From: an uncultured Flavobacteriales bacterium
Lineage (GTDB): Bacteria > Bacteroidota > Bacteroidia > Flavobacteriales_D > Crocinitomicaceae
Length of the DNA stretch: 64,000 nucleotides
Direction of reading: 5' to 3'
Assembly (NCBI GenBank): GCA_913054135.1
Contig: CAJXJK010000014.1
Span: 1-64,000, forward strand
Under the pieces are notes generated by a model, which ran no database searches, had not been told where the DNA came from, and saw only the letters and a program-made list of their open reading frames with translations. How positions within the stretch are numbered: the first letter of the stretch is position 1; each line of letters starts with the position of its first letter. This document shows, piece by piece, positions 1 to 64,000 of the stretch. Position numbers and translations under genes: made by a program.

Positions 1-2
1 AT

Positions 3-692
3 AGAATCAAGAAAAAGAATAAAGCGTTGACAGAGAAATTCGAAATGGAGAAGAACCTGATCGAACTCGAGCAGCAAGCCTTGAGATTGCAGATGAATCC
101 TCATTTCATCTTTAATGTTTTAACGTCTATTCATAATTTAATTATTCTCAATGATTCTGACAAAGCGAGATATGCTTTGGCTAAGTTCTCCAAATTGATG
201 CGAAGGGTTCTTGAGAATTCTAGAGAGAAATTCATTTCAATTGATGATGAGATAGAGACTTTGGAGAACTATGTTCAATTAGAAAAGTTAACAGCCAATT
301 TAAATGTGGAATTGATAATTGATATGGATGAAAATATTGATTCTGCTGAAGAAATTCTTCCACCACTGATGATTCAACCATTCGTAGAGAATTGTATAAT
401 ACACGGCTTGAAAGAGTTGGATTATCCGGGTGAGATAAAAGTGGGCTTTACATTATTGAATGAGCATCTTCTTGAATGCTACATTCAAGATAATGGGAGG
501 GGTCGTGCTAAGGCAGCTCAGATAAATGCACAAAAAGAGAATTATCACAAATCAACTGCATTGCAAGTGACTCAAGAAAGGCTGGCTAATTTGAATAAGG
601 ATGCCGACTTTGTTCCTTTTGAAATTATCGACTTAAAAGATAATGAAGGAAAAGCGAACGGAACCAAGGTGGTGATGAGGATCGTTATCTAA
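3..692 (+). CDS. LytS/YehU-type sensor histidine kinase, 3' part
   Basis: This is the C-terminal part of a membrane-linked two-component sensor kinase of the LytS/YehU family, which normally phosphorylates a LytTR-type response regulator. The reading frame is open from base 3, so the gene starts before the window and the upstream sensor/membrane part is missing. The His_kinase motif NPHFIFN lies at the beginning of the visible part, with the probable phospho-acceptor His at about residue 26 counted from the ATG at 27. A HATPase region follows, with the N box PFVENCIIHG and a G box QDNGRGR. It converges on the helicase gene and ends 4 nt before that gene's stop codon. The partner regulator is not in view and probably lies upstream. 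The family is clear; the signal sensed is unknown. Confidence 0.9.
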   Translation, partial: RIKKKNKALTEKFEMEKNLIELEQQALRLQMNPHFIFNVLTSIHNLIILNDSDKARYALAKFSKLMRRVLENSREKFISIDDEIETLENYVQLEKLTANLNVELIIDMDENIDSAEEILPPLMIQPFVENCIIHGLKELDYPGEIKVGFTLLNEHLLECYIQDNGRGRAKAAQINAQKENYHKSTALQVTQERLANLNKDADFVPFEIIDLKDNEGKANGTKVVMRIVI

Positions 693-696
693 ACGA

Positions 697-2967
697 CTAA
701 CTCAAAACTTCTAATCGAGCAAATTTCAGCAGAAGCTGCTTATTCCCAACCTTAGGAAAGAAAACCGTAGCTTTTTCAGGAGGAGTTCCTTCGAGCCCTA
801 TTACTTTTCCTTTTCCGAATTTTTCATGAATAACATTGTATCCAACTTTAAGGTTTAAAAGGTTTGCCGCCGTTCCAGATTTTGGTTTCGTATCAACTGA
901 ACTTACTTTTTTAAGTTTTCTGGCCTTGTCAGAGAAAATTGTTTTTGAAGATTTAGCAACACGCTTTTCTAAGTTTACTTGGTTCAACGAGCGTCCGCCT
1001 CCTCTTGAAGGATTCGCAACTTCTAAGAATTCGGTATCAATCTCTTCAATGAATCTGCTCGGTTCAGACGTAATTAAGTTTCCCCATCTATATCTGCTTG
1101 TCGCATAAGAAAGAGTTGCCTTCTTTTCTGCCCTCGTGAGAGCAACATAAAATAAACGTCTTTCTTCTTCAAGTTCCGATCTTGAATTCAAAGCCATTTG
1201 AGAAGGGAACAGGTTCTCTTCAAGACCAACGATATGCACATATGGAAACTCCAGCCCTTTAGAGGCGTGGATCGTCATCAAAGTTATTTTGTCCTTGTCT
1301 TCATCCTTTTCGTCATCCGCATCTGTTAGCAAAGCGACATCAACCATAAAGTCACTTAAAAAAGCCGTTTCTCCTTCTGCTGTTGATTCAGTAAATTCTT
1401 TTATACCGGCCAATAGAGCTTGAATATTTTCATATCGTGAAACGCCCTCCGGAGACTTGTCGTCATAAAGTTCTTTTAAAATCCCTGAGCTCTTTGCGAT
1501 AGTTTGAGCAAGCTCATACCCATCAATTTTTTCTAGTTCAACTCTATAACTCTTTATAGCGGTAACGAAAGCGTTGATTTTGTTTTGAGTTGCTCCTGCC
1601 AATCCGCAAGGATATTTAACAGGGTCTGAGAGAACATCCCATAAGCCAATATCATAATGATTGGCAGCAACAATAATCTTCTCAATACTTGTTTTACCAA
1701 TTCCTCTTTTCGGGTAATTAATAACTCTCTTTAATGCTTCCTCGTCTTGTGGATTAGCTGTCAATCTGAAATACCCCAAAAGGTCTTTGATTTCTTTTCT
1801 CTGATAGAAAGAAAGACCACCATATATCTTATAAGGTAAGTTCAGCTTTCTCAAAGCTTCTTCAAATGAACGTGATTGAGCATTGGTTCTATATAGAATG
1901 GCAAAATCTGAGTGAGCTGCTTGCTCATTCATCTTTGTGTCAAAGATCATGTTAGTGACTACTTTACCTTCTTCGTTATCCGTCAGCGTTCTGATCACTT
2001 TAATTTTATTGCCTTCATCATTACTAGTCCAAACGTTCTTTTGAATTTGTTCTTGATTTTTGGCAATAATACTATTAGCGGCATTCACTATTGTTTGTGT
2101 AGACCTATAGTTTTGTTCTAGCTTGAAAGTTTTAGCATCAGAATAATCTTTCTTGAAGTTCAAGATGTTTTCAATGTTGGCTCCTCTAAAAGAATAGATA
2201 CTTTGGGCATCATCTCCAACTACACAAATGTTATGAAAGACATCCGCCAGTTTTTTTACAATTAAGTATTGTGAGTAGTTGGTATCCTGATACTCATCAA
2301 CCAAAATGTATTTAAATCTATGCTGATAAAAGTGTAGTACATCAGGATGGTCACGCATCAAAACGTTCGTTTTATATAATAGGTCATCAAAATCCATTGC
2401 GCCTGCTTTGAAACATCTTTTTTCATATGCCTTGTAAATTTCGAATAATCTCGGTTTCCCTGACATTCTATCCTCGGCTACGATATCAGTGTTCGCTTCA
2501 TAGCCTGCAGCTGAAATCAAATTGTTCTTTGCTGATGAAATTCTGCCGTGAACCAAATTTGGCTTGTACGTTTTGTCGTCAAGTTTTAATTCCTTTATAA
2601 TAGTCCTTAATAAGCTTCTAGAATCCTGTGTGTCGTAAATTGTAAAATTTGAAGGGTATCCCATCTTGTCAGAATGATGTCTCAGAATCCTAGCGAACAC
2701 AGAGTGGAAAGTTCCCATTGTCAAGTTCTTGGCTTCTGATTCACCAATAATCTCCGCAATTCTAATCTTCATCTCCTTGGCTGCTTTATTTGTAAAGGTC
2801 AAAGCAAGAATGTTAAAAGGGTCAACCCCTTTTTCAATTAGATAGGCAATTCTATAAGTGAGAACACGTGTTTTTCCTGATCCAGCTCCGGCAATTACCA
2901 TTGAAGGTCCTTCAGTGTTTTTAACTGCTTCTAATTGTTGTGGATTTAATGTCTCCAAATAATTCAT
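697..2967 (-). CDS. uvrD: ATP-dependent 3'-5' DNA helicase UvrD/PcrA
   Basis: A superfamily 1A helicase of 756 aa that unwinds DNA in nucleotide-excision and mismatch repair and removes recombinase or stalled polymerase from DNA. Walker A is GAGSGKT at residues 27-33. The motif III region reads GDDAQSIYSFRGAN and the motif VI region reads LTRAEKKATLSYA. The C-terminus ends with a Tudor-like module (GYNVIHEKFGKGKVIGLEG), which is typical of PcrA/UvrD and binds RNA polymerase in characterised homologues. Length is normal for the family. The ATG at 2967 fits the conserved N-terminus. A TAnnTTTG box (reverse strand, 2972-2979) sits only 4 nt upstream, so the transcript may be leaderless. The PcrA versus UvrD name is a matter of convention in this phylum. 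Confidence 0.95.
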   Translation of the reverse strand: MNYLETLNPQQLEAVKNTEGPSMVIAGAGSGKTRVLTYRIAYLIEKGVDPFNILALTFTNKAAKEMKIRIAEIIGESEAKNLTMGTFHSVFARILRHHSDKMGYPSNFTIYDTQDSRSLLRTIIKELKLDDKTYKPNLVHGRISSAKNNLISAAGYEANTDIVAEDRMSGKPRLFEIYKAYEKRCFKAGAMDFDDLLYKTNVLMRDHPDVLHFYQHRFKYILVDEYQDTNYSQYLIVKKLADVFHNICVVGDDAQSIYSFRGANIENILNFKKDYSDAKTFKLEQNYRSTQTIVNAANSIIAKNQEQIQKNVWTSNDEGNKIKVIRTLTDNEEGKVVTNMIFDTKMNEQAAHSDFAILYRTNAQSRSFEEALRKLNLPYKIYGGLSFYQRKEIKDLLGYFRLTANPQDEEALKRVINYPKRGIGKTSIEKIIVAANHYDIGLWDVLSDPVKYPCGLAGATQNKINAFVTAIKSYRVELEKIDGYELAQTIAKSSGILKELYDDKSPEGVSRYENIQALLAGIKEFTESTAEGETAFLSDFMVDVALLTDADDEKDEDKDKITLMTIHASKGLEFPYVHIVGLEENLFPSQMALNSRSELEEERRLFYVALTRAEKKATLSYATSRYRWGNLITSEPSRFIEEIDTEFLEVANPSRGGGRSLNQVNLEKRVAKSSKTIFSDKARKLKKVSSVDTKPKSGTAANLLNLKVGYNVIHEKFGKGKVIGLEGTPPEKATVFFPKVGNKQLLLKFARLEVLS

Positions 2968-2971
2968 ATAA

Positions 2972-2979
2972 CAAAACTA
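2972..2979 (-). promoter_or_regulatory. -7 box of the uvrD promoter
   Basis: On the reverse strand the sequence is TAGTTTTG, a perfect match to the Bacteroidota -7 consensus TAnnTTTG. No clean TTG is seen at -33; a TTC lies about 20 nt upstream. The box ends 4 nt before the ATG of uvrD, so transcription would start at or next to the start codon. Confidence 0.5.
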
Positions 2980-3195
2980 ATTATAAAGTAAACTCCTTTG
3001 AACTTTGTTGATAAATCATTTTTAGTTTGTCGAAAAGAGGTCAAAGCTCAAAATTTGGTTTCAAACCCAAAATCGACCTGATTTTTACTGGAAAAAATAA
3101 ATTCGGTTTTTATCGTAACATTTGGCTTATTTATCAGGTAAAATTGTCTTTCAACAGAGAATTGTGAAAAATCTTCAATTATTTATAATCAAATG

Positions 3196-3225
3196 TTGTT
3201 TTATAAAAAAAACTTAATACCTTTG
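3196..3225 (+). promoter_or_regulatory. Main promoter of the ribosomal protein superoperon
   Basis: TTG at 3196-3198, a 19-nt spacer and TACCTTTG at 3218-3225 match the Bacteroidota housekeeping promoter (TTTG/TTG, 17-23 nt, TAnnTTTG). The predicted start near 3230 leaves a leader of about 65 nt before rpsL. The 326-bp gap 2968-3293 between the divergent uvrD and rpsL genes holds this promoter and the uvrD box. I see no other gene in it. Confidence 0.75.
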
Positions 3226-3293
3226 CACTCCGAATTTTTGCGAATTTGGGTGTAAAATATTGGGAAACATTAAGAAAATATAGTATTTAGAAT

Positions 3294-3668
3294 ATGCCAA
3301 CTATTCAACAATTAGTAAGAAAAGGGAGAACAGCCCAAGTTAAGACGTCAAAGTCTGCTGCGCTTGATTCTTGCCCACAAAGAAGAGGGGTTTGTGTGAG
3401 AGTTTACACTACTACGCCTAAGAAACCTAATTCAGCAATGAGAAAAGTTGCTAGGGTTAGATTAACAAACGGTAAAGAGGTGAATGCCTATATCGGTGGT
3501 GAAGGTCACAACTTACAAGAGCACTCTATTGTGTTAGTAAGAGGTGGTAGAGTAAAAGATTTACCTGGAGTAAGATATCACATTGTAAGAGGAGCTTTAG
3601 ATACTGCTGGTGTTGAAGGTAGACTACAAAGAAGATCTAAGTATGGTGCTAAAAGACCAAAGAAATAA
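3294..3668 (+). CDS. rpsL: 30S ribosomal protein S12
   Basis: S12 sits at the interface side of the 30S subunit next to the decoding centre and controls tRNA selection accuracy. At 124 aa it has normal length and the core motif [13 protein letters not shown] at about residues 40-51 followed by [14 protein letters not shown]. The two lysines at which streptomycin-resistance mutations typically arise (in TPKKPNS and RVKDLP) are both wild type, so the sequence gives no sign of such resistance. It is the first gene of the superoperon, about 65 nt after the predicted transcription start, and rpsG follows after 10 nt. Confidence 0.98.
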
Positions 3669-3678
3669 TTAGGGAATC

Positions 3679-4149
3679 ATGAGAAGAAGACAAGCAAAGA
3701 AACATACGATTTTACCTGATCCAAAATTCAAAGATGTTTTGGTGACAAAATTCGTAAACAACATGATGATGCACGGTAAAAAGAGTGTAGCATTTAAAAT
3801 TTTCTATGATGCAATGGATATTGTACAAGAGAAAGTTGAGGAAGAAAGTCCAGTTGATGTTTGGAAAAAAGCTTTAACTAATGTGACTCCTGGTGTTGAG
3901 GTGAGAAGTAGACGAGTTGGTGGTGCTACTTTCCAAATACCTACACCTGTAAGAGATAACAGAAAACAATCATTAGCTATGAGCTGGTTGATTTCTCATT
4001 CTAGAAAAAGGAATGAAAAAACAATGGCACAAAAGTTAGCTGGTGAAATTCTTGCAGCTGCGAAAGAAGAAGGAGCTGCTTACAAGAAGAAAGAAGATAT
4101 GCACAGAATGGCTGAAGCAAATAAAGCCTTTTCACATTTTAGATTCTAA
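3679..4149 (+). CDS. rpsG: 30S ribosomal protein S7
   Basis: S7 nucleates assembly of the 30S head by binding the 3' domain of 16S rRNA and lines the E-site mRNA exit. The 156-aa protein begins [15 protein letters not shown] and contains the conserved stretches [14 protein letters not shown] and [14 protein letters not shown]. Ten nucleotides separate it from rpsL, and fusA follows after 3 nt, so the three str genes are co-translated. In E. coli S7 represses its own operon, but I see no such target here because the rpsL-rpsG gap is too short. Confidence 0.98.
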
Positions 4150-4152
4150 GTC

Positions 4153-6291
4153 ATGGCTAAGAAAAGAGATTTAACACACACAAGAAATATTGGGATTATG
4201 GCCCATGTTGATGCTGGTAAAACAACAACAACTGAGCGTATCCTTTATTATACAGGAGTAAGCCACAAGATTGGTGAAGTACATGATGGTGCTGCAACAA
4301 TGGACTGGATGGAGCAAGAGCAAGAAAGAGGTATTACAATTACTTCTGCTGCAACTACTTGTTTCTGGAAGTACCCAACGGTACAAGGAAAACCTGTTGA
4401 CAATACTTTAGATTACAGAATTAACATTATTGATACTCCTGGTCACGTTGACTTTACTGTTGAGGTAGAGCGTTCATTACGTGTACTTGATGGGGCTGTT
4501 GCATTAATTTGTGCTGCTTCAGGAGTTGAGCCACAGTCTGAGACTGTATGGAGACAAGCAGATAAGTATGGTGTTCCAAGAATTTGTTTTGTAAACAAAA
4601 TGGACCGTGCTGGTGCAGACTTCATGAGATGTGTATCTGAGATTAGAGAAAGATTAGGTGGTAATCCGTTACCATTACAAATTCCTATCGGAGCTGAAGA
4701 TGATTTTAAGGGAGTTGTTGATTTGATCACAATGAAAGGAATCATTTGGGATGAGGAAAACATGGGTTCTACTTATCAAGAAGTAGAAATTCCTGCTGAC
4801 CTTGTTGATGAAGCACAAGAGTGGAGAGATAAATTAATCGAAGCAGTAGCTGAGTCTGATGAAGCTTTAATGGAGAAATTCTTTGAAGATTCTGATTCAA
4901 TTACTAAAGATGAAATGTTCACAGCTATTCGTAAAGCAACAATCGAAATGACGGTTCAACCGATCATGTGTGGTTCTGCTTTCAAGAATAAAGGTGTTCA
5001 AACAATGTTGGATGCGGTTATGGCGTTCCTACCTTCTCCTTACGATAAAGGAGCTGTTGAAGGAATCAACCCTAAAACTGATGAGCCGGCGACAAGAGAG
5101 CCAGATCCAGAAGCACCAATTGCAGCATTAGCATTTAAAATCGCAACTGACCCGTTCGTAGGAAGACTTTGTTTCTTCAGAATGTATTCAGGAAGATTAG
5201 ATGCAGGTTCTTATATTTTCAATACAAGAACTGACAAGAAAGAAAGAATTTCAAGAATCTTCCAAATGCACTCGAATAAGCAAAATGCTATCGATTTTAT
5301 CGAAGCTGGTGATATCGGAGCGGGTGTTGGATTTAAAGATATTAGAACTGGAGATACTTTATGTGATGAGAAGTCACCTATCATTCTTGAGTCTATGGAT
5401 TTCCCAGATCCAGTAATTGGTATCGCAATTGAACCTAAAACTCAAGCTGATGTCGATAAATTAGGTATGGGATTAGGAAAACTTGCTGAAGAAGATCCTA
5501 CTTTCCAAATCACTACTAACCAAGATTCAGGTCAAACTGTAATATCAGGAATGGGTGAGCTTCACCTTGAAGTACTGATTGATAGATTGAAAAGAGAGTT
5601 TGGAGTAGAAGTGAACGAAGGAGAACCTCAAGTAGCATACAAAGAGAAAATCAACGCTACTGTTGAGCACAGAGAGACTTACAAGAAACAGTCTGGTGGT
5701 CGTGGTAAATTTGCTGACATGCAAGTTACTATCAAGCCTCAAACTGATCCTGAGAAAACTGGTCTTGAGTTTATCAACAGTATTAAGGGTGGTAACATTC
5801 CAAGAGAATTTATTCCTTCAGTTGAAAAAGGTTTCAAAGAATCAATGAAGAATGGTGTATTAGCAGGATTCCCAATTGACTCTTTAGTAGTTGAATTGAG
5901 AGATGGTTCTTACCATGACGTGGATTCAGATTCATTATCATTCGAAGTTTGTGCTAAAATGGCATACAGAAACGGATTGAAAAATGCATCTCCTGAGTTA
6001 TTAGAACCAATCATGGCTGTTGAGGTAGTAACACCTGAAGAGAACATGGGAGATATCGTAGCAGATTTGAACAAACGTAGAGGTCAAATGGCCGGTATGG
6101 ATGACAGATCTGGAGCGAAAGTTATTAAAGCTGATGTGCCACTTTCTGAAATGTTCGGATATGTAACAACTTTAAGAACGTTATCATCTGGTAGAGCAAC
6201 TTCAACAATGGAATTCTCGCATTACGCGACAACTCCGAAACATATTGCTGAAGATGTTATCAAGAAAGCAAAAGGACAAGTAGAAGCATAA
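4153..6291 (+). CDS. fusA: Elongation factor G
   Basis: The GTPase that moves tRNA and mRNA through the ribosome and helps recycle ribosomes. It is 712 aa with the G1 loop AHVDAGKT at residues 17-24, the switch II motif [12 protein letters not shown], and NKMD as the guanine-specificity motif. Domains II to V follow; the domain IV region is near [11 protein letters not shown]. It is the third str-operon gene. Most bacteria have tuf next, but here rpsJ follows directly after 20 nt, as is usual in Bacteroidota where tuf is elsewhere. Length and motifs fit the canonical EF-G rather than a specialised paralogue. Confidence 0.98.
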
Positions 6292-6311
6292 TTATATAAG
6301 ATCGAAAAGAA

Positions 6312-6617
6312 ATGAGTCAAAAGATCAGAATAAAATTAAAATCATACGATCACAACTTGGTAGACAAGTCTGCTGAGAAGATCGTGAAAGCTGTGAAGGC
6401 AACAGGTGCTGTAGTTAGTGGACCAATTCCATTACCAACTCACAAGAGAATTTATACAGTATTAAAGTCTCCACACGTAAACAAAAAAGCTAGAGAGCAA
6501 TTCCAATTGTGCGCTTACAAAAGGTTGATAGACATTTATAGTTCATCATCTAAAACTGTAGACGCTTTGATGAAATTGGAACTTCCTAGTGGAGTAAACG
6601 TTGAAATCAAAGTTTAA
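6312..6617 (+). CDS. rpsJ: 30S ribosomal protein S10
   Basis: S10 binds the 30S head and also acts as NusE in transcription antitermination, linking RNA polymerase to ribosomes through NusG. The 101-aa protein has the expected start [18 protein letters not shown] and the conserved loop [20 protein letters not shown]. It opens the S10 part of the superoperon. The 20-nt gap from fusA and the 32-nt gap to rplC contain no terminator, so the str and S10 operons are probably one transcript. Confidence 0.98.
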
Positions 6618-6649
6618 TTAAAGTAATTAAACGATTTAATAAATAAAAT

Positions 6650-7264
6650 ATGCCAGGGATAATTGGAAAGAAAATTGGGATGACTAGCATCTATAGTGCC
6701 GAGGGCAAGGCAATGCCATGCACGATCATAGAAGCTGGTCCTTGTGTTGTTACACAAGTTAAAACTCAAGAAAAAGATGGCTACGAAGCTATTCAACTCG
6801 GATTTGGAGACAAAAGAGAGAAGAATACACCTGCAGCCTTACAAGGACACTTCAAGAAAGCGAAGACTACACCAAAAAGAAAATTGGTTGAATTCGGTGG
6901 AATGAACGACTTGAACTTAGGTGATGTTGTCAATGTAGAATTATTTGAAGAAGGACAATACGTGGATGTTGTTGGTATCTCAAAAGGAAAAGGTTTCCAA
7001 GGGGTAGTAAAACGTCACGGATTTGGTGGTGTTGGTCAAGCGACTCACGGTCAACACAACAGACTTAGAGCGCCAGGTTCGATTGGAGCTGCTTCTTACC
7101 CTGCGAGAGTATTCAAAGGAATGAGAATGGCCGGTCAAATGGGTAACGCTCGTGTGAAGCAAGGAAATCTACAGGTATTAAAAGTATTAACTGATAAAAA
7201 CTTAATCTTAGTAAAAGGATCTGTTCCTGGAGCTAAAGGTGGTTTCGTAACAATTGAGGCGTAA
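6650..7264 (+). CDS. rplC: 50S ribosomal protein L3
   Basis: L3 is an early assembly protein of the 50S subunit with an extension that reaches the peptidyl transferase centre. At 204 aa the start is [15 protein letters not shown], and the central extension carries [20 protein letters not shown] followed by RMAGQMGN. The stop codon overlaps the rplD start by one base (TAATG), a sign of translational coupling. Length is normal for Bacteroidota. Confidence 0.98.
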
Positions 7265-7890
7265 TGGATATTAAAGTTGTAGATACCAAAGGAAAAGAAA
7301 CTTCTAAGAAAGTTACTTTGGCTGATTCAATTTACGGAATTGAGCCAAACAATCACGCAATTTATTTGGATGTAAAACAGTATTTAGCTGCTAACAGACA
7401 AGGGACGCACAAATCGAAAGAGAGAGCTGACATTGCAGGATCAACTAGAAAGATTAAGAAACAAAAAGGAACTGGTACAGCAAGAGCTGGATCAATTAAG
7501 TCTCCTGTTTTTAGAGGTGGTGGTCGTGTTTTTGGTCCAAGACCAAGAAATTACGATTTCAAATTGAATACTAAAGTTAAAAGGTTAGCAAGAAAATCTG
7601 CTTTATCATTAAAAGCGAAAAGTGGAGACATTATCGTAATGAGCGCAATGGATTTTGCTGCACCTAAGACTAAAGAATTCATGAACGTAATGTCAAGTAA
7701 TAACTTGGCTTACGAGAAAGTTCTTATCGTACTTCCTGAAGATAACACTAACGTGTACAAATCGTCTAGAAACGTACAAGGAGCAAATATAGTAACAGCA
7801 GATAGCTTAAACACTTACGAAATCGTTAACGCGAATAAGGTGGTTATTATCGAGGGTGCTGTTGAGAAAATTGAAAACACATTAAATTAA
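7264..7890 (+). CDS. rplD: 50S ribosomal protein L4
   Basis: L4 binds domain I of 23S rRNA, and its long loop forms part of the exit-tunnel constriction with L22. The 208-aa protein has the basic tunnel loop near KQKGTGTARAGSIKSPVFRG and GGGRVFGPRPRNY. It starts within the rplC stop codon. In E. coli L4 represses the S10 operon through its leader. Here the genes upstream are those of the str cluster, so an equivalent leader before rpsJ is not obvious. Confidence 0.98.
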   Translation: MDIKVVDTKGKETSKKVTLADSIYGIEPNNHAIYLDVKQYLAANRQGTHKSKERADIAGSTRKIKKQKGTGTARAGSIKSPVFRGGGRVFGPRPRNYDFKLNTKVKRLARKSALSLKAKSGDIIVMSAMDFAAPKTKEFMNVMSSNNLAYEKVLIVLPEDNTNVYKSSRNVQGANIVTADSLNTYEIVNANKVVIIEGAVEKIENTLN

Positions 7891-7900
7891 TTTTTAAGTG

Positions 7901-8197
7901 ATGAACAGCATTATTAAAAAGCCGATCCTTACAGAAAAAGCGACTATCGATAGCGAAGAGATGAATAGATTCTCTTTCGTAGTTGACAGAAGAGCTAATA
8001 AGATCGAGATCAAGAAAGCAATCGAAGAGTTGTACGGGGTTTCTATCGACAAAGTAAGAACAATGACTTACGGCGGTGGAGTACCAAAAAGAAAGTTTAC
8101 TGCAAAAGGGGTTGCCGAGCAAACCAATTCAGTATGGAAAAAAGCGATTGTAACAGTAGCCGAAGGTGAAACAATCGATTTATACGACAACATTTAA
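7901..8197 (+). CDS. rplW: 50S ribosomal protein L23
   Basis: L23 lies at the tunnel exit and is the docking point for trigger factor and the signal recognition particle. The protein of about 98 aa begins MNSIIKKPILTEKA. I prefer the ATG at 7901 to a GTG one codon earlier (7898), because it matches the family N-terminus and ATG is the rule in this operon. The conserved C-terminal region has VRTMTYGGGVPKRKF. It lies between rplD and rplB, with gaps of about 10 nt. Confidence 0.97.
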   Translation: MNSIIKKPILTEKATIDSEEMNRFSFVVDRRANKIEIKKAIEELYGVSIDKVRTMTYGGGVPKRKFTAKGVAEQTNSVWKKAIVTVAEGETIDLYDNI

Positions 8198-8207
8198 GAT
8201 TTGAGAA

Positions 8208-9032
8208 ATGGGAGTTAGAAAATTAAAGCCGATTACACCAGGTCAAAGACACAAGATTGCTAGCGATTTTAGTGATATCACTAAATCAACGCCAGAAAAA
8301 TCTTTGTTAGCGAAGAAGAATAGATCAGGTGGTAGAAATAGCCAAGGTAGAATGACAATGCGTCACCTAGGTGGAGGACACAAGAAGAAATACAGAATTA
8401 TCGATTTCAAAAGAGATAAGCACGGTATTCCTGCAACTGTGAAGTCTATCGAGTATGATCCGAATAGAACGGCTCGTATCGCATTACTTTACTATGCTGA
8501 TGGTGAGAAGAGATATATTATTGCACCAGAAGGTTTAGCAGTAGGAACAGTATTGAATTCTGGAAAAGGAGTTCAACCAGAAGTTGGAAACAGCTTATTC
8601 TTATCTGATATTCCTTTAGGAACAATCATCCATAACATTGAGTTCAAACCAGGAAGAGGAGCAGCTATCGCAAGAACTGCTGGATCTTACGGTCAATTGA
8701 ATGCGAAAGAAGGAAAATTTGCAATTGTGAAAATGCCTTCAGGAGAAACTAGAATGATTTTGTTGACTTGTTTAGCAACAATCGGATCTGTTTCAAACGC
8801 AGAGCACATGCTAACTAGATCAGGTAAAGCTGGTAGAAGCAGATGGCAAGGAAGAAGACCTAGAGTTAGAGGTGTTGTAATGAATCCAGTTGATCACCCA
8901 ATGGGTGGTGGTGAAGGTAAATCTTCAGGTGGACACCCTAGATCAAGAAATGGTCAACCGGCTAAAGGTTACAAGACAAGATCGAAGAAGAAATACTCTT
9001 CTAAGTACATAATTGAAAAGAGAAAAAAATAA
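8208..9032 (+). CDS. rplB: 50S ribosomal protein L2
   Basis: L2 is needed for subunit association and peptidyl transferase activity. The 274-aa sequence shows the RNA-binding region with [20 protein letters not shown] and the near-universal C-terminal motif [18 protein letters not shown], which contains the conserved His next to the catalytic centre. Gaps to rplW and rpsS are 10 and 6 nt, as expected for the S10 cluster. Confidence 0.98.
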
Positions 9033-9038
9033 TAGGAC

Positions 9039-9311
9039 ATGAGTAGATCATTAAAAAAACCTCCTTTTATTCATTACAAATTAATGAAGAGAGTGGATGC
9101 TGCAGTAGAGTCTGGAAAGAAAGATGTAATCAAGACATGGTCAAGATCATCAACGATTACTCCTGATTTCGTAGGAATTACAATCGCAGTTCACAATGGT
9201 AATAAGTTCATTCCTGTTTATGTGACGGAGAATATGGTTGGGCATAAGTTAGGAGAATTTGCTCCTACAAGAACCTTTAGAGGTCATGCCGATAAAAAAG
9301 GTAAGAAGTAA
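9039..9311 (+). CDS. rpsS: 30S ribosomal protein S19
   Basis: S19 forms a complex with S13 in the 30S head and contacts the A-site tRNA region. The 90-aa protein has the typical start [18 protein letters not shown], and the core reads [20 protein letters not shown] followed by [12 protein letters not shown]. It lies 6 nt after rplB and 18 nt before rplV. Confidence 0.98.
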
Positions 9312-9329
9312 TAGTCTAACATAAGTACA

Positions 9330-9728
9330 ATGGGAGCTAGAAAAAGATTAAAAGCAGAGCAGTTAAAAGAGCAAAAGTCAAATATCGCAATCGCGAAATT
9401 GAACAATTGCCCTATCTCTGCTAGAAAAATGAGATTAGTTGCAGATATCGTAAGAGGTGTTGAAGTGAATAAAGCTTTGAACATCCTTTCACACAATTCT
9501 AAAGATGCCGCAGGTAGATTAGAAACGTTATTGAGATCAGCAATTGCTAACTGGGAGCAAAAGAACGAGGATAAAAACTTAGAAGACGAAACGTTAATCG
9601 TTTCTGAAATCAAAGTTGATCACGCGGGTATGTTGAAGAGAATTCAACCAGCGCCTCAAGGACGTGCACACAGAATTAGAAAAAGATCAAACCACACTAC
9701 TATCATAGTTGATAGCGTAAAAAATTAA
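9330..9728 (+). CDS. rplV: 50S ribosomal protein L22
   Basis: L22 contacts all 23S rRNA domains, and its beta-hairpin lines the exit tunnel, where macrolide-resistance mutations can arise. The protein has 132 aa; the first 20 or so residues are a charged extension before the family core [17 protein letters not shown]. The C-terminal hairpin region reads [20 protein letters not shown]. Spacing is 18 nt from rpsS and 6 nt to rpsC. Confidence 0.98.
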
Positions 9729-9734
9729 TAACTG

Positions 9735-10448
9735 ATGGGACAAAAAACAAATCCAATAGGAAATAGATTAGGATTCATCCAAGGATGGGAGTCTAATTGG
9801 TTCGGTGGAAATAACTACGCAGATAAAATCGTAGAAGATGATAAGATTAGAAACTACCTTATGGCAAGATTGCAAAAGGCTAGTATCTCTAAAATTATTA
9901 TAGAGCGTACCATCAAGTTAGTTACAGTAACTATCAATACCGCAAGACCTGGTGTAATTATCGGAAAAGGTGGTAAAGAAGTAGATAAGTTGAAAGAAGA
10001 GCTTAAGAAAGTTACCGGTAAAGAAGTACAAATTAACATCTTTGAAATCAAAAGACCTGAGCTTGATGCTAAGCTGGTTGCTGATTCTGTTGCAAGACAA
10101 ATCGAAGGTAGAATTTCTTTCCGTAGAGCTATCAAAATGGCGATTGCTTCAACTATGAGAATGGGAGCAGAAGGGATTAAAATTAAAATTTCTGGAAGAT
10201 TAAACGGAGCTGAGATGGCTCGTTCAGAAATGTATAAAGAAGGAAGAACTCCACTTCATACATTTAGAGCGGATATCGATTACGCACTTTCTGAAGCGCA
10301 TACTACTTACGGTCGTATCGGAATCAAAGTGTGGATTTGTAAAGGTGAAGTTTACGGACGTAGAGATCTTTCTCCAAATGTTGGTTTACAACAAAAGAAA
10401 GGTGGAGGAAATAAGAGAAATCCGAAATTCCAGAATAGAAGAAAATAA
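9735..10448 (+). CDS. rpsC: 30S ribosomal protein S3
   Basis: S3 guards the mRNA entry channel and contributes to the helicase activity of the ribosome. The 237-aa protein carries a KH domain with the [14 protein letters not shown] loop at about residues 74-87 and the conserved C-terminal region [18 protein letters not shown]. It starts [13 protein letters not shown]. The lysine-rich C-terminus is typical. It is followed by rplP after 20 nt. Confidence 0.98.
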
Positions 10449-10468
10449 TTAGTTAAAGCAGTACAATC

Positions 10469-10891
10469 ATGTTACAGCCGAAAAGAACAAAATTTAGAAA
10501 AGCCCAAAAGGGAAGAAACAGAGGGATGGCTCAAAGAGGTAGCCAAATCGCTTTCGGATCATTTGGACTTAAAACATTAGAGCCGGGATGGTTAACATCT
10601 CGTCAAATAGAAGCTTCACGTATCGCCGTTACCAGATACATGAAAAGAGAGGGAAAAGTATGGATTCGTATTTTTCCTGACAAACCAGTGACCGCTAAGC
10701 CTGCAGAGGTAAGGATGGGTAAAGGTAAAGGTGCACCAAGCCATTGGGTAGCCGTTGTCAGACCTGGTAGAATTTTATTTGAGTGTGAAGGGGTGTCTTT
10801 AGAAACTGCAAGAGAAGCAATGAGACTTGCAGCACAAAAGCTTCCACTAAAATGTAAATTCATTGTTCGTAAAGATTACGTAGAGAAATAA
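10469..10891 (+). CDS. rplP: 50S ribosomal protein L16
   Basis: L16 binds helix 38 of 23S rRNA and positions tRNA in the A site. The 140-aa sequence begins [19 protein letters not shown] and contains the family signature [19 protein letters not shown]. The characteristic phrases [18 protein letters not shown] and [17 protein letters not shown] are intact. It sits in the usual rpsC-rplP-rpmC order. Confidence 0.98.
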
Positions 10892-10899
10892 TTTAAGAG

Positions 10900-11103
10900 A
10901 TGAAGTCAGCAGAAATTAAAGAATTGTCATTGGCAGATTTGAAAGAGAAGATCGAAGAGCTAAGTACTCAACAAAATAAGTTGAAACTTGCTCACGCGGT
11001 AACTCCTCTTGAGAACCCTTTGCAATTAAGAGCTAATCGTAGAGTTATTGCTCGTTTACAAACAGAATTAAAAGGTAGAGAAATTGCTGAAGCGAAAGCT
11101 TAA
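10900..11103 (+). CDS. rpmC: 50S ribosomal protein L29
   Basis: L29 is a small two-helix protein next to L23 at the tunnel exit. At 67 aa it shows [20 protein letters not shown] and the conserved tail [19 protein letters not shown]. It is 8 nt after rplP and 29 nt before rpsQ. Confidence 0.97.
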
Positions 11104-11132
11104 GTAATGAATCGTTAAAAAAACTTTCTGTA

Positions 11133-11393
11133 ATGGAGAATAAGAGAAATTTAAGAAAAGAACGTATTGGGCTAGTAACTAGCGACAAAATGGAGAAATC
11201 AATTGTGGTTGCCGTTGAGCGTAAAGTGAAGCACCCTATGTACGGAAAGTTCGTGAAGAAGACGACTAAATTCGTGGCTCATGATGAAAACAATGACTGT
11301 AATATCGGTGATACTGTTAAAATCATGGAAACTAGAAAATTGTCTAAGAACAAGAACTGGAGATTAATAGAAATTGTTGAAAGAGCTAAATAA
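11133..11393 (+). CDS. rpsQ: 30S ribosomal protein S17
   Basis: S17 is a primary 16S rRNA-binding OB-fold protein needed for early 30S assembly. The 86-aa sequence has the core [20 protein letters not shown] and [20 protein letters not shown], ending in a basic helix. The gap to rplN is 8 nt. Confidence 0.98.
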
Positions 11394-11401
11394 GAAAACT
11401 A

Positions 11402-11770
11402 ATGATTCAATCAGAAAGTAGATTAGGAGTAGCAGACAACAGTGGAGCCAAGGAAGTTCTTTGTATTCGTGTTTTAGGCGGAACTAAAAGAAGATATGCT
11501 TCTATTGGTGACAAGATTGTTGTCTCTATTAAAAGCGCAATGCCTCAAGGAAATGTCAAAAAAGGACAGGTTTGTAAGGCAGTTGTTGTTAGAGTAAAAA
11601 AAGAAATTAGAAGACCGGACGGATCTTATATAAGATTTGATGATAACGCGGTTGTATTGTTAAACGAAGCTGGTGAGATGAGAGGTACTCGTATTTTCGG
11701 GCCTGTTGCTAGAGAGCTTAGAGACAAACAATACATGAAAGTTGTTTCATTAGCGCCAGAGGTACTTTAA
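11402..11770 (+). CDS. rplN: 50S ribosomal protein L14
   Basis: L14 is a highly conserved beta-barrel protein that forms an intersubunit bridge with 16S rRNA helix 14 and is the docking site of the silencing factor RsfS. The 122-aa protein begins [20 protein letters not shown] and has the signature [18 protein letters not shown]. It opens the spc part of the superoperon without any promoter-like gap. Confidence 0.98.
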
Positions 11771-11781
11771 AAATTAAAGAA

Positions 11782-12096
11782 ATGCAAAAGAAATTACACG
11801 TAAAGGTTGGAGACACTGTAACAGTGATCAGCGGAACGTCAAAAGGTTCTGAGGGAAAAATCCTTAGCATTGACAGAAGCAAAAACCGTGTGATCGTTGA
11901 AGGTGTAAACGTGGTAAAAAAACACGTGAAGCCGAGTGCGGCAAATCCACAAGGTGGAATCGAGGAAACTGAAGCTGGTGTTCACATTTCAAATGTGATG
12001 TTAGTTGTTGGTGGAGTTGCTTCTAAAGTCGGGCGCAAAGACGAAGACGGAAAATTAGTAAGATATTTAAAAAAGAACGGGGAGGTAGTTAAGTAA
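11782..12096 (+). CDS. rplX: 50S ribosomal protein L24
   Basis: L24 is an assembly initiator of the 50S subunit with a KOW motif. The 104-aa sequence has [20 protein letters not shown] (KOW) and [17 protein letters not shown]. The last base of its stop codon is the first base of the rplE start (TAATG), indicating translational coupling. Confidence 0.98.
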
Positions 12097-12647
12097 TGAG
12101 CTATACACCAAGACTAAAAGAGCAGTACTCTAACGAAATTGCAAAGCAATTACAAGAGAAGTTTGGTTTCAAATCAAACATGAGAGTACCTAAACTAGAG
12201 AAGATTATCCTTAGCCAAGGGTTAGGAGAAGCAGTTGCTGATAAAAAAGTAATTGAATCTGCTATGAAAGATATGGCTTCGATTACTGGACAACAACCAG
12301 TTACAACTTACTCTAAGAAAGATATCTCAAATTTCAAATTGAGAAAAGGAATGCCAATTGGAGTTATGGTAACTTTAAGAGGTGAAAAGATGTATGAATT
12401 CTTAGACAGATTCATTAACGTAGCACTACCTAGAACTAGAGATTTTAGAGGTGTAAACGCTAAAGGATTTGACGGAAGTGGAAACTTCAACATGGGAATC
12501 ACTGAACACATCATTTTTCCAGAGATCGATATTGATAAAGTAAATAAAATATTAGGAATGGATATCACTTTCGTTACTTCAACGAAATCTGATGAAGAAG
12601 CTAAAGCATTGCTTGACGCATTCAAATTCCCTTTTACAAAAAACTAA
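12096..12647 (+). CDS. rplE: 50S ribosomal protein L5
   Basis: L5 binds 5S rRNA in the central protuberance and contacts P-site tRNA and S13. The 183-aa protein carries the family core [19 protein letters not shown] and the phrase [19 protein letters not shown]. It overlaps rplX by one base, and rpsN starts 4 nt after its stop. Confidence 0.98.
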
Positions 12648-12651
12648 AGAG

Positions 12652-12939
12652 ATGGCTAAAGAATCAATGAAGGCAAAAGAGCGCAAAAGAATTGCACTTG
12701 CTGCCAAATATGCTGAGAAAAGAGCTGAATTAAGAAAGAAGGCTGCACAAGGTGATTGGGATGCTATGATGGCTTTGCAAAAACTTCCGAAAAATTCAAT
12801 GGGAATCAGAGTTCACAATAGATGTGGATTAACTGGAAGACCTAGAGGGTACATGAGACAATTTGGAATTTCTCGTGTTACTTTCAGAGAGATGGCTTTG
12901 GCTGGGAAAATCCCAGGTGTTACTAAAGCTAGCTGGTAA
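12652..12939 (+). CDS. rpsN: 30S ribosomal protein S14 (zinc-free type)
   Basis: S14 completes the 30S head near the A site. I place the start at the ATG at 12652 ([20 protein letters not shown]), giving 95 aa; the frame is open further upstream, but that would overlap rplE. The conserved core [20 protein letters not shown] is present with only one Cys, so the CxxC pairs of the zinc-ribbon form are absent. This C-minus form is usual in Bacteroidota and works without zinc. Confidence 0.97.
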
Positions 12940-12960
12940 AAAAGAAAAATTAATAGAAAC

Positions 12961-12990
12961 TGGGACCACATTATTTATAAGACGGTCTCA
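12961..12990 (+). promoter_or_regulatory. Hairpin in the rpsN-rpsH spacer
   Basis: Bases 12961-12967 pair with 12984-12990 (7 bp with one G-U pair), with a 16-nt loop and no U-tract. The spacer between rpsN and rpsH is 69 nt, long for this operon. In E. coli S8 represses translation at the spc operon, so an S8-related leader is an attractive guess, but only the inverted repeat is actually seen. Confidence 0.35.
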
Positions 12991-13008
12991 AGTCTTAAAC
13001 AAAAACAA

Positions 13009-13401
13009 ATGTATACAGATCCAATTGCAGATTTTTTGACGCGTGTGCGTAATGCACAAATGGCTCGCCACAAAGTAGTGGAGATTCCTGCATCAAAAAT
13101 TAAAAAAGAGATTACTAAAATCTTAGATGAAAAAGGATATATCCTTTCTCACAAATTTGATGAAGATGATAAACAAGGAATTATTAAAATTGCCTTGAAG
13201 TACAATAAAAATGTACCTGCTATCAAAAAAATCGAGAGAATTAGTAAACCAGGATTAAGAAAGTATTGCGGAGCAGCTGAGCTACCTAGAGTATTGAACG
13301 GATTGGGAATAGCAATCATTTCTACTTCTAAAGGTTTGATCACTGACAAAGAAGCAAGAACTCAAAACATTGGTGGTGAAGTTATTTGCCACGTTTATTA
13401 A
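13009..13401 (+). CDS. rpsH: 30S ribosomal protein S8
   Basis: S8 is a primary binder of the central domain of 16S rRNA and, in many bacteria, the repressor of the spc operon. The 130-aa sequence begins [19 protein letters not shown], and its C-terminal part has [18 protein letters not shown] followed by a GGEVICHVY end, all standard. The upstream spacer is unusually long (69 nt) and contains a hairpin. Confidence 0.98.
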
Positions 13402-13420
13402 ATTATTAGAAGGTTAAGTT

Positions 13421-13975
13421 ATGTCTAGAATAGGAAATAACCCAATAAGTGTTGCTGATGGTGTTGAAGTCAAAATTGACGGAGGCATTATTACTGCAAA
13501 GGGACCTAAAGGAGAATTGACTCAAGATTTCGATTCAGAAGCAGTGAACATTGAGATTGCTGATGGTGAAATCAAATTGACAAGAAACTCTGAGCACAAA
13601 GATCACAGAGCAAAACACGGTTTATACCGTGCTTTAATAGCTAACATGGTTGAAGGTGTGACTAAAGGATGGTCTAAGAAATTAGAATTCCATGGTGTTG
13701 GTTATAGAGCAGTTGCAAAAGGGCAACAATTAGAAATGGTAATCGGTTACTCGCATGCAGTAATTATGGAGTTACCTGCTGAAATTAAGTTAACAGCTGA
13801 AACTGAAAAAGGAAAAGCTCCTGTGGTGACACTTGAGTCTCATGACAAACAATTAGTAGGACAAGTTGCTGCTAAAATTAGATCATTGAGAAAACCTGAG
13901 CCTTACAAAGGAAAAGGAATCAGATATTCAGATGAGTACATTAGAAGAAAAGCTGGTAAAGCAGCCGCTAAATAA
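13421..13975 (+). CDS. rplF: 50S ribosomal protein L6
   Basis: L6 is a two-domain protein near the factor-binding site of the 50S subunit. The 184-aa sequence has MSRIGNNPISVADGVEVKI at the start and the conserved C-terminal motif RKPEPYKGKGIRYSDE. It lies 19 nt after rpsH and 7 nt before rplR. Confidence 0.98.
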   Translation: MSRIGNNPISVADGVEVKIDGGIITAKGPKGELTQDFDSEAVNIEIADGEIKLTRNSEHKDHRAKHGLYRALIANMVEGVTKGWSKKLEFHGVGYRAVAKGQQLEMVIGYSHAVIMELPAEIKLTAETEKGKAPVVTLESHDKQLVGQVAAKIRSLRKPEPYKGKGIRYSDEYIRRKAGKAAAK

Positions 13976-13982
13976 TTAAGTT

Positions 13983-14336
13983 ATGGCGTCAAAGAAAGTA
14001 GAAAAAAGAGCAAAAATTAAAAGAAGAATCCGTAAAAATGTTTTCGGAACTTCTACGCAGCCAAGATTGAGCGTGTTTAGATCTAACAAAGAGATATATG
14101 CGCAAGTAATTGATGATGTTGAAGGTAAAACTTTAGCTTCTTCTTCATCTTACAAAAACAAAGCTGCTAACGGTAAGTCTAAATCTGAAGCTGCGGCAAT
14201 CGTAGGTAAAGAATTAGCAGAAAAAGCTACTAAAGCAGGTGTTGATAAAGTAGTTTTCGATAGAAATGGATACCAATATCACGGAAGAGTAAAATCTTTA
14301 GCTGATGGTGCACGTGAAGGAGGACTTAAATTTTAA
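13983..14336 (+). CDS. rplR: 50S ribosomal protein L18
   Basis: L18 delivers 5S rRNA to the central protuberance. The 117-aa protein starts with a basic arm ([20 protein letters not shown]) and ends with the signature [20 protein letters not shown]. Gaps on both sides are 6-7 nt. Confidence 0.98.
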
Positions 14337-14342
14337 GAAGAC

Positions 14343-14852
14343 ATGAAAGCAAAACAAATTAGATCAACAGACATTGAGTTAAAAGACAAATTAGTTGCCT
14401 TAAACCGTGTTACTAAAGTAACCAAAGGTGGACGTAATTTTACTTTCTCAGCAATAGTAGTTGTTGGAAACGAAGACGGAATCGTAGGTCACGGATTAGG
14501 TAAAGCTAAAGAGGTAGTTGAAGCTATTTCTAAAGGTGTTGATGACGCAAAAAAGAACTTAATTAAAGTTCCTGTTATTAACGGATCTGTTCCTCACTTA
14601 CAAAAAGGAAAGTATTCTGGAGCTAGAGTTTTATTGAAGCCTGCTTCTCATGGTACTGGAGTTATTGCTGGTGGTGCAATGCGTGCGGTTTTAGAAAGCG
14701 CAGGTATTACAGATATCTTAGCAAAATCTCAAGGTTCTTCAAACCCTCATAACGTAGTTAAAGCGACATTTGATGCGCTTAGCCAAATGAGAGATGCAGT
14801 TCAAGTAGCGAAAGACAGAGGAGTATCAATGGACACAGTGTTTAACGGTTAA
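14343..14852 (+). CDS. rpsE: 30S ribosomal protein S5
   Basis: S5 shapes the mRNA entry and decoding region, and mutations in it affect fidelity. At 169 aa it shows the double-stranded-RNA-binding-like N domain with [20 protein letters not shown] and [15 protein letters not shown], and the C domain with [19 protein letters not shown]. Length is normal. Confidence 0.98.
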
Positions 14853-14863
14853 TATTAGATACC

Positions 14864-15040
14864 ATGGCAAAAGTTAAGATAAAACAAACAAGAAGTGCAA
14901 TCAATCGCCCGAAAGATCAAAAAGCAACTTTAGTTGCTCTTGGATTTAAGAAATTGAACCAAGTGATTGAAAAAGAAGGTACACCTCAAGTTATGGGGAT
15001 GATTAAAAAAGTATCGCACTTAGTTGAAATCGTAGATTAA
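14864..15040 (+). CDS. rpmD: 50S ribosomal protein L30
   Basis: A 58-aa protein found by reading the gap between rpsE and rplO. It begins MAKVKIKQTRSAINRPKDQK and continues with TLVALGFKKLNQVIEKEGTP, a standard short bacterial L30 in its expected place. The start is 11 nt after the rpsE stop. L30 binds 23S rRNA near the 5S region. Confidence 0.96.
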   Translation: MAKVKIKQTRSAINRPKDQKATLVALGFKKLNQVIEKEGTPQVMGMIKKVSHLVEIVD

Positions 15041-15044
15041 TAAT

Positions 15045-15059
15045 TGATTCACTGAATCA
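15045..15059 (+). promoter_or_regulatory. Small hairpin in the rpmD-rplO spacer
   Basis: A 6-bp inverted repeat (TGATTC and GAATCA) with a 3-nt loop lies in the 34-nt spacer before rplO. No U-tract follows. Its role is unknown; it could tune rplO translation or be coincidental. Confidence 0.25.
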
Positions 15060-15074
15060 TAGATATTAAAAGAA

Positions 15075-15521
15075 ATGAAATTAAATAATTTACAACCAGC
15101 TGAAGGTTCTACAAAGAACAAGAAGAGAATCGGTAGAGGTCAAGGATCTGGATCTGCAGGAACTGCAGGTAGAGGTCACAAAGGGGCTAAATCTCGTTCT
15201 GGTTATTCAAGAAAAATTGGTTTTGAAGGTGGTCAACAACCGCTTCAAAGACGTTTACCTAAATTCGGATTCACAAATTTCAACAGAGTTGAGTATAAAG
15301 GCATCAACCTTGACACTCTTCAGAAATTAGCTGATGAGAAAAAAGTAAAAGAAATCACACACGCAATCCTTAAAGAAAACGGTCTTGTTTCTAAAAACGA
15401 CTTAGTTAAGATTTTAGGTAGAGGTGAGTTGAAAGCAAAATTAAAGGTTACAGTACACGGATACTCTGCAAGTGCAAAAGCGGCTATTGAAGCAGCTGGA
15501 GGTACAGCAGAAGTTTGTTAA
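15075..15521 (+). CDS. rplO: 50S ribosomal protein L15
   Basis: L15 is a late-binding 50S assembly protein with a long basic N-terminal extension. The 148-aa sequence contains KKRIGRGQGSGSAGTAGRGH followed by GFEGGQQPLQRRLPKFGF, and the globular C-terminal part ends in AAIEAAGGTAEVC. It directly precedes secY by 18 nt, the usual order. Confidence 0.98.
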   Translation: MKLNNLQPAEGSTKNKKRIGRGQGSGSAGTAGRGHKGAKSRSGYSRKIGFEGGQQPLQRRLPKFGFTNFNRVEYKGINLDTLQKLADEKKVKEITHAILKENGLVSKNDLVKILGRGELKAKLKVTVHGYSASAKAAIEAAGGTAEVC

Positions 15522-15539
15522 TTACAGATTATCACCTGA

Positions 15540-16856
15540 ATGAAAAAGTTTATAGAAAATATAAAGAACATTTGGAAAGTTGAAGAACTTCGTAATAGAA
15601 TCCTTCTTACTTTAGGTCTTATCCTAATTTATAGAATAGGTTCTTTTATCGTACTTCCTGGTGTGAACCAAGCGGCGTTAGCGAGCGGTTCTAATACTGG
15701 AGGTTTGGTAGGGCTTCTTGACTTATTTGCCGGTGGTGCTTTCTCGAAAGCATCTATTATGGCATTAGGTATCATGCCCTATATCTCTGCATCTATTATT
15801 ATGCAGCTGTTAGGTATGGCCGTTCCGGTTGTTCAAAAAATGCAAAAAGAGGGTGAAAGTGGAAGAAGAAAAATTAATGGTTATACAAGGATCTTAACTA
15901 TTATCATTTGTGCTTTCCAAGCACCATCATACTTATCAATGTATGTGGTACAGCAAGGTGGAGCTTATAATGATACATTTATGTGGTGGACGACTTCAAT
16001 TATGATCTTGATTTCGGGTACTATGTTTGCAATGTGGTTAGGTGAAAGAATTACTGACAAAGGTGTTGGTAATGGTATTTCATTATTAATTACAGTAGGT
16101 ATCCTGGCTAGATTCCCAGGTGCAGTATTTGGTGAGTTCTTAGAAAGAAACACTGGCGCTGGTGGGATGTTCATGTTTATTGTTGAATTGATTGTGTTCT
16201 TCGCAATTATTATGGTGACAGTCCTCATTGTTCAAGGTGTCCGTAGGGTACCTATCAATTACGCAAAGAGAGTTGTAGGAAATGCAAATGCTGCTGAAGG
16301 TGGTCAAAGATCTTACATTCCATTAAAAGTAAACGCTTCTGGTGTAATGCCGATCATCTTTGCTCAAGCAATTATGACCGTACCAACAATGATTGGTCGT
16401 GACTCATGGCTTGGTGCTTTAGCTGACTACAGAAGTTTTGCATACAACTTTGTATTTGCATTGATGATTATCATCTTTACGTATTTCTATACGGCAATTA
16501 CGATCAATCCAAAGCAAATTGCTGATGACTTAAAAAGAAATGGCGGATTCGTTCCAGGTATTAAGCCAGGTACAGAAACTGCAGATTTCATTGATACAAT
16601 ATTATCTAGAATCACATTCCCTGGATCATTCTTCTTAGCAGCAATCGCAATTATTCCTGCTTTCGCAATGTTATTCGGAATTGGTGATGGATTTGCAATG
16701 TTTATGGGTGGTACTTCAATGCTGATTATGGTAGGGGTTGTATTAGATACACTTCAACAAATTGAAACTTATTTATTAAACAGACATTATGACGGTTTAA
16801 TGGAAGGTGGAAAAATTAGAGGTAGAAGAGGTGCTAACGAATTTTCAGGAATGTAA
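15540..16856 (+). CDS. secY: Preprotein translocase subunit SecY
   Basis: The channel subunit of the Sec translocon in the inner membrane, through which the many signal-peptide proteins of this window would pass. The protein has 438 aa with about ten transmembrane segments; characteristic phrases are [30 protein letters not shown] and [10 protein letters not shown], and the cytoplasmic loop has [14 protein letters not shown]. It is placed inside the spc operon as in most bacteria. infA starts 2 nt after its stop codon. The motor subunit SecA is encoded at 30679-34089. Confidence 0.98.
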
Positions 16857-16858
16857 TT

Positions 16859-17077
16859 ATGGCTAAGCAACCTTCAATAGAACAAGACGGAACAATTGTA
16901 GAAGCATTAGGAAATGCAATGTTCCGAGTAGAATTAGAAAACGGGCACGTTATTACTGCTCACATATCAGGTAAGATGAGAATGCATTACATCAAAATAC
17001 TTCCTGGTGATAAAGTGAAATTAGAAATGTCTCCTTACGATTTAACGAAGGGAAGAATAACTTATAGATATAAGTAA
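16859..17077 (+). CDS. infA: Translation initiation factor IF-1
   Basis: IF-1 is an OB-fold protein that occupies the 30S A site during initiation. The 72-aa sequence has the standard phrases [39 protein letters not shown] and the end [15 protein letters not shown]. It sits 2 nt after secY; map and adk, which often come between, are absent. Confidence 0.98.
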
Positions 17078-17085
17078 TAGAATTC

Positions 17086-17130
17086 GAGTAGAATGATTAG
17101 TTTTGCAATCCGAAATTAAAATGTCTACTC
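17086..17130 (+). promoter_or_regulatory. Inverted repeat in the infA-rpmJ spacer
   Basis: Bases 17086-17092 and 17124-17130 form a perfect 7-bp stem (GAGTAGA with TCTACTC) enclosing 31 nt. There is no U-tract, so it is not an intrinsic terminator. It ends 15 nt before the rpmJ start codon and could be a leader structure. Function is unknown. Confidence 0.35.
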
Positions 17131-17145
17131 AAAACAAGAGCAAAA

Positions 17146-17262
17146 ATGAAAGTTAGAGCATCAGTAAAAAAGAGATCTGCAGATTGCAAGATTGTGAAGA
17201 GAAAAGGGAGAGTTTACGTGATAAACAAGAAGAACCCTAAGTTTAAACAAAGACAAGGATAA
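17146..17262 (+). CDS. rpmJ: 50S ribosomal protein L36 (zinc-free type)
   Basis: A 38-aa protein in the gap between infA and rpsM. It starts [20 protein letters not shown] and ends with NPKFKQRQG, which identifies L36. The zinc-binding form has three Cys and one His; here only the Cys at residue 14 remains, while the others are Ser, Asn and Phe. This is the usual C-minus form in Flavobacteriia and removes the need for zinc. Confidence 0.95.
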
Positions 17263-17265
17263 AAT

Positions 17266-17296
17266 AGATCTGAGACGAGAGAGTAATCTCAAATCT
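17266..17296 (+). promoter_or_regulatory. Hairpin upstream of rpsM
   Basis: Bases 17266-17275 and 17287-17296 form a stem of nine pairs with one internal mismatch (AGAT-C-TGAGA with TCTCA-A-ATCT) and an 11-nt loop. It fills most of the 56-nt rpmJ-rpsM spacer and lacks a U-tract. In E. coli the alpha operon is controlled by S4 at a pseudoknot before rpsM, so a control role at this position is plausible but unproven. Confidence 0.4.
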
Positions 17297-17318
17297 TGAA
17301 TCTAAATAATAGAGAATT

Positions 17319-17693
17319 ATGGCTAGAATTGCTGGAATAGATTTACCTAAGAATAAAAGAGGAGTTATTGGTTTAACTTACATCTACGGAATCGGAAATA
17401 GTACTGCTGCACAAATTTTAAAGGAATGCGGTATTGATGAAAACATCAAAGTTGAAGATTGGAATGATGATCAATTAGGAAAACTGAGAGAGATCATCGG
17501 AAACATTAAAGTTGAAGGTGCATTGAGATCAGAAGTTCAATTGAACATTAAGCGTTTGATGGATATCGGATGTTATAGAGGAATTAGACATAGAGCTGGT
17601 CTTCCATTAAGAGGACAAAGAACTAAGAATAACTCTAGAACAAGAAAAGGTAGAAGAAAAACAGTTGCTAACAAAAAGAAAGCTGTTAAATAA
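17319..17693 (+). CDS. rpsM: 30S ribosomal protein S13
   Basis: S13 contacts both tRNAs and forms bridges to the 50S subunit. The 124-aa sequence has [20 protein letters not shown], the conserved [20 protein letters not shown] and a basic tail. It begins the alpha-operon part of the cluster. Unusually for this operon, the next gene rpsK is separated by 123 nt of structured spacer. Confidence 0.98.
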
Positions 17694-17715
17694 TTGATCA
17701 GGCTGTAAGTCTGGT

Positions 17716-17764
17716 TGGATGCTTAGCTCAGCAGGTGGCTGAGGCTCTCGTAGCCCCGAAACCA
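17716..17764 (+). promoter_or_regulatory. Structured rpsM-rpsK spacer
   Basis: In the 123-nt spacer, a 6-bp hairpin with a 5-nt loop lies at 17727-17743 (CTCAGC with GCTGAG). A second 4-bp hairpin at 17743-17755 (GGCT with AGCC) shares one base with the first. A short GGTT...AACC pair could close both. The region is GC-richer than its surroundings. It resembles a leader RNA more than a gene; no tRNA fold could be built. Confidence 0.4.
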
Positions 17765-17816
17765 TGATAACTAAGTTGAAAACCGATAAGACAACAAAGT
17801 CAAAAGCTAAAGAAAA

Positions 17817-18203
17817 ATGGCAAAAACAGGAAAAGCAAAAAAGAAAAGTGTCAAAGTTGATGCAGTAGGTGAAGCGCATATTCAAGCGTCTTTCAACAAC
17901 ATCATCATTTCACTAACTAATAAGTCAGGACAAGTAATTTCTTGGTCTTCGGCTGGTAAAATGGGATTCAGAGGTTCTAAAAAGAATACTCCTTATGCTG
18001 CACAAGTTGCTGCTGAAGAGTGTACTAAAGAAGCTGCTGAACTTGGATTGAGAAAAGTTAAGGTTTATGTAAAAGGACCTGGTTCTGGAAGAGAGTCTGC
18101 TATCAGATCTATCCACAACAATGGAGTAGAAGTAACAGAAATCATTGATGTTACTCCAATGCCACATAACGGTTGTCGTCCTCCTAAGAGAAGAAGAGTA
18201 TAA
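17817..18203 (+). CDS. rpsK: 30S ribosomal protein S11
   Basis: S11 forms the 30S platform near the E site and the Shine-Dalgarno cleft. The 128-aa protein contains [32 protein letters not shown] and the conserved end [18 protein letters not shown] use the ATG at 17817 ([11 protein letters not shown]), consistent with the family. Confidence 0.98.
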
Positions 18204-18232
18204 TCAATTTATATATTAATAGATAAGACCAT

Positions 18233-18257
18233 TGGCATAAGGTGTAATTCCTAGCCA
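18233..18257 (+). promoter_or_regulatory. Weak hairpin in the rpsK-rpsD spacer
   Basis: TGGC at 18233-18236 pairs with GCCA at 18254-18257, and AGG at 18240-18242 with CCT at 18250-18252, separated by a small internal loop. It lies in a 76-nt spacer before rpsD. The stem is short and may be chance. Confidence 0.25.
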
Positions 18258-18279
18258 CAGATCTAAAAAACAAACAGAA

Positions 18280-18885
18280 ATGGCAAGATATACAGGACCA
18301 AAGTCCAAAATTGCAAGAAGATTTAGAGACCCGATTTTCGGAGATGACAAATCATTAGAAAGAAAAAATTATCCTCCAGGACAACACGGTCCTAACAAAA
18401 GAAGAGGAAAACAGTCAGAGTACTCTGTACAGTTAATGGAAAAGCAAAAAGCTAAGTATACTTACGGTATCTTAGAAAAGCAATTCTCTAACTTATTCAA
18501 GAAAGCTTCAAGAATGAAAGGTATTACAGGTGAAAACTTGTTAGTTCTTTGTGAATCTAGATTGGATAATACTGCTTACAGATTAGGGTTATCAAACACT
18601 CGTTCTGGTGCAAGACAATTAGTTTCTCACAGACACATCACTGTTAATGGTGAAATCTGTAACATTCCTTCTTACTCATTACGTCCTGGGGATGTAGTTT
18701 CAGTAAGAGAGAAGTCTAAATCAATGGAAGTTATTTCTGAAGCATTAGCTGCTAAAGAAACAGGTTTCGACTGGTTAGATTGGGATTCAGCAACAATGTC
18801 TGGTAAATTCATGAACATTCCGAACAGAGAAATGATTCCTGAAAATATCAAAGAACAGTTGATTGTCGAGCTTTACTCGAAATAA
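18280..18885 (+). CDS. rpsD: 30S ribosomal protein S4
   Basis: S4 starts 30S assembly at the five-way junction of 16S rRNA and is the alpha-operon repressor in E. coli. The 201-aa sequence begins [20 protein letters not shown] without the N-terminal zinc cysteines, and the S4 RNA-binding domain shows [20 protein letters not shown] and [20 protein letters not shown]. Structured spacers on both sides are possible control sites. Confidence 0.98.
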
Positions 18886-18913
18886 TAACATTAGAACATA
18901 GTTCTTAGACTTA

Positions 18914-19072
18914 GACAAAAGCTACGTATATTTGCGCAACTTTTGTCTTTCGTCTTTTAGCTAGTCTATATTACGAAGCAAATAAATTAATAACTAAATA
19001 ATAACCATTGGCTGCTCGCCAAAGGATTTGTCTGACTTCTTCAGTCTTTCAAATCGCGCAACTTGCAGACAA
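18914..19072 (+). promoter_or_regulatory. Structured leader of rpoA with possible internal promoter
   Basis: The 205-nt gap between rpsD and rpoA contains, in order: an 8-bp stem with an 18-nt loop (18914-18921 with 18940-18947), with a TATATTTG -7-like box at 18927-18934 inside the loop; a 5-bp hairpin TTGGC/GCCAA at about 19008-19022; and a 7-bp stem TTGTCTG (19028-19034) with CAGACAA (19066-19072) just before the rpoA start. No U-tracts are present. A secondary promoter plus a folded leader for rpoA-rplQ is a reasonable reading; the -33 element is not clear. Confidence 0.4.
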
Positions 19073-19090
19073 TTAAAAAAGAAGAAAAAC

Positions 19091-20083
19091 ATGGCTATTT
19101 TAGATTTCCAAAAACCAGACAAGGTAATAATGATCGAATCAGATGACTTCACAGGTCAATTTGAATTCAGACCATTAGAGCCAGGATACGGTATTACAGT
19201 TGGTAACGCATTAAGAAGAATTTTACTTTCTTCATTAGAAGGATTTGCAATTTCTGCAGTGAAAATTGACGGAGTTGATCACGAATTCTCTACTATCAAG
19301 GGTGTGACTGATGATGTTACTGAGATGGTGTTGAACATGAAACAAGTTCGTTTCAAACAACAAATCGAAGGAACTGATTCTGAAAAAGTAATCGTTTCTG
19401 TTTCAGGACAAGATACATTAACTGCTGGAGACATAGGAAAATTCACTACTGCATTTCAAGTACTAAACCCAGATTTAGTTATTTGTAGAATGGAACCTTC
19501 AGTGAAAATCAATATGGAAGTTGAGATCATCAAAGGAAGAGGATATGTTCCTGCTGATGAGAACAAGAGCGCTAACGCACCAATCGGTACAATCGCAATT
19601 GATTCAATCTTTACTCCAATCAAAAATGTAAAATACACAGTTGAAAATTACCGTGTTGAGCAAAAAACGGATTACGAAAAATTAATTTTCGACATCCAAT
19701 CTGATGGATCAATTACTCCTAAAGATGCTTTACAAGAAGCAGCTAAGATTTTGATTCACCACTTTATGTTGTTCTCTGATGAAAGAATCACTCTAGATAC
19801 TGAAATCAAATCAGAAACTGAAGAGTTTGATGAGACTTCATTACACATGAGACAATTATTAAAATCTAAATTAGTTGATCTTGACCTTTCAGTTAGAGCA
19901 TTAAACTGCTTAAAAGCTGCAGATGTTGAGACATTAGGTGATTTAGTTTCTTATAACAAAAACGACTTGTTGAAATTTAGAAACTTCGGTAAGAAATCTT
20001 TAACTGAGCTAGAAGATCTAGTTGAGTCTAAAGGATTAGCTTTCGGAATGAACGTTTCTAAATACAAATTAGACAAAGAGTAA
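19091..20083 (+). CDS. rpoA: DNA-directed RNA polymerase subunit alpha
   Basis: Alpha forms the dimer on which RNA polymerase assembles, and its C-terminal domain contacts regulators and promoter DNA. I choose the ATG at 19091 ([20 protein letters not shown]), giving 330 aa. A TTG further upstream (19028) is in frame, but it lies inside the structured leader. The N-terminal domain has the dimerisation region [20 protein letters not shown]. The C-terminal domain includes [20 protein letters not shown] and [20 protein letters not shown]. Confidence 0.97.
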
Positions 20084-20087
20084 ATAA

Positions 20088-20186
20088 AATCTTTCTTTTG
20101 CTCCCAGTACACACTACTGGGAGCAGAGAAAATGACTCGTTTCGAGTCTTCCCAAAATCCTTGTGAGGGAAGTGAATAGAAAGATT
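20088..20186 (+). promoter_or_regulatory. Predicted four-way-junction RNA in the rpoA-rplQ spacer
   Basis: A 9-bp stem (20088-20096 with 20178-20186) encloses three hairpins. The first is a perfect 10-bp stem (20100-20109 with 20115-20124) with a 5-nt loop. The second is 6 bp (20134-20139 with 20143-20148) with a 3-nt loop. The third is 5 bp (20149-20153 with 20167-20171) with a 13-nt loop. All pairs are Watson-Crick. No U-tract follows, and rplQ starts 67 nt downstream. This is the best candidate cis-regulatory RNA in the window; I do not recognise it as a known family. Confidence 0.6.
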
Positions 20187-20252
20187 AAGGTAAAGCAAAT
20201 AGTAAACAATCGGTTAGTTCTAAAGCAGGTTAATCGGTAAAAAAATTAAACA

Positions 20253-20726
20253 ATGAGACACGGTAAAAAATTCAACCACTTAGGAAGAACAGCTTCTCAC
20301 AGAAAAGCAATGTTATCTAACATGGCTGCTTCATTAATTGAGCACAAAAGAATCAACACAACTTTAGCAAAAGCGAAAGCTTTAAGATCAGTTGTTGAAC
20401 CTTTGATTACAAAATCAAAAACTGATTCAACTCACTCAAGAAGATTGGCGTTTAAAACATTAGGTAACAAATATGCTGTTACTGAGTTGTTCAGAGAAAT
20501 CGCTCCAAAAGTTGGTGAAAGACAAGGTGGATACACTAGAATCATCAGAACTGGAAAGAGATTAGGTGATAATGCTGAGATGTGTATGATCGAGCTTGTT
20601 GATTTCAACGAAATCTACGGAGCTGGTGAAGCTAAGAAAACAACTAGAAGATCAAGAAGAGGTGGTTCTGGTGCTGCTGCGAAAGCTGCTCCAAAAGCTG
20701 CTGCGAAGAAAGAAGAAGAAGAGTAA
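20253..20726 (+). CDS. rplQ: 50S ribosomal protein L17
   Basis: L17 lies near the tunnel exit. The first 120 or so residues are the conserved core ([20 protein letters not shown], then [20 protein letters not shown], and [20 protein letters not shown]). The remaining C-terminal part is an Ala/Lys-rich, low-complexity tail, making 157 aa in total, a common extension in Bacteroidota. It is the last gene of the superoperon and is followed by an intrinsic terminator about 45 nt downstream. Confidence 0.98.
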
Positions 20727-20770
20727 AAATTGGCGCAGAAAAGCCAATTTTATATTCCGATATATTATTG

Positions 20771-20802
20771 AAAAGGGAATCACATGGTGGTTCCCTTTTT
20801 TT
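20771..20802 (+). terminator. Terminator of the ribosomal superoperon
   Basis: An 11-bp stem (20773-20783 with 20787-20797, one G-U pair) with a 3-nt loop runs directly into a run of T. It follows rplQ and separates it from carA. Confidence 0.85.
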
Positions 20803-20949
20803 GTTTTAAATATGAATTCTGAATTAGAAGAAGACATCTTCAAAAAAAACTTTCAAAAAAACGACAACAGTTTTCAACAATCTGCATTCTATCCAATCCT
20901 TTAATCGTAACTTTACTTCCCGATTACTAATTACAGTTAAAATCCAAAC

Positions 20950-22059
20950 ATGGACAACAAACCTGCAGTACTCGTTTTAGCTGACGGTACAGTTTTTAAA
21001 GGAAACGCAATCGGTAAAATCGGAACAACAACCGGTGAAATTGCATTCAATACTGGGATGACCGGTTATCAAGAAGTCTTTACAGATCCATCTTATCACA
21101 AACAAATTCTTGTCATGAACACTGCACACATAGGTAACTATGGAGTGAAAGATGATGAAGTAGAATCTGACGGGATGAAAATCGCAGGCTTAGTAACTAA
21201 GAAGTTTTCACCAAACTTTTCAAGGTATAATGGTGATGGTTCTTTACAGGATTTCATGGAGAATGATAACTGTACAGGTATTTCTGATATAGATACAAGG
21301 GCTTTAGTAAGACACATTAGAAATGCTGGAGCAATGAATGCTATCATCTCTTCTGATAATTTAGATATCGATAGTTTAAAAGCTGAATTGGCTAAAGTTC
21401 CTTCTATGGAAGGTCTAGAGTTATCTTCAGAAGTAACAACAAAAGAAGCATACACATCAGGAGATGAGAATTCTGATTTCAGAGTTTCTTTGTTAGATAT
21501 TGGAGTTAAGAATAGCATTGTTAGCTGCTTGGTAGATAGAGGATGCTATGTCAAAGTATTCCCAATGAACTCATCTGTTGAAGACATGATGGCGTTTGAA
21601 CCAAATGGATTCATGTTGTCAAACGGACCTGGTGATCCATCAGCAATGCCAGAGACAATTGAATTAGTAAAGAAGATAGTGAATACTGATATACCGGTTT
21701 TCGGAATTTGTTTAGGTCACCAAGTATTGGCATTAAGTCAAGGTCTATCAACTGAGAAAATGCATAACGGTCATAGAGGAATCAACCATCCTGTGAAAAA
21801 TTTATTGACAGGTAAGGGAGAAGTAACTTCTCAAAATCACGGTTTTGTTGTTTCAAAAGACTCAATTGATTCAAACCCTGAAATTGAACTAACTCACATT
21901 CATTTAAATGATGACACGGTTGCAGGAATCAGAATGAAGAACAAAAAAGTATTTTCTGTTCAATATCATCCTGAAGCTTCTGCCGGACCACATGATTCTA
22001 GATATCTTTTCGATCAGTTCGTAGAGAATATGAAGACGGTGAAAGCTGAAATGGTTTAA
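20950..22059 (+). CDS. carA: Carbamoyl-phosphate synthase small chain
   Basis: The glutaminase subunit that passes ammonia to CarB for carbamoyl phosphate, the precursor of pyrimidines and arginine. The 369-aa protein has the CPSase small-chain N domain (GEIAFNTGMTGYQEVFTDPS) and a class I glutamine amidotransferase domain with the nucleophile Cys at residue 254 in GICLGHQV and the catalytic His in QYHPEAS. CarB is not in the window; separate carA and carB are normal in this phylum. The place between rplQ and eno is a conserved arrangement. The 147-nt stretch after the upstream terminator shows no convincing promoter. Confidence 0.97.
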   Translation: MDNKPAVLVLADGTVFKGNAIGKIGTTTGEIAFNTGMTGYQEVFTDPSYHKQILVMNTAHIGNYGVKDDEVESDGMKIAGLVTKKFSPNFSRYNGDGSLQDFMENDNCTGISDIDTRALVRHIRNAGAMNAIISSDNLDIDSLKAELAKVPSMEGLELSSEVTTKEAYTSGDENSDFRVSLLDIGVKNSIVSCLVDRGCYVKVFPMNSSVEDMMAFEPNGFMLSNGPGDPSAMPETIELVKKIVNTDIPVFGICLGHQVLALSQGLSTEKMHNGHRGINHPVKNLLTGKGEVTSQNHGFVVSKDSIDSNPEIELTHIHLNDDTVAGIRMKNKKVFSVQYHPEASAGPHDSRYLFDQFVENMKTVKAEMV

Positions 22060-22169
22060 TCTAAACAAAAGTTAAATAATAAGTGATACTGAACTTGTCG
22101 TACAACTTCGTGATCCAATCAGCCGTTTTGCAGACAATTAGTTATTCATCATTATAAATTCATAATTAA

Positions 22170-23450
<1,281 letters not shown>

Positions 23451-23467
23451 TTCCAAAATATTTATAT

Positions 23468-23502
23468 AAAAAAGGCCTCAATTTAATTGGGGCCTTTTTT
23501 TT
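23468..23502 (+). terminator. Terminator after eno
   Basis: A stem of about 11 bp (AAAGGCC... with ...GGCCTTT, one G-U pair) with a short AT loop is followed by a run of T. It lies just after the eno stop codon. Confidence 0.85.
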
Positions 23503-23557
23503 ATACCTCAAAGAAGGTATTCTATCTAGAATAGTTCTAAATAGATTGCTCATTAGT

Positions 23558-23565
23558 TATATTTG
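23558..23565 (+). promoter_or_regulatory. -7 box of the feo promoter
   Basis: TATATTTG matches TAnnTTTG exactly. It ends 6 nt before the feoA ATG at 23572, so the transcript would be nearly or fully leaderless. The -33 element is not a clear TTG (TTC at about 23535). No Fur box could be recognised by eye. Confidence 0.5.
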
Positions 23566-23571
23566 TCGAGC

Positions 23572-23787
23572 ATGAAATTATCTGAAGCGAAAAAGAATTC
23601 ATCTGTGATTATTGATCAGGTGCTTGAGAGTGATGTTACACTTAAACTTTTTGAGTTTGGTTTTTTACCAGGAGCTGAAATGACTGTAGTTAATAAGGCA
23701 CCATTTAACGGACCCATTTATGTTTCAATTGATGGTTCTTTGATTTCATTGCGTAAGGCTGAAGCAGAAACTGTAATTATAAAGTAA
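23572..23787 (+). CDS. feoA: Ferrous iron transport protein A
   Basis: A small SH3-like cytoplasmic protein that supports FeoB in Fe(II) uptake. With the ATG at 23572 it is 71 aa; a TTG three codons upstream lies inside the promoter box and is less likely. The sequence shows the family pattern LFEFGFLPGAEMTVVNKAPF followed by GPIYVSIDGSLISLRKAEA. The feoB start codon follows the stop codon directly, indicating coupling. Confidence 0.92.
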   Translation: MKLSEAKKNSSVIIDQVLESDVTLKLFEFGFLPGAEMTVVNKAPFNGPIYVSIDGSLISLRKAEAETVIIK

Positions 23788-25833
23788 GTGGAAACTAAAG
23801 CGACTTCAGTTCATAAAGTAGCCCTTCTTGGGAATCCTAATCTTGGGAAAACAACTTTGTTTAATGCCCTTTGCGGATTACGTCAGAAGACTGGGAATTA
23901 CCCGGGTGTCACAGTTGATAAGAAGAAAGGGAAATTCAAACATGAAGGTGAAAGTTTTGAGCTAATCGATCTTCCGGGTATCAACAGTTTGTTTGCAAAA
24001 TCTCAAGATGAAGAGCTAGTAGTAGACTATTTATTGAACACTCCAAAAGCTGAGCTACCCGAGAAATTGATCGTAATGGCATCTGCCATTAATTTGAAAA
24101 GAACACTCTATTTGTTTGATCAGATAAGGGATCTGGATATTCCGGTTGTTTTAGTCGTGAACTTGATAGATGTTGCTGACAAGCAAGGAATAGCAATTGA
24201 TGTAGAAAAATTAGAAGAAGAATTCTCTGTTAATGTCGTTAAGATATCTGCAAAAAAGTCTAAGGGCTTACAAGATTTAAAAGATCTTTTACTGCAAGAT
24301 ATTACTGTGACTTCGAGAGAGCCACATTATATTCAAGAGTATGAGCTTTCAAAGGTGAATGCTCAAAAAGGCGATCTATCAACTTATTCGGCTTTTGTCA
24401 AAATGACGAATGGATCTTTGGGTGATTTATCATCTGCAGAACAAAAGAAATGGAATACTAATGAATCCATATTGAGATATAAATTTCTCAGTAGGATTAT
24501 CGAAAAGTCTGTTAGTCAAGATAAATCAAAGGCCACTGACTTCACTACAAGAGCCGATAAGATTCTTGTTCATCCAATTTTTGGTTACATGATTTTTGCG
24601 GCAATTATGTTGCTCATTTTTCAAGCGATATTTTGGTTGGCCTCTTATCCTATGGATTGGATTGATAATGGATTTGCTGCACTTTCTGAATTTTCAACAG
24701 CTTCTTTACCATCAGGATATTTCTCTGATTTAATCTCTGAAGGCATAATTCCGGGAATAGGTGGAGTAGTGATTTTCGTTCCCCAAATAGCCATTTTATT
24801 TTTCCTTTTTTCAATTCTTGAAGAGTCAGGATACATGCAGAGAATAGTCTATTTGATGGATCGCTTCATGCAAAAGTTCGGCATGAGTGGTAAAAGTGTT
24901 GTACCTATGATTTCAGGATTGGCATGTGCGATACCTGCAATAATGGCGGCAAGAACTATTGAGAACAACAAAGAAAGATTAATCACCATATTGATAACCC
25001 CACTTTTAACTTGTTCGGCTAGAATCCCCGTTTACGTGGTGATCATTGCCCTTGTTGTGCCTGATGATGCAATGCTTGGCATATTCAATGCGCAAGGCTT
25101 GGCATTAATGGCAATGTACTTTTTGGGAGTGGTACTATCTCTAATCTCTGCATTAGTGTTTAAATGGATTTTGAAAACTGAATTCAAGAGTTCTTTAATC
25201 ATTGACATGCCTACCTATTTAATGCCAGATTTCAAGAATGTCTTATTGTCTGTTTGGAATAACTCTAAAGCCTTTGTTTGGAATGCCGGTAAAATAATTC
25301 TAGCCACATCTATCATCCTCTTTGTACTTGCAACCAATGGGGGAGACAAGTTCAATAATGCAGAACAGATTGTAGTATCTGAATATTCTCATTTAAATGA
25401 AGAAGAACAAGACTTAATGGTGAGTTCAATTCAAATTGAGAATTCATACCTAGGTTCAATTGGTAAGGCTATCGAACCTTCGATTGCACCTCTTGGCTAT
25501 GATTGGAAAATAGGTATATCATTAATAACATCTTTGGCCGCAAGAGAAGTATTTGTAGGAACAATGTCTACCATATATTCAATTAATTCAGAAGAAGAAA
25601 TGACGATTCGTGATCGTTTAAAGACTCAAAAAAGGAGTGATGGAAGTGCCGTCTTTAGTTTTGCTACCAGTATTTCTTTATTATTATTTTATGCCTTCGC
25701 ATTGCAATGTTTGAGTACAGTGGCTGTTACCTATAAAGAGACCAAATCCATCAAATGGACGTCAATTCAATTTGCATACATGACGGCTTTAGCTTATTTT
25801 TCAGCATTAATCGCTTATCAGATTTTAAGTTAA
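23788..25833 (+). CDS. feoB: Ferrous iron transporter FeoB
   Basis: Inner-membrane Fe(II) uptake GTPase of 681 aa, starting with GTG at 23788 right after feoA. The cytoplasmic G domain has G1 GNPNLGKTTLFNALCG, G3 DLPGINSL and the NLIDVAD stretch as G4. The membrane domain has the two gate motifs, including SGLACAIPAIMAARTI, and about eight to ten transmembrane segments. The protein is shorter than the E. coli homologue (773 aa), as is usual for the separate FeoA/FeoB type. It is followed with a one-base overlap by a small associated protein. Confidence 0.96.
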   Translation: METKATSVHKVALLGNPNLGKTTLFNALCGLRQKTGNYPGVTVDKKKGKFKHEGESFELIDLPGINSLFAKSQDEELVVDYLLNTPKAELPEKLIVMASAINLKRTLYLFDQIRDLDIPVVLVVNLIDVADKQGIAIDVEKLEEEFSVNVVKISAKKSKGLQDLKDLLLQDITVTSREPHYIQEYELSKVNAQKGDLSTYSAFVKMTNGSLGDLSSAEQKKWNTNESILRYKFLSRIIEKSVSQDKSKATDFTTRADKILVHPIFGYMIFAAIMLLIFQAIFWLASYPMDWIDNGFAALSEFSTASLPSGYFSDLISEGIIPGIGGVVIFVPQIAILFFLFSILEESGYMQRIVYLMDRFMQKFGMSGKSVVPMISGLACAIPAIMAARTIENNKERLITILITPLLTCSARIPVYVVIIALVVPDDAMLGIFNAQGLALMAMYFLGVVLSLISALVFKWILKTEFKSSLIIDMPTYLMPDFKNVLLSVWNNSKAFVWNAGKIILATSIILFVLATNGGDKFNNAEQIVVSEYSHLNEEEQDLMVSSIQIENSYLGSIGKAIEPSIAPLGYDWKIGISLITSLAAREVFVGTMSTIYSINSEEEMTIRDRLKTQKRSDGSAVFSFATSISLLLFYAFALQCLSTVAVTYKETKSIKWTSIQFAYMTALAYFSALIAYQILS

Positions 25834-25964
25834 TGGGAACTCAAGAATATATAGTCTTCGCCTTAGCTGCTGTTTCAGTAGCCTACTTGGCTTTTAGATT
25901 CTACAAAAAGAACTTGAGAAAGAAAGCTGCAAAGTCTGGATGCAATACCAATTGTGATTGCTAG
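25833..25964 (+). CDS. FeoB-associated Cys-rich membrane protein
   Basis: A 43-aa protein starting at the ATG that overlaps the feoB stop (TAATG). It has one transmembrane segment (EYIVFALAAVSVAYLAFRFY), a basic stretch and a C-terminal cysteine cluster CNTNCDC. This matches the FeoB-associated small protein family, thought to take the place of FeoC or to handle iron at the cytoplasmic side. Function is inferred from position and composition. Confidence 0.8.
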   Translation: MGTQEYIVFALAAVSVAYLAFRFYKKNLRKKAAKSGCNTNCDC

Positions 25965-25986
25965 ATAGTTTCCAGTCTCGAACAAC

Positions 25987-26213
25987 CATTTGTCAACCCT
26001 TCCCGAGTCTCGAGTCTCGAGTTTCGAAATACCCTTTGTCATCTCGCCCTGAAAAACGAAACACGACAAGTCCGCGAAGCTGGACAATCGAAACACGAAA
26101 TTGTCACCCCTTTCCGAGTCTCCAGTCTCGAGTTTCGAAATACCCTTTGTCATCTCGCCCCGAAAAACGAAACACGACAAGTCCGCGAAGCTGGACGATC
26201 GAAACACGACATG
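25987..26213. repeat. Tandem pair of a 111-bp intergenic repeat
   Basis: Two copies with a period of exactly 111 bp (for example, the same GAGTCTC box at 26005 and 26116) lie between the feo operon and the DUF4301 gene. They differ at only a few positions. The units contain palindromic GTCTCGAG-like boxes and a short inverted repeat GTCC/GGAC. A degenerate fragment of the same family is at 28443-28478. The unit looks like a dispersed, non-coding intergenic repeat; short frames on both strands across it are by-products of the repeat. Confidence 0.8.
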
Positions 26214-26218
26214 GTCAT

Positions 26219-27631
26219 CTAACCCAAATGCTCATCCCTCAATAAATCCATTACAGATTTCACCGGACTGAAACAAGCGCTATCAATCTCAACAAACAAA
26301 GTCAACCAATTGGCCATTGCTCCATTCCATAGGCCTGGTTTTTCAATGTATTGGATATCTTTTCCATCTTGAGTTTTCTGAACTAAGAAGTATTGACTTT
26401 CATCTACAAATGCCGATAAGTCAAATTTTTCTCCCTTGAAATTACGAACCGAGCAAAACAATTCAACAGGGTTAAAATGAGTAGAGTGTTGCACCATTTT
26501 CTGATGTTCTTCGCTATCTGAAATTTGAGATTTTTCAATGATTTGTCTGCTTTCTTTGCCTTGAGAATCTTTAACCCAAAAAGGTCCACCTCCTGGCTCG
26601 CCTTCATTTCGTACCATCCCACAAATCCTTAAAGGTCTATTGAGAGTATCATATGCCATTCTTGGATTAGTCAATTCTTCATCAGAAAGTCGAAGGTCAT
26701 ACTTGTCATTGAGACTTTTTACTGAGCTTTCAAAAGATTGATCCTTGTCTATTTTTGAGCAAACATTGAATACTTCATCTCTGAATTCAACTAATTTGGC
26801 AGACAAAGCTGAACGGTATTTAGCCGATTGAAAAGCTTTTTTCTGATGCTGAATGTTATCTATGTTTCTAATAAGGATAAGGTCGGCATCAATCTTATTT
26901 AGATTGTCTATCAATGCTCCGTGCCCTGAAGGCCTTAAAATATGTTGTAGCGATTTATCTTTTGCCGGATTCAATTCTGAATCAAAAGCAATGGCATGAG
27001 AGTCAGGATTTTGTTCTGAGAAACTAACAATCAAATTAGTTGAAAGTTCAGCCAATGAATCTTCTATATCGCCTTGAAAATCTTTGTTGATTGTGAAATG
27101 AAGCTTTGAAAGTGTTCCGCCAACTTGCTCACTTTGAACTAAATGCTCTTGAAAAGGATTAAGGGTTTTTGCTTCGTAGTAATGAAATGGAATAAGTCCC
27201 TTAGGCAATGAAGGCAAATTTAATCCACCTTCAGAAATCATATGATCGATAATTTCATCAGGCCTCATGCCACCATCTTGCAATTGCACAATCCATTTTT
27301 CTGATAACAATGTTCTTAAAGGAAGTTGATCAATTTTATCCAGCATAGCAATTGACCTGTCAATGGCTTCGCCTTCATCAAAAGGATATCCTTCAGATAA
27401 ATACTCAAAGAATACCTTGAACATTCTTGAGCCAGAACCTGAAGCAGGAGTGAAGAAGCAAATATCTAAGTCGTTTCGCGATTCTTCAAAAGATGATTTG
27501 AGCGCATTCAATTCTTGATCTGATAATTGTATGATTCCATTTCCAATTTTACAAGCCGCCTTTAAATCTAATGCAGGATTACCGTCTTCGATTTTTCTTC
27601 TTTCTATTGCTATCTTATCTCTTAATTCCAT
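26219..27631 (-). CDS. DUF4301 family protein
   Basis: A 470-aa cytoplasmic protein of a family (DUF4301) found mainly in Bacteroidota, with no established function. The motif FFTPASGSGSRMFKVFFEYL near residue 60 resembles the nucleotide-binding loop of sugar nucleotidyltransferases (GxGxR). The phrase LRPSGHGALIDNLNKIDADL also fits a nucleotidyltransferase-like fold. The protein has no signal peptide. A -7 box (TATTTTTG, reverse strand, 27651-27658) is 19 nt upstream. It is transcribed divergently from the methyltransferase gene. A role in sugar or nucleotide metabolism is only a guess. Confidence 0.85.
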   Translation of the reverse strand: MELRDKIAIERRKIEDGNPALDLKAACKIGNGIIQLSDQELNALKSSFEESRNDLDICFFTPASGSGSRMFKVFFEYLSEGYPFDEGEAIDRSIAMLDKIDQLPLRTLLSEKWIVQLQDGGMRPDEIIDHMISEGGLNLPSLPKGLIPFHYYEAKTLNPFQEHLVQSEQVGGTLSKLHFTINKDFQGDIEDSLAELSTNLIVSFSEQNPDSHAIAFDSELNPAKDKSLQHILRPSGHGALIDNLNKIDADLILIRNIDNIQHQKKAFQSAKYRSALSAKLVEFRDEVFNVCSKIDKDQSFESSVKSLNDKYDLRLSDEELTNPRMAYDTLNRPLRICGMVRNEGEPGGGPFWVKDSQGKESRQIIEKSQISDSEEHQKMVQHSTHFNPVELFCSVRNFKGEKFDLSAFVDESQYFLVQKTQDGKDIQYIEKPGLWNGAMANWLTLFVEIDSACFSPVKSVMDLLRDEHLG

Positions 27632-27650
27632 TAATTTCGTTTAAGCCTAT

Positions 27651-27658
27651 CAAAAATA
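27651..27658 (-). promoter_or_regulatory. -7 box upstream of the DUF4301 gene
   Basis: On the reverse strand TATTTTTG fits TAnnTTTG; the box ends 19 nt before the start codon. The intergenic region with the divergent gene is only 49 bp. Confidence 0.45.
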
Positions 27659-27680
27659 ATAAAATCTTTAAGGCCAGACC

Positions 27681-28436
27681 ATGTTTAAAAGCGGACTCAA
27701 ATATAAATTCAAAGCAGTAAACGCTCATGGAATACACTCTCCTTTCGTTTTTGAATTTTATAATGAAGTTTTAAAGAAAGCTCATCTCTCTGAGAAAAAA
27801 GAAATTGAAAAGTTGAGAAAACAACTCTTGGCTGATCATTCAGAAATTGAAATCACAGATTTTGGAGCGGGATCAAGAATCCATAATTCTAATAAGCGTA
27901 AAATATCGGACTTAGCTAAGCATGCCGCAATTTCAAAAAAGTATGGTCGGCTTCTGAGTAGAGTTGTAGAATACTATGATTTAAAAAATGCCTTAGAGCT
28001 AGGAACTTCATTAGGTATTGGAACATTATATATTAGTTCGGGAGGGGCAGATATTACTACACTTGAAGGTTGCCCCGAAATAGCAAGAAATGCTCAGGCC
28101 AACATTGATAAATTGGGCTTTACTTCAGTTGACATGAAGGTTGGGGAGTTTGAAAGTAGCTTTTCTCAATTGACAAATAAAGAATACGATCTTATTTACA
28201 TAGATGGAAATCATGAAGAAGAGGCCACGATAAAATATTTTGAGAAGTTTTTAAATCATGCCCACAATGACACTTTTTTGGTTTTTGACGACATTAGATG
28301 GAGCGAAGGAATGGAAAAGGCATGGCAAAAGATTATCCAATCTGAAAAAATTCATGTTAGTATTGAACTATTAAGAATGGGAATCGTTTTGAAAAGGAAA
28401 GAACAGGAGAAGCAACATTTTATTTTAAAATTTTAA
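27681..28436 (+). CDS. Class I SAM-dependent methyltransferase
   Basis: A 251-aa cytoplasmic protein with a Rossmann methyltransferase fold. Motif I is ALELGTSLGIGTLYISSGG, the acidic residue after strand 2 is in TLEGCPEIARNAQANI, and a later strand reads YDLIYIDGNHEEEATIKYFE. The layout and the FDDIRWSEGMEKAWQ segment recall O-methyltransferase-like proteins. The substrate cannot be told from sequence. It shares orientation with the next gene, with a 62-nt gap that contains a fragment of the intergenic repeat. Confidence 0.85.
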   Translation: MFKSGLKYKFKAVNAHGIHSPFVFEFYNEVLKKAHLSEKKEIEKLRKQLLADHSEIEITDFGAGSRIHNSNKRKISDLAKHAAISKKYGRLLSRVVEYYDLKNALELGTSLGIGTLYISSGGADITTLEGCPEIARNAQANIDKLGFTSVDMKVGEFESSFSQLTNKEYDLIYIDGNHEEEATIKYFEKFLNHAHNDTFLVFDDIRWSEGMEKAWQKIIQSEKIHVSIELLRMGIVLKRKEQEKQHFILKF

Positions 28437-28442
28437 GAGCGA

Positions 28443-28478
28443 ACAAGTTTCGAGTCTCCAGTCTCGAATCATTTGTCA
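28443..28478. repeat. Fragment of the intergenic repeat
   Basis: The stretch shares the box TTCGAGTCTCCAGTCTCGA and the following TTTGTCA with the 111-bp repeat at 25987-26213. It is shorter and diverged, which suggests a decayed copy of a dispersed element. Confidence 0.55.
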
Positions 28479-28498
28479 GCTTGACCAATAAACAAAGA

Positions 28499-29047
28499 AT
28501 GAAAGTTTACACGAAAAAAGGAGATAAAGGAAAAACCGGATTAATAGGCGGTACACGAGTACTAAAATCAAGTTTAAGAATTGATAGCTATGGTACGGTA
28601 GACGAGTTGAACTCTTACATAGGTTTGCTCAGAGACAATTCTATTTCTGATGATTTCAAAAAAGAGCTGATCTTTATTCAAGATAGACTCTTCACTTTGG
28701 GTTCTTGGTTAGCATCTGATCCCGAGAAATCGAAAATGGTGCTACCAGAAATAAAAACTGAAGACATAGAGCAACTAGAGAACTCAATTGATAAAATGGA
28801 AGAAGAACTTGAACCAATGAAGTTTTTCGTACTACCAGGTGGTCATCAAACAGTTTCATTTTGTCATATCGCAAGATGTGTGTGCAGAAGAGCAGAACGA
28901 TTAGTAGTTGCTTTGGACGCAGAAGCTGAACAAAATCCTGTAATAATTGCCTTTTTAAATCGTCTTAGTGATTACTTGTTCGTTTATAGCAGGTATTTAA
29001 CTCATAAATTAGGAGCAGAGGAAATCCCTTGGGTTCCCCAAAAGTAA
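28499..29047 (+). CDS. Cob(I)yrinic acid a,c-diamide adenosyltransferase (PduO type)
   Basis: Attaches the adenosyl group of ATP to Co(I) corrinoids to make adenosylcobalamin. With the ATG at 28499 it is 182 aa (MKVYTKKGDKGKTGLIGGTR); a TTG six codons earlier lies next to the repeat fragment and is unlikely. Family motifs are present: the P-loop-like N-terminus TKKGDKGKTGL, RIDSYGTVDELNSYIG and the C-terminal CHIARCVCRRAERLVV. No cobalamin riboswitch is seen upstream. The enzyme could serve methylmalonyl-CoA mutase or ribonucleotide reductase elsewhere in the genome. Confidence 0.93.
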   Translation: MKVYTKKGDKGKTGLIGGTRVLKSSLRIDSYGTVDELNSYIGLLRDNSISDDFKKELIFIQDRLFTLGSWLASDPEKSKMVLPEIKTEDIEQLENSIDKMEEELEPMKFFVLPGGHQTVSFCHIARCVCRRAERLVVALDAEAEQNPVIIAFLNRLSDYLFVYSRYLTHKLGAEEIPWVPQK

Positions 29048-29097
29048 AGGGTTATAGAACGAATTATTAACAAAAATTGCACTTTTTTTCAATAAAG

Positions 29098-29129
29098 TTT
29101 GGATTTATAGATAAATAAAACTTCATTTG
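29098..29129 (+). promoter_or_regulatory. Promoter of the DUF2795 gene
   Basis: TTTG at 29098-29101, a 20-nt spacer and TTCATTTG at 29122-29129 (consensus TAnnTTTG with one change) form a good Bacteroidota promoter 24 nt before the start codon. Confidence 0.55.
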
Positions 29130-29153
29130 CAAAAAAGTTAAAAACAATAAACT

Positions 29154-29375
29154 ATGTATTGGACGTTGGAATTAGCATCATATTTAGAAGATGCACCTTG
29201 GCCAGCAGCAAAAGACGAGCTAATCGATTTTGCTATGAGATGTGGAGCACCTTTAGAGGTAGTTGAGAATCTACAAGAGATCGAAGACGAAGGAGAGACA
29301 TACGAAAGTATCGAAGAAATTTGGCCGGATTATCCCACCAAAGAAGACTTCTTCTTCAACGAAGACGAATATTAA
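29154..29375 (+). CDS. DUF2795 family acidic small protein
   Basis: A 73-aa, strongly acidic protein (MYWTLELASYLEDAPWPAAK, then ELIDFAMRCGAPLEVVENLQ). It matches the DUF2795 family, which is widespread and short in Bacteroidota, with no proven function. The C-terminal half is rich in Glu, Asp and aromatic residues. It has its own promoter and terminator, so it is a single-gene unit. The conserved WPA..ELI...GAPLEV pattern supports that it is real. Confidence 0.85.
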   Translation: MYWTLELASYLEDAPWPAAKDELIDFAMRCGAPLEVVENLQEIEDEGETYESIEEIWPDYPTKEDFFFNEDEY

Positions 29376-29379
29376 TTCA

Positions 29380-29410
29380 AATCCCGACCTTAGAGTCGGG
29401 ATTTTTTTTT
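29380..29410. terminator. Terminator between convergent genes
   Basis: A 9-bp stem (AATCCCGAC with GTCGGGATT) and a 6-nt loop are followed by a run of T on the + strand. It ends the DUF2795 transcript. The run overlaps the stop codon of the convergent T9SS gene, whose own termination here is less certain because no comparable T-run is seen on the other strand. Confidence 0.8.
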
Positions 29411-30452
29411 ACTCTAAAATTAAACGATAATTACTTGTTTTAGAATCTTGTGATAATTGTAAGATGTAGATTCCACTTCTAATTTCACTGAAGTCTATTG
29501 CGGTTCCGAAAAGATAATTTTCATCAAAATACAATTCGGCGCCATTCATATTGCGCAATATCAACTGCATATTTTCCTGAGAGTTACTGTTAATGGTTAT
29601 CAATCCACTTGAAGGGTTTGGATAAATTGAAACTTCGAAATCTAATTCAGCAACAGATAAACAGCTTACACATGCTGTGTCTTTAATAAAACATCCGTTG
29701 GCATCTGTTATTGTTCCTTCATAGCATCCATCACTTAATCCTCCCCAAGTAGTGTTTGAGGCTGAGTCACCAGTGCCTAAGTTGGTCCAGGTATATTCGT
29801 AATCAGGTGTACCACCTGCACCCGACATAAAAACCACCCCGCTTGTTCCTCCTGAGCAAGGCTCAAAATCAAAATCAGCAAAGGTTAATGCGGGAGGAGA
29901 TAACACATCAATATCAAAAACATTTGAACAACCGTTTTCATCATTAATTGTGATAGAATAAGTTCCATCAGCTAATCCTCCAATGCTGTCTTGCCCAACT
30001 CCATTCATTCCATTTGGATTTGGTGCCCAGTAATACGAAATGAAATTATAATCTCCCGTGGCATTATATACTGTGTCCACTTCAATTGAGCCTGATTCAA
30101 TATTTTGACATATGAGATTTGTAATTGAATAGTCAATATCAATTTGATCAGGAGCATCAAGGTAGACAGAGTCTTCTAATTCACATCCCATATTGTCTTC
30201 AACGTGGACATAATACCATCCTTCTAGTAAATTGTTGACAGTGTTTGTCAGGTTCAATTGATTACCTAGAGAATCGGTAATTGTATAGATGTCACCTCCA
30301 TTGCCTCCGGTCGTTATGGCCGTCAAAGAACCATCACTGAAGGCATAACAGATCGGATTTGATGAAGTAATTGTAAGATCATAGCCACTGCACTGACTAT
30401 TGGCGCAGTGAAGCGTAAGGAAACTAAGAGTCAAAAGAAATAACTTTTTCAT
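29409..30452 (-). CDS. SprB-module secreted protein with type A T9SS sorting domain
   Basis: A secreted protein of 347 aa if started at the ATG at 30452 (MKKLFLLTLSFLTLHCANSQ); six more upstream codons are open. A signal peptide is followed by three SprB-like modules with GG.. and DENGC/DANGC signatures. The last ~75 residues are a type A sorting domain (YPNPSSGLITINSNSQENMQ ... IRSGIYILQL) that directs export through the type IX secretion system and anchoring to the surface. The three modules are closely similar to a block in the larger protein at 48810-51455, which carries the other sorting-domain type. The role is probably surface adhesion; no ligand can be predicted. Confidence 0.85.
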   Translation of the reverse strand: MKKLFLLTLSFLTLHCANSQCSGYDLTITSSNPICYAFSDGSLTAITTGGNGGDIYTITDSLGNQLNLTNTVNNLLEGWYYVHVEDNMGCELEDSVYLDAPDQIDIDYSITNLICQNIESGSIEVDTVYNATGDYNFISYYWAPNPNGMNGVGQDSIGGLADGTYSITINDENGCSNVFDIDVLSPPALTFADFDFEPCSGGTSGVVFMSGAGGTPDYEYTWTNLGTGDSASNTTWGGLSDGCYEGTITDANGCFIKDTACVSCLSVAELDFEVSIYPNPSSGLITINSNSQENMQLILRNMNGAELYFDENYLFGTAIDFSEIRSGIYILQLSQDSKTSNYRLILE

Positions 30453-30678
30453 TTTTTGAGTTTTTATCAAAACGAATCGACTTAAAAATAGGTTGCAGCA
30501 ACAGCTTCTGTCAGTAAAAACTCAATTGACTGCCAAATAAGGTCCTAATCCCTTATGCTTAGCGACATACTGTCGGTAAAAATTGATTGGTATAATTTAT
30601 GCCTAAAAAATGTTCTGAATAAGGCTCTATACTTCATTTAAAGACCTTATTTTTACAAATTCAATTTATTGAGACGAA

Positions 30679-33600
30679 ATGCTGAACATATTTAAGAAAA
30701 TAGTAGGATCAAAAGAGAACAAAGACAACAAGATTTATCAACCTTATGTTGATAGAATCAAAGCTGTTGAACCTTCTATCACACCGTTAACAAACGACCA
30801 ACTTAGAGCTAAAACTGCTGAGTTTAAAAATAAAATTAAAGAAGGTACCAAAGCGCTTGAGGACGAAATTACATCTCTTGAAGAAAAGGTAGAGAATAAT
30901 CCTGAAATGGATTTTCAAGAAAAAGACGCCATCTATACTAAAGTTGATAAGCTTAAGAAAGAAGTAGATGAGCAATTAGAGGTTATCCTTGAGCAATTGT
31001 TACCTGAAGCATTTTCAGTAGTTAAAGAAACTGCAAGAAGATTCACAGAGAATGACACTATTGAGGTAACTGCTTCTGATTATGATAAAGAATTAGCAGG
31101 GCAAAACAAGGATTTCGTTTCTGTTTCAGGAGAAACAGCTACATGGGAAACTAAATGGAACGCTTTCGGAACTGAGGTAGAATGGAATATGATTCACTAT
31201 GATGTTCAGCTTTATGGTGGAACAGTTCTACACAAAGGAAACATTGCAGAGATGCAAACAGGTGAGGGTAAAACATTAGTTGCGACTTTACCAGTTTACT
31301 TAAATGCACTTGCTGGTAAGGGTGTTCACTTGGTAACAGTGAATGATTACTTAGCAAAAAGAGATAGTGAGTGGATGGGGCCGCTTTATCAATTTCACGG
31401 ATTAGTTGTGGATTGTATTGATAAGCACAAGCCAAACTCTACTGAAAGATTTAACGCTTACAGAGCTGATATTACATTCGGAACAAATAACGAATTTGGT
31501 TTTGATTACTTGAGAGACAACATGTCTTCAAACCCTGATCAAATTGTACAGCATAAACATCACTTTGCGATTATTGATGAGGTAGATTCAGTTTTAATTG
31601 ATGATGCGAGAACACCTTTGATCATTTCAGGACCAACTGCTGGCGGAGATGTTCATGAATTCAACGAATTAAAACCGAAAATTGAAACAGTAGTAGCGGC
31701 TCAAAGAAAGCTTGTTAATGAGTTAATCATTGAAGCTAAAAAGAAATTAGCCGGAATGGATTCTGGTGATATCACCAAAGAACAATTACAAGAAGGATCT
31801 GATGCCTTATTGAGATGTCATAGAGCGTTACCAAAGAATAAAGCTTTAATTAAGTTTTTATCTGAGCCTGGAATCAAAGCTCAATTGCAAAAGACTGAAA
31901 ACTACTATCTACAAGATAGAGAAAGAGAAATGCCGAAAATTGACAAAGAACTATTCTTTGTAATCAATGAAAAGCATAATCAAATTGACCTTACTGAAAA
32001 AGGAATTGACTTATTGAGTAAAGGTGAAAATTCAGATTATTACATCATGCCAGATGTGGCTACTCTTATGAACGAGATTGAAAAATCAGGAGTTGATAGA
32101 AAAGAGCAATTGTCACAAAAAGAAGTATTAGTTGCTGATTATAAAGTGAAGTCTGAGAGAATTCACTCTATGAATCAATTGTTGAAGGCTTACGCGCTTT
32201 TTGAAAAAGAAGTGGAGTATGTAATCATGGACGGTAAAATTAAAATCGTTGATGAGCAAACTGGTCGTATCATGGACGGAAGACGTTATTCAGACGGATT
32301 ACACCAAGCGATAGAGGCAAAAGAGAATGTAAAAGTTGAGGCGGCTACTCAAACGTATGCAACCGTTACTTTACAAAACTTCTTCAGAATGTATCATAAG
32401 TTATCAGGGATGACAGGTACAGCTGAAACAGAAGCACAAGAGATGTGGGATATCTACAAATTAGATGTTGTAGTGATTCCAACAAACAGACCAATTGCTA
32501 GAAAAGATGAACAAGACTTTGTTTTTAGAACGCAGAGAGAAAAATTCAATGCAGTAATTGATGAAGTAAATAAATTAGTAGAAGGCGGACGTCCAGTTCT
32601 AGTAGGAACGACAACCGTAGAGATTTCAGAGTTGTTGAGTAAAATGCTTCGAATGAGAGGTATTGATCACAATGTACTGAATGCAAAACATCACCAAAGA
32701 GAATCAGAGATTGTTGCTGAAGCAGGTCATGCTGGAAAAGTAACCATTGCGACCAATATGGCCGGAAGGGGAACAGATATTAAGCTTTCTGATGAGGTAA
32801 AAGCTTCAGGTGGTTTAGCAATTATCGGTACAGAGAGACATGATTCAAGACGTGTAGACAGACAGTTAAGAGGTCGTGCTGGTCGTCAGGGTGATCCAGG
32901 ATCTTCTCAATTCTTCGTTTCTCTTGAAGATTCATTGATGCGTAAATTCGGTTCAGACCGTATTGCGAAAATCATGGATAGAATGGGCTACAAAGAAGGG
33001 GAGGTTATTCAGCACTCAATGATTACAAAATCAATTGAAAGAGCGCAGAAAAAAGTAGAGGAGAATGCATTCGGTACTCGTAAGAAATTACTAGAGTATG
33101 ATGATGTAATGAATGCTCAGAGAAATGGTATCTATAAGAAAAGAAGAAATGCTTTATTCGGAGATAGATTAGAGTTAGATGTTTCTAACATGTTCTATGA
33201 TGTAGCTGAAGAGGTTGTGAATGATCACTTCCCTGCGAAAGACTTTGATTCTTTTGAATTAGATGTAATTCAGTATTTACAAATTGAATCTCCAGTTAGT
33301 AGAGAGCAATTTGAATCTGCGAATCCATCTCAGTTAATTGATGCCGTGTTTGATAATGCAATGAATGCTTACGAGAGCAAGGCGAATGCAATGGCAGCTA
33401 AGGTGAATCAATTCATGACGCAAGTGAATAAAGATCCTGAGCAGCAATTTAAAAATGTTGAATTCCCTGTTACTGATGGCGAAAAGGCAATCAGATGTAT
33501 TCTTGATATTGAAGAAACAAACAAGCAGCAAGGGAAGAACATGAAACTTCAAATCGAAAAGGTAATCACACTTGGCTTTATCGATAATGAGTGGAAAGAG

Positions 33601-34089
33601 CACTTACGTCAAATGGATGACTTGAGAACTGCAGTTCAACATGCATCTATTGAGCAAAAAGATCCTTTGGTGATTTATAAAAAGGAATCGTACAACCTGT
33701 TTACAGGGATGTTAGGTAAGATGAGTAAAGAGGTGATTGGCTTCTTGGCTAAGGCCAATCTGCCGCAACAAACTCAAACGAAGCAAGTTCAAAATTCTCA
33801 GTTTGAATCTAATGAAGGTGCTTTCGGAAATTCGTCTGCTAATAAGCAACAACCTGAACAGTTCTCTGGTTCTGAAGGATATGAAGAGGCAATGGCTAAT
33901 TCAGGAAATCAGCAACAAAGACAAGCTCCACCTAAGCGTAAACCAATTGTGGTTCAGCCAAAAATTGGTAGAAACGATAAGGTTGAGATTAGAAATATGC
34001 AAACCGGCGAAACTAAATCAATGAAGTTCAAAGCAGCTGAACCATTGTTAAAGTCTGGTGTTTGGATGTTGGTTAAGCAAGAAGCATAA
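30679..34089 (+). CDS. secA: Preprotein translocase ATPase SecA
   Basis: The motor that drives preproteins through SecYEG. It is 1136 aa, longer than the E. coli protein (901 aa), mainly through Bacteroidota-type insertions in the motor and helical regions (about residues 330-430) and a Gln/Asn-rich linker near the C-terminus. Walker A is MQTGEGKTLVA and the DEAD-like site is IIDEVDSVLIDDARTPLI; NMAGRGTDIKL and GTERHDSRRVDRQLRGRAGR are intact. The C-terminal zinc-binding Cys motif of SecB-binding SecA is absent, and the tail ends in VWMLVKQEA. The next gene starts immediately after the stop codon. Confidence 0.97.
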   Translation: MLNIFKKIVGSKENKDNKIYQPYVDRIKAVEPSITPLTNDQLRAKTAEFKNKIKEGTKALEDEITSLEEKVENNPEMDFQEKDAIYTKVDKLKKEVDEQLEVILEQLLPEAFSVVKETARRFTENDTIEVTASDYDKELAGQNKDFVSVSGETATWETKWNAFGTEVEWNMIHYDVQLYGGTVLHKGNIAEMQTGEGKTLVATLPVYLNALAGKGVHLVTVNDYLAKRDSEWMGPLYQFHGLVVDCIDKHKPNSTERFNAYRADITFGTNNEFGFDYLRDNMSSNPDQIVQHKHHFAIIDEVDSVLIDDARTPLIISGPTAGGDVHEFNELKPKIETVVAAQRKLVNELIIEAKKKLAGMDSGDITKEQLQEGSDALLRCHRALPKNKALIKFLSEPGIKAQLQKTENYYLQDREREMPKIDKELFFVINEKHNQIDLTEKGIDLLSKGENSDYYIMPDVATLMNEIEKSGVDRKEQLSQKEVLVADYKVKSERIHSMNQLLKAYALFEKEVEYVIMDGKIKIVDEQTGRIMDGRRYSDGLHQAIEAKENVKVEAATQTYATVTLQNFFRMYHKLSGMTGTAETEAQEMWDIYKLDVVVIPTNRPIARKDEQDFVFRTQREKFNAVIDEVNKLVEGGRPVLVGTTTVEISELLSKMLRMRGIDHNVLNAKHHQRESEIVAEAGHAGKVTIATNMAGRGTDIKLSDEVKASGGLAIIGTERHDSRRVDRQLRGRAGRQGDPGSSQFFVSLEDSLMRKFGSDRIAKIMDRMGYKEGEVIQHSMITKSIERAQKKVEENAFGTRKKLLEYDDVMNAQRNGIYKKRRNALFGDRLELDVSNMFYDVAEEVVNDHFPAKDFDSFELDVIQYLQIESPVSREQFESANPSQLIDAVFDNAMNAYESKANAMAAKVNQFMTQVNKDPEQQFKNVEFPVTDGEKAIRCILDIEETNKQQGKNMKLQIEKVITLGFIDNEWKEHLRQMDDLRTAVQHASIEQKDPLVIYKKESYNLFTGMLGKMSKEVIGFLAKANLPQQTQTKQVQNSQFESNEGAFGNSSANKQQPEQFSGSEGYEEAMANSGNQQQRQAPPKRKPIVVQPKIGRNDKVEIRNMQTGETKSMKFKAAEPLLKSGVWMLVKQEA

Positions 34090-34671
34090 ATGAGTAAAGA
34101 GCTTAATTCCCTTTTAAAGGACATTAGGCAATGTACCATTTGTAAAGACTTTCTTGAGCCCAATCCAGTATTGAGCGTCTCTGAGAAAAGTAAAATTCTC
34201 ATTGTTGGACAAGCGCCTGGAACCAAGGTGCACGCCTCTGGTATTCCGTGGGATGACCAATCGGGCAAAAACCTGAGGTCATGGCTTGGAGTTACAGATG
34301 AACAATTTTATAATCCTGATTTATTCGGAATAGTACCAATGGGATTTTGTTATCCAGGGAAAGGAAGGAGTGGTGATTTACCTCCTAGAAAAGAATGCCA
34401 TCAATGGCATCAACCTTTAACCGATCAACTACCAAACCTCAAATTTTCAATCTTAATAGGAGCTTACGCTCAAAATTATTACTTAGAAAATCCGAAAAGA
34501 AATCTTACCGAGAACGTTCAAAACTTTGAGGCTTATTTACCTCAAGCCTTTGTGCTACCTCACCCTTCTCCAAGAAATAGATTTTGGCTGACCAAAAACC
34601 CGTGGTTTCAAGATAGTTTATTGCCTATATTGAAATTGAAAGTTCAAGAAATTCTAGCAAATGAAGTTTGA
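34090..34671 (+). CDS. Uracil-DNA glycosylase superfamily protein, probable 4Fe-4S type
   Basis: A 193-aa protein of the uracil-DNA glycosylase superfamily. The first active-site motif is IVGQAPGTKVHASG (compare GEGPG/GEAPG in family 4), and the second is the HPSPRNRFW segment. Four cysteines (C15, C18, C87, C103) are spaced C-x2-C-...-C-x15-C, matching the [4Fe-4S] ligand pattern of family 4 glycosylases. Enzymatic activity on uracil is not certain, because motif 1 lacks the typical acidic residue. It starts directly after secA, and the next gene overlaps its end by 11 nt, which implies coupled translation. Confidence 0.85.
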   Translation: MSKELNSLLKDIRQCTICKDFLEPNPVLSVSEKSKILIVGQAPGTKVHASGIPWDDQSGKNLRSWLGVTDEQFYNPDLFGIVPMGFCYPGKGRSGDLPPRKECHQWHQPLTDQLPNLKFSILIGAYAQNYYLENPKRNLTENVQNFEAYLPQAFVLPHPSPRNRFWLTKNPWFQDSLLPILKLKVQEILANEV

Positions 34672-35032
34672 TTGGAAATACTTTCTCGCCTTCATTAGCA
34701 TCTTTCTAGTTGAGGTACTGATCGCAGTAGTGTTCAAAGACTCTTTTATTAGACCTTTCTTTGGTGACTTGCTTGTCGTGATCTTACTCTATTGTTTCGT
34801 TCGCACATTCTTTAAATTGAACATGAAGAATGCGGTAATTGGAGTTTTAATTTTCGCCTTTATGGTAGAGTTTGCTCAGTATTTTAAATTAGTTGAGGTA
34901 CTTGGCCTTGAAGGTAATAGATTAGCTAGAATTGTAATAGGAAGCACATTTGACCCATTGGATCTCTTGGCGTATACGCTTGGAGCTATTGCGGTGGTTT
35001 TAATTGAGAAATATAGAAAGAAAAGAATCTAG
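34661..35032 (+). CDS. DUF2809 family membrane protein
   Basis: A 123-aa integral membrane protein with about four hydrophobic segments (for example FLAFISIFLVEVLIAVVFKD and LLVVILLYCFVRTFF). The phrase FMVEFAQYFKLVEVLG and the end FDPLDLLAYTLGAIAVVLIE fit DUF2809, a small family of unknown function. It overlaps the glycosylase-like gene by 11 nt and meets the thioesterase gene tail to tail with a 4-nt overlap, so the whole group is compact. Confidence 0.75.
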   Translation: MKFDWKYFLAFISIFLVEVLIAVVFKDSFIRPFFGDLLVVILLYCFVRTFFKLNMKNAVIGVLIFAFMVEFAQYFKLVEVLGLEGNRLARIVIGSTFDPLDLLAYTLGAIAVVLIEKYRKKRI

Positions 35033-35442
35033 TCCCATTCTTTGCTAGAACGATATACCGTTCCTTTAAAATGAGCAACTAATTCATCATTTTGATTCAT
35101 AACTGACATTTCGTAAACTCCAATTTTTCTACTTAAGGATAATTCTTTGCTGGTGACAGTCAATACATCTCCAACTTTTACCATTTTTTGATGCGAGATA
35201 GAAGTTTCTATTGACATTGATCTGATGCCGTGTGAATTTGCGGAAAAAGCTAAAGCACTATCCGCTAAAGAATAAGTTATTCCGCCATGGGCTACGTCAA
35301 AGCCATTTACCATCTCATCCCTCACGGTCATCTTGATTGAAACATTTCCAGGATCATAAGACAATATGGATATACCAAGCCACTGACTCATTTTGTCAGC
35401 TGCCATCATTTTATCAATAATTTCTTTTGGAGAAAGACTCAT
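35029..35442 (-). CDS. PaaI-type acyl-CoA thioesterase
   Basis: A 137-aa hotdog-fold thioesterase. The motif NGFDVAHGGITYSLADSALA (residues around 50-70) holds the HGG signature of the PaaI/YbgC group. PaaI releases CoA from stalled phenylacetate intermediates, and paaABCD is 10 kb away on the same strand, so a link is plausible but not shown by linkage. The start codon overlaps the stop of the SiaC-like gene by one base, so the two are co-transcribed. Confidence 0.85.
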   Translation of the reverse strand: MSLSPKEIIDKMMAADKMSQWLGISILSYDPGNVSIKMTVRDEMVNGFDVAHGGITYSLADSALAFSANSHGIRSMSIETSISHQKMVKVGDVLTVTSKELSLSRKIGVYEMSVMNQNDELVAHFKGTVYRSSKEWD

Positions 35443-35825
35443 TATGCAAATGAGTCAACCGGAGTAACATTGAATTTAATATCTGCAAATAGTAATGCAA
35501 ATTCTTCACCTGCTTCTTTCATGTCCTCATCATCTGATTCAAAAAACCAATTCACAACCAATTCTGTTTTAGTTTTGATTCCGTGAAGTTCTTTAATTAA
35601 GTTTCTGATAATGAGTGTAGAACTAGTATTGAAGTATTCTAAATGTAAATTCAAGGCTGTTCGCTCTGCAGGAGTTGTCTTGTACTCTGAAATAGCTTGA
35701 ATCAAAGGTCCATAAAACTCATGCGGATCTTCAGGAATAGAAATCCCTTTTATAGAGATGCTTCCATCCGTTTCGCTCATATTAATAGCGGGAGTTTTTA
35801 TAGATGCTTCAATGTTTACCGACAT
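35442..35825 (-). CDS. SiaC-like regulatory phosphoprotein (DUF1987)
   Basis: A 127-aa protein with the SiaC/DUF1987 signature LHLEYFNTSSTLIIRNLIKE and WFFESDDEDMKEAGEEFALL. In Pseudomonas, SiaC is phosphorylated by the kinase SiaB, dephosphorylated by the SpoIIE-type phosphatase SiaA, and when unphosphorylated activates a diguanylate cyclase. The Thr/Ser cluster in NTSST is the likely phosphosite. No SiaB kinase or cyclase is adjacent; a SpoIIE phosphatase is encoded 7 kb away. The partner gene downstream is the PaaI thioesterase. The exact role in this organism is inference. Confidence 0.8.
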   Translation of the reverse strand: MSVNIEASIKTPAINMSETDGSISIKGISIPEDPHEFYGPLIQAISEYKTTPAERTALNLHLEYFNTSSTLIIRNLIKELHGIKTKTELVVNWFFESDDEDMKEAGEEFALLFADIKFNVTPVDSFA

Positions 35826-35942
35826 AAATTTACTTTGTAAGTAATACTAAGTTTACATAAAGATAGGCAAATAGGTTACAGAATACTAGACTAAATAGAC
35901 GAATGATTGCCTATAATTCGACAAAATGGTCGAAAAATGCGT

Positions 35943-36425
35943 TTAATCACTAACTGACGAATTTAAGAGGCCAATTATTGAGATAACAACAATAAATAGC
36001 TGTGTTTGGGTTGCTTCATCAAGTATAACGCCATCTGAATCAGGTGCTTCAACCTCCTCAATAATGAATTGCTGTAAGTTATGTTGCTGAATTAGATCGT
36101 TCATTGGCTCGTAATCTTCACTTGTATGAACCGCATCTAAAGCCAGTAAATACGGCTCATGAAAGGCCTCAATCTCTTCAGTTGACAGTTCTTTCGTTTT
36201 CAACTCCTGCTGGTAAAAAGCTTCAGTAATGACTGCGAAGTAATAAATTGAAAACACATTTAAATCTTCGTTTTCATACTCTAATCCTGCCTGTAGCACA
36301 TAATCAACCAAATTCTGTTGGTCCAAAGTGTAAGTTTCAATTAGTTTATCTAATGCCGCTTCATCTAAACTGTCAATTTTACTCAACGCCTTTTCAATAC
36401 TTTCAATACTTACTTGTTGTGCCAT
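35943..36425 (-). CDS. Hypothetical protein with hydrophobic C-terminus
   Basis: An unrecognised protein of 160 aa if started at the ATG at 36425 (MAQQVSIESIEKALSKIDSL). An upstream TTG at 36446 overlaps a promoter box and is unlikely. The protein is acidic and mostly helical in appearance, rich in Glu, Leu and Gln. It ends with a hydrophobic segment (LFIVVISIIGLLNSSVSD) that could be a tail anchor. A TAAATTTG box lies about 18 nt upstream on the reverse strand. No function is proposed. Confidence 0.7.
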   Translation of the reverse strand: MAQQVSIESIEKALSKIDSLDEAALDKLIETYTLDQQNLVDYVLQAGLEYENEDLNVFSIYYFAVITEAFYQQELKTKELSTEEIEAFHEPYLLALDAVHTSEDYEPMNDLIQQHNLQQFIIEEVEAPDSDGVILDEATQTQLFIVVISIIGLLNSSVSD

Positions 36426-36442
36426 CTGATCTAAATTATGTC

Positions 36443-36450
36443 GCAAATTT
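36443..36450 (-). promoter_or_regulatory. -7 box upstream of the hypothetical gene
   Basis: The reverse strand reads TAAATTTG, a match to TAnnTTTG, with a TTTTG about 16 nt further upstream that could serve as -33. Predicted transcription would begin just before the ATG at 36425. Confidence 0.5.
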
Positions 36451-36520
36451 ATTCATTTTAGTTGAGTCAAAACCGTCAGAGAATAACTAAATTAGAGTCA
36501 ATCATAAATTCTGAATCACA

Positions 36521-37186
36521 ATGGCACATTTGAGTAAAGACTACATGGATTTTTTTAAGGAATTAGCGGCAAACAATAATAAAGATTGGTTTGACGTGAA
36601 CAGAAAGCGATATAAAGATTCAGTGAAGGATCCTTTTGACAAGTTTGTTGCAGATCTAATTGATGAGGTAAAAAAGATTGACAAGAAGATTGAAATCGCG
36701 CCAAAAGATGCCATTTTCAGAATCAACAGAGATATCCGATTTTCTAAAGACAAGACTCCGTACAAATTAAATCGTTCTGCCATTATTTCTCCGAAAGGAA
36801 GAAAAGATAAGGCATACCCTGGTTTGTATGTTGAGGTGAGTCCTGAGCATTGCCGCGTTTACGGCGGAGTGTATCAACCAGACAAAACACAACTTTATAA
36901 TATTAGAGAAACGATTTGTTCGAATCCGAAAAAAATAGAAAAACTTCTGGCAGATAAAGATTTCAAGTCCACCTTCGGAGAATTGAGAGGTGAACAAAAT
37001 AAAGTGATTCCTAAAGAATTTAAAGAAACTGCCGCGAATCATGATATCGTTATGAATAAGCAGTTTTATTGGTTTACAGAGATGAAACCTAATGAAGCCT
37101 TGAAAGATGGGTTTTTAAATCAAGTAGTAGATGCCTATAAGAAGAACAAAAAGGTGATGGACTATTTTGCTGAGGCCATGCAGTAA
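36521..37186 (+). CDS. DUF2461 family protein
   Basis: A 221-aa cytoplasmic protein of the DUF2461 family (TIGR02453-like). The typical signs are the N-terminal FFKELAANNNKDWFDVNRKR, RINRDIRFSKDKTPYKLNRS and the phrase GLYVEVSPEHCRVYGGVYQP. The family is broadly conserved, but its biochemical role is not established. The next gene begins one base after the stop, so they are probably co-expressed. Confidence 0.9.
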   Translation: MAHLSKDYMDFFKELAANNNKDWFDVNRKRYKDSVKDPFDKFVADLIDEVKKIDKKIEIAPKDAIFRINRDIRFSKDKTPYKLNRSAIISPKGRKDKAYPGLYVEVSPEHCRVYGGVYQPDKTQLYNIRETICSNPKKIEKLLADKDFKSTFGELRGEQNKVIPKEFKETAANHDIVMNKQFYWFTEMKPNEALKDGFLNQVVDAYKKNKKVMDYFAEAMQ

Positions 37187-38542
37187 ATGAAGTATATTCT
37201 GTTCATATCATTTCTGATTCAATCATCAGTTGGTATTGCACAGTTTGTGCTCCCTTCTTGCGAATGGACAAGAGTTGGAGGACTGATTAATTATAAAGAG
37301 GCTCAATCAAAAATTGTTGATTTTGATTTCAAAAAAGCGGAGTTAGGTGGTAATGTTTCTGATGACGAGGTTCTGGAGGCCATTTTATCTTTTGGAGGCG
37401 ACAATTTGACCATCCTTTTTTCTGAAAAGGAGTATCATTTTAAGAAGCAAATTAGACTGAAGTCTTATTGTGCATTAAAAGGCAGTGGTGCTAGAACAAA
37501 GTTGATTTTCGAATTGGAAAATGAGAGAGATCCAATTTTGGCTCAAGGTCGTATTACGAAAGACACTTTTAAGCTAGAATCTGGGCCTTTCATTCAGGAT
37601 GAGTATTGTCATCTGAGTGAAATATCAAATAATATCCAAAAGAATGAATTTTACCTACTCGGAGACAATGATGATGTCCTAGTCGAATCATGGTGGGCAA
37701 AGGGTAAAACGGGTCAATTGGTTGAAGTTGACAAAGTTTTAGAAAATGAAATAAGTTTGAAAGATCAAGTTTGGCGAGATTACAATAGTGATGCCTATCT
37801 TATTAAAATGTTGCCCATTCATAATGTGGTGATTTCTGACCTCACAATAATTAACAATTCAAAGACAAAAGCGCAGACTTCAAATATTTGCTTTAGATAT
37901 GCCTACAATTGTCTTGTGAAAAATGTACACAGCATCAATTCTAATTATGCCCATGTATTATTTGAGTTCTCGACACATAGTGGAGTTGACAGTTGTAAAT
38001 TAGAAAAGGCTCATGATTACGGAAATGGAGGAAAAGGTTATGGAGTGGCCATGCAGTTTGCAACATCATCCTGCTTTGTTTATGAAAGCAAATTTGATTC
38101 TTTACGACATTCAATTTTATTACAAGCTGGAGCTAATCATAATTACATAGCCTTGAATGAGTCTACAAATCCCTATTGGACAGACGTCAAACTACCTGCA
38201 AGTAGTGCTGGAGACATTGTACTGCATGGTAATTTTGCATATGCTAATCTCTTTGAATTCAACAAATGTCAAACCATTGTTATTGATAATTCTCACGGTT
38301 TCAATGGGCCTTATAATACGTTTTTCAACAACGAAGTTACGGGTTACGGCATTTGGCAATTGAGAGGTTCTTCTTGCGGTCCTCAGTATTTCATTAACAA
38401 TTATTTAGAGGGAAATAAAGTCCGATTTAAGGCCAAAGACAAAGAATGCCATCAGTTTAATGTGGTAAATGGCAAAGCGATAAATAAAGAGGATACAAAA
38501 CATCCTTACGAAAGCATGATTCAAGGAATGGTAAGGTACTAA
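37187..38542 (+). CDS. Secreted right-handed beta-helix (pectate-lyase-like) protein
   Basis: A 451-aa protein with a signal peptide (MKYILFISFLIQSSVGIAQ). A repeated pattern of short beta-strands with Asn, Ser and His (for example VVISDLTIINNSKTK, SHGFNGPYNTFFNNEVTG) points to a right-handed parallel beta-helix, a fold common in polysaccharide lyases and glycan-binding proteins. The N-terminal part has the LKGSGARTKLIFELEN segment seen in pectin-lyase-like proteins. I see no T9SS sorting domain, so it is probably periplasmic. The substrate is unknown, and it is not in a carbohydrate cluster. Confidence 0.7.
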   Translation: MKYILFISFLIQSSVGIAQFVLPSCEWTRVGGLINYKEAQSKIVDFDFKKAELGGNVSDDEVLEAILSFGGDNLTILFSEKEYHFKKQIRLKSYCALKGSGARTKLIFELENERDPILAQGRITKDTFKLESGPFIQDEYCHLSEISNNIQKNEFYLLGDNDDVLVESWWAKGKTGQLVEVDKVLENEISLKDQVWRDYNSDAYLIKMLPIHNVVISDLTIINNSKTKAQTSNICFRYAYNCLVKNVHSINSNYAHVLFEFSTHSGVDSCKLEKAHDYGNGGKGYGVAMQFATSSCFVYESKFDSLRHSILLQAGANHNYIALNESTNPYWTDVKLPASSAGDIVLHGNFAYANLFEFNKCQTIVIDNSHGFNGPYNTFFNNEVTGYGIWQLRGSSCGPQYFINNYLEGNKVRFKAKDKECHQFNVVNGKAINKEDTKHPYESMIQGMVRY

Positions 38543-39546
38543 ATCACATTCACTTCTCTCTCCAATTCAATCCCATAGATCTCTTTCACATTGGCCATAA
38601 TATCCTCTGATAATTGATAGATATCTTTTCCTTGTGATCCGCCATAGTTAACCAAAACCAAAGCTTGATTTTTATGTACGCCATAAGTACCAAGGGTCTT
38701 TCCTTTCCATCCGGCCTGATCAATCAACCAGCCAGCTGCGATTTTAATGTGGTCTTCATCAACTGGATAATTAGCTACATCCGGAAATTTGGACTTTAGT
38801 TCTTCAAACTGCTTTTTAGAGATTACAGGGTTTTTAAAGAAACTTCCCGAATTTCCTATTTCTTTTGGGTCTGGTAATTTCGTCTGACGAATGTGAATCA
38901 CGGCATCTGATACATCTTTGATAGTAGGTGCAGTCACGTTCATCTCACTCAATCTAGCCTCGATTGCGCCGTATGAAGTGTTGATTTTAGAATTTCGTGA
39001 CAGTCTCAAAGTCATTGATACGATTACGTATTCACCTTTCATGGCTCTTTTAAATACACTCTCTCTGTATCCAAAATTACATTGATCTGCATTGAAAACT
39101 TCTATTTCACCCGTGGATATTTTCAGGGCTTCTAATGAGTGAAAAACATCTTTAATTTCAGTACCATACGCTCCAATGTTCTGCATAGGCGCCGCACCAA
39201 CACTTCCAGGAATCAGTGAAAGGTTTTCTATCCCTCCTAAGCCTTGTTCAACTGCAAACATTACGAAATCATGCCATACTTCCCCAGCCATGGCCTTGAC
39301 AAGTGTGACATCATCCGAATCTGAAGTGATTTCAATTCCTCTTAATTCATTTTTGAGTACAAGTGCCGAAACATCTTGGGTAAGCAGAACATTGCTTCCA
39401 CCACCTAAGATAAAAAGTTCAGATGACTGATTTTCAGATAATAATGACTTTAATTCATTGATAGAATTAAAAGTAGCGAATCGCTTTGCCTTTACATCCA
39501 ATCCGAAGGTATTATGAGCTTTTAGGCTAACGTTTTCTTGTATCAT
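38539..39546 (-). CDS. murB: UDP-N-acetylmuramate dehydrogenase (MurB)
   Basis: Reduces UDP-GlcNAc-enolpyruvate to UDP-MurNAc in peptidoglycan synthesis, with FAD as cofactor. At 335 aa the FAD-binding part shows FILGGGSNVLLTQDVSALVL and the MurB motifs SVGAAPMQNIGAYGTEIKDV, FGYRESVFK and NSGSFFKNPV, which holds the catalytic Ser. It is transcribed convergently to the beta-helix gene with a 4-nt overlap of 3' ends. A TAATTTTG box lies 16 nt upstream on the reverse strand. Confidence 0.95.
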   Translation of the reverse strand: MIQENVSLKAHNTFGLDVKAKRFATFNSINELKSLLSENQSSELFILGGGSNVLLTQDVSALVLKNELRGIEITSDSDDVTLVKAMAGEVWHDFVMFAVEQGLGGIENLSLIPGSVGAAPMQNIGAYGTEIKDVFHSLEALKISTGEIEVFNADQCNFGYRESVFKRAMKGEYVIVSMTLRLSRNSKINTSYGAIEARLSEMNVTAPTIKDVSDAVIHIRQTKLPDPKEIGNSGSFFKNPVISKKQFEELKSKFPDVANYPVDEDHIKIAAGWLIDQAGWKGKTLGTYGVHKNQALVLVNYGGSQGKDIYQLSEDIMANVKEIYGIELEREVNVI

Positions 39547-39562
39547 AAAAGGGAATGAGCTT

Positions 39563-39570
39563 CAAAATTA
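39563..39570 (-). promoter_or_regulatory. -7 box upstream of murB
   Basis: The reverse strand reads TAATTTTG, an exact match to TAnnTTTG, 16 nt before the murB start codon. No clear -33 element was seen. Confidence 0.45.
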
Positions 39571-39633
39571 TCGAGAAAGAGGCAATAATCTGAGAAGTTC
39601 GGGGTTATTTATTAAGACCCTAAGGTTGATTGT

Positions 39634-40536
39634 ATGAAATTCAGCTGCACTTTAATCATATTTGTTTCTCTTCTTTCTTATTCTCAAGAAGATGTTAAAA
39701 CCCTTGAGGCTTTTAATATTAATGTTGGTGTGCAGATGCTCCAACCTTCGTCTTTAGATTACAGCAATTTCAAATCTTCAGTAAATGGCAATGACTTTTT
39801 TATAGAGAATTCAACTGCACTGAATACAACATCTGATAAGCTCTATGCTCGGCAGTTTGTTAATGGTGGATTGCAATTCAGGATTCTTAAGGAAAAGAGT
39901 TTAAGCATCTTCAAGAAATTTAATCTGAATTTGGGTGGTTCTTTTGCCGCTGGACAAAACTTAACGTACAATTTTTCAGAGAATTATAGGGTGCAAGGTG
40001 ATTCAATATTTATAACCCAAGCTGGTCAAACTGAAGTCTATACATCTGATACCTTATATCGACTTGATACTCGATATTACTCAGAACTTAAAAATGTTGG
40101 TTTATCAACTGAATTTTGCATGTCTACATCTGAAAGCAAAACAGGTTTTTCAACTGGTTTTGGACTTTTAGGGAGTTTTTCAATTGACAATCAATTAGAC
40201 TTGACACAAGATAGGTTATTCTCTACTGCTCTTTATGATGAGAACGGAAATGCTGCTTATGTTGAAACGATTTCTGTGCCCAATGCTCAAAGTCCTGTTT
40301 ACGGATCACAACTTGCTTCTACCTACAATAATTCAATGAAACTTGCTTCGGTATACTCTATTATGCCGTATATTCCTCTGAAAATGCAAGCGGCCTTGTC
40401 TGAAGACAATTTCTTGAAAGATTTATCAGTTGAATTTTTTGCTAAAGTTGGATATGAATTCCAATTTTCTGCTTCAAATTATCGTTCTGGACGGCTTTCT
40501 TACCTTCTAGGATTCGGAATAAATTACTACTTGTAG
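39634..40536 (+). CDS. Putative outer-membrane beta-barrel protein
   Basis: A 300-aa protein with a short signal peptide (MKFSCTLIIFVSLLSYSQED). It has alternating hydrophobic and polar residues and ends with an aromatic-terminated strand (GRLSYLLGFGINYYL), as in outer-membrane proteins. I do not recognise a family. It is followed after 33 nt by the first MORN-repeat gene in the same orientation, so an envelope-related unit is possible. Confidence 0.55.
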   Translation: MKFSCTLIIFVSLLSYSQEDVKTLEAFNINVGVQMLQPSSLDYSNFKSSVNGNDFFIENSTALNTTSDKLYARQFVNGGLQFRILKEKSLSIFKKFNLNLGGSFAAGQNLTYNFSENYRVQGDSIFITQAGQTEVYTSDTLYRLDTRYYSELKNVGLSTEFCMSTSESKTGFSTGFGLLGSFSIDNQLDLTQDRLFSTALYDENGNAAYVETISVPNAQSPVYGSQLASTYNNSMKLASVYSIMPYIPLKMQAALSEDNFLKDLSVEFFAKVGYEFQFSASNYRSGRLSYLLGFGINYYL

Positions 40537-40569
40537 CATGTTGTAATTTTTTGTACCTTAAAGCCAATT

Positions 40570-41421
40570 ATGAATGGATTTTATGTTTTCGCTTTAAGTT
40601 TTATGTTCGCAATTCCCGCGCAACATGCTTTTTCTCAAGACAATAAGGTAGATGCCTCAGGTAAAAAAATAGGCACGTGGGTTGTTTTCGGGAGTGATAA
40701 TGCTAAAAAAGGGCATTGTCCAACTTGTAAAGTTGAAGAAGGTGAATATGTAGATGGTCGAAAACAAGGCGAATGGATTAAATATTATCCTGACGGCATA
40801 ACTCCAAGATTAAAAGCAAATTACAAAAACGGACAACCGAATGGTGCTTATGAAAAGTATCATGACAATGGTGTTTTGAGAGAAAAAGGAACCTATAATG
40901 CCAGAAAGCAAACGGGTGATTTCATTGTTCAAAATGCTGAAGGAATCGTAACTCAGAAAAAAACATTTAACGCCAACGGTAAAGAAGATGGTACTTCACA
41001 GTACTTCTATGATGATGGGTCATTACAAATGGAGATGACCAAAAAAGATGGTGTAATTCAAGGAACTGCTACTACTTACTATAATAATGGAGATGTTAAG
41101 AAAACGATTGCTTATGACGCAAGCGGTAAACCTGGGCCTCCTGAGAATAAAGAAAGAGTGAATCCTCCGGCAGGTCAAAAAGTTGTTTCAGGAAGTGGTG
41201 GACCTTCAGGTAAGAAAGGTAAAATCAAAGACGGTAAAGGATATAACAGAGACGGTTATAATAAGCTTTACAACAAAGCTGATGAATTGTGGATGGATGG
41301 TGAGTTTAAAGCAGATAAGCTTTGGAACGGTAAGCTATACAAATACGATTCTGACGGAATTCTATTGAAAATTGAAGTTTGGAAAAACGGTAAGTATCAC
41401 TCTGATGGAGTGCTAGAATAG
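40570..41421 (+). CDS. Secreted MORN/YwqK-like repeat protein, paralogue 1
   Basis: A 283-aa protein with a signal peptide (MNGFYVFALSFMFAIPAQHA). It has repeats of the form NG.P.G...YH.NG.L...GTY, as in MORN-repeat and YwqK-like proteins. Near residue 50 a GHCPTCK motif occurs in the same place as in the paralogue downstream. The C-terminus has one copy of a module DELWMDGEFK..KLWNGKLY followed by SDGILLKIEVWKNGKYH; the paralogue has three. Role and export route are unknown; no sorting domain is visible. Confidence 0.7.
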   Translation: MNGFYVFALSFMFAIPAQHAFSQDNKVDASGKKIGTWVVFGSDNAKKGHCPTCKVEEGEYVDGRKQGEWIKYYPDGITPRLKANYKNGQPNGAYEKYHDNGVLREKGTYNARKQTGDFIVQNAEGIVTQKKTFNANGKEDGTSQYFYDDGSLQMEMTKKDGVIQGTATTYYNNGDVKKTIAYDASGKPGPPENKERVNPPAGQKVVSGSGGPSGKKGKIKDGKGYNRDGYNKLYNKADELWMDGEFKADKLWNGKLYKYDSDGILLKIEVWKNGKYHSDGVLE

Positions 41422-41482
41422 GTTCTTTGTTAATAAGCTGGCGAATGATTGATTCAAAGGTTTATCCACAAACAACCCTCAC

Positions 41483-42805
41483 ATGCTCAAGTTACTCTCA
41501 CTTATTGGCGGATTATTTCTGCATACACCTTTGGTGTATGGGCAATCAGACACCCTAAATTGTACTGATGCTGAAGGAAAGAAAACCGGATATTGGATTA
41601 TCACTGGAAAAATCAGACCCAGTATGGGTTATTGTGATACCTGCAAAATAAGCGAAGGTCAGTTTGTTGCGAATCGAAAAGTTGACAAGCAATTAACGTA
41701 CTTTAAAAATGGCAAGATTAAATTGATTGCAAATTATAAAAGAGGACGGCCTGTTGGCGCTTACATCAAATATTGGGAGAATGGAGTGAAACGTGAAGAA
41801 GGTTCATTTGCAAAAGGAAAACAGCAAGAGGTTCTAAAAAAATACTCGCAGAATGGAGGGCTCCTTCTATACAAGTTTTTCAATGAAGATGGGAGAGAAG
41901 AAGGCTGGACTTCATATTATTATGAGAACTGCGATACAAACGAAAGAATCGACCGAAAGCAGTTTGAATACTTTAAACGAAATGGTGTGACCCAATTTAA
42001 ATCTTATCGCTACTATTACTCGGGATGCATTCAAGAGATTAGAGATTACGAAGATGATGGAACTCCGGCTGGTGGTCACACCTATAAAAATGATTGTTTG
42101 TTGACCGATACCTTGAATATTGGAACTGAGGGAGATGTTGATAAAGAAGAACCTTGTAGAAAGAAGGACGATATTGAGCCTCCTGGAAAAATAATCGATC
42201 CAATTAAATTTGACCCAAATGGGTACAACAGATTGTATAACGAAAATGACGACTTATGGATGGAAGGATACTTCAAAAAGGGAAAACTCTTTAACGGTCG
42301 TCTTTATCACTATGATGAAAATGGACTGTTCACCAAAATGGAAATTTGGGAAAATGGAAACTATTTGAAGCTTGGAGACATTGAAAATCTTGATCCAATT
42401 AAAATTCCTGATTATATCAACCGAAAATATCCACCAAAAAGAGATGATGAAATTAATGAGGATGGAGAATACCGAGATGGCAAACTTTGGAACGGCAAAA
42501 AATATGTTTATGATGAAGACGGCATTTTACTTCAAATAGAGATCTGGAAGAAAGGAAAATTTGTTGAAAATGGAGTGTTAGATGTCGGTAATGATGGCTA
42601 CAAAGATGTGCCTGCTACTTTCGGTCCACCTTACAAAGATGGATACCACATGATTTATGATGAGAATGATGAAATATGGTTAGAGGGTGAGTTCAAGGAT
42701 TTTAAATTTTGGAGAGGCAAGCACTATATTTATGGAGATGACGGACTTTTAGAGAGAATTGAAGTTTGGGTGGATGGCAAGTATCATTCTGACGCACAGC
42801 TGTGA
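41483..42805 (+). CDS. Secreted MORN/YwqK-like repeat protein, paralogue 2
   Basis: A 440-aa paralogue of the preceding protein with a signal peptide (MLKLLSLIGGLFLHTPLVYG). It shares the CDTCK motif and MORN-like repeats. The C-terminal module (LWM.GYFK..KLFNGRLYHYD.NG and similar) occurs three times: about residues 250-300, 320-370 and 390-440. Tandem duplication and module amplification are the simplest explanation. Just after the stop codon lies a 24-bp repeat that duplicates the 3' end of the neighbouring phosphatase gene. Confidence 0.7.
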   Translation: MLKLLSLIGGLFLHTPLVYGQSDTLNCTDAEGKKTGYWIITGKIRPSMGYCDTCKISEGQFVANRKVDKQLTYFKNGKIKLIANYKRGRPVGAYIKYWENGVKREEGSFAKGKQQEVLKKYSQNGGLLLYKFFNEDGREEGWTSYYYENCDTNERIDRKQFEYFKRNGVTQFKSYRYYYSGCIQEIRDYEDDGTPAGGHTYKNDCLLTDTLNIGTEGDVDKEEPCRKKDDIEPPGKIIDPIKFDPNGYNRLYNENDDLWMEGYFKKGKLFNGRLYHYDENGLFTKMEIWENGNYLKLGDIENLDPIKIPDYINRKYPPKRDDEINEDGEYRDGKLWNGKKYVYDEDGILLQIEIWKKGKFVENGVLDVGNDGYKDVPATFGPPYKDGYHMIYDENDEIWLEGEFKDFKFWRGKHYIYGDDGLLERIEVWVDGKYHSDAQL

Positions 42806-42809
42806 TTCA

Positions 42810-42898
42810 CTATTCTACGCTCACTCCAATTACACTTCGACAGGCTCAGTGTAAACTGCTTAAATTGGACTTCGCTATTCTACGCTCACTCCAATTAC
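42810..42898. repeat. 24-bp direct repeat with intervening intergenic element
   Basis: A perfect 24-bp direct repeat lies at 42810-42833 and 42875-42898. The second copy is the last 24 bases of the SpoIIE gene, including its stop codon, and the first repeats it after about 40 bp. Between them is TTCGACAGGCTCAGTGT, which resembles intergenic repeats that I know from other Bacteroidota genomes. It looks like an insertion that duplicated the gene end. Confidence 0.7.
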
Positions 42899-45100
42899 GC
42901 AAACATCATCAATTTGTTCAAATTCACCAATCCATTTTTCAAAGTGAGTGGTGAGCAAATCTCCATGCAAAATAAATGGCTTTGATTGAGATTCAATGAT
43001 GAGTTTTTTGAAAGGCTTATACTTCATTTTCTTTCCTTTATCTCCTCCAAACTGATCGGCATATCCATCAGTAAAAGAAATGATTCGGTCTCCTTTCAAT
43101 AGTTGAACATCTTGGCTCTTAAAGTCTGCTTGTTCTTCAGTGTGAAAGCCAACTGGCATCTTGTTCGCAGCTATTTCAATAAGTCCGTAAGTAAATGGTT
43201 CATGAACTAAGACTTTTTCAAATTCACCTGCTTTTATATTCTCATTTTTTCGTAAAATCCATAGAGGATTATTCGCTCCAGTGTATTGAAGTTGGTTCGT
43301 TTGCTTGTTCCAAATACACAAGGCCAGATCCATACCGTCTTTTTGCTGTCTGTCTGCTCCTTTTTGATCTAGTGCTTTGATTATCTTTTGTCTCAAAAGC
43401 GCCAAAATTTTGGGTCCATCCTTGATTCCGTTTTCAATAACAATCTCATTCAAAAATCCGATACCTAGCATTGACATAAAAGCACCAGGAACTCCATGTC
43501 CAGTGCAATCAGCAGTTACCCAAACAGATAAGTTCTCTTCTTGAAAGTGATGAGCCCAATAAAAATCACCACTCACAACATCTTTAGGCTTGAATAAAAT
43601 GAAATGATTCTGTGAAATTTTATCCCATTCGTCATTCCCCGAAAGCAATGCTGTCTGAATTCGTTTGGCATAATTAATACTGTCTTTTATCTCTTTATGT
43701 TGTTCTTCAATCTCATCTTTTTGCAATAGAATTTGATTGTTTCGATCAGTGATAATCTTGTTTTTCGATTTCAGTTGAGATCTACTTCTGAACATTAGAT
43801 AGAGCGCGACAATAACAAGAAGTATAACCATTCCTGATGCCCAAAGCATTAAATCTTTAGACTTTATTCTCTCATCTGATAGTTTCTGTTCGTATTCGTT
43901 TTGCTTCTCTATTTGGACGAGTTCTAAGGAGTCTTGCTCTGCTATTTCAGCTAACAATTGATCGTTCTCTATTTGCAAGGCCTGGCTGTTAGATCCACCC
44001 AAATCTAGAGAATCCTTGAGGTGGTAAGCTCTATTCATAAAAACGTAAGCGTCTTTATAATTCTTTAATCTACTTTCGGCTATCGCGAGAGATGCATAGG
44101 ATTCAACTATAAGCTCATTGTAGCCAGATTTAAGTCCATACTCTAAGGCTTGCTTAAGGTTAAACTGTCCTTTTTTATATTGCTTGCGATCCATATAAAA
44201 ATTCCCCAGACTGTAGTAATCTAGAGCAATTCCTCTGTCGTTACCTATTTGCTTAGTTACGGCTGCAGCTTTCTCCATGAACTCGCTTGCCAAGTCAAAA
44301 TTCTCCTCAATTTCATAAAGGACAGCAAGGTTATAGTAGATTTCTCCCTTTCGTCTTAAGTTATTGTTGGCAATTGATAAGTCAATTCCTTCTTCGTAGT
44401 ATTTATGAGCTTGCTCAAAATTTTTCTCGTTTTTAGCAATGATTCCTAAATTATTCAATGCTTGAAGAATATCTGTGGTGTCTTTGTATACTTTTCCTAG
44501 CTGATAAGCTTCTTCGAAGTATTCTTTAGATTTTTCATTGTTTTCAATTACTCTAAAGACTAGCCCAATTCCGCATGCTGCATGTCCTTGAGCTTTCGGA
44601 CGATTTTTCTTAGCAAATTCATAGCATTCAAAATAGGCGTCTAAAGCTTTATCATATTCACTTTGATAGAAATAGCTACTCCCTAAAGCGTATTGACAAG
44701 AGATTTTTTCTTTTACCAATCCATTTTCTTCGCAATAGTCTATGGCCTGAAATGCTACTGTTTGTGATGAGTCAATATCTCCCATCACCATTAAGTTCTC
44801 AGCAATTAATTGCATTCCGACTCCAATTCCGCTCTTATATTCAAGTAATTGAGACAACTCATAAATCTTTCTTGAGTAGTCCATTGATTTTTCAGGATCT
44901 AAATAGATTTGCTTTTTGACCTCACCTTTAAGACGTATTACCAAGTTGGTGTCTGAAGCCGGAAGTTTGCCTTCTTGAAGTTTCTCATAAACCCCTAAAG
45001 CATTCAATAATGAGTCTTTTTGAGAAAGACATGAAAATGAATTAAATAGAATGAATATGAGAATCAATCGCATCATCCTTATAAAGATAACATCTTTCAA
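42875..45100 (-). CDS. TPR-SpoIIE (PP2C) serine phosphatase, membrane-bound
   Basis: A 741-aa sensor-like phosphatase. The N-terminus (MRLILIFILFNSFSCLSQ) is a signal sequence; the ATGs at 45076 and 45073 fit best, although the frame is open to 45100. About 330 residues of tetratricopeptide repeats follow, then a transmembrane helix (LMLWASGMVILLVIVALYLM), a coiled-coil linker and a SpoIIE/PP2C phosphatase domain with DCTGHGVPGAFMSMLG and the metal-binding FTDGYADQFGG. The architecture is periplasmic sensing and cytoplasmic dephosphorylation, probably of an anti-sigma antagonist or a SiaC-like protein. It starts right after paaD, but may have its own promoter. Confidence 0.9.
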   Translation of the reverse strand: MKDVIFIRMMRLILIFILFNSFSCLSQKDSLLNALGVYEKLQEGKLPASDTNLVIRLKGEVKKQIYLDPEKSMDYSRKIYELSQLLEYKSGIGVGMQLIAENLMVMGDIDSSQTVAFQAIDYCEENGLVKEKISCQYALGSSYFYQSEYDKALDAYFECYEFAKKNRPKAQGHAACGIGLVFRVIENNEKSKEYFEEAYQLGKVYKDTTDILQALNNLGIIAKNEKNFEQAHKYYEEGIDLSIANNNLRRKGEIYYNLAVLYEIEENFDLASEFMEKAAAVTKQIGNDRGIALDYYSLGNFYMDRKQYKKGQFNLKQALEYGLKSGYNELIVESYASLAIAESRLKNYKDAYVFMNRAYHLKDSLDLGGSNSQALQIENDQLLAEIAEQDSLELVQIEKQNEYEQKLSDERIKSKDLMLWASGMVILLVIVALYLMFRSRSQLKSKNKIITDRNNQILLQKDEIEEQHKEIKDSINYAKRIQTALLSGNDEWDKISQNHFILFKPKDVVSGDFYWAHHFQEENLSVWVTADCTGHGVPGAFMSMLGIGFLNEIVIENGIKDGPKILALLRQKIIKALDQKGADRQQKDGMDLALCIWNKQTNQLQYTGANNPLWILRKNENIKAGEFEKVLVHEPFTYGLIEIAANKMPVGFHTEEQADFKSQDVQLLKGDRIISFTDGYADQFGGDKGKKMKYKPFKKLIIESQSKPFILHGDLLTTHFEKWIGEFEQIDDVCVIGVSVE

Positions 45101-45577
45101 TTATCTATGACACTTAAAGTAGTTGAAGGGCTCAAGACAATCATTACAAGAATGAAAAGACTGGCAAGGTGTAGAACCAAATTTTGAAATGATTTTAGTG
45201 TTTGTTGATTTGCAATTTGGACAGGTAACCACTTTGTTATCATCTGTTGGAGGCGAAATGCCATCTGCCATCATCTTAGCTTTTGTAGCCTCAGACAACC
45301 AATCAGTATTCCAAGCAGGGGAAAGTGTGGTGTCAATTTGAACGTCTTCGAATCCTTTTTCAATTAGCTTTTCTCTAATTAAGTCTTCAAATAATTTCTT
45401 AGCAGGACATCCAGTATAGGTAGGAGTGATGGTTACAATTACTTTGTCACCTTCTTTTTCTACATTTCTGACAACCCCTAGTTCAACTAAGTTAATGATA
45501 GGTATTTCAGGGTCTGGAACTTCAGCTAAGAATTCCCAGATCTCAGGGTACTTTTTATTGATGTCAATTACGACCAT
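45101..45577 (-). CDS. paaD: Phenylacetate-CoA oxygenase subunit PaaD
   Basis: A 158-aa protein of the PaaD/PaaJ group, needed for maturation of the PaaABC epoxidase; related to MIP18/SufT proteins. The N-terminal half carries EVPDPEIPIINLVELGVVR, and TPTYTGCPAKKLFEDL holds a conserved Cys. The C-terminus has a cysteine-rich, zinc-ribbon-like end with CPNCKSTNTK and CNDCLEPFNYFKCH. The start overlaps paaC by 10 nt. Downstream is the SpoIIE gene, not paaE. Confidence 0.93.
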   Translation of the reverse strand: MVVIDINKKYPEIWEFLAEVPDPEIPIINLVELGVVRNVEKEGDKVIVTITPTYTGCPAKKLFEDLIREKLIEKGFEDVQIDTTLSPAWNTDWLSEATKAKMMADGISPPTDDNKVVTCPNCKSTNTKIISKFGSTPCQSFHSCNDCLEPFNYFKCHR

Positions 45578-46323
45578 TTAGCGTCAGGATATGCTCTTGG
45601 CAGATACTGCATGATACTTAACAAGTGACCAATATGCTCTGAGTGAAATCCATCTCTGAAATCTCTCATTGACAATGGCTGTATCTCTTTTCTTTCAATA
45701 TTAATTTCAGAAAATACTCGGTTAATTTCTTCTTGCCAAACTCTTTCAATATTGGCGCAATCAGAAAAGTATTCTTTATCTAAATCATCAAAATTAAAGA
45801 TCTCTTCAACATATTTCAAAAGATGATCTATGGCATCTTGGGTTCTTTTATTTGATTCTTCTGTTCCTAATCCAAGTCTATACATCCAATCTCTTGAGTG
45901 AAGAAGACTGTACTCAATTTCTTTCAAAACCTTGCTGCAAAGACCTACCAATTCTTCATTTTTTGAAGATGACAATTGGGTAAATACTTCTTTTGCCCAA
46001 ACATCATGCATGAATTGACGCGTAATTGTCCAGGCGAAATCTTCATTAGGCTGTTCAACTAATTTGATATTAAAGAATTCTCTTTCATTTCTTCTGAAAA
46101 CGTAATCATCAGGAGTAAACTTATTTCCTTCTATAGTAGCAATGATTTTGTATAATTCTTCAGCTCTTCCAAAAAGGTCAAGAGAACAATTTGATATGGC
46201 AATATCCTCTTCAAGGAATGGTGCATTACTGCAAAGTTCAGCCATTCTTTGGGCGAGAATCAATGAAGTATCTGCAATTCTAAATAAGAACTTTGCTTCG
46301 TTATTTTCAATTGTAATCTTCAT
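45568..46323 (-). CDS. paaC: Phenylacetyl-CoA epoxidase subunit PaaC
   Basis: The 251-aa structural subunit of the 1,2-phenylacetyl-CoA epoxidase that pairs with PaaA. It is ferritin-like but lacks the full diiron site. Family phrases are LILAQRMAELCSNAPFLEED, AISNCSLDLFGRAEELYKII and RDWMYRLGLGTEESNKRTQD. It is separated from paaB by 2 nt and overlaps paaD, so the subunits are made in close ratio. Confidence 0.94.
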   Translation of the reverse strand: MKITIENNEAKFLFRIADTSLILAQRMAELCSNAPFLEEDIAISNCSLDLFGRAEELYKIIATIEGNKFTPDDYVFRRNEREFFNIKLVEQPNEDFAWTITRQFMHDVWAKEVFTQLSSSKNEELVGLCSKVLKEIEYSLLHSRDWMYRLGLGTEESNKRTQDAIDHLLKYVEEIFNFDDLDKEYFSDCANIERVWQEEINRVFSEINIERKEIQPLSMRDFRDGFHSEHIGHLLSIMQYLPRAYPDAKWS

Positions 46324-46325
46324 GA

Positions 46326-46610
46326 TTATAAGTGGTTAACTCCTTCTGGTGTTACATAAAAAGTTGCATGTCTGTATGCTTTGTCATCTGCCGGGTCAAA
46401 AAATGCATCAGCATTATCAAGCGGTACAGAAACTATTGCTTCAACGGGTACAACCCACAAGGCTCTTCCTTCACTTCTTCTTGTATAAAGGTCTCTTGCA
46501 TTTTGAATAGCCATTTTCTTGTCGTAAGCTCTGACGCTCCCAACGTGTTTAAAAGGTAAACCGGATTTTTTTTGTACAAAAACTTCCCAAACTTTATCTC
46601 CTTTTTCCAT
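46326..46610 (-). CDS. paaB: Phenylacetyl-CoA epoxidase subunit PaaB
   Basis: A 94-aa subunit of the epoxidase complex, needed for assembly and activity. It begins MEKGDKVWEVFVQKKSGLPF and contains HVGSVRAYDKKMAIQNARDL and YTRRSEGRALWVVPVEAI, the family pattern. It lies 19 nt after paaA and 2 nt before paaC. Confidence 0.95.
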   Translation of the reverse strand: MEKGDKVWEVFVQKKSGLPFKHVGSVRAYDKKMAIQNARDLYTRRSEGRALWVVPVEAIVSVPLDNADAFFDPADDKAYRHATFYVTPEGVNHL

Positions 46611-46629
46611 TTTCTAGTCTTATATAAAA

Positions 46630-47559
46630 TTATGCTACTTGAGCTTCTGTTTTTTCAGCATACGCCTCGGCTGCTTCACGCACCCATCTATTGTCATTGT
46701 GTGCTTTTTTGTGGTGGTCTAAACGTTCTTGATTGCAAGGTCCGTTTCCGTTTACAACATTCCAAAATTCATCCCAATTGAATGGGCTTGTTTCATAATG
46801 ACCTGTTTCTTCATTGAATTTTAATCCTTTGTCAGGGATAGTTAAACCTAGGTATTCAGCTTGAGGAACAGTTCTGTCAATAAATCTTTGCCTTAAATGA
46901 TCGTTAGATTCTCTCTTAATCTTCCAAGCCATTGATTGACCTTTATGTACCGAATCGGCATCATGAGGTCCGAACATCATTAATGCTGGCTCCCAAAATC
47001 TGTTCAAAGCATCTTGTGCCATTTCCTTTTGAGCAGCTGTACCAAATGCCATTTGGCACATGATTTCATATCCCTGTCTCTGGTGAAATGATTCTTCTTT
47101 ACAAATCCTAACCATTGCTCTTGCATAAGGTCCGTATGAAGTTCTTTGTAATGAAACCTGGTTTACGATCGCAGCTCCATCAACTAACCATCCCACAGCA
47201 CCCATGTCAGCCCATGTTACAGTCGGATAATTGAAAATTGAAGAATACTTGGCTGTTTGATTATGTAATTGCTCATTCATTTCTTGACGAGAAATACCAA
47301 GTGTCTCTGCAACAGAGTACAGGTATAATCCGTGTCCAGCCTCGTCTTGAATTTTCGCCAACAATACTTGCTTTGATCTCAATGAGGGAGCTCTAAGAAG
47401 CCAATTCCCTTCAGGTTGCATTCCGATTATTTCAGAATGGGCGTGTTGAGATATTTGACGAATGTTAGTTTGACGGTATTTTTCTGGCATCCAATCTCTT
47501 GGTTCAACTTTCAAATCATCTTCGATTATCTGGTTAAATGCTTGTTCAAATTTGTCCAT
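46630..47559 (-). CDS. paaA: Phenylacetyl-CoA epoxidase catalytic subunit PaaA
   Basis: The diiron catalytic subunit that epoxidises the aromatic ring of phenylacetyl-CoA, the first committed step of aerobic phenylacetate breakdown. The 309-aa protein has both iron-binding segments: [20 protein letters not shown] and [18 protein letters not shown]. It is the first gene of paaABCD. A TATATTTG box (reverse strand, 47584-47591) is 24 nt upstream, which supports an operon promoter. The ligase PaaK, the reductase PaaE and the later beta-oxidation genes are not in view. Confidence 0.96.
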
Positions 47560-47583
47560 AGATTATGCTTTTATAAGCTTAAA

Positions 47584-47591
47584 CAAATATA
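47584..47591 (-). promoter_or_regulatory. -7 box of the paaABCD promoter
   Basis: The reverse strand reads TATATTTG, an exact TAnnTTTG match, 24 nt before the paaA start codon. The -33 element is not clear, which could fit an activator-dependent promoter. No PaaR-type operator was recognised. Confidence 0.5.
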
Positions 47592-47648
47592 ATGCTTTAA
47601 AGTTTAGTTTTTGTGAGACTTGTAATATTAGCTACTGACAAATCTCAA

Positions 47649-48695
47649 TTATTGAACTTCAACCTTTTTAAACTTAATATTTTCTGATCTTCCTTTTTTG
47701 AAGATTTTATTACTCACTTCTTTTCCTTTTCTTAATTCTTTTTGTTCTTCGGTAGGTAATCGATTGACAGTCATGCAGTCCTCAGTACAACAGTTTTCCA
47801 TTTTCTCTTTACATGATTCACATTGTATGAATAAAAGATTGCAGTGAACGTTTGCGCAGTTTGAATGCGTATCACAGGCTTCACCACATTGATGACAATT
47901 TGAAATGATGTCATCACTAATTCTTTCAGCCATTCTGTCGTCAAAAACAAAGTTTTTGCCAATGAATTTATTTTCAATGCCGTCTTGTTTTACCTGACGC
48001 ACATATTCAATGATTCCTCCTTCTAATTGAAATACTTTTTTGGCACCCAAATGTTTAAAATATGCACTTGCTTTTTCACATCTAATACCTCCGGTACAAT
48101 ACATTACTATATTCTTGTCTTCTTTGTTCTCTTCAACATAGTCCTTAACTATCTCAGGTAAAGAATCTCTAAAGGTGTCAACATCTGGAGTGATAGCTCC
48201 TTCAAAATGTCCGATCTCAGTTTCATAGTGATTTCTCATATCAATCAAGATTGTATCCTCTTGAGAAATAATATCATTGAATTCCTGAGCTTTTAAATGT
48301 TTTCCTTTGTTAGATGCATCAAAAGTTTCATCCGTCAATCCATCAGCCAATATTTTGTTTCTCACTTTTACTTTGAGCTTCAAAAATGACTTGTTGTATT
48401 GTTCTACCGCAATGTTTAATCTGATTCCATTTAAGAATGAAATGCTATCAAGGTGTTCCTTAAAAGCTTCAAATTTTGGAGCAGGAACAGATAGCTGAGC
48501 GTTTATTCCTTCATTGGCCACGTAGATTCTACCTAGAACATCTAGCTCATTCCAAGCTACAAACAGGTGGTTTCTAAAAATCTCAGGATTGTTTAATTTG
48601 TGGTACTCATAGAAAGAGATTGTCAGGCGATCTTCGCCAGCTTGATCAATCAAAGCTTCTCTTTCTTTGGCACTTAGTTTATTATACAGTTGCAT
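47649..48695 (-). CDS. trhO: tRNA uridine(34) hydroxylase TrhO (rhodanese family)
   Basis: A 348-aa enzyme of the YceA/TrhO family that uses oxygen to hydroxylate uridine 34 of certain tRNAs, the first step toward 5-oxyacetyl-type modifications. The N-terminal acylphosphatase-like domain is followed by a rhodanese domain whose active Cys lies in VMYCTGGIRCEKASAYFKHL. The C-terminus is very rich in Cys (CHQCGEACDTHSNCANVHCN, CESCKEKMENCCTEDC), as in the family. A TACATTTG box (reverse strand, 48732-48739) suggests its own promoter. Confidence 0.94.
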   Translation of the reverse strand: MQLYNKLSAKEREALIDQAGEDRLTISFYEYHKLNNPEIFRNHLFVAWNELDVLGRIYVANEGINAQLSVPAPKFEAFKEHLDSISFLNGIRLNIAVEQYNKSFLKLKVKVRNKILADGLTDETFDASNKGKHLKAQEFNDIISQEDTILIDMRNHYETEIGHFEGAITPDVDTFRDSLPEIVKDYVEENKEDKNIVMYCTGGIRCEKASAYFKHLGAKKVFQLEGGIIEYVRQVKQDGIENKFIGKNFVFDDRMAERISDDIISNCHQCGEACDTHSNCANVHCNLLFIQCESCKEKMENCCTEDCMTVNRLPTEEQKELRKGKEVSNKIFKKGRSENIKFKKVEVQ

Positions 48696-48731
48696 GCTAT
48701 AAATAATTTAAGTTAAAAGAATAATGCGCCA

Positions 48732-48739
48732 CAAATGTA
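48732..48739 (-). promoter_or_regulatory. -7 box upstream of trhO
   Basis: The reverse strand reads TACATTTG, an exact match to TAnnTTTG, 36 nt before the trhO start codon and directly downstream of the adhesin terminator. Confidence 0.5.
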
Positions 48740-48756
48740 CGACATTTTCAAGCAAG

Positions 48757-48790
48757 AAAAAAGGCGTCCTTGTGTCAAGAACGCCTTTAA
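48757..48790 (-). terminator. Terminator of the adhesin gene pair
   Basis: On the reverse strand an AAAGGCGT/ACGCCTTT stem extended by CTTG/CAAG (one mismatch inside, 3-nt loop) runs into a T-tract. It lies 20 nt after the stop of the 48810-51455 gene. Confidence 0.8.
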
Positions 48791-48809
48791 TAGTATGATT
48801 TTAGTCAGT

Positions 48810-51455
48810 TTAGTTTCCTCTGATCAGATGTATTGTTCCTTGACCAGACTGAGATTCCCCATTTGTAAACACGGCATCATAAGTATAGAAGTAGACTCCG
48901 TCATTGGCGTCATTGCCTCCAAGTGAAGTTCCATTCCATCCATCTGTTATGTCAGAGAATTCAAACATTTTCTTACCCCAACGGTCAACTACTACAGCTG
49001 CGAATTCTGATACCGCTTGTGATTTGAATTCAAAAGTGAATAAATCATTTGCTCCATCTGTTCCCGGAGAAAACACATTTGGTGTGGTCAATAATGGCAA
49101 TTCGTGTATGAATAAATCTTTACAAGAAGTATCTGTACATCCGTTTTTATTTATGACCACAAGACATACTTGGTAAATCTCTTCACCTGTATATGTAGTG
49201 TCAAATGACTCGGTTGGATCATGTGATATCTGCCAACCAAATCCAGGATTCGTGATGTCATGATTAAAGTTCCAGAAGAACGTAGTATCAGCATTTGGAT
49301 TGTTTGGATTTGCAAAATTCAATGAGTTATTAAGGAAAGTCACATTAACAGGAGCGGTTCCTTCATAGGCAGCAGGGCCAGTAAATTGTGCAGAAACTGC
49401 TTCAAAATCAGAGATTGGATTTAGTGAATCAAGTACAACTTCTTCAGTTAAAACACATCCATTATTATCAATTACAGTCATTGAATAAGTTCCTGGATTA
49501 AGTCCACCCCAAGTGGTATTGATAGAAGTGTTTCCAGTTTCAATATGAGTCCACTGATAATCATAATCAGGCGTTCCACCTGCAGCCGAAGCAAATACAA
49601 CTCCATTACCTGATTGGTAATTGAATTGTCTACAATATGCTGGTTCAGATCCTATGTCGTTAAATACTAACTCGTCTGGGTATGTAATATTGAAATCAAA
49701 TACTTCAGAACATCCATTTTCATCATTAATAGTAATCGTATAAGGTCCAGCTCCCATTGATCCAGTTGAATCAGCTCCTAGTCCTGATTGTCCACCAGGA
49801 TTCGGACTCCAGAAGTATGAAATATTGTTTGGGTCACCTGTAGCGTTATATACAAATCCAACTTCGGCAGTACCTGTTGGGTCTCCAAAACAAGCAGGAT
49901 CAGTAACCTCTAAATCTAAAGTCATTTCAGCTGGGTCGTCAATAAACACAGAGTCAATTTGCGCACATCCTGATCCGGCATCTACATTAATATAATACCA
50001 TCCTTCACCCAAGTTGTTCGCAGCATTTGAATTACCAGTATTTAATTGCGTGCCTAGTGAATCTGAAATGATAAATACTTCTGAACCTGAGCCACCAGTA
50101 GTATTTACCACGATTGATCCGTCAGTGAATAGATTACAAGTTGGTTCATTAAAGTTGATTGCCATATTCGGGCTTTGTAAGATTTCAATTGGCAATGAGA
50201 AAGTATGTGAACATCCACCATTTGAAGTAACGGTTAATTCAATTGTGTAATTCCCACCTGCTGTATATTGGTAAGTTGGGTCAGAATCAGTAGATGATCC
50301 TCCGTCTCCAAAGTCCCATGAATAGCCATCAATTGTTCCTGGCATTGCTATTGAAGAAAAGTCAGTGAAATTAACTGGGAAAGTCATACATCCACCAGCA
50401 TCTCCATTTTGAGAAGTAGCTCCGTTAATTTCCCATTCAAAATCAGCATTTGGTAATGGAGAAACAATTACCACAAAGTCAGCTGTGTCAGCTAAACATG
50501 GTGCAACTGCAGGTACAATGTATTCAAATGTATATGCTCCTGTTCCTAATCCATTTCCGTCAAATACTCCAGTACCAGGAGTGAATTGTCCTGAAGAAGA
50601 TGTTTCTTCCCAGAATCCTCCCGGATCAGCTCCTACTAATAAGTTATCTAAGTCAACTGTGCTTCCTGGTGTATTACAAATAGTTGATCCACCATCTACT
50701 CCTGCAGATCCAGATCCACCAACTGTAACATCAAAGTAAGCAGTGTCATACGCACCACAACCATCAGTTTGAATATATTGGAAACTATAAGTTGCTGCTG
50801 TTAATCCATTGGCATCAAATACCCCTGTTCCAGGAGTGAATTGACCAGAAGAAGTAATTTCTTCCCACGTACCTCCAGGGTCACCAGTAACTAAAGAGTT
50901 AAGATCTATTGTTCCACCACAAAGAGATGTAGTTAAATCATCTGCTCCAACTGCCGGCATTGTTCCAGAACATCCTCCACAGTTTATAACCCATCCTGAA
51001 GAACATCCAGTATTCGTAAGTGTAACAGTTGTAAAGGGAATAGTTGAACAAACTGTAATTGATACATCTCCATAAGGAGCTGTTCCACAATTGTAAGGTC
51101 CGATTGTAGTTCCTGCAACACCAACATTGATTCCTGTAATGTTTAATACACCACCACCATCAGTTGTGATAACGGCAAAATCATTTGTGTTTACTGCCGT
51201 GTATGCTAAAGTCATACAAGTTACAGCACCACTAGTAGATGTTGAAACCAAGGTTCCAGTACATGAAGTTCCTGACCATGCGGCAGATCCATTTACTAAT
51301 CCTGGTACATTTGCAGTACAAGTGGCATCCGGACTGGGGTTGAAAGAAGAACCTGAAGGTCCGGTTGTTGTATAATCGTCACAGTTGTTAGGTGTTTGCG
51401 CCATTGTAAATGCGCTTACAGTGATTGCCAACAATAGGCTCAATAATTTTTTCAT
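48810..51455 (-). CDS. Large secreted PKD/SprB-module protein with type B T9SS sorting domain
   Basis: An 881-aa secreted protein with a signal peptide (MKKLLSLLLAITVSAFTMAQ). It has a Cys/Gly-rich N-terminal part, two similar modules near residues 190-330 (GGTWEEITSSGQFTPGTGVF and GGFWEETSSSGQFTPGTGVF), a PKD domain (SYDFGDGGSS-type, SWDFGDGGSSTDSDPTYQYT), then three SprB-like modules with the DENGC signature. The last ~95 residues form the gliding-motility-associated C-terminal domain (VFSPGTDGANDLFTFEFKSQ ... VDRWGKKMFEFSDITDGWNG), the type B T9SS signal. It is probably a cell-surface adhesin. It is 22 nt downstream of a second giant gene, so the two form an operon. Confidence 0.85.
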   Translation of the reverse strand: MKKLLSLLLAITVSAFTMAQTPNNCDDYTTTGPSGSSFNPSPDATCTANVPGLVNGSAAWSGTSCTGTLVSTSTSGAVTCMTLAYTAVNTNDFAVITTDGGGVLNITGINVGVAGTTIGPYNCGTAPYGDVSITVCSTIPFTTVTLTNTGCSSGWVINCGGCSGTMPAVGADDLTTSLCGGTIDLNSLVTGDPGGTWEEITSSGQFTPGTGVFDANGLTAATYSFQYIQTDGCGAYDTAYFDVTVGGSGSAGVDGGSTICNTPGSTVDLDNLLVGADPGGFWEETSSSGQFTPGTGVFDGNGLGTGAYTFEYIVPAVAPCLADTADFVVIVSPLPNADFEWEINGATSQNGDAGGCMTFPVNFTDFSSIAMPGTIDGYSWDFGDGGSSTDSDPTYQYTAGGNYTIELTVTSNGGCSHTFSLPIEILQSPNMAINFNEPTCNLFTDGSIVVNTTGGSGSEVFIISDSLGTQLNTGNSNAANNLGEGWYYINVDAGSGCAQIDSVFIDDPAEMTLDLEVTDPACFGDPTGTAEVGFVYNATGDPNNISYFWSPNPGGQSGLGADSTGSMGAGPYTITINDENGCSEVFDFNITYPDELVFNDIGSEPAYCRQFNYQSGNGVVFASAAGGTPDYDYQWTHIETGNTSINTTWGGLNPGTYSMTVIDNNGCVLTEEVVLDSLNPISDFEAVSAQFTGPAAYEGTAPVNVTFLNNSLNFANPNNPNADTTFFWNFNHDITNPGFGWQISHDPTESFDTTYTGEEIYQVCLVVINKNGCTDTSCKDLFIHELPLLTTPNVFSPGTDGANDLFTFEFKSQAVSEFAAVVVDRWGKKMFEFSDITDGWNGTSLGGNDANDGVYFYTYDAVFTNGESQSGQGTIHLIRGN

Positions 51456-51477
51456 ACTTCTTTCTGTTTCTAATACT

Positions 51478-54400
51478 CTACTTTAATACAGTCACATGAC
51501 CATCATAAAGGTGTCTCTTATCAGACATTGTTTCTTTAAAGTCAACTTTCCAAATATAAGTTCCGTCTTCAACAAGTCCTCCATTTCCATAATGTCCATT
51601 CCAACCTGTATTGGCATTATAAGACTCCCAAACGATTTCACCATATCTGTTAAATAAAACCATGTGGTAATCTTGAGGATCATGTCCTGAAAAGAATACC
51701 GGCTTCCAAGTTTCGTTATAGTCATCTCCGTCAGGAGTGAAGATATTTGGAACGTAAAAGATAATAACATCTTGAACATCTACTACAACAGTGCTAGTAT
51801 CTGAACACATTCTTCCATAATTGTATGCAATTAATTCTACTACGTAAGAACCAGGAGCATTATCAGGATATGTGTGAGATGGACTTGTTTGATTAGAAAT
51901 GAGACTGTTATCGCCAAAATCCCAATCATATTCATCAGCATTGATAGAGCTATTCTGGAACTGAGTTTCAGATTCTGTAATTGTCAAAACATTTGGAGAA
52001 AATACAAATCTTGATTCTGGTAATGGGAAAATCTCAATATAATCTGTAGCAAATGAAGTATCCTTACATCCCACACTGTTAGTAACAATAAGGTTTACAT
52101 CATATAATTCAGGATTCATACTGCTATTTACATAATTCACAATTGGGTTAGAACCACCAGTTGAAGCTCCACCAAAGAAATCCCAATCCCATTGTGTAAT
52201 AGCCGTTGATGCGCTAAAAGAAAGATCAGAGAACTGAATATCAGCTGGACTACAAGCTTGATTAAGGTCTGATACGAATCCGGCAGTTGGTTTTTCATAT
52301 ACCGTTACTGGTTTCGTAATTGAATTAACACATCCAAAATTTGAAGTCACAGTTAATGTTGTCATAAAGTTGCCATCTGTTCCATAAATATTTTGAGTTC
52401 CTTGACCAGTTCCAACTTGTCCATCTCCGAAATCCCAATCCCAACTGTCAATAGTACCGCTAGAAATAGCAGACATATCAGCAAAGCTTGATGGTGGTGT
52501 GTTAACACATACCGTTGAAGAATTGAAATCGGCAACCGGCTCAGGGTAAATTGTAACAGGATGTGTGATATCATCAGTACATCCATTGTTTGATGTAGTT
52601 GTTAAGGTAATGTCAAAAGTTCCTGAGGCACCATAGGTATGATTAGCTGTTGCTCCAGCACCAGTATTTCCATCTCCTAATGTCCAATCGTAGTTGGAAA
52701 TAACATCAGGGGCTGTAATATTTGAAGTTTCTTGTACCGTAATTTGTTGGTTATGACAAACATCAGCTACCGTAAAGTCTGCAGTAGGAAGTCCAAAACG
52801 AGTAGTGTTTCCTTGAATTGACGCCGAACATCCTTCATCAGTAGTTATGGTAAGATCAATTGTATAAGCTCCGGCAGCAGCATAAAGATTTGAAGGGTTT
52901 TGAGCAGTAGACGTGTTTCCGTCACCAAAATCCCAAGCCCACTGATCAATTACTCCAGAAGCCGCAACTGAATTGTCGGTAAAATCAGCTGTAATGTCTT
53001 CGCAATCATCAAGAACTGTGAAAGCCACCACTGGTGGCGCAGATATAACAATTGGAATGATAACAGTATTCGGACAACCATTATCAGAAGTGGTTGTTAA
53101 GGTAATGTCATAATTTCCAGAAGCTGCATAAGTCTTATTTGGAGGATTCTCCAAAACTGATGTCGTTCCGTCACCAAAATCCCAAGCCCATGTTGTGATT
53201 GTACTAGGTGCCGCAACACTTGAGTTGTTCACAAATGAAATATCATCTCCAATACAACCTCCGGTTAATCCAGCATTTGAAGAAACTCCTCCAATTAAGA
53301 ATTCGAAGTCAGAAGTGGTGTTAGGGAATACAGTTACATCTTGTGTTGAAGTATTTTGGCAACCGTTTCCATCAGTAGAAGTTAATGAAACTGTATATGT
53401 CCCAGGACTCGCAAAAGGATTAGAAGGGTCTTGTAGGTTAGAAGTATTTCCGTCTCCAAAATCCCAATCCCAAGCTGTGATTACCTCTGGAGCAGCAATT
53501 GTTGAGGCGTCAGTGAATGGCATAGGATTTCCTTCACATTGATTTGTAAAGTTGAAATCTGAAACAGGAGCTGCAGGAATAGTGATTGTGTGATCAGCAC
53601 TTTGGCAATCTCCATTAAGCGTGTAAACAGCCGTGTAGTCACCAGGTCCATAAGTCATTCCGTTAAGGTTTTGATTTGTTTCTCCCGGAATAGCTATTCC
53701 AGCATCATACCATTGCCAAGCTCCACCAATAGTATCAATGTCAGCTTCTAAGTCTAAATCATTTGAACACCATCCGCCAGTTTCAACAATCGCTCCGCCT
53801 TGAAATGCAGCTTCAGTAGCTAATGTTAATTCATCTAAAAAGTAATAGTTTGATCCTGCTTGTTGACCTCCACAAGGTCCACCAATAGAAACAGCAGCAA
53901 TATCAACAGGAGGTGTGAAGTTTACAGATACTTGTTGCCATGATTGGTTGGCAGCAAAAGTAACTGTAGTTGTACCTAACAACATCCATCCACCAGATCC
54001 TGGTGCACATGTACTCGTGTTCCATGGTAAATCTCCACAATTTGGAGTTCCATAAATTGATAAAGTTAAAGTCGTAGAGCCCGTTGACCAAGCTAAGTTT
54101 AAATCCATTTGATAATCCACTCCTGCAGTCATTGGAGAGTTTAGGCAAGCACCAATATTTTCTTCCCAGTTCGAATTACTATAGAATCCACCATATCCAG
54201 CTCCTCCACCAGGAAGAGGTAAGTTTGGTGAATTGAAAATTCCTGTATATCCACAAGTGTTAAAATAATCTGAGGTTGCGTTTGATGCCTGTTGCCAAGA
54301 AACGGCACATGGCAAATCACTTACTCCATTAGGACAACATGTGTAATCTTCAAAAGAAGGATTAGGTATCAAAGAAGTTACTGAAGACGAGCCACTTCCA

Positions 54401-54546
54401 ATTCCAGAACATGCACAATCTGCATCATTCATATCAATATCTCCATCTGCATCATCATCAATACCATTGTTGCAAATTTCTTGCGCATACAGAGTTGATG
54501 CTGAGACTAAAATGCCAAATATAAGTAGTAGCTTTTTCATGAACAT
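51478..54546 (-). CDS. Giant PKD-repeat secreted protein with type B T9SS sorting domain
   Basis: A 1022-aa protein; the ATG at 54540 (MKKLLLIFGILVSASTLYAQ) gives the clearest signal peptide, with one more in-frame ATG two codons earlier. A calcium-binding-like Asp-rich stretch (ICNNGIDDDADGDIDMNDAD) follows, then a jelly-roll-like region, then about seven PKD domains with the signature W.WDFGDGN.S near residues 340-920. The C-terminus is a type B sorting domain (VPNIFTPDGDDYNETWKPVF ... FNRYGEIVWESYNANTGWNG). It is presumably exported by the T9SS and surface-bound for adhesion or gliding. No ligand is predicted. Confidence 0.85.
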   Translation of the reverse strand: MFMKKLLLIFGILVSASTLYAQEICNNGIDDDADGDIDMNDADCACSGIGSGSSSVTSLIPNPSFEDYTCCPNGVSDLPCAVSWQQASNATSDYFNTCGYTGIFNSPNLPLPGGGAGYGGFYSNSNWEENIGACLNSPMTAGVDYQMDLNLAWSTGSTTLTLSIYGTPNCGDLPWNTSTCAPGSGGWMLLGTTTVTFAANQSWQQVSVNFTPPVDIAAVSIGGPCGGQQAGSNYYFLDELTLATEAAFQGGAIVETGGWCSNDLDLEADIDTIGGAWQWYDAGIAIPGETNQNLNGMTYGPGDYTAVYTLNGDCQSADHTITIPAAPVSDFNFTNQCEGNPMPFTDASTIAAPEVITAWDWDFGDGNTSNLQDPSNPFASPGTYTVSLTSTDGNGCQNTSTQDVTVFPNTTSDFEFLIGGVSSNAGLTGGCIGDDISFVNNSSVAAPSTITTWAWDFGDGTTSVLENPPNKTYAASGNYDITLTTTSDNGCPNTVIIPIVISAPPVVAFTVLDDCEDITADFTDNSVAASGVIDQWAWDFGDGNTSTAQNPSNLYAAAGAYTIDLTITTDEGCSASIQGNTTRFGLPTADFTVADVCHNQQITVQETSNITAPDVISNYDWTLGDGNTGAGATANHTYGASGTFDITLTTTSNNGCTDDITHPVTIYPEPVADFNSSTVCVNTPPSSFADMSAISSGTIDSWDWDFGDGQVGTGQGTQNIYGTDGNFMTTLTVTSNFGCVNSITKPVTVYEKPTAGFVSDLNQACSPADIQFSDLSFSASTAITQWDWDFFGGASTGGSNPIVNYVNSSMNPELYDVNLIVTNSVGCKDTSFATDYIEIFPLPESRFVFSPNVLTITESETQFQNSSINADEYDWDFGDNSLISNQTSPSHTYPDNAPGSYVVELIAYNYGRMCSDTSTVVVDVQDVIIFYVPNIFTPDGDDYNETWKPVFFSGHDPQDYHMVLFNRYGEIVWESYNANTGWNGHYGNGGLVEDGTYIWKVDFKETMSDKRHLYDGHVTVLK

Positions 54547-54745
54547 AATTATTGGTTAACAACAAGACGTAGTTAAATCTATAGTCGTTGCTTCAAAATA
54601 CTGAGATTAGGGCGATATTCATAAAAGTCTATCGGAAAGATGGAATAATGGGTCTTTTTCGGGTGAATCTTAACATTATTTGAAGCCATTGTTAAACCTT
54701 TTTCGTTTATCTCGGTCATAGATGCAGAAATTAAAAAACAATACA

Positions 54746-55147
54746 ATGAAAAAGTTAGGAATTATAACATTAGTGATCGGATTAGCATCAATGACATCTT
54801 TCGCACAAGAAGACGGAAGAATAGAAAAAACTGAAAAAAAGGAAAGAGAAAAATTGACGCCTGTTGAAAGGGCAGAAAAGCGAACAAAGCATATGACAAA
54901 AACTTTGTCTTTGACAGAGGTTCAAGTTGCTAAAGTGAGCGAGATTAATCTTGCCCATGCGAAAGAAATGGAAAAGCTTCATGTAGAGATGAAAGCTCTA
55001 AAAGAGAAGTTAAAAAGCGAAAAAGAATCAACACGTTCTAAAGTAGATGCTGTTTTGACGGCAGATCAAAAGTTGATCGTTGAACAAAAGAAAGAAGAAC
55101 GTAAAGAGAAAAAAGCGGAGAGAAGGAAAGATTGCTGCAAAGAATAA
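54746..55147 (+). CDS. Spy/LTXXQ-like periplasmic small protein
   Basis: A 133-aa protein from the ATG at 54746 (MKKLGIITLVIGLASMTSFA), with a signal peptide and a highly charged helical remainder. The segment TKTLSLTEVQVAKVSEINLA and later AVLTADQKLIVEQKKEE recall the LTxxQ motifs of the Spy/CpxP group, periplasmic chaperones or stress sensors. It ends with a Cys pair (KDCCKE). The match is to pattern, not to a firm family. A strong terminator follows, so it is a single-gene unit. Confidence 0.7.
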   Translation: MKKLGIITLVIGLASMTSFAQEDGRIEKTEKKEREKLTPVERAEKRTKHMTKTLSLTEVQVAKVSEINLAHAKEMEKLHVEMKALKEKLKSEKESTRSKVDAVLTADQKLIVEQKKEERKEKKAERRKDCCKE

Positions 55148-55170
55148 GCATGTGTGGCAATTAAAATCAG

Positions 55171-55203
55171 AAGCTCCTATCTTGTCGGATAGGGGCTTTT
55201 TTT
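55171..55203 (+). terminator. Terminator after the Spy-like gene
   Basis: An 11-bp stem (AAGCTCCTATC with GATAGGGGCTT, one G-U pair) and a 6-nt loop are followed by a run of T. Confidence 0.85.
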
Positions 55204-55227
55204 ATGTTCAAACTTTGATTATTAAAC

Positions 55228-55235
55228 TACTTTTG
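55228..55235 (+). promoter_or_regulatory. -7 box of the MFS transporter promoter
   Basis: TACTTTTG matches TAnnTTTG exactly and ends 7 nt before the ATG at 55243, so the transcript may be leaderless. A TTC about 18 nt upstream is the best -33 candidate. Confidence 0.5.
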
Positions 55236-55242
55236 CAAACTC

Positions 55243-56460
55243 ATGAGTAGGGTGAAAACATATTTTTCAAGCTTAAAAGATTACAGCAGATCTTTCTGGA
55301 TTCTGTGTCTTCATATGCTCCTGTTTTTCTCTAGTTTTAATATGCTTATTCCTGAGATGAATGAGTACATTACTACGCTTGGTGGTGAAGACTATAAGTG
55401 GATGATATTAGGTCTTTGGACAGTGGCGGCAGCAATAACGAGACCTTTTTCAGGCAAAATTGCTGACAATATCAGTCGTAAATCAGTGATGTATATTGGG
55501 GTGATTATTTCGGTAATTGTTTCCTTTTCATATCCGTTCTTCATGAATGTTGCAGGCTTTTTATTTCTGCGCTTTCTTCATGGGTTCAGCACGGGTTTTC
55601 AACCAACTGGCGCAACTGCTTTAATAGCTGACGTTATTCCAGAAGGTAAGAGGGGAGAGGCCATGGGGATTTTTGGAATTACAATTACCATTGGTTTTAG
55701 TTTAGGTCAGGCCTTAGGGAGCACTGTAAAAGCAGCCTTTGAAATGGAAGGTCTCTTCATTACTTGTGGAGTTTTAGGTTTGATTTCAATTCTTCTCATT
55801 ACTGGAATTAAGGAGAATAAGAAGTTGGTAAAACAGAATGCAATAGATAAAGGATACCATTCTTTATATAATAAGGTAATTCCAAAAAGAGATGAAATCG
55901 TTGGTAAAGAGGTACTTCAGCCTTCAGTAATTATGTTTTTATCTGCTAACGTAGCTGGAGTATATTTTCTATTAGTACCTGATTTTTCACAGCATCTTGG
56001 AATTGAAAATAAAGGAATGTTCTTTTTGGTGAATGTCTTAATTGTTGTATTCACTCGCTTCATAGCAGGTCGTTTTGTTGATTTGTGGGGAGCTAGACGA
56101 AATTTGTATGTGAGCTTATCTGTTTTGGTAATTGGTTGTTTAGTTACAGGGTCAGCCCAGTCAGAATCTCATTTTTTACTGAGCTCTCTAGTTTACGGAT
56201 TTGGAGCTGCCATTGGGTCGCCAGCAATAATGGCTTGGACTGCGGATATTGCAAACCCAGTTTTTAAAGGTAGAGGAATGGGAACAATGTTTATTGCATT
56301 AGAGTTAGGTTTTCTGTCCGGGAATTTCTTTGGACAGATGATCTATGATAACAATCCAAACAATTTCTTTAACGCCTTTCTGTTTGCTGCAGTATTAGGG
56401 GCATTAGGTGTAATTTATTTGATTTTGACCAAAAAAAAGAAAGCAGCCGCATTGAATTAA
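55243..56460 (+). CDS. Major facilitator superfamily transporter
   Basis: A 405-aa inner-membrane protein with about twelve hydrophobic segments in two halves. The MFS loop 2-3 signature appears as RPFSGKIADNISRKSVMYIG, and the middle loop is polar with KENKKLVKQNAIDKGY. The second-half analogue of this motif is FIAGRFVDLWGARRNLYV. The substrate cannot be told; the sequence resembles drug or metabolite exporters. The next gene, rlmB, follows after 13 nt and is probably co-transcribed. Confidence 0.88.
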   Translation: MSRVKTYFSSLKDYSRSFWILCLHMLLFFSSFNMLIPEMNEYITTLGGEDYKWMILGLWTVAAAITRPFSGKIADNISRKSVMYIGVIISVIVSFSYPFFMNVAGFLFLRFLHGFSTGFQPTGATALIADVIPEGKRGEAMGIFGITITIGFSLGQALGSTVKAAFEMEGLFITCGVLGLISILLITGIKENKKLVKQNAIDKGYHSLYNKVIPKRDEIVGKEVLQPSVIMFLSANVAGVYFLLVPDFSQHLGIENKGMFFLVNVLIVVFTRFIAGRFVDLWGARRNLYVSLSVLVIGCLVTGSAQSESHFLLSSLVYGFGAAIGSPAIMAWTADIANPVFKGRGMGTMFIALELGFLSGNFFGQMIYDNNPNNFFNAFLFAAVLGALGVIYLILTKKKKAAALN

Positions 56461-56473
56461 TTAATTTTGAAGC

Positions 56474-57232
56474 ATGTATAAGAAGAGAAACGAAGAAGCT
56501 GAGGATATTATTTACGGAGTAAGAGCTGTAATAGAAGCAGTGAAAGCAAAACGTCCGATTAATAAAATCTACATTCAGAGAGGAATGAACAAAGAGCTTT
56601 TTAAAGAGCTTAAAGAAGAGTTAGCAAATAAAAAATATAACCTTCAATTTGTTCCAATTCATAAATTGAATAGGCTTACTCGTAAGAATCATCAAGGAGT
56701 TGTTGCACAGGTTTCTCCTGTTGAATACCATGCCTTGACACCTATCATTACAAAACTTTTTGAGGTGGGTGAAATACCTTTGATTTTAATTTTAGATAGA
56801 CTTACTGATGTAAGAAATTTCGGAGCAATGGCGAGAACTGCAGAATGTAATGGAGTGCATGCTATTGTGATTCCGCATAAAGATAGTGTAACGGTGACCT
56901 CTGATGCGATTAAGACATCTGCTGGAGCTTTGAATACCATTCCAGTTTGTCAAAAGGCAGACTTATCTCAGGTTGTTCACCAATTGAAAGAACTTGGCCT
57001 GCAAATTGTGGCATCTACTGAGAAGACAAAGAGCCACTGTTTTGATGTTGATTTTACATTACCAACTGCAATAATAATGGGCTCTGAAGAAGATGGAGTA
57101 TCAACAAAATTATTGACCGAATGTGATGTGAAGGCAAAGATTCCTATGTCGGGTAAAATTGCTTCATTAAATGTATCAGTTGCGGCAGGAATAATGCTTT
57201 ACGAAAGTAGTCGTCAAAGATTAATGGATTAA
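56474..57232 (+). CDS. rlmB: 23S rRNA (guanosine-2'-O-)-methyltransferase RlmB family
   Basis: A SpoU/TrmH-class methyltransferase that in E. coli modifies G2251 of 23S rRNA. The 252-aa protein has an N-terminal substrate-binding domain (EDIIYGVRAVIEAVKAKRPI) and a C-terminal knot with the three SpoU motifs: LDRLTDVRNFGAMARTAECN, IIMGSEEDGVS and IPMSGKIASLNVSVAAGIML. It overlaps the next gene by one base (TAATG). Other members of the class modify tRNA, so the target site is inferred. Confidence 0.9.
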   Translation: MYKKRNEEAEDIIYGVRAVIEAVKAKRPINKIYIQRGMNKELFKELKEELANKKYNLQFVPIHKLNRLTRKNHQGVVAQVSPVEYHALTPIITKLFEVGEIPLILILDRLTDVRNFGAMARTAECNGVHAIVIPHKDSVTVTSDAIKTSAGALNTIPVCQKADLSQVVHQLKELGLQIVASTEKTKSHCFDVDFTLPTAIIMGSEEDGVSTKLLTECDVKAKIPMSGKIASLNVSVAAGIMLYESSRQRLMD

Positions 57233-59142
57233 TGAACTTCGTCAAACGTCATATCGAAATATCAATCATACTGTTTGTTGGTTTCGTTTTACGTTTTTCA
57301 ATTTCTTTGATTCATTCCTATTCTAATGATGAATTAAGCGCGATCAATAGATTACAATACCACAACTTTTCTGATTTACTTGATAAAGGTGTCATGTCGG
57401 GAGATATGCATCCGGCGGGAGTTCAGGTTTTTATGAAGGGCTGGTCATGGATGTTCGGAATGAATGAAGGACCAATGAGATTTCCATTCGTAATCCTTGG
57501 GGTATTATCCATTCTCTTGATTTATAAAATTGGGCTGAAATGGGTAAATAAGCAAACAGGTATTTATGCAGCAATTCTCCTTTCTTTTCTTTATTTCCCA
57601 ATAATGAATTCAGAATTTGCTAGGCCCTATAGTCCTGGCTTATTTTTTAGTTTACTTGCTGCCTGGTACTATCTTAAAATACTTTTTGCTGAAGAAAAAT
57701 CTTATAAAGATGCAGTTCTGTTGGGTCTAGGCTTTGCTGGTGCAATGTATACGCATCATTTTGCCTTCATGTTTATTGGTTGGATGGGGATTTCAGGATT
57801 GATTTTCGCGAATAAGCGAAACTTAAAATATATTCTCATTGCAGGTGTGTTAGGGATTCTTCTTTATATTCCTCACATTCCAATCACTCAGTTTCAATTA
57901 GAGGTTGGCGGATTACAATGGTTAGCGCCACCAGAATCTGATTGGTTATTACAATTTATTTTTCACGCACTCAACGAGTCTTTTTTACTAGTAGTGGCAA
58001 TAATATCTGCTGTGCTTATGGCTTTGGTTTTTAATAAGAGATCAAATGATAAATGGTCAAAAATGCTGACTTATTTTGCCGTTCTATTCTTCGGCATATT
58101 TGCTGTTGGATTTATCTATTCTTACTTGGGAACTCCTGTATTAAAGTTCCCCGTAATGTTGTTTGCCCTTCCTTTTTTGTTTTTAATCTTAGGATTCTTC
58201 ATGAGTAAATTCTTGATTCCAAAAGCAATGATGCTCGTTCTTTCGCTTATGATTTTAACATCAACAGTTTATGAAAAAGGATTGTTTGGTAATATGCATT
58301 ATGAATTGTTTGAAGAAGTAGCGGTAGATATTGTTGATTGGAATAACACTTATGGCGAAGACAATATCTATACGGTTTACAATTTGAACAACCCTAACTA
58401 CATGAATTTTTATGCAAATCAGTGGGATGAAGAAATTGATTTTGATTGGGATGTTTTGGAGTTTGGAGATGCTGCTAAGTTGAGAGAAGATTTGAAAGTA
58501 AGAACTGAAGAGTATCTTGTAATTGGGTATTCGGCAAGACTAACACTACCTCAGGTTTTTGAAACTTGCCTAGAGTTCTATCCTAACATTGTTGACGGTA
58601 CAAAATATAATAATGCTTCTGTTTATTTATTGAGTAAAACTGACCACCCTACAATCAGACTATATCAACACTTAGAGGCTAGGTTCCCTCCGATAAGAGA
58701 AAAGTCTAATTGGGTATTCAATAAGGAGTTGTTTGTTGAGGGCAAGATCATTAAATATCCTTACAATTCTTATGAGTTAAGTGGAGATAATATTTATGGC
58801 CCAGAGTATCACTTCAATTTGAATGATATAAGTGACCACAATTCAAAATACATTAAGGTAGAAGTCATTGCAAGTGTAAATGATGACGCACAGCTCACAG
58901 CATCTTTTGGTGCGAAGAGAAGTGGAGTTGCTGTTAAGAATGTTCAGGGTGAAGATTATTGGGAAGGGCGAGATTTGGAGGTAATGTTGATAGATGCCGA
59001 ACGTGCATATTTTACGTTTGAAATTCCGAAGTTTATTGAAGACGGAGATGATCTCATGATTAGTTTTTGGAATAGGAATCCTTCTTCACCGGTTTATATT
59101 CATTCTGTAAAAGTTTATTCTACTGGGAATATCTGGAATTAG
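57232..59142 (+). CDS. GT-C family membrane glycosyltransferase (GT39/83-like)
   Basis: A 636-aa integral membrane protein resembling dolichyl-phosphate-mannose-type glycosyltransferases. The first periplasmic loop has SNDELSAINRLQYH, with the acidic pair that GT-C enzymes use in catalysis. About ten transmembrane segments fill residues 10-350. The C-terminal ~270 residues form a soluble periplasmic domain. It would transfer a sugar from a lipid carrier to a glycan or protein, perhaps a lipid A or cell-wall acceptor. It is translationally coupled to rlmB by a one-base overlap. Confidence 0.75.
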   Translation: MNFVKRHIEISIILFVGFVLRFSISLIHSYSNDELSAINRLQYHNFSDLLDKGVMSGDMHPAGVQVFMKGWSWMFGMNEGPMRFPFVILGVLSILLIYKIGLKWVNKQTGIYAAILLSFLYFPIMNSEFARPYSPGLFFSLLAAWYYLKILFAEEKSYKDAVLLGLGFAGAMYTHHFAFMFIGWMGISGLIFANKRNLKYILIAGVLGILLYIPHIPITQFQLEVGGLQWLAPPESDWLLQFIFHALNESFLLVVAIISAVLMALVFNKRSNDKWSKMLTYFAVLFFGIFAVGFIYSYLGTPVLKFPVMLFALPFLFLILGFFMSKFLIPKAMMLVLSLMILTSTVYEKGLFGNMHYELFEEVAVDIVDWNNTYGEDNIYTVYNLNNPNYMNFYANQWDEEIDFDWDVLEFGDAAKLREDLKVRTEEYLVIGYSARLTLPQVFETCLEFYPNIVDGTKYNNASVYLLSKTDHPTIRLYQHLEARFPPIREKSNWVFNKELFVEGKIIKYPYNSYELSGDNIYGPEYHFNLNDISDHNSKYIKVEVIASVNDDAQLTASFGAKRSGVAVKNVQGEDYWEGRDLEVMLIDAERAYFTFEIPKFIEDGDDLMISFWNRNPSSPVYIHSVKVYSTGNIWN

Positions 59143-59209
59143 CCATTTATCATTATTCAATAGTAAAGCCAGATATCTTTCGTTAATTTTAAAAACTAAT
59201 CAAGGCTTT

Positions 59210-60568
59210 ATGAAATCAATTTTATCCATTTTTATTATCGCATTATCATTTGCGTCTTTCGCCAATGAAGACTCACTTTTTATCAGAAAAATATATGATG
59301 AAGCGCTTGAAAAGGGCCAAGCTCATGAAAACTTAAGATCACTTTGCAAAGACATTGGAGCGAGAATAACAGGCTCGGCTGAAGCAAAAATGGCAGTTCA
59401 ATGGGGGAAAGATTTGTTGGAGTCTTATGAATTTGATAAAGTTTACTTGCAAGAAATTCAAGTACCACATTGGGAGAGAGGAACGAAAGAGGCAGGATGG
59501 ATGATTAATGAAGATGGAGAAGTATTCAAGTTTCATATGATTGCGTTAGGCGGTTCGGTTGGTACTGATGGATTAATTGAAGGAGATGTTTTAGCAGTAG
59601 AGTCAATTGAAGAGCTGGAGGCATTAGGAGAAGAAAAAGTCAAAGGAAAAATTGTCTTTTTCAACAGGCCTTTTGATCAAAAACAAATTCGAACGTTTGC
59701 CGCATATGGTGGATGCATAGCTCAAAGACATGAAGGAACAAATGCGGCATCTAAATTAAAGGCTGCTGGTGTAATTATTAGATCATTGGGGTCTTCAACA
59801 GATGATCATCCACATACAGGCTCAATGACTTATGAAGCAGGAGTAGACAGTGTTGCAGGTGCGGCAATTAGTACAAGAGATTCAGATTTGCTGAATACTT
59901 GGTTAGAAAAAGGAAAAGTTAGAGTCAAAATGGAAATGGATTGTAGACATTATCCTGAAGAGACTTCTCATAATGTTATTGCTGAAATGAAAGGTTCTAA
60001 AGATGATAATATCATCACTTTTGGCGGCCACTTAGATTCTTGGGATGTTGGAGAAGGAGCTCATGATGACGGAGCTGGAATAGTTCATAGCATTGAGGCA
60101 CTTCGAATTCTTAAAGAACTCGGCTACAAGCCAAAACATACTTTGAGGTGCGTTCTTTTCATGAATGAAGAGAACGGTAATTTTGGGGGAAAGAACTATG
60201 CAAAATTAAGTTCTGAAGCAAAGGAGAAGCACATATGTGCTATAGAAACTGATAGAGGTGGTTTTCTACCAATTGGTTTTGATGTTACCGGTTCAGAAGA
60301 TCAAGTTGCAATGGTGAGACAATTCGCACCTCTTTTGAAAGCCTTTCAATTGTATAAGTTTGATCCAGGTTATAGTGGAGTAGATGTTAGACCAATGCTC
60401 GAATATTATCCTGAAATGATTCAATTGGGTATGTCTATATCTTCTCAAAGATATTTTGATTTTCATCATGCCGAATCAGATGTGTTTGAGAATGTCAACA
60501 AAAGAGAGCTGCATTTAGGTGCCGCGGCCATGGCAACCATGATTTATTTGTTGGATAAAAACCTTTAG
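59210..60568 (+). CDS. M28 family zinc metallopeptidase with PA domain (carboxypeptidase Q-like)
   Basis: A 452-aa secreted or periplasmic aminopeptidase or carboxypeptidase. It has a signal peptide (MKSILSIFIIALSFASFANE). A PA-domain-like insertion is near KVKGKIVFFNRPFDQKQIRT. The dizinc site of family M28 is complete: GGHLDSWDVGEGAHDDGAG (His 274 and Asp), FMNEENGNFGGKNYA (Glu pair), AIETDRGGF (Asp) and DFHHAESDVF (His). It is likely to release amino acids from peptides in the periplasm. It is convergent with the lipoprotein gene, with a 4-nt overlap. Confidence 0.9.
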   Translation: MKSILSIFIIALSFASFANEDSLFIRKIYDEALEKGQAHENLRSLCKDIGARITGSAEAKMAVQWGKDLLESYEFDKVYLQEIQVPHWERGTKEAGWMINEDGEVFKFHMIALGGSVGTDGLIEGDVLAVESIEELEALGEEKVKGKIVFFNRPFDQKQIRTFAAYGGCIAQRHEGTNAASKLKAAGVIIRSLGSSTDDHPHTGSMTYEAGVDSVAGAAISTRDSDLLNTWLEKGKVRVKMEMDCRHYPEETSHNVIAEMKGSKDDNIITFGGHLDSWDVGEGAHDDGAGIVHSIEALRILKELGYKPKHTLRCVLFMNEENGNFGGKNYAKLSSEAKEKHICAIETDRGGFLPIGFDVTGSEDQVAMVRQFAPLLKAFQLYKFDPGYSGVDVRPMLEYYPEMIQLGMSISSQRYFDFHHAESDVFENVNKRELHLGAAAMATMIYLLDKNL

Positions 60569-61134
60569 AAAGTTGCGTTCGCGATAACCTCCTTTTGAAT
60601 AAGAGAGATCTCTGAGTCTATTGACTTTATTGTGAATTCGATTTTGAATATATCACAAATTGGCTCTAGAACATAGATTACGGATCCTTCAACTTCGAAG
60701 TCACTAACGTCATCAATAATAAGTTCTTGCGTGATGGTAGCTTTTTCTTTGATTATCGTGTAGGGTTCATCAAGATCTAAGTCCGTTCTTAGCTCTTGCG
60801 GAATTTGAGTGATCCTTTCTCCTAATTTACAATTTACATTCTCTTCAAGTCTAATTTCCATTTTACCGTATGGATAATTATCTGCCAAAGGCGAAACTAT
60901 CCAGCTGTCTCCGAAAAGTAGGATGTCAAGAACTATTTTTTGATTATCAATTGAAATTTGAAACTGTGATGAATCATCATCCTGAGAATTGTTCCAGTCA
61001 TAATTTTGGTAAGGATCGAGAGTGTCTGTTGATTCAGTTTCCTCTTCAGCAAGTTGTTCAATATCTCTATCGTTTTGATTGCAGGCCGAGATTAGTGCAA
61101 TGCTTGCTAATATGATAAGACGATTCTTTAACAT
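60565..61134 (-). CDS. Putative lipoprotein
   Basis: A 189-aa protein with a lipoprotein signal peptide: MLKNRLIILASIALISACNQ, with the lipobox ISAC and the modified Cys at residue 18. The mature part is acidic and has beta-strand character, with no family that I recognise. The sequence after the Cys (NQNDRDIEQLAEEETESTDT) is a typical flexible linker. It is probably anchored in the outer membrane. Function is unknown. Confidence 0.7.
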   Translation of the reverse strand: MLKNRLIILASIALISACNQNDRDIEQLAEEETESTDTLDPYQNYDWNNSQDDDSSQFQISIDNQKIVLDILLFGDSWIVSPLADNYPYGKMEIRLEENVNCKLGERITQIPQELRTDLDLDEPYTIIKEKATITQELIIDDVSDFEVEGSVIYVLEPICDIFKIEFTIKSIDSEISLIQKEVIANATF

Positions 61135-61274
61135 GGTTTATAGTTTTAAATCAAAGCCATTCTTACATAAAAATAGGATAAAAAAAAGAGCATTCAACGT
61201 AATGAATGATCCTTTCTGGTTTTGTTGCAATCGTATGCGGTTACTTTTGTAATTCACAGACGAAGAATTAGTAA

Positions 61275-61307
61275 CAAAAAAAACGCCCACCCAAATAGGG
61301 CAGGCGT
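61275..61307 (-). terminator. Terminator of the giant adhesin gene
   Basis: On the reverse strand a 10-bp stem (61298-61307 with 61283-61292, two G-U pairs) and a 5-nt loop lead into a run of T. It lies about 20 nt after the stop codon at 61328. Confidence 0.85.
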
Positions 61308-61327
61308 CTCTCAAATTTATAATCTAA

Positions 61328-64000
61328 TTAGTCTAAGATGATTTTTCTTACAACACTTTCGTTATCTCTTTGGATTCTGATGAAGTAAACACCAGATTCA
61401 AATCTTGATAAATCAACTGTTGAGTTGTCAGAAGTTGCTTCAGAAACAACTAATCTTCCTCTTGCATCTAAGATTGTGAATGCGAAGTCTCCGTCTAATT
61501 TGATATTTACCACACCATTAGTTGGGTTAGGGTAAATTGTCAATTCTTCAGAGATATTAGTTCCAATTCCAACAGTTGAAAGAACTGTGAAAGTCATTGG
61601 TACTACACATCCATTAGCGTCAGTAACTGTGATCGTGTAATCTCCTGCAGCTAAATCAGTGATATCTTCAGTAGTTTCTCCGCTATCCCAAGAGATAGTA
61701 TAAGGAGGAGTTCCACCTGTGATTGTCACATCAATTGCTCCGTTAGAAGTTCCATCATCATGAGTTACAACCCCAGCGATAGTTTGACCAGCAGTTACTG
61801 TAACAGTTACCATGTCTGTATTCGTACATCCATTAACATCTGTACCAGTTACTGTATAAGTTGTAGTAGCAGTTGGGTTGAAAACAACACCATCAGTTAC
61901 TCCGTTATCCCAAGTGTAAGTATCTGCACCTGACCCTGATAATGTTACATCAGATCCAGCACAAACAGTTTGATCAACACCTCCATCAACAGTAGGTAAA
62001 GCGTTCACTGTTACCGTCACCATATCTGTATTTGTACAACCGTTTCCGTCTGTTCCTGTTACAGTATAGATTGTAGTTGCAGTTGGAGTAAACGCAGCAC
62101 CATCAGTTACTGAGTTATCCCAAATGTAAGATACACCACCTGTTCCGTTTAAAGTAACTGAAGTACCAGGACAAACCACTTGGTCAGTTCCAGCTCCAAT
62201 AACTGGAGCAGCTAAAACAGTAATAGTTACCATGTCGGTATTAATACATCCATTAACATCTGTTCCTGTCACAGTATATGTATCAGTAGCAGAAGGTGAA
62301 AAAGCAACTCCATTTGTCACAGAATTGTCCCATGAGTATGATGTCGCTCCAGAACCACTTAATGTAACTGAAGTTCCAGCACAAGCATTTGCATTAGAAC
62401 CAGCATCAACTGTTGGAAGATCATTCCAAACAACAGGTGTACCAGAAGCTACTGATAAACAAGGGTCAGTTAAATCTACAACACCTCCACCTAAGTCGTT
62501 ACCAACTACGGCTGAGATGTAATAAGTTGTTCCGTAAACTGTACCTCCTCCGAAAGAGAAAGTAGGCGTTGAAGCAGAACCAATTGTAGTTCCTAAAGAA
62601 GGACCTGATCCATCATGCAAGTAAAACTGCATTGCGTCATCAATGTCAAATGTTTCGTCATTGTTGTGAGTAGCAGTTGCTGCTCCAGTTCCACAAATAG
62701 CGATTGAAGGAGAAGTAACCATTGTACCTGAATTTGTTGTACAAGCACAGTTTTGAACTCCTGAAACGATAGCTGCAGTACATCCATTTGCATCAGTTAC
62801 TGTGAAGCTATAAGAAACTCCAGAAGTAATCAAAGCACTAGTCCATGTAGAACCAGCTAATGAACCAGCACCACCCGTTACATTGTAAGGAGCAGTTCCG
62901 CCAGCAATATCAAATGTTACTGTGTAAGCAGTGTTACCACCGTTACAAGTTTCAGCTAAATTTGAAGTTGTAGGTGCAGCCGAAACAGTTACAACTGCCT
63001 GGTCAGTGTTTTCACATCCATTAGCATCTGTACCCGTTACTGTGTAAGTTGCTGTTGCACCAGGTGTAAATGCTACACCATTAGTTACAGAATTATCCCA
63101 AGTATATGAAACAGCACCTGATCCACTCAATGTAGCTGAAGATCCAGCACAAATCGTTTGGTCAACACCTGCGTCAACAGTTGGTAAAGGATTAACTGTT
63201 ACTAAAGAGTATTGTACATCTGTACAAGTTCCATCACTGATTTCAACAGTATATTGAGTTTGAACAGTTGGAGAAACATTGATTGTAGCCGTAGTTCCAA
63301 TTACTGTTGTTCCATCATACCAAGTATAAGCAGTGCCACCTGAACCACCTGTAGCAGTTAAAGTAGCTGTTCCTCCAGGGCAGATTCCGACAGTTGCCGT
63401 AGCCGTTCCTGATATTGGAGTAGAAGCCGCAATAGTCACTGCAGCTGAGGCAATACAATTGTCTCCTGTTGTTTGTAGGTAAACATCATAATTACCAGAA
63501 GGTAAATTCGTGAATGTATTACTAGTTTGGAAGTTAACGTTATCTAAACTATACTCGTAGTTTACTCCGTCTCCACCTGAAGCACCAGTAACAGTAATAG
63601 TACCGTTATTAAGTCCACAAGTTGTAGCTGTTGAATTAACAGATCCTCCAATTGGATCGTTTACATCAAATTCTAATGAATCAATTGCAGTCATACAAGA
63701 TCCATCAACATAAACATTTAACTGGTATTGACCAGGGAAGTTGTTCATAGTGAATGTTGCACCTGAATTTGCTTCTTGATCATATAATGTATCTAGACCA
63801 GGTAATTCTGGTTCACTTAATAATAGCCAATCAAATCCTGTTGCATTTGTTGAACCAGATGCGTTTACTGTAACTTCTCCTCCAGGACAAACCGGTACAG
63901 CAGAGTTTGTGTAAACTGCAGTTGGTGCAGGACCATTCGATAATAGTACATCCCAAGCAATTGACATGTTAATCCCTGGTGCAACATAGTATTCGTCTGA
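61328..64000 (-). CDS. Giant T9SS surface protein, 3' part (type A sorting domain)
   Basis: The frame is open through the end of the window (S-D-E-Y-Y just before the first ATG), so only the C-terminal ~890 residues are seen. In order they show irregular Ig/PKD-like segments, an SprB-like repeat, a Gly/Thr-rich block, then four closely similar Ig-like modules (about 70 aa each; the signature is [18 protein letters not shown] followed by [16 protein letters not shown]). Another SprB module ([20 protein letters not shown]) follows, and a type A sorting domain ends the protein ([20 protein letters not shown] ... [11 protein letters not shown]). It is exported by the T9SS and probably works as an adhesin. 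Confidence 0.85.

Follow-up and report, generated by a model that had tools for sequence, protein, structure and literature searches.

A conserved leader RNA directly upstream of rplQ within a single Crocinitomicaceae clade

Comparative sequence analysis reveals that, in a single clade of Crocinitomicaceae, the spacer between rpoA and rplQ carries a real and conserved leader RNA of rplQ that is not catalogued. We refer to this RNA as type A. The example described here lies in a 64,000-nucleotide stretch of DNA from an uncultured Flavobacteriales bacterium (the window; all positions refer to it), where the operon order is rpsM-rpsK-rpsD-rpoA-rplQ, the rpoA stop codon occupies 20081–20083 and the AUG of rplQ is at 20253. 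An initial annotation had drawn a four-way-junction RNA at 20088–20186, in which a 9-bp closing stem holds three hairpins. The conserved RNA is displaced downstream relative to this structure, as the following features of the locus show.

20088–20148, forward strand: species-specific, unconserved part of the four-way-junction structure; it folds, and its closing stem has no counterpart in 14 relatives
20088–20096, 20100–20124 and 20134–20148, forward strand: sub-parts of the species-specific region, namely the 5′ arm of the closing stem, a 10-bp hairpin and a 6-bp hairpin
20146–20243, forward strand: conserved type A leader of rplQ, made up of the P1 hairpin, a probable pseudoknot and the P2 hairpin, with a covariance-model match of 101 bits and covariation in 15 species
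20148–20172, forward strand: P1 hairpin of 6 bp (the third hairpin of the four-way junction), arms 20148–20153 and 20167–20172, loop AAAAUCCUUGUGA
20159–20190, forward strand: probable H-type pseudoknot helix, CCUUG (20159–20163) with UAAGG (20186–20190), A-rich connecting loop 20173–20185
20210–20237, forward strand: P2 hairpin of 8 bp, arms 20210–20217 and 20230–20237, conserved loop UUCUAAAGCAGG (20218–20229)
20253–20726, forward strand: rplQ (ribosomal protein L17), presumed regulated gene, open reading frame of 157 amino acids
20770–20800, forward strand: intrinsic-terminator-like hairpin 3′ of rplQ, 14-pair stem followed by a T-run

The type A leader is about 100 nt long, starts at P1 and reaches almost to the rplQ start codon. 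Its core reads YYUCCC-AAAAUCCUUGUGA-GGGAAR, followed by an A-rich linker, UUAAGGUA, a variable A/U-rich linker and the 8-bp hairpin around UNCUAWAGNAGG, the consensus of the P2 loop in the alignment of 15 sequences. Across the 15 species, both-sided changes occur in five of the six pairs of P1 and in seven of the eight pairs of P2. The CCUUG/UAAGG helix can pair in all 15 sequences; four of its five pairs are invariant and one changes from GU to AU. The pseudoknot is thus likely to form, with pairs so nearly invariant that covariation is no proof of it. Its layout of a 6-bp stem, a 5-nt loop, a 5-bp stem, a 3-nt loop and an A-rich third loop is what we take to be that of a standard H-type pseudoknot. 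The 3′ edge of P2 lies 15 nt from the rplQ AUG in the window and 13–16 nt from it in 13 of the 15 species, with an A-rich stretch in between; the distance from leader to AUG is 44 and 94 nt in the remaining two species (L004 and L006).

RNAalifold, applied to the 15-sequence alignment, recovers the two hairpins, and 12 of 17 pairs carry double changes. We compared the named structure (P1, pseudoknot and P2; 19 pairs) with shuffled alignments, which preserve the make-up of the columns and not the relatedness of the 15 sequences: (i) 93.0% of the cells are paired, against 79.4% in the shuffles, (ii) 44 cells are changed on both sides, against 14.3, with double changes at 12 of the 19 pairs, and (iii) the covariation score is 0.501, against 0.232. 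Each of these measures is reached by 0 or 1 of 500 shuffles, and pairing falls to about 52% when the partners are slid by one column.

We located rplQ in 143 of 149 related genomes and in 80 public contigs, and read rpoA–rplQ spacers. Covariance-model searches, performed with strict filters that may miss divergent copies, gave 15 strong matches (83–102 bits) among 240 genomes of the family and the identical 15 among 399 genomes of the order; these 15 matched sequences are those from which the model was built. All of them lie directly before rplQ on the same strand. Three public contigs also match the model, Crocinitomix catalasitica ATCC 23190 (L033), Crocinitomicaceae bacterium Bin_13 (L038) and a Flavobacteriales MAG (L032), and their spacers are identical to those of species already in the set, a match on which the assignment of the family to Crocinitomicaceae rests. 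In a tree of RpoA and L17, the 15 type A species form a single clade (support 99/98), so that one origin of the leader is sufficient. Many other genomes of the family have only a short gap between rpoA and rplQ, with no leader. A weak match was obtained in one further genome (G109, E 0.084). Additional copies considered at 29374–29468 on the reverse strand of the window and in another genome (G084) were rejected as weak matches that look like chance AT-rich hairpins.

No family of Rfam 15 reaches its threshold anywhere in the window, and none matches the type A element at E values up to 5 in the interval 16800–21000. As far as Rfam is concerned, the early suspicion that the RNA belongs to no described family has been borne out. 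The literature that we searched describes no L17 leader in Bacteroidota and contains nothing more specific on the L17 binding site.

The leader is intergenic within the rpoA–rplQ unit. Since the terminator-like hairpin follows rplQ, the leader has a single target gene, and rplQ closes the transcription unit. On the forward strand of the window, the rpoA–rplQ gap contains no terminator-like site and its hairpins are not followed by a U-tract, as had been noted initially; a terminator at 20100–20124 was rejected for this reason, though some relatives have terminator-like hairpins there. Promoter-like boxes ahead of the leader are found only in L004, L006 and L015. In L004 and L006, a long perfect terminator-like hairpin and then the promoter-like box TATCTTTG (TAnnTTTG type) stand between rpoA and the leader, which suggests that these two species transcribe rplQ as a unit of its own, in which case the leader would be a true 5′ UTR there.

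We propose that the type A element is a cis-acting autoregulatory leader by which free L17 represses the translation of rplQ, a reading that we consider the most likely one and, on balance, somewhat more probable than not. When L17 is in excess over 23S rRNA, free L17 would bind and stabilise the fold of P1, pseudoknot and P2 just 5′ of the rplQ start codon, and the A-rich unpaired initiation region, on which Bacteroidota depend, would then be blocked or kept in an unproductive complex (30S entrapment). As a result, translation of rplQ would drop while the upstream rpoA would remain unaffected. Within this model, we infer co-transcription of the leader with rplQ, the pseudoknot, L17 as ligand and repression at the level of translation. 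According to the one-gene rule of Eckert and Weinberg, a sole regulated gene points to its own product as the ligand (PMC7247131); rplQ is the only gene between leader and terminator, and L17 is thus the likely ligand. Pairing with a Shine-Dalgarno sequence is unused in Bacteroidota (PMC10931766), so that occlusion of the A-rich region or 30S entrapment would be the natural mode of repression. Four observations count against the L17 model: (i) the leader has no convincing rRNA likeness at a known L17 site, its best likeness being to helix 71, (ii) the many members of the family that lack the leader imply that such control is dispensable, (iii) the leader stands far from the AUG in two of the 15 species, and (iv) the pairs of the pseudoknot scarcely vary. 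Resemblance to the rRNA site of the ligand is frequent among ribosomal-protein leaders but is no requirement.

Several described RNAs resemble type A in part. Eckert & Weinberg (2020, PMC7247131) predicted L17 r-leaders for Actinobacteria and Proteobacteria; like type A, they are structured RNAs directly before rplQ, with rplQ as the only regulated gene and L17 as the presumed ligand, but they occur in other phyla. No L17 family is among the Rfam 15 matches of type A up to E 5, a release that may not contain that family. The L17DE motif is likewise a conserved RNA linked to rplQ, but it lies downstream of the gene and is found in Firmicutes only (PMC7247131). The S4-Flavobacteria r-leader (RF03141) belongs to the same bacterial order and is a leader in the same operon, before rpsD; it differs in that it regulates rpsD and consists of a 33-nt single hairpin. 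It matches before rpsD in three of our loci (L069, L086 and L091) and gives no match in the window interval 16800–21000 at E up to 5. The Alpha_RBS of E. coli (RF00140), the S4 operator of the alpha operon, shares with type A a pseudoknot (a probable one in type A) beside a start codon in the same operon and a possible entrapment mechanism, whereas it is located at rpsM rather than rplQ and has another structure.

Other leaders occupy the same position in related bacteria. In other genera of Crocinitomicaceae, the last ~110 nt before rplQ form a type B leader, represented by 24 sequences (loci L014, L018, L020, L021, L028, L030, L062 and L091 and 16 of L128–L167) of the consensus UAGUAUCGCA...UCGURAUAGGUGRYU...GCGAUAC...RYUAACCGUUACUUACGAAAUU. 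Two of its helices are apparently interleaved in a pseudoknot-like manner, and the rpoA stop codon marks the beginning of the 5′ arm. In Flavobacteriaceae, 44 loci (L036 and L044–L110) carry a type C leader in the last ~60 nt before rplQ, a hairpin AUCAUAUUUUGCUCCUC...GAGUUUGGUAGCAAGAUGAU whose outer and inner stems covary. Compensatory pairs are present in both types, and two examples of each, scanned against Rfam, gave no match. In their predicted structures, types A, B and C are unrelated to one another, and all three stand at the same position before rplQ. Unrelated leaders at one position are expected if the regulation was kept while the RNA was replaced.

A second candidate leader precedes rpsD at 18221–18264 of the window (AGAUAAGACCAUUGGC...GCCACAGAUCU). 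Its flanks AUAAGACCAUUG and (C)AGAUCUAAAA are common to eight of 13 type A relatives, and its hairpin arms change in step (UGGC/GCCA, UGAC/GUCA and UGGU/ACCA). This candidate differs from S4-Flavobacteria, which the type B species carry at that place. With three unrelated rplQ leaders at one position in one order, and the rpsD leader changing too, these operons represent a compact case of regulatory-RNA replacement in which the regulated gene stays constant.

The main rival to autoregulation by L17 is that S4 binds the leader, which would then serve as an additional S4 operator, located before rplQ like the one proposed for E. coli. Repression by S4 in E. coli extends beyond the first three cistrons to bL17 (PMC10931766), the operon order of the window matches that of E. 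coli, and the S4 operator of E. coli takes the form of a pseudoknot. Whether bL17 has an operator of its own between rpoA and rplQ has been a question since 1984, when, as cited in PMC10931766, the E. coli alpha operon was suggested to contain another S4 site in front of rplQ, a site that according to the same source was never demonstrated. Against S4, no obvious motif is common to the rplQ leader and the rpsD leaders of the same species; the rpsD leader is missing in five of the 13 relatives examined while the type A rplQ leader is kept, and the known S4 leader of the order gives no match at this locus. We regard S4 as an unlikely ligand. The type A clade offers the candidate operator as a separate and conserved element of about 100 nt, on which L17 and S4 are directly comparable.

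Alternatively, the element could determine how much RNA polymerase alpha is made relative to L17, through RNA processing, protection of the rpoA transcript end or attenuation between the two genes, without any ribosomal protein as ligand. In all species a strong hairpin, whose sequence varies, lies between the rpoA stop codon and the leader, several of these hairpins are terminator-like, and the relatives without a leader have only the short gap. Such a role would, however, require neither the invariant loop bases nor the fixed place beside the rplQ AUG, the variable hairpins lie outside the conserved part, and the forward strand of the window lacks a U-tract after them. We give this explanation a small chance, comparable to that of S4 binding.

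The likeness to helix 71 raises the possibility that, by imitating this part of 23S rRNA, the leader is bound by a different ribosomal or rRNA-reading factor. The rRNA genes of the organism itself were not found in its draft assembly, and we therefore used the 23S rRNA of a genus-mate (G001). Taken together with the adjoining bases (AAAU-CCUUGU and UAAGGUA), both strands of the pseudoknot match the two strands of its helix-71 hairpin (UCCUAAGGUAGCGAAAUUCCUUGUCGGG) in permuted order. The flank score is equalled by 0 of 2000 dinucleotide shuffles of the rRNA and approached within one by five of them, for a pattern that was picked after the match had been seen; we treat the likeness as no more than a lead. 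The rpsD leader of the window contains a stretch of comparable appearance that is not preserved in relatives, indicating that such rRNA matches arise easily, and types B and C do not carry the helix-71 bases in the same structural context. Imitation of helix 71 by the rpsD leader itself was ruled out, as relatives do not keep those bases. To our knowledge, helix 71 is not contacted by L17. We consider binding of such a factor to the type A leader improbable. The same low estimate holds for the wider scenario in which the rplQ leader imitates helix 71 in circularly permuted form (AAAU(U)CCUUGU with UAAGGUA), control of rplQ falls not to L17 acting through its own rRNA site but to a factor that recognises the 50S subunit at its subunit interface, and structurally unrelated rplQ leaders have been used at least three times in Flavobacteriales.

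The four-way junction itself is well formed in this genome. The initial annotation had the coordinates, the flanking genes (rpoA ending at 20083, rplQ starting at 20253) and the stems right, and RNA folding reproduces the 99-nt fold with its closing stem and hairpins of about 10, 6 and 5 bp. The minimum free energy of 20088–20186 is −40.2 kcal/mol, whereas dinucleotide shuffles average −20.6 ± 3.1 (z −6.3), none of the 200 being as stable. Despite this high stability, the junction is hardly credible as the functional unit, because its 9-bp closing stem is present in only one of the 15 homologous loci, its first two hairpins are unconserved and its boundary at 20186 cuts through the conserved element. 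In the other 14 relatives, the region of the closing stem (5′ side against the linker after P1) offers 5–7 contiguous pairs, the level of shuffled sequences. The 10-bp and 6-bp hairpins are without homologues at the sequence level; each relative has one or more strong hairpins of unrelated sequence in their place, and several of these are followed by a U-rich run or are terminator-like. Of the four-way junction, only the 3′-terminal 41 nt (20146–20186) fall within the conserved structure, which extends 57 nt beyond it, to 20243. The presence of a structured RNA before rplQ was thus recognised correctly, whereas its borders and architecture were not. Equally, the proposal of an rplQ leader bound by L17 or another ribosomal protein is well supported for the class of element, a covarying structure in 15 species that always lies directly before rplQ, the last gene before the terminator. 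The four-way junction, by contrast, falls to the refuting condition set in the initial annotation, since its closing stem occurs in this genome alone. A repeat or mobile element was ruled out, as the sequence is present in a single copy in the 4.05-Mb genome.

Two further sites were noted elsewhere in the operon. The Alpha_RBS family of E. coli gives a sub-threshold match at 17264–17351 of the window (22.2 bits, compared to a cut-off of 38), just 5′ of rpsM and in part overlapping the start of its coding sequence. Within the 206 nt that separate rpsD from rpoA, TATATTTG at 18927–18934 matches the Bacteroidota promoter box TAnnTTTG and, given this box upstream, rpoA may be driven by its own promoter.
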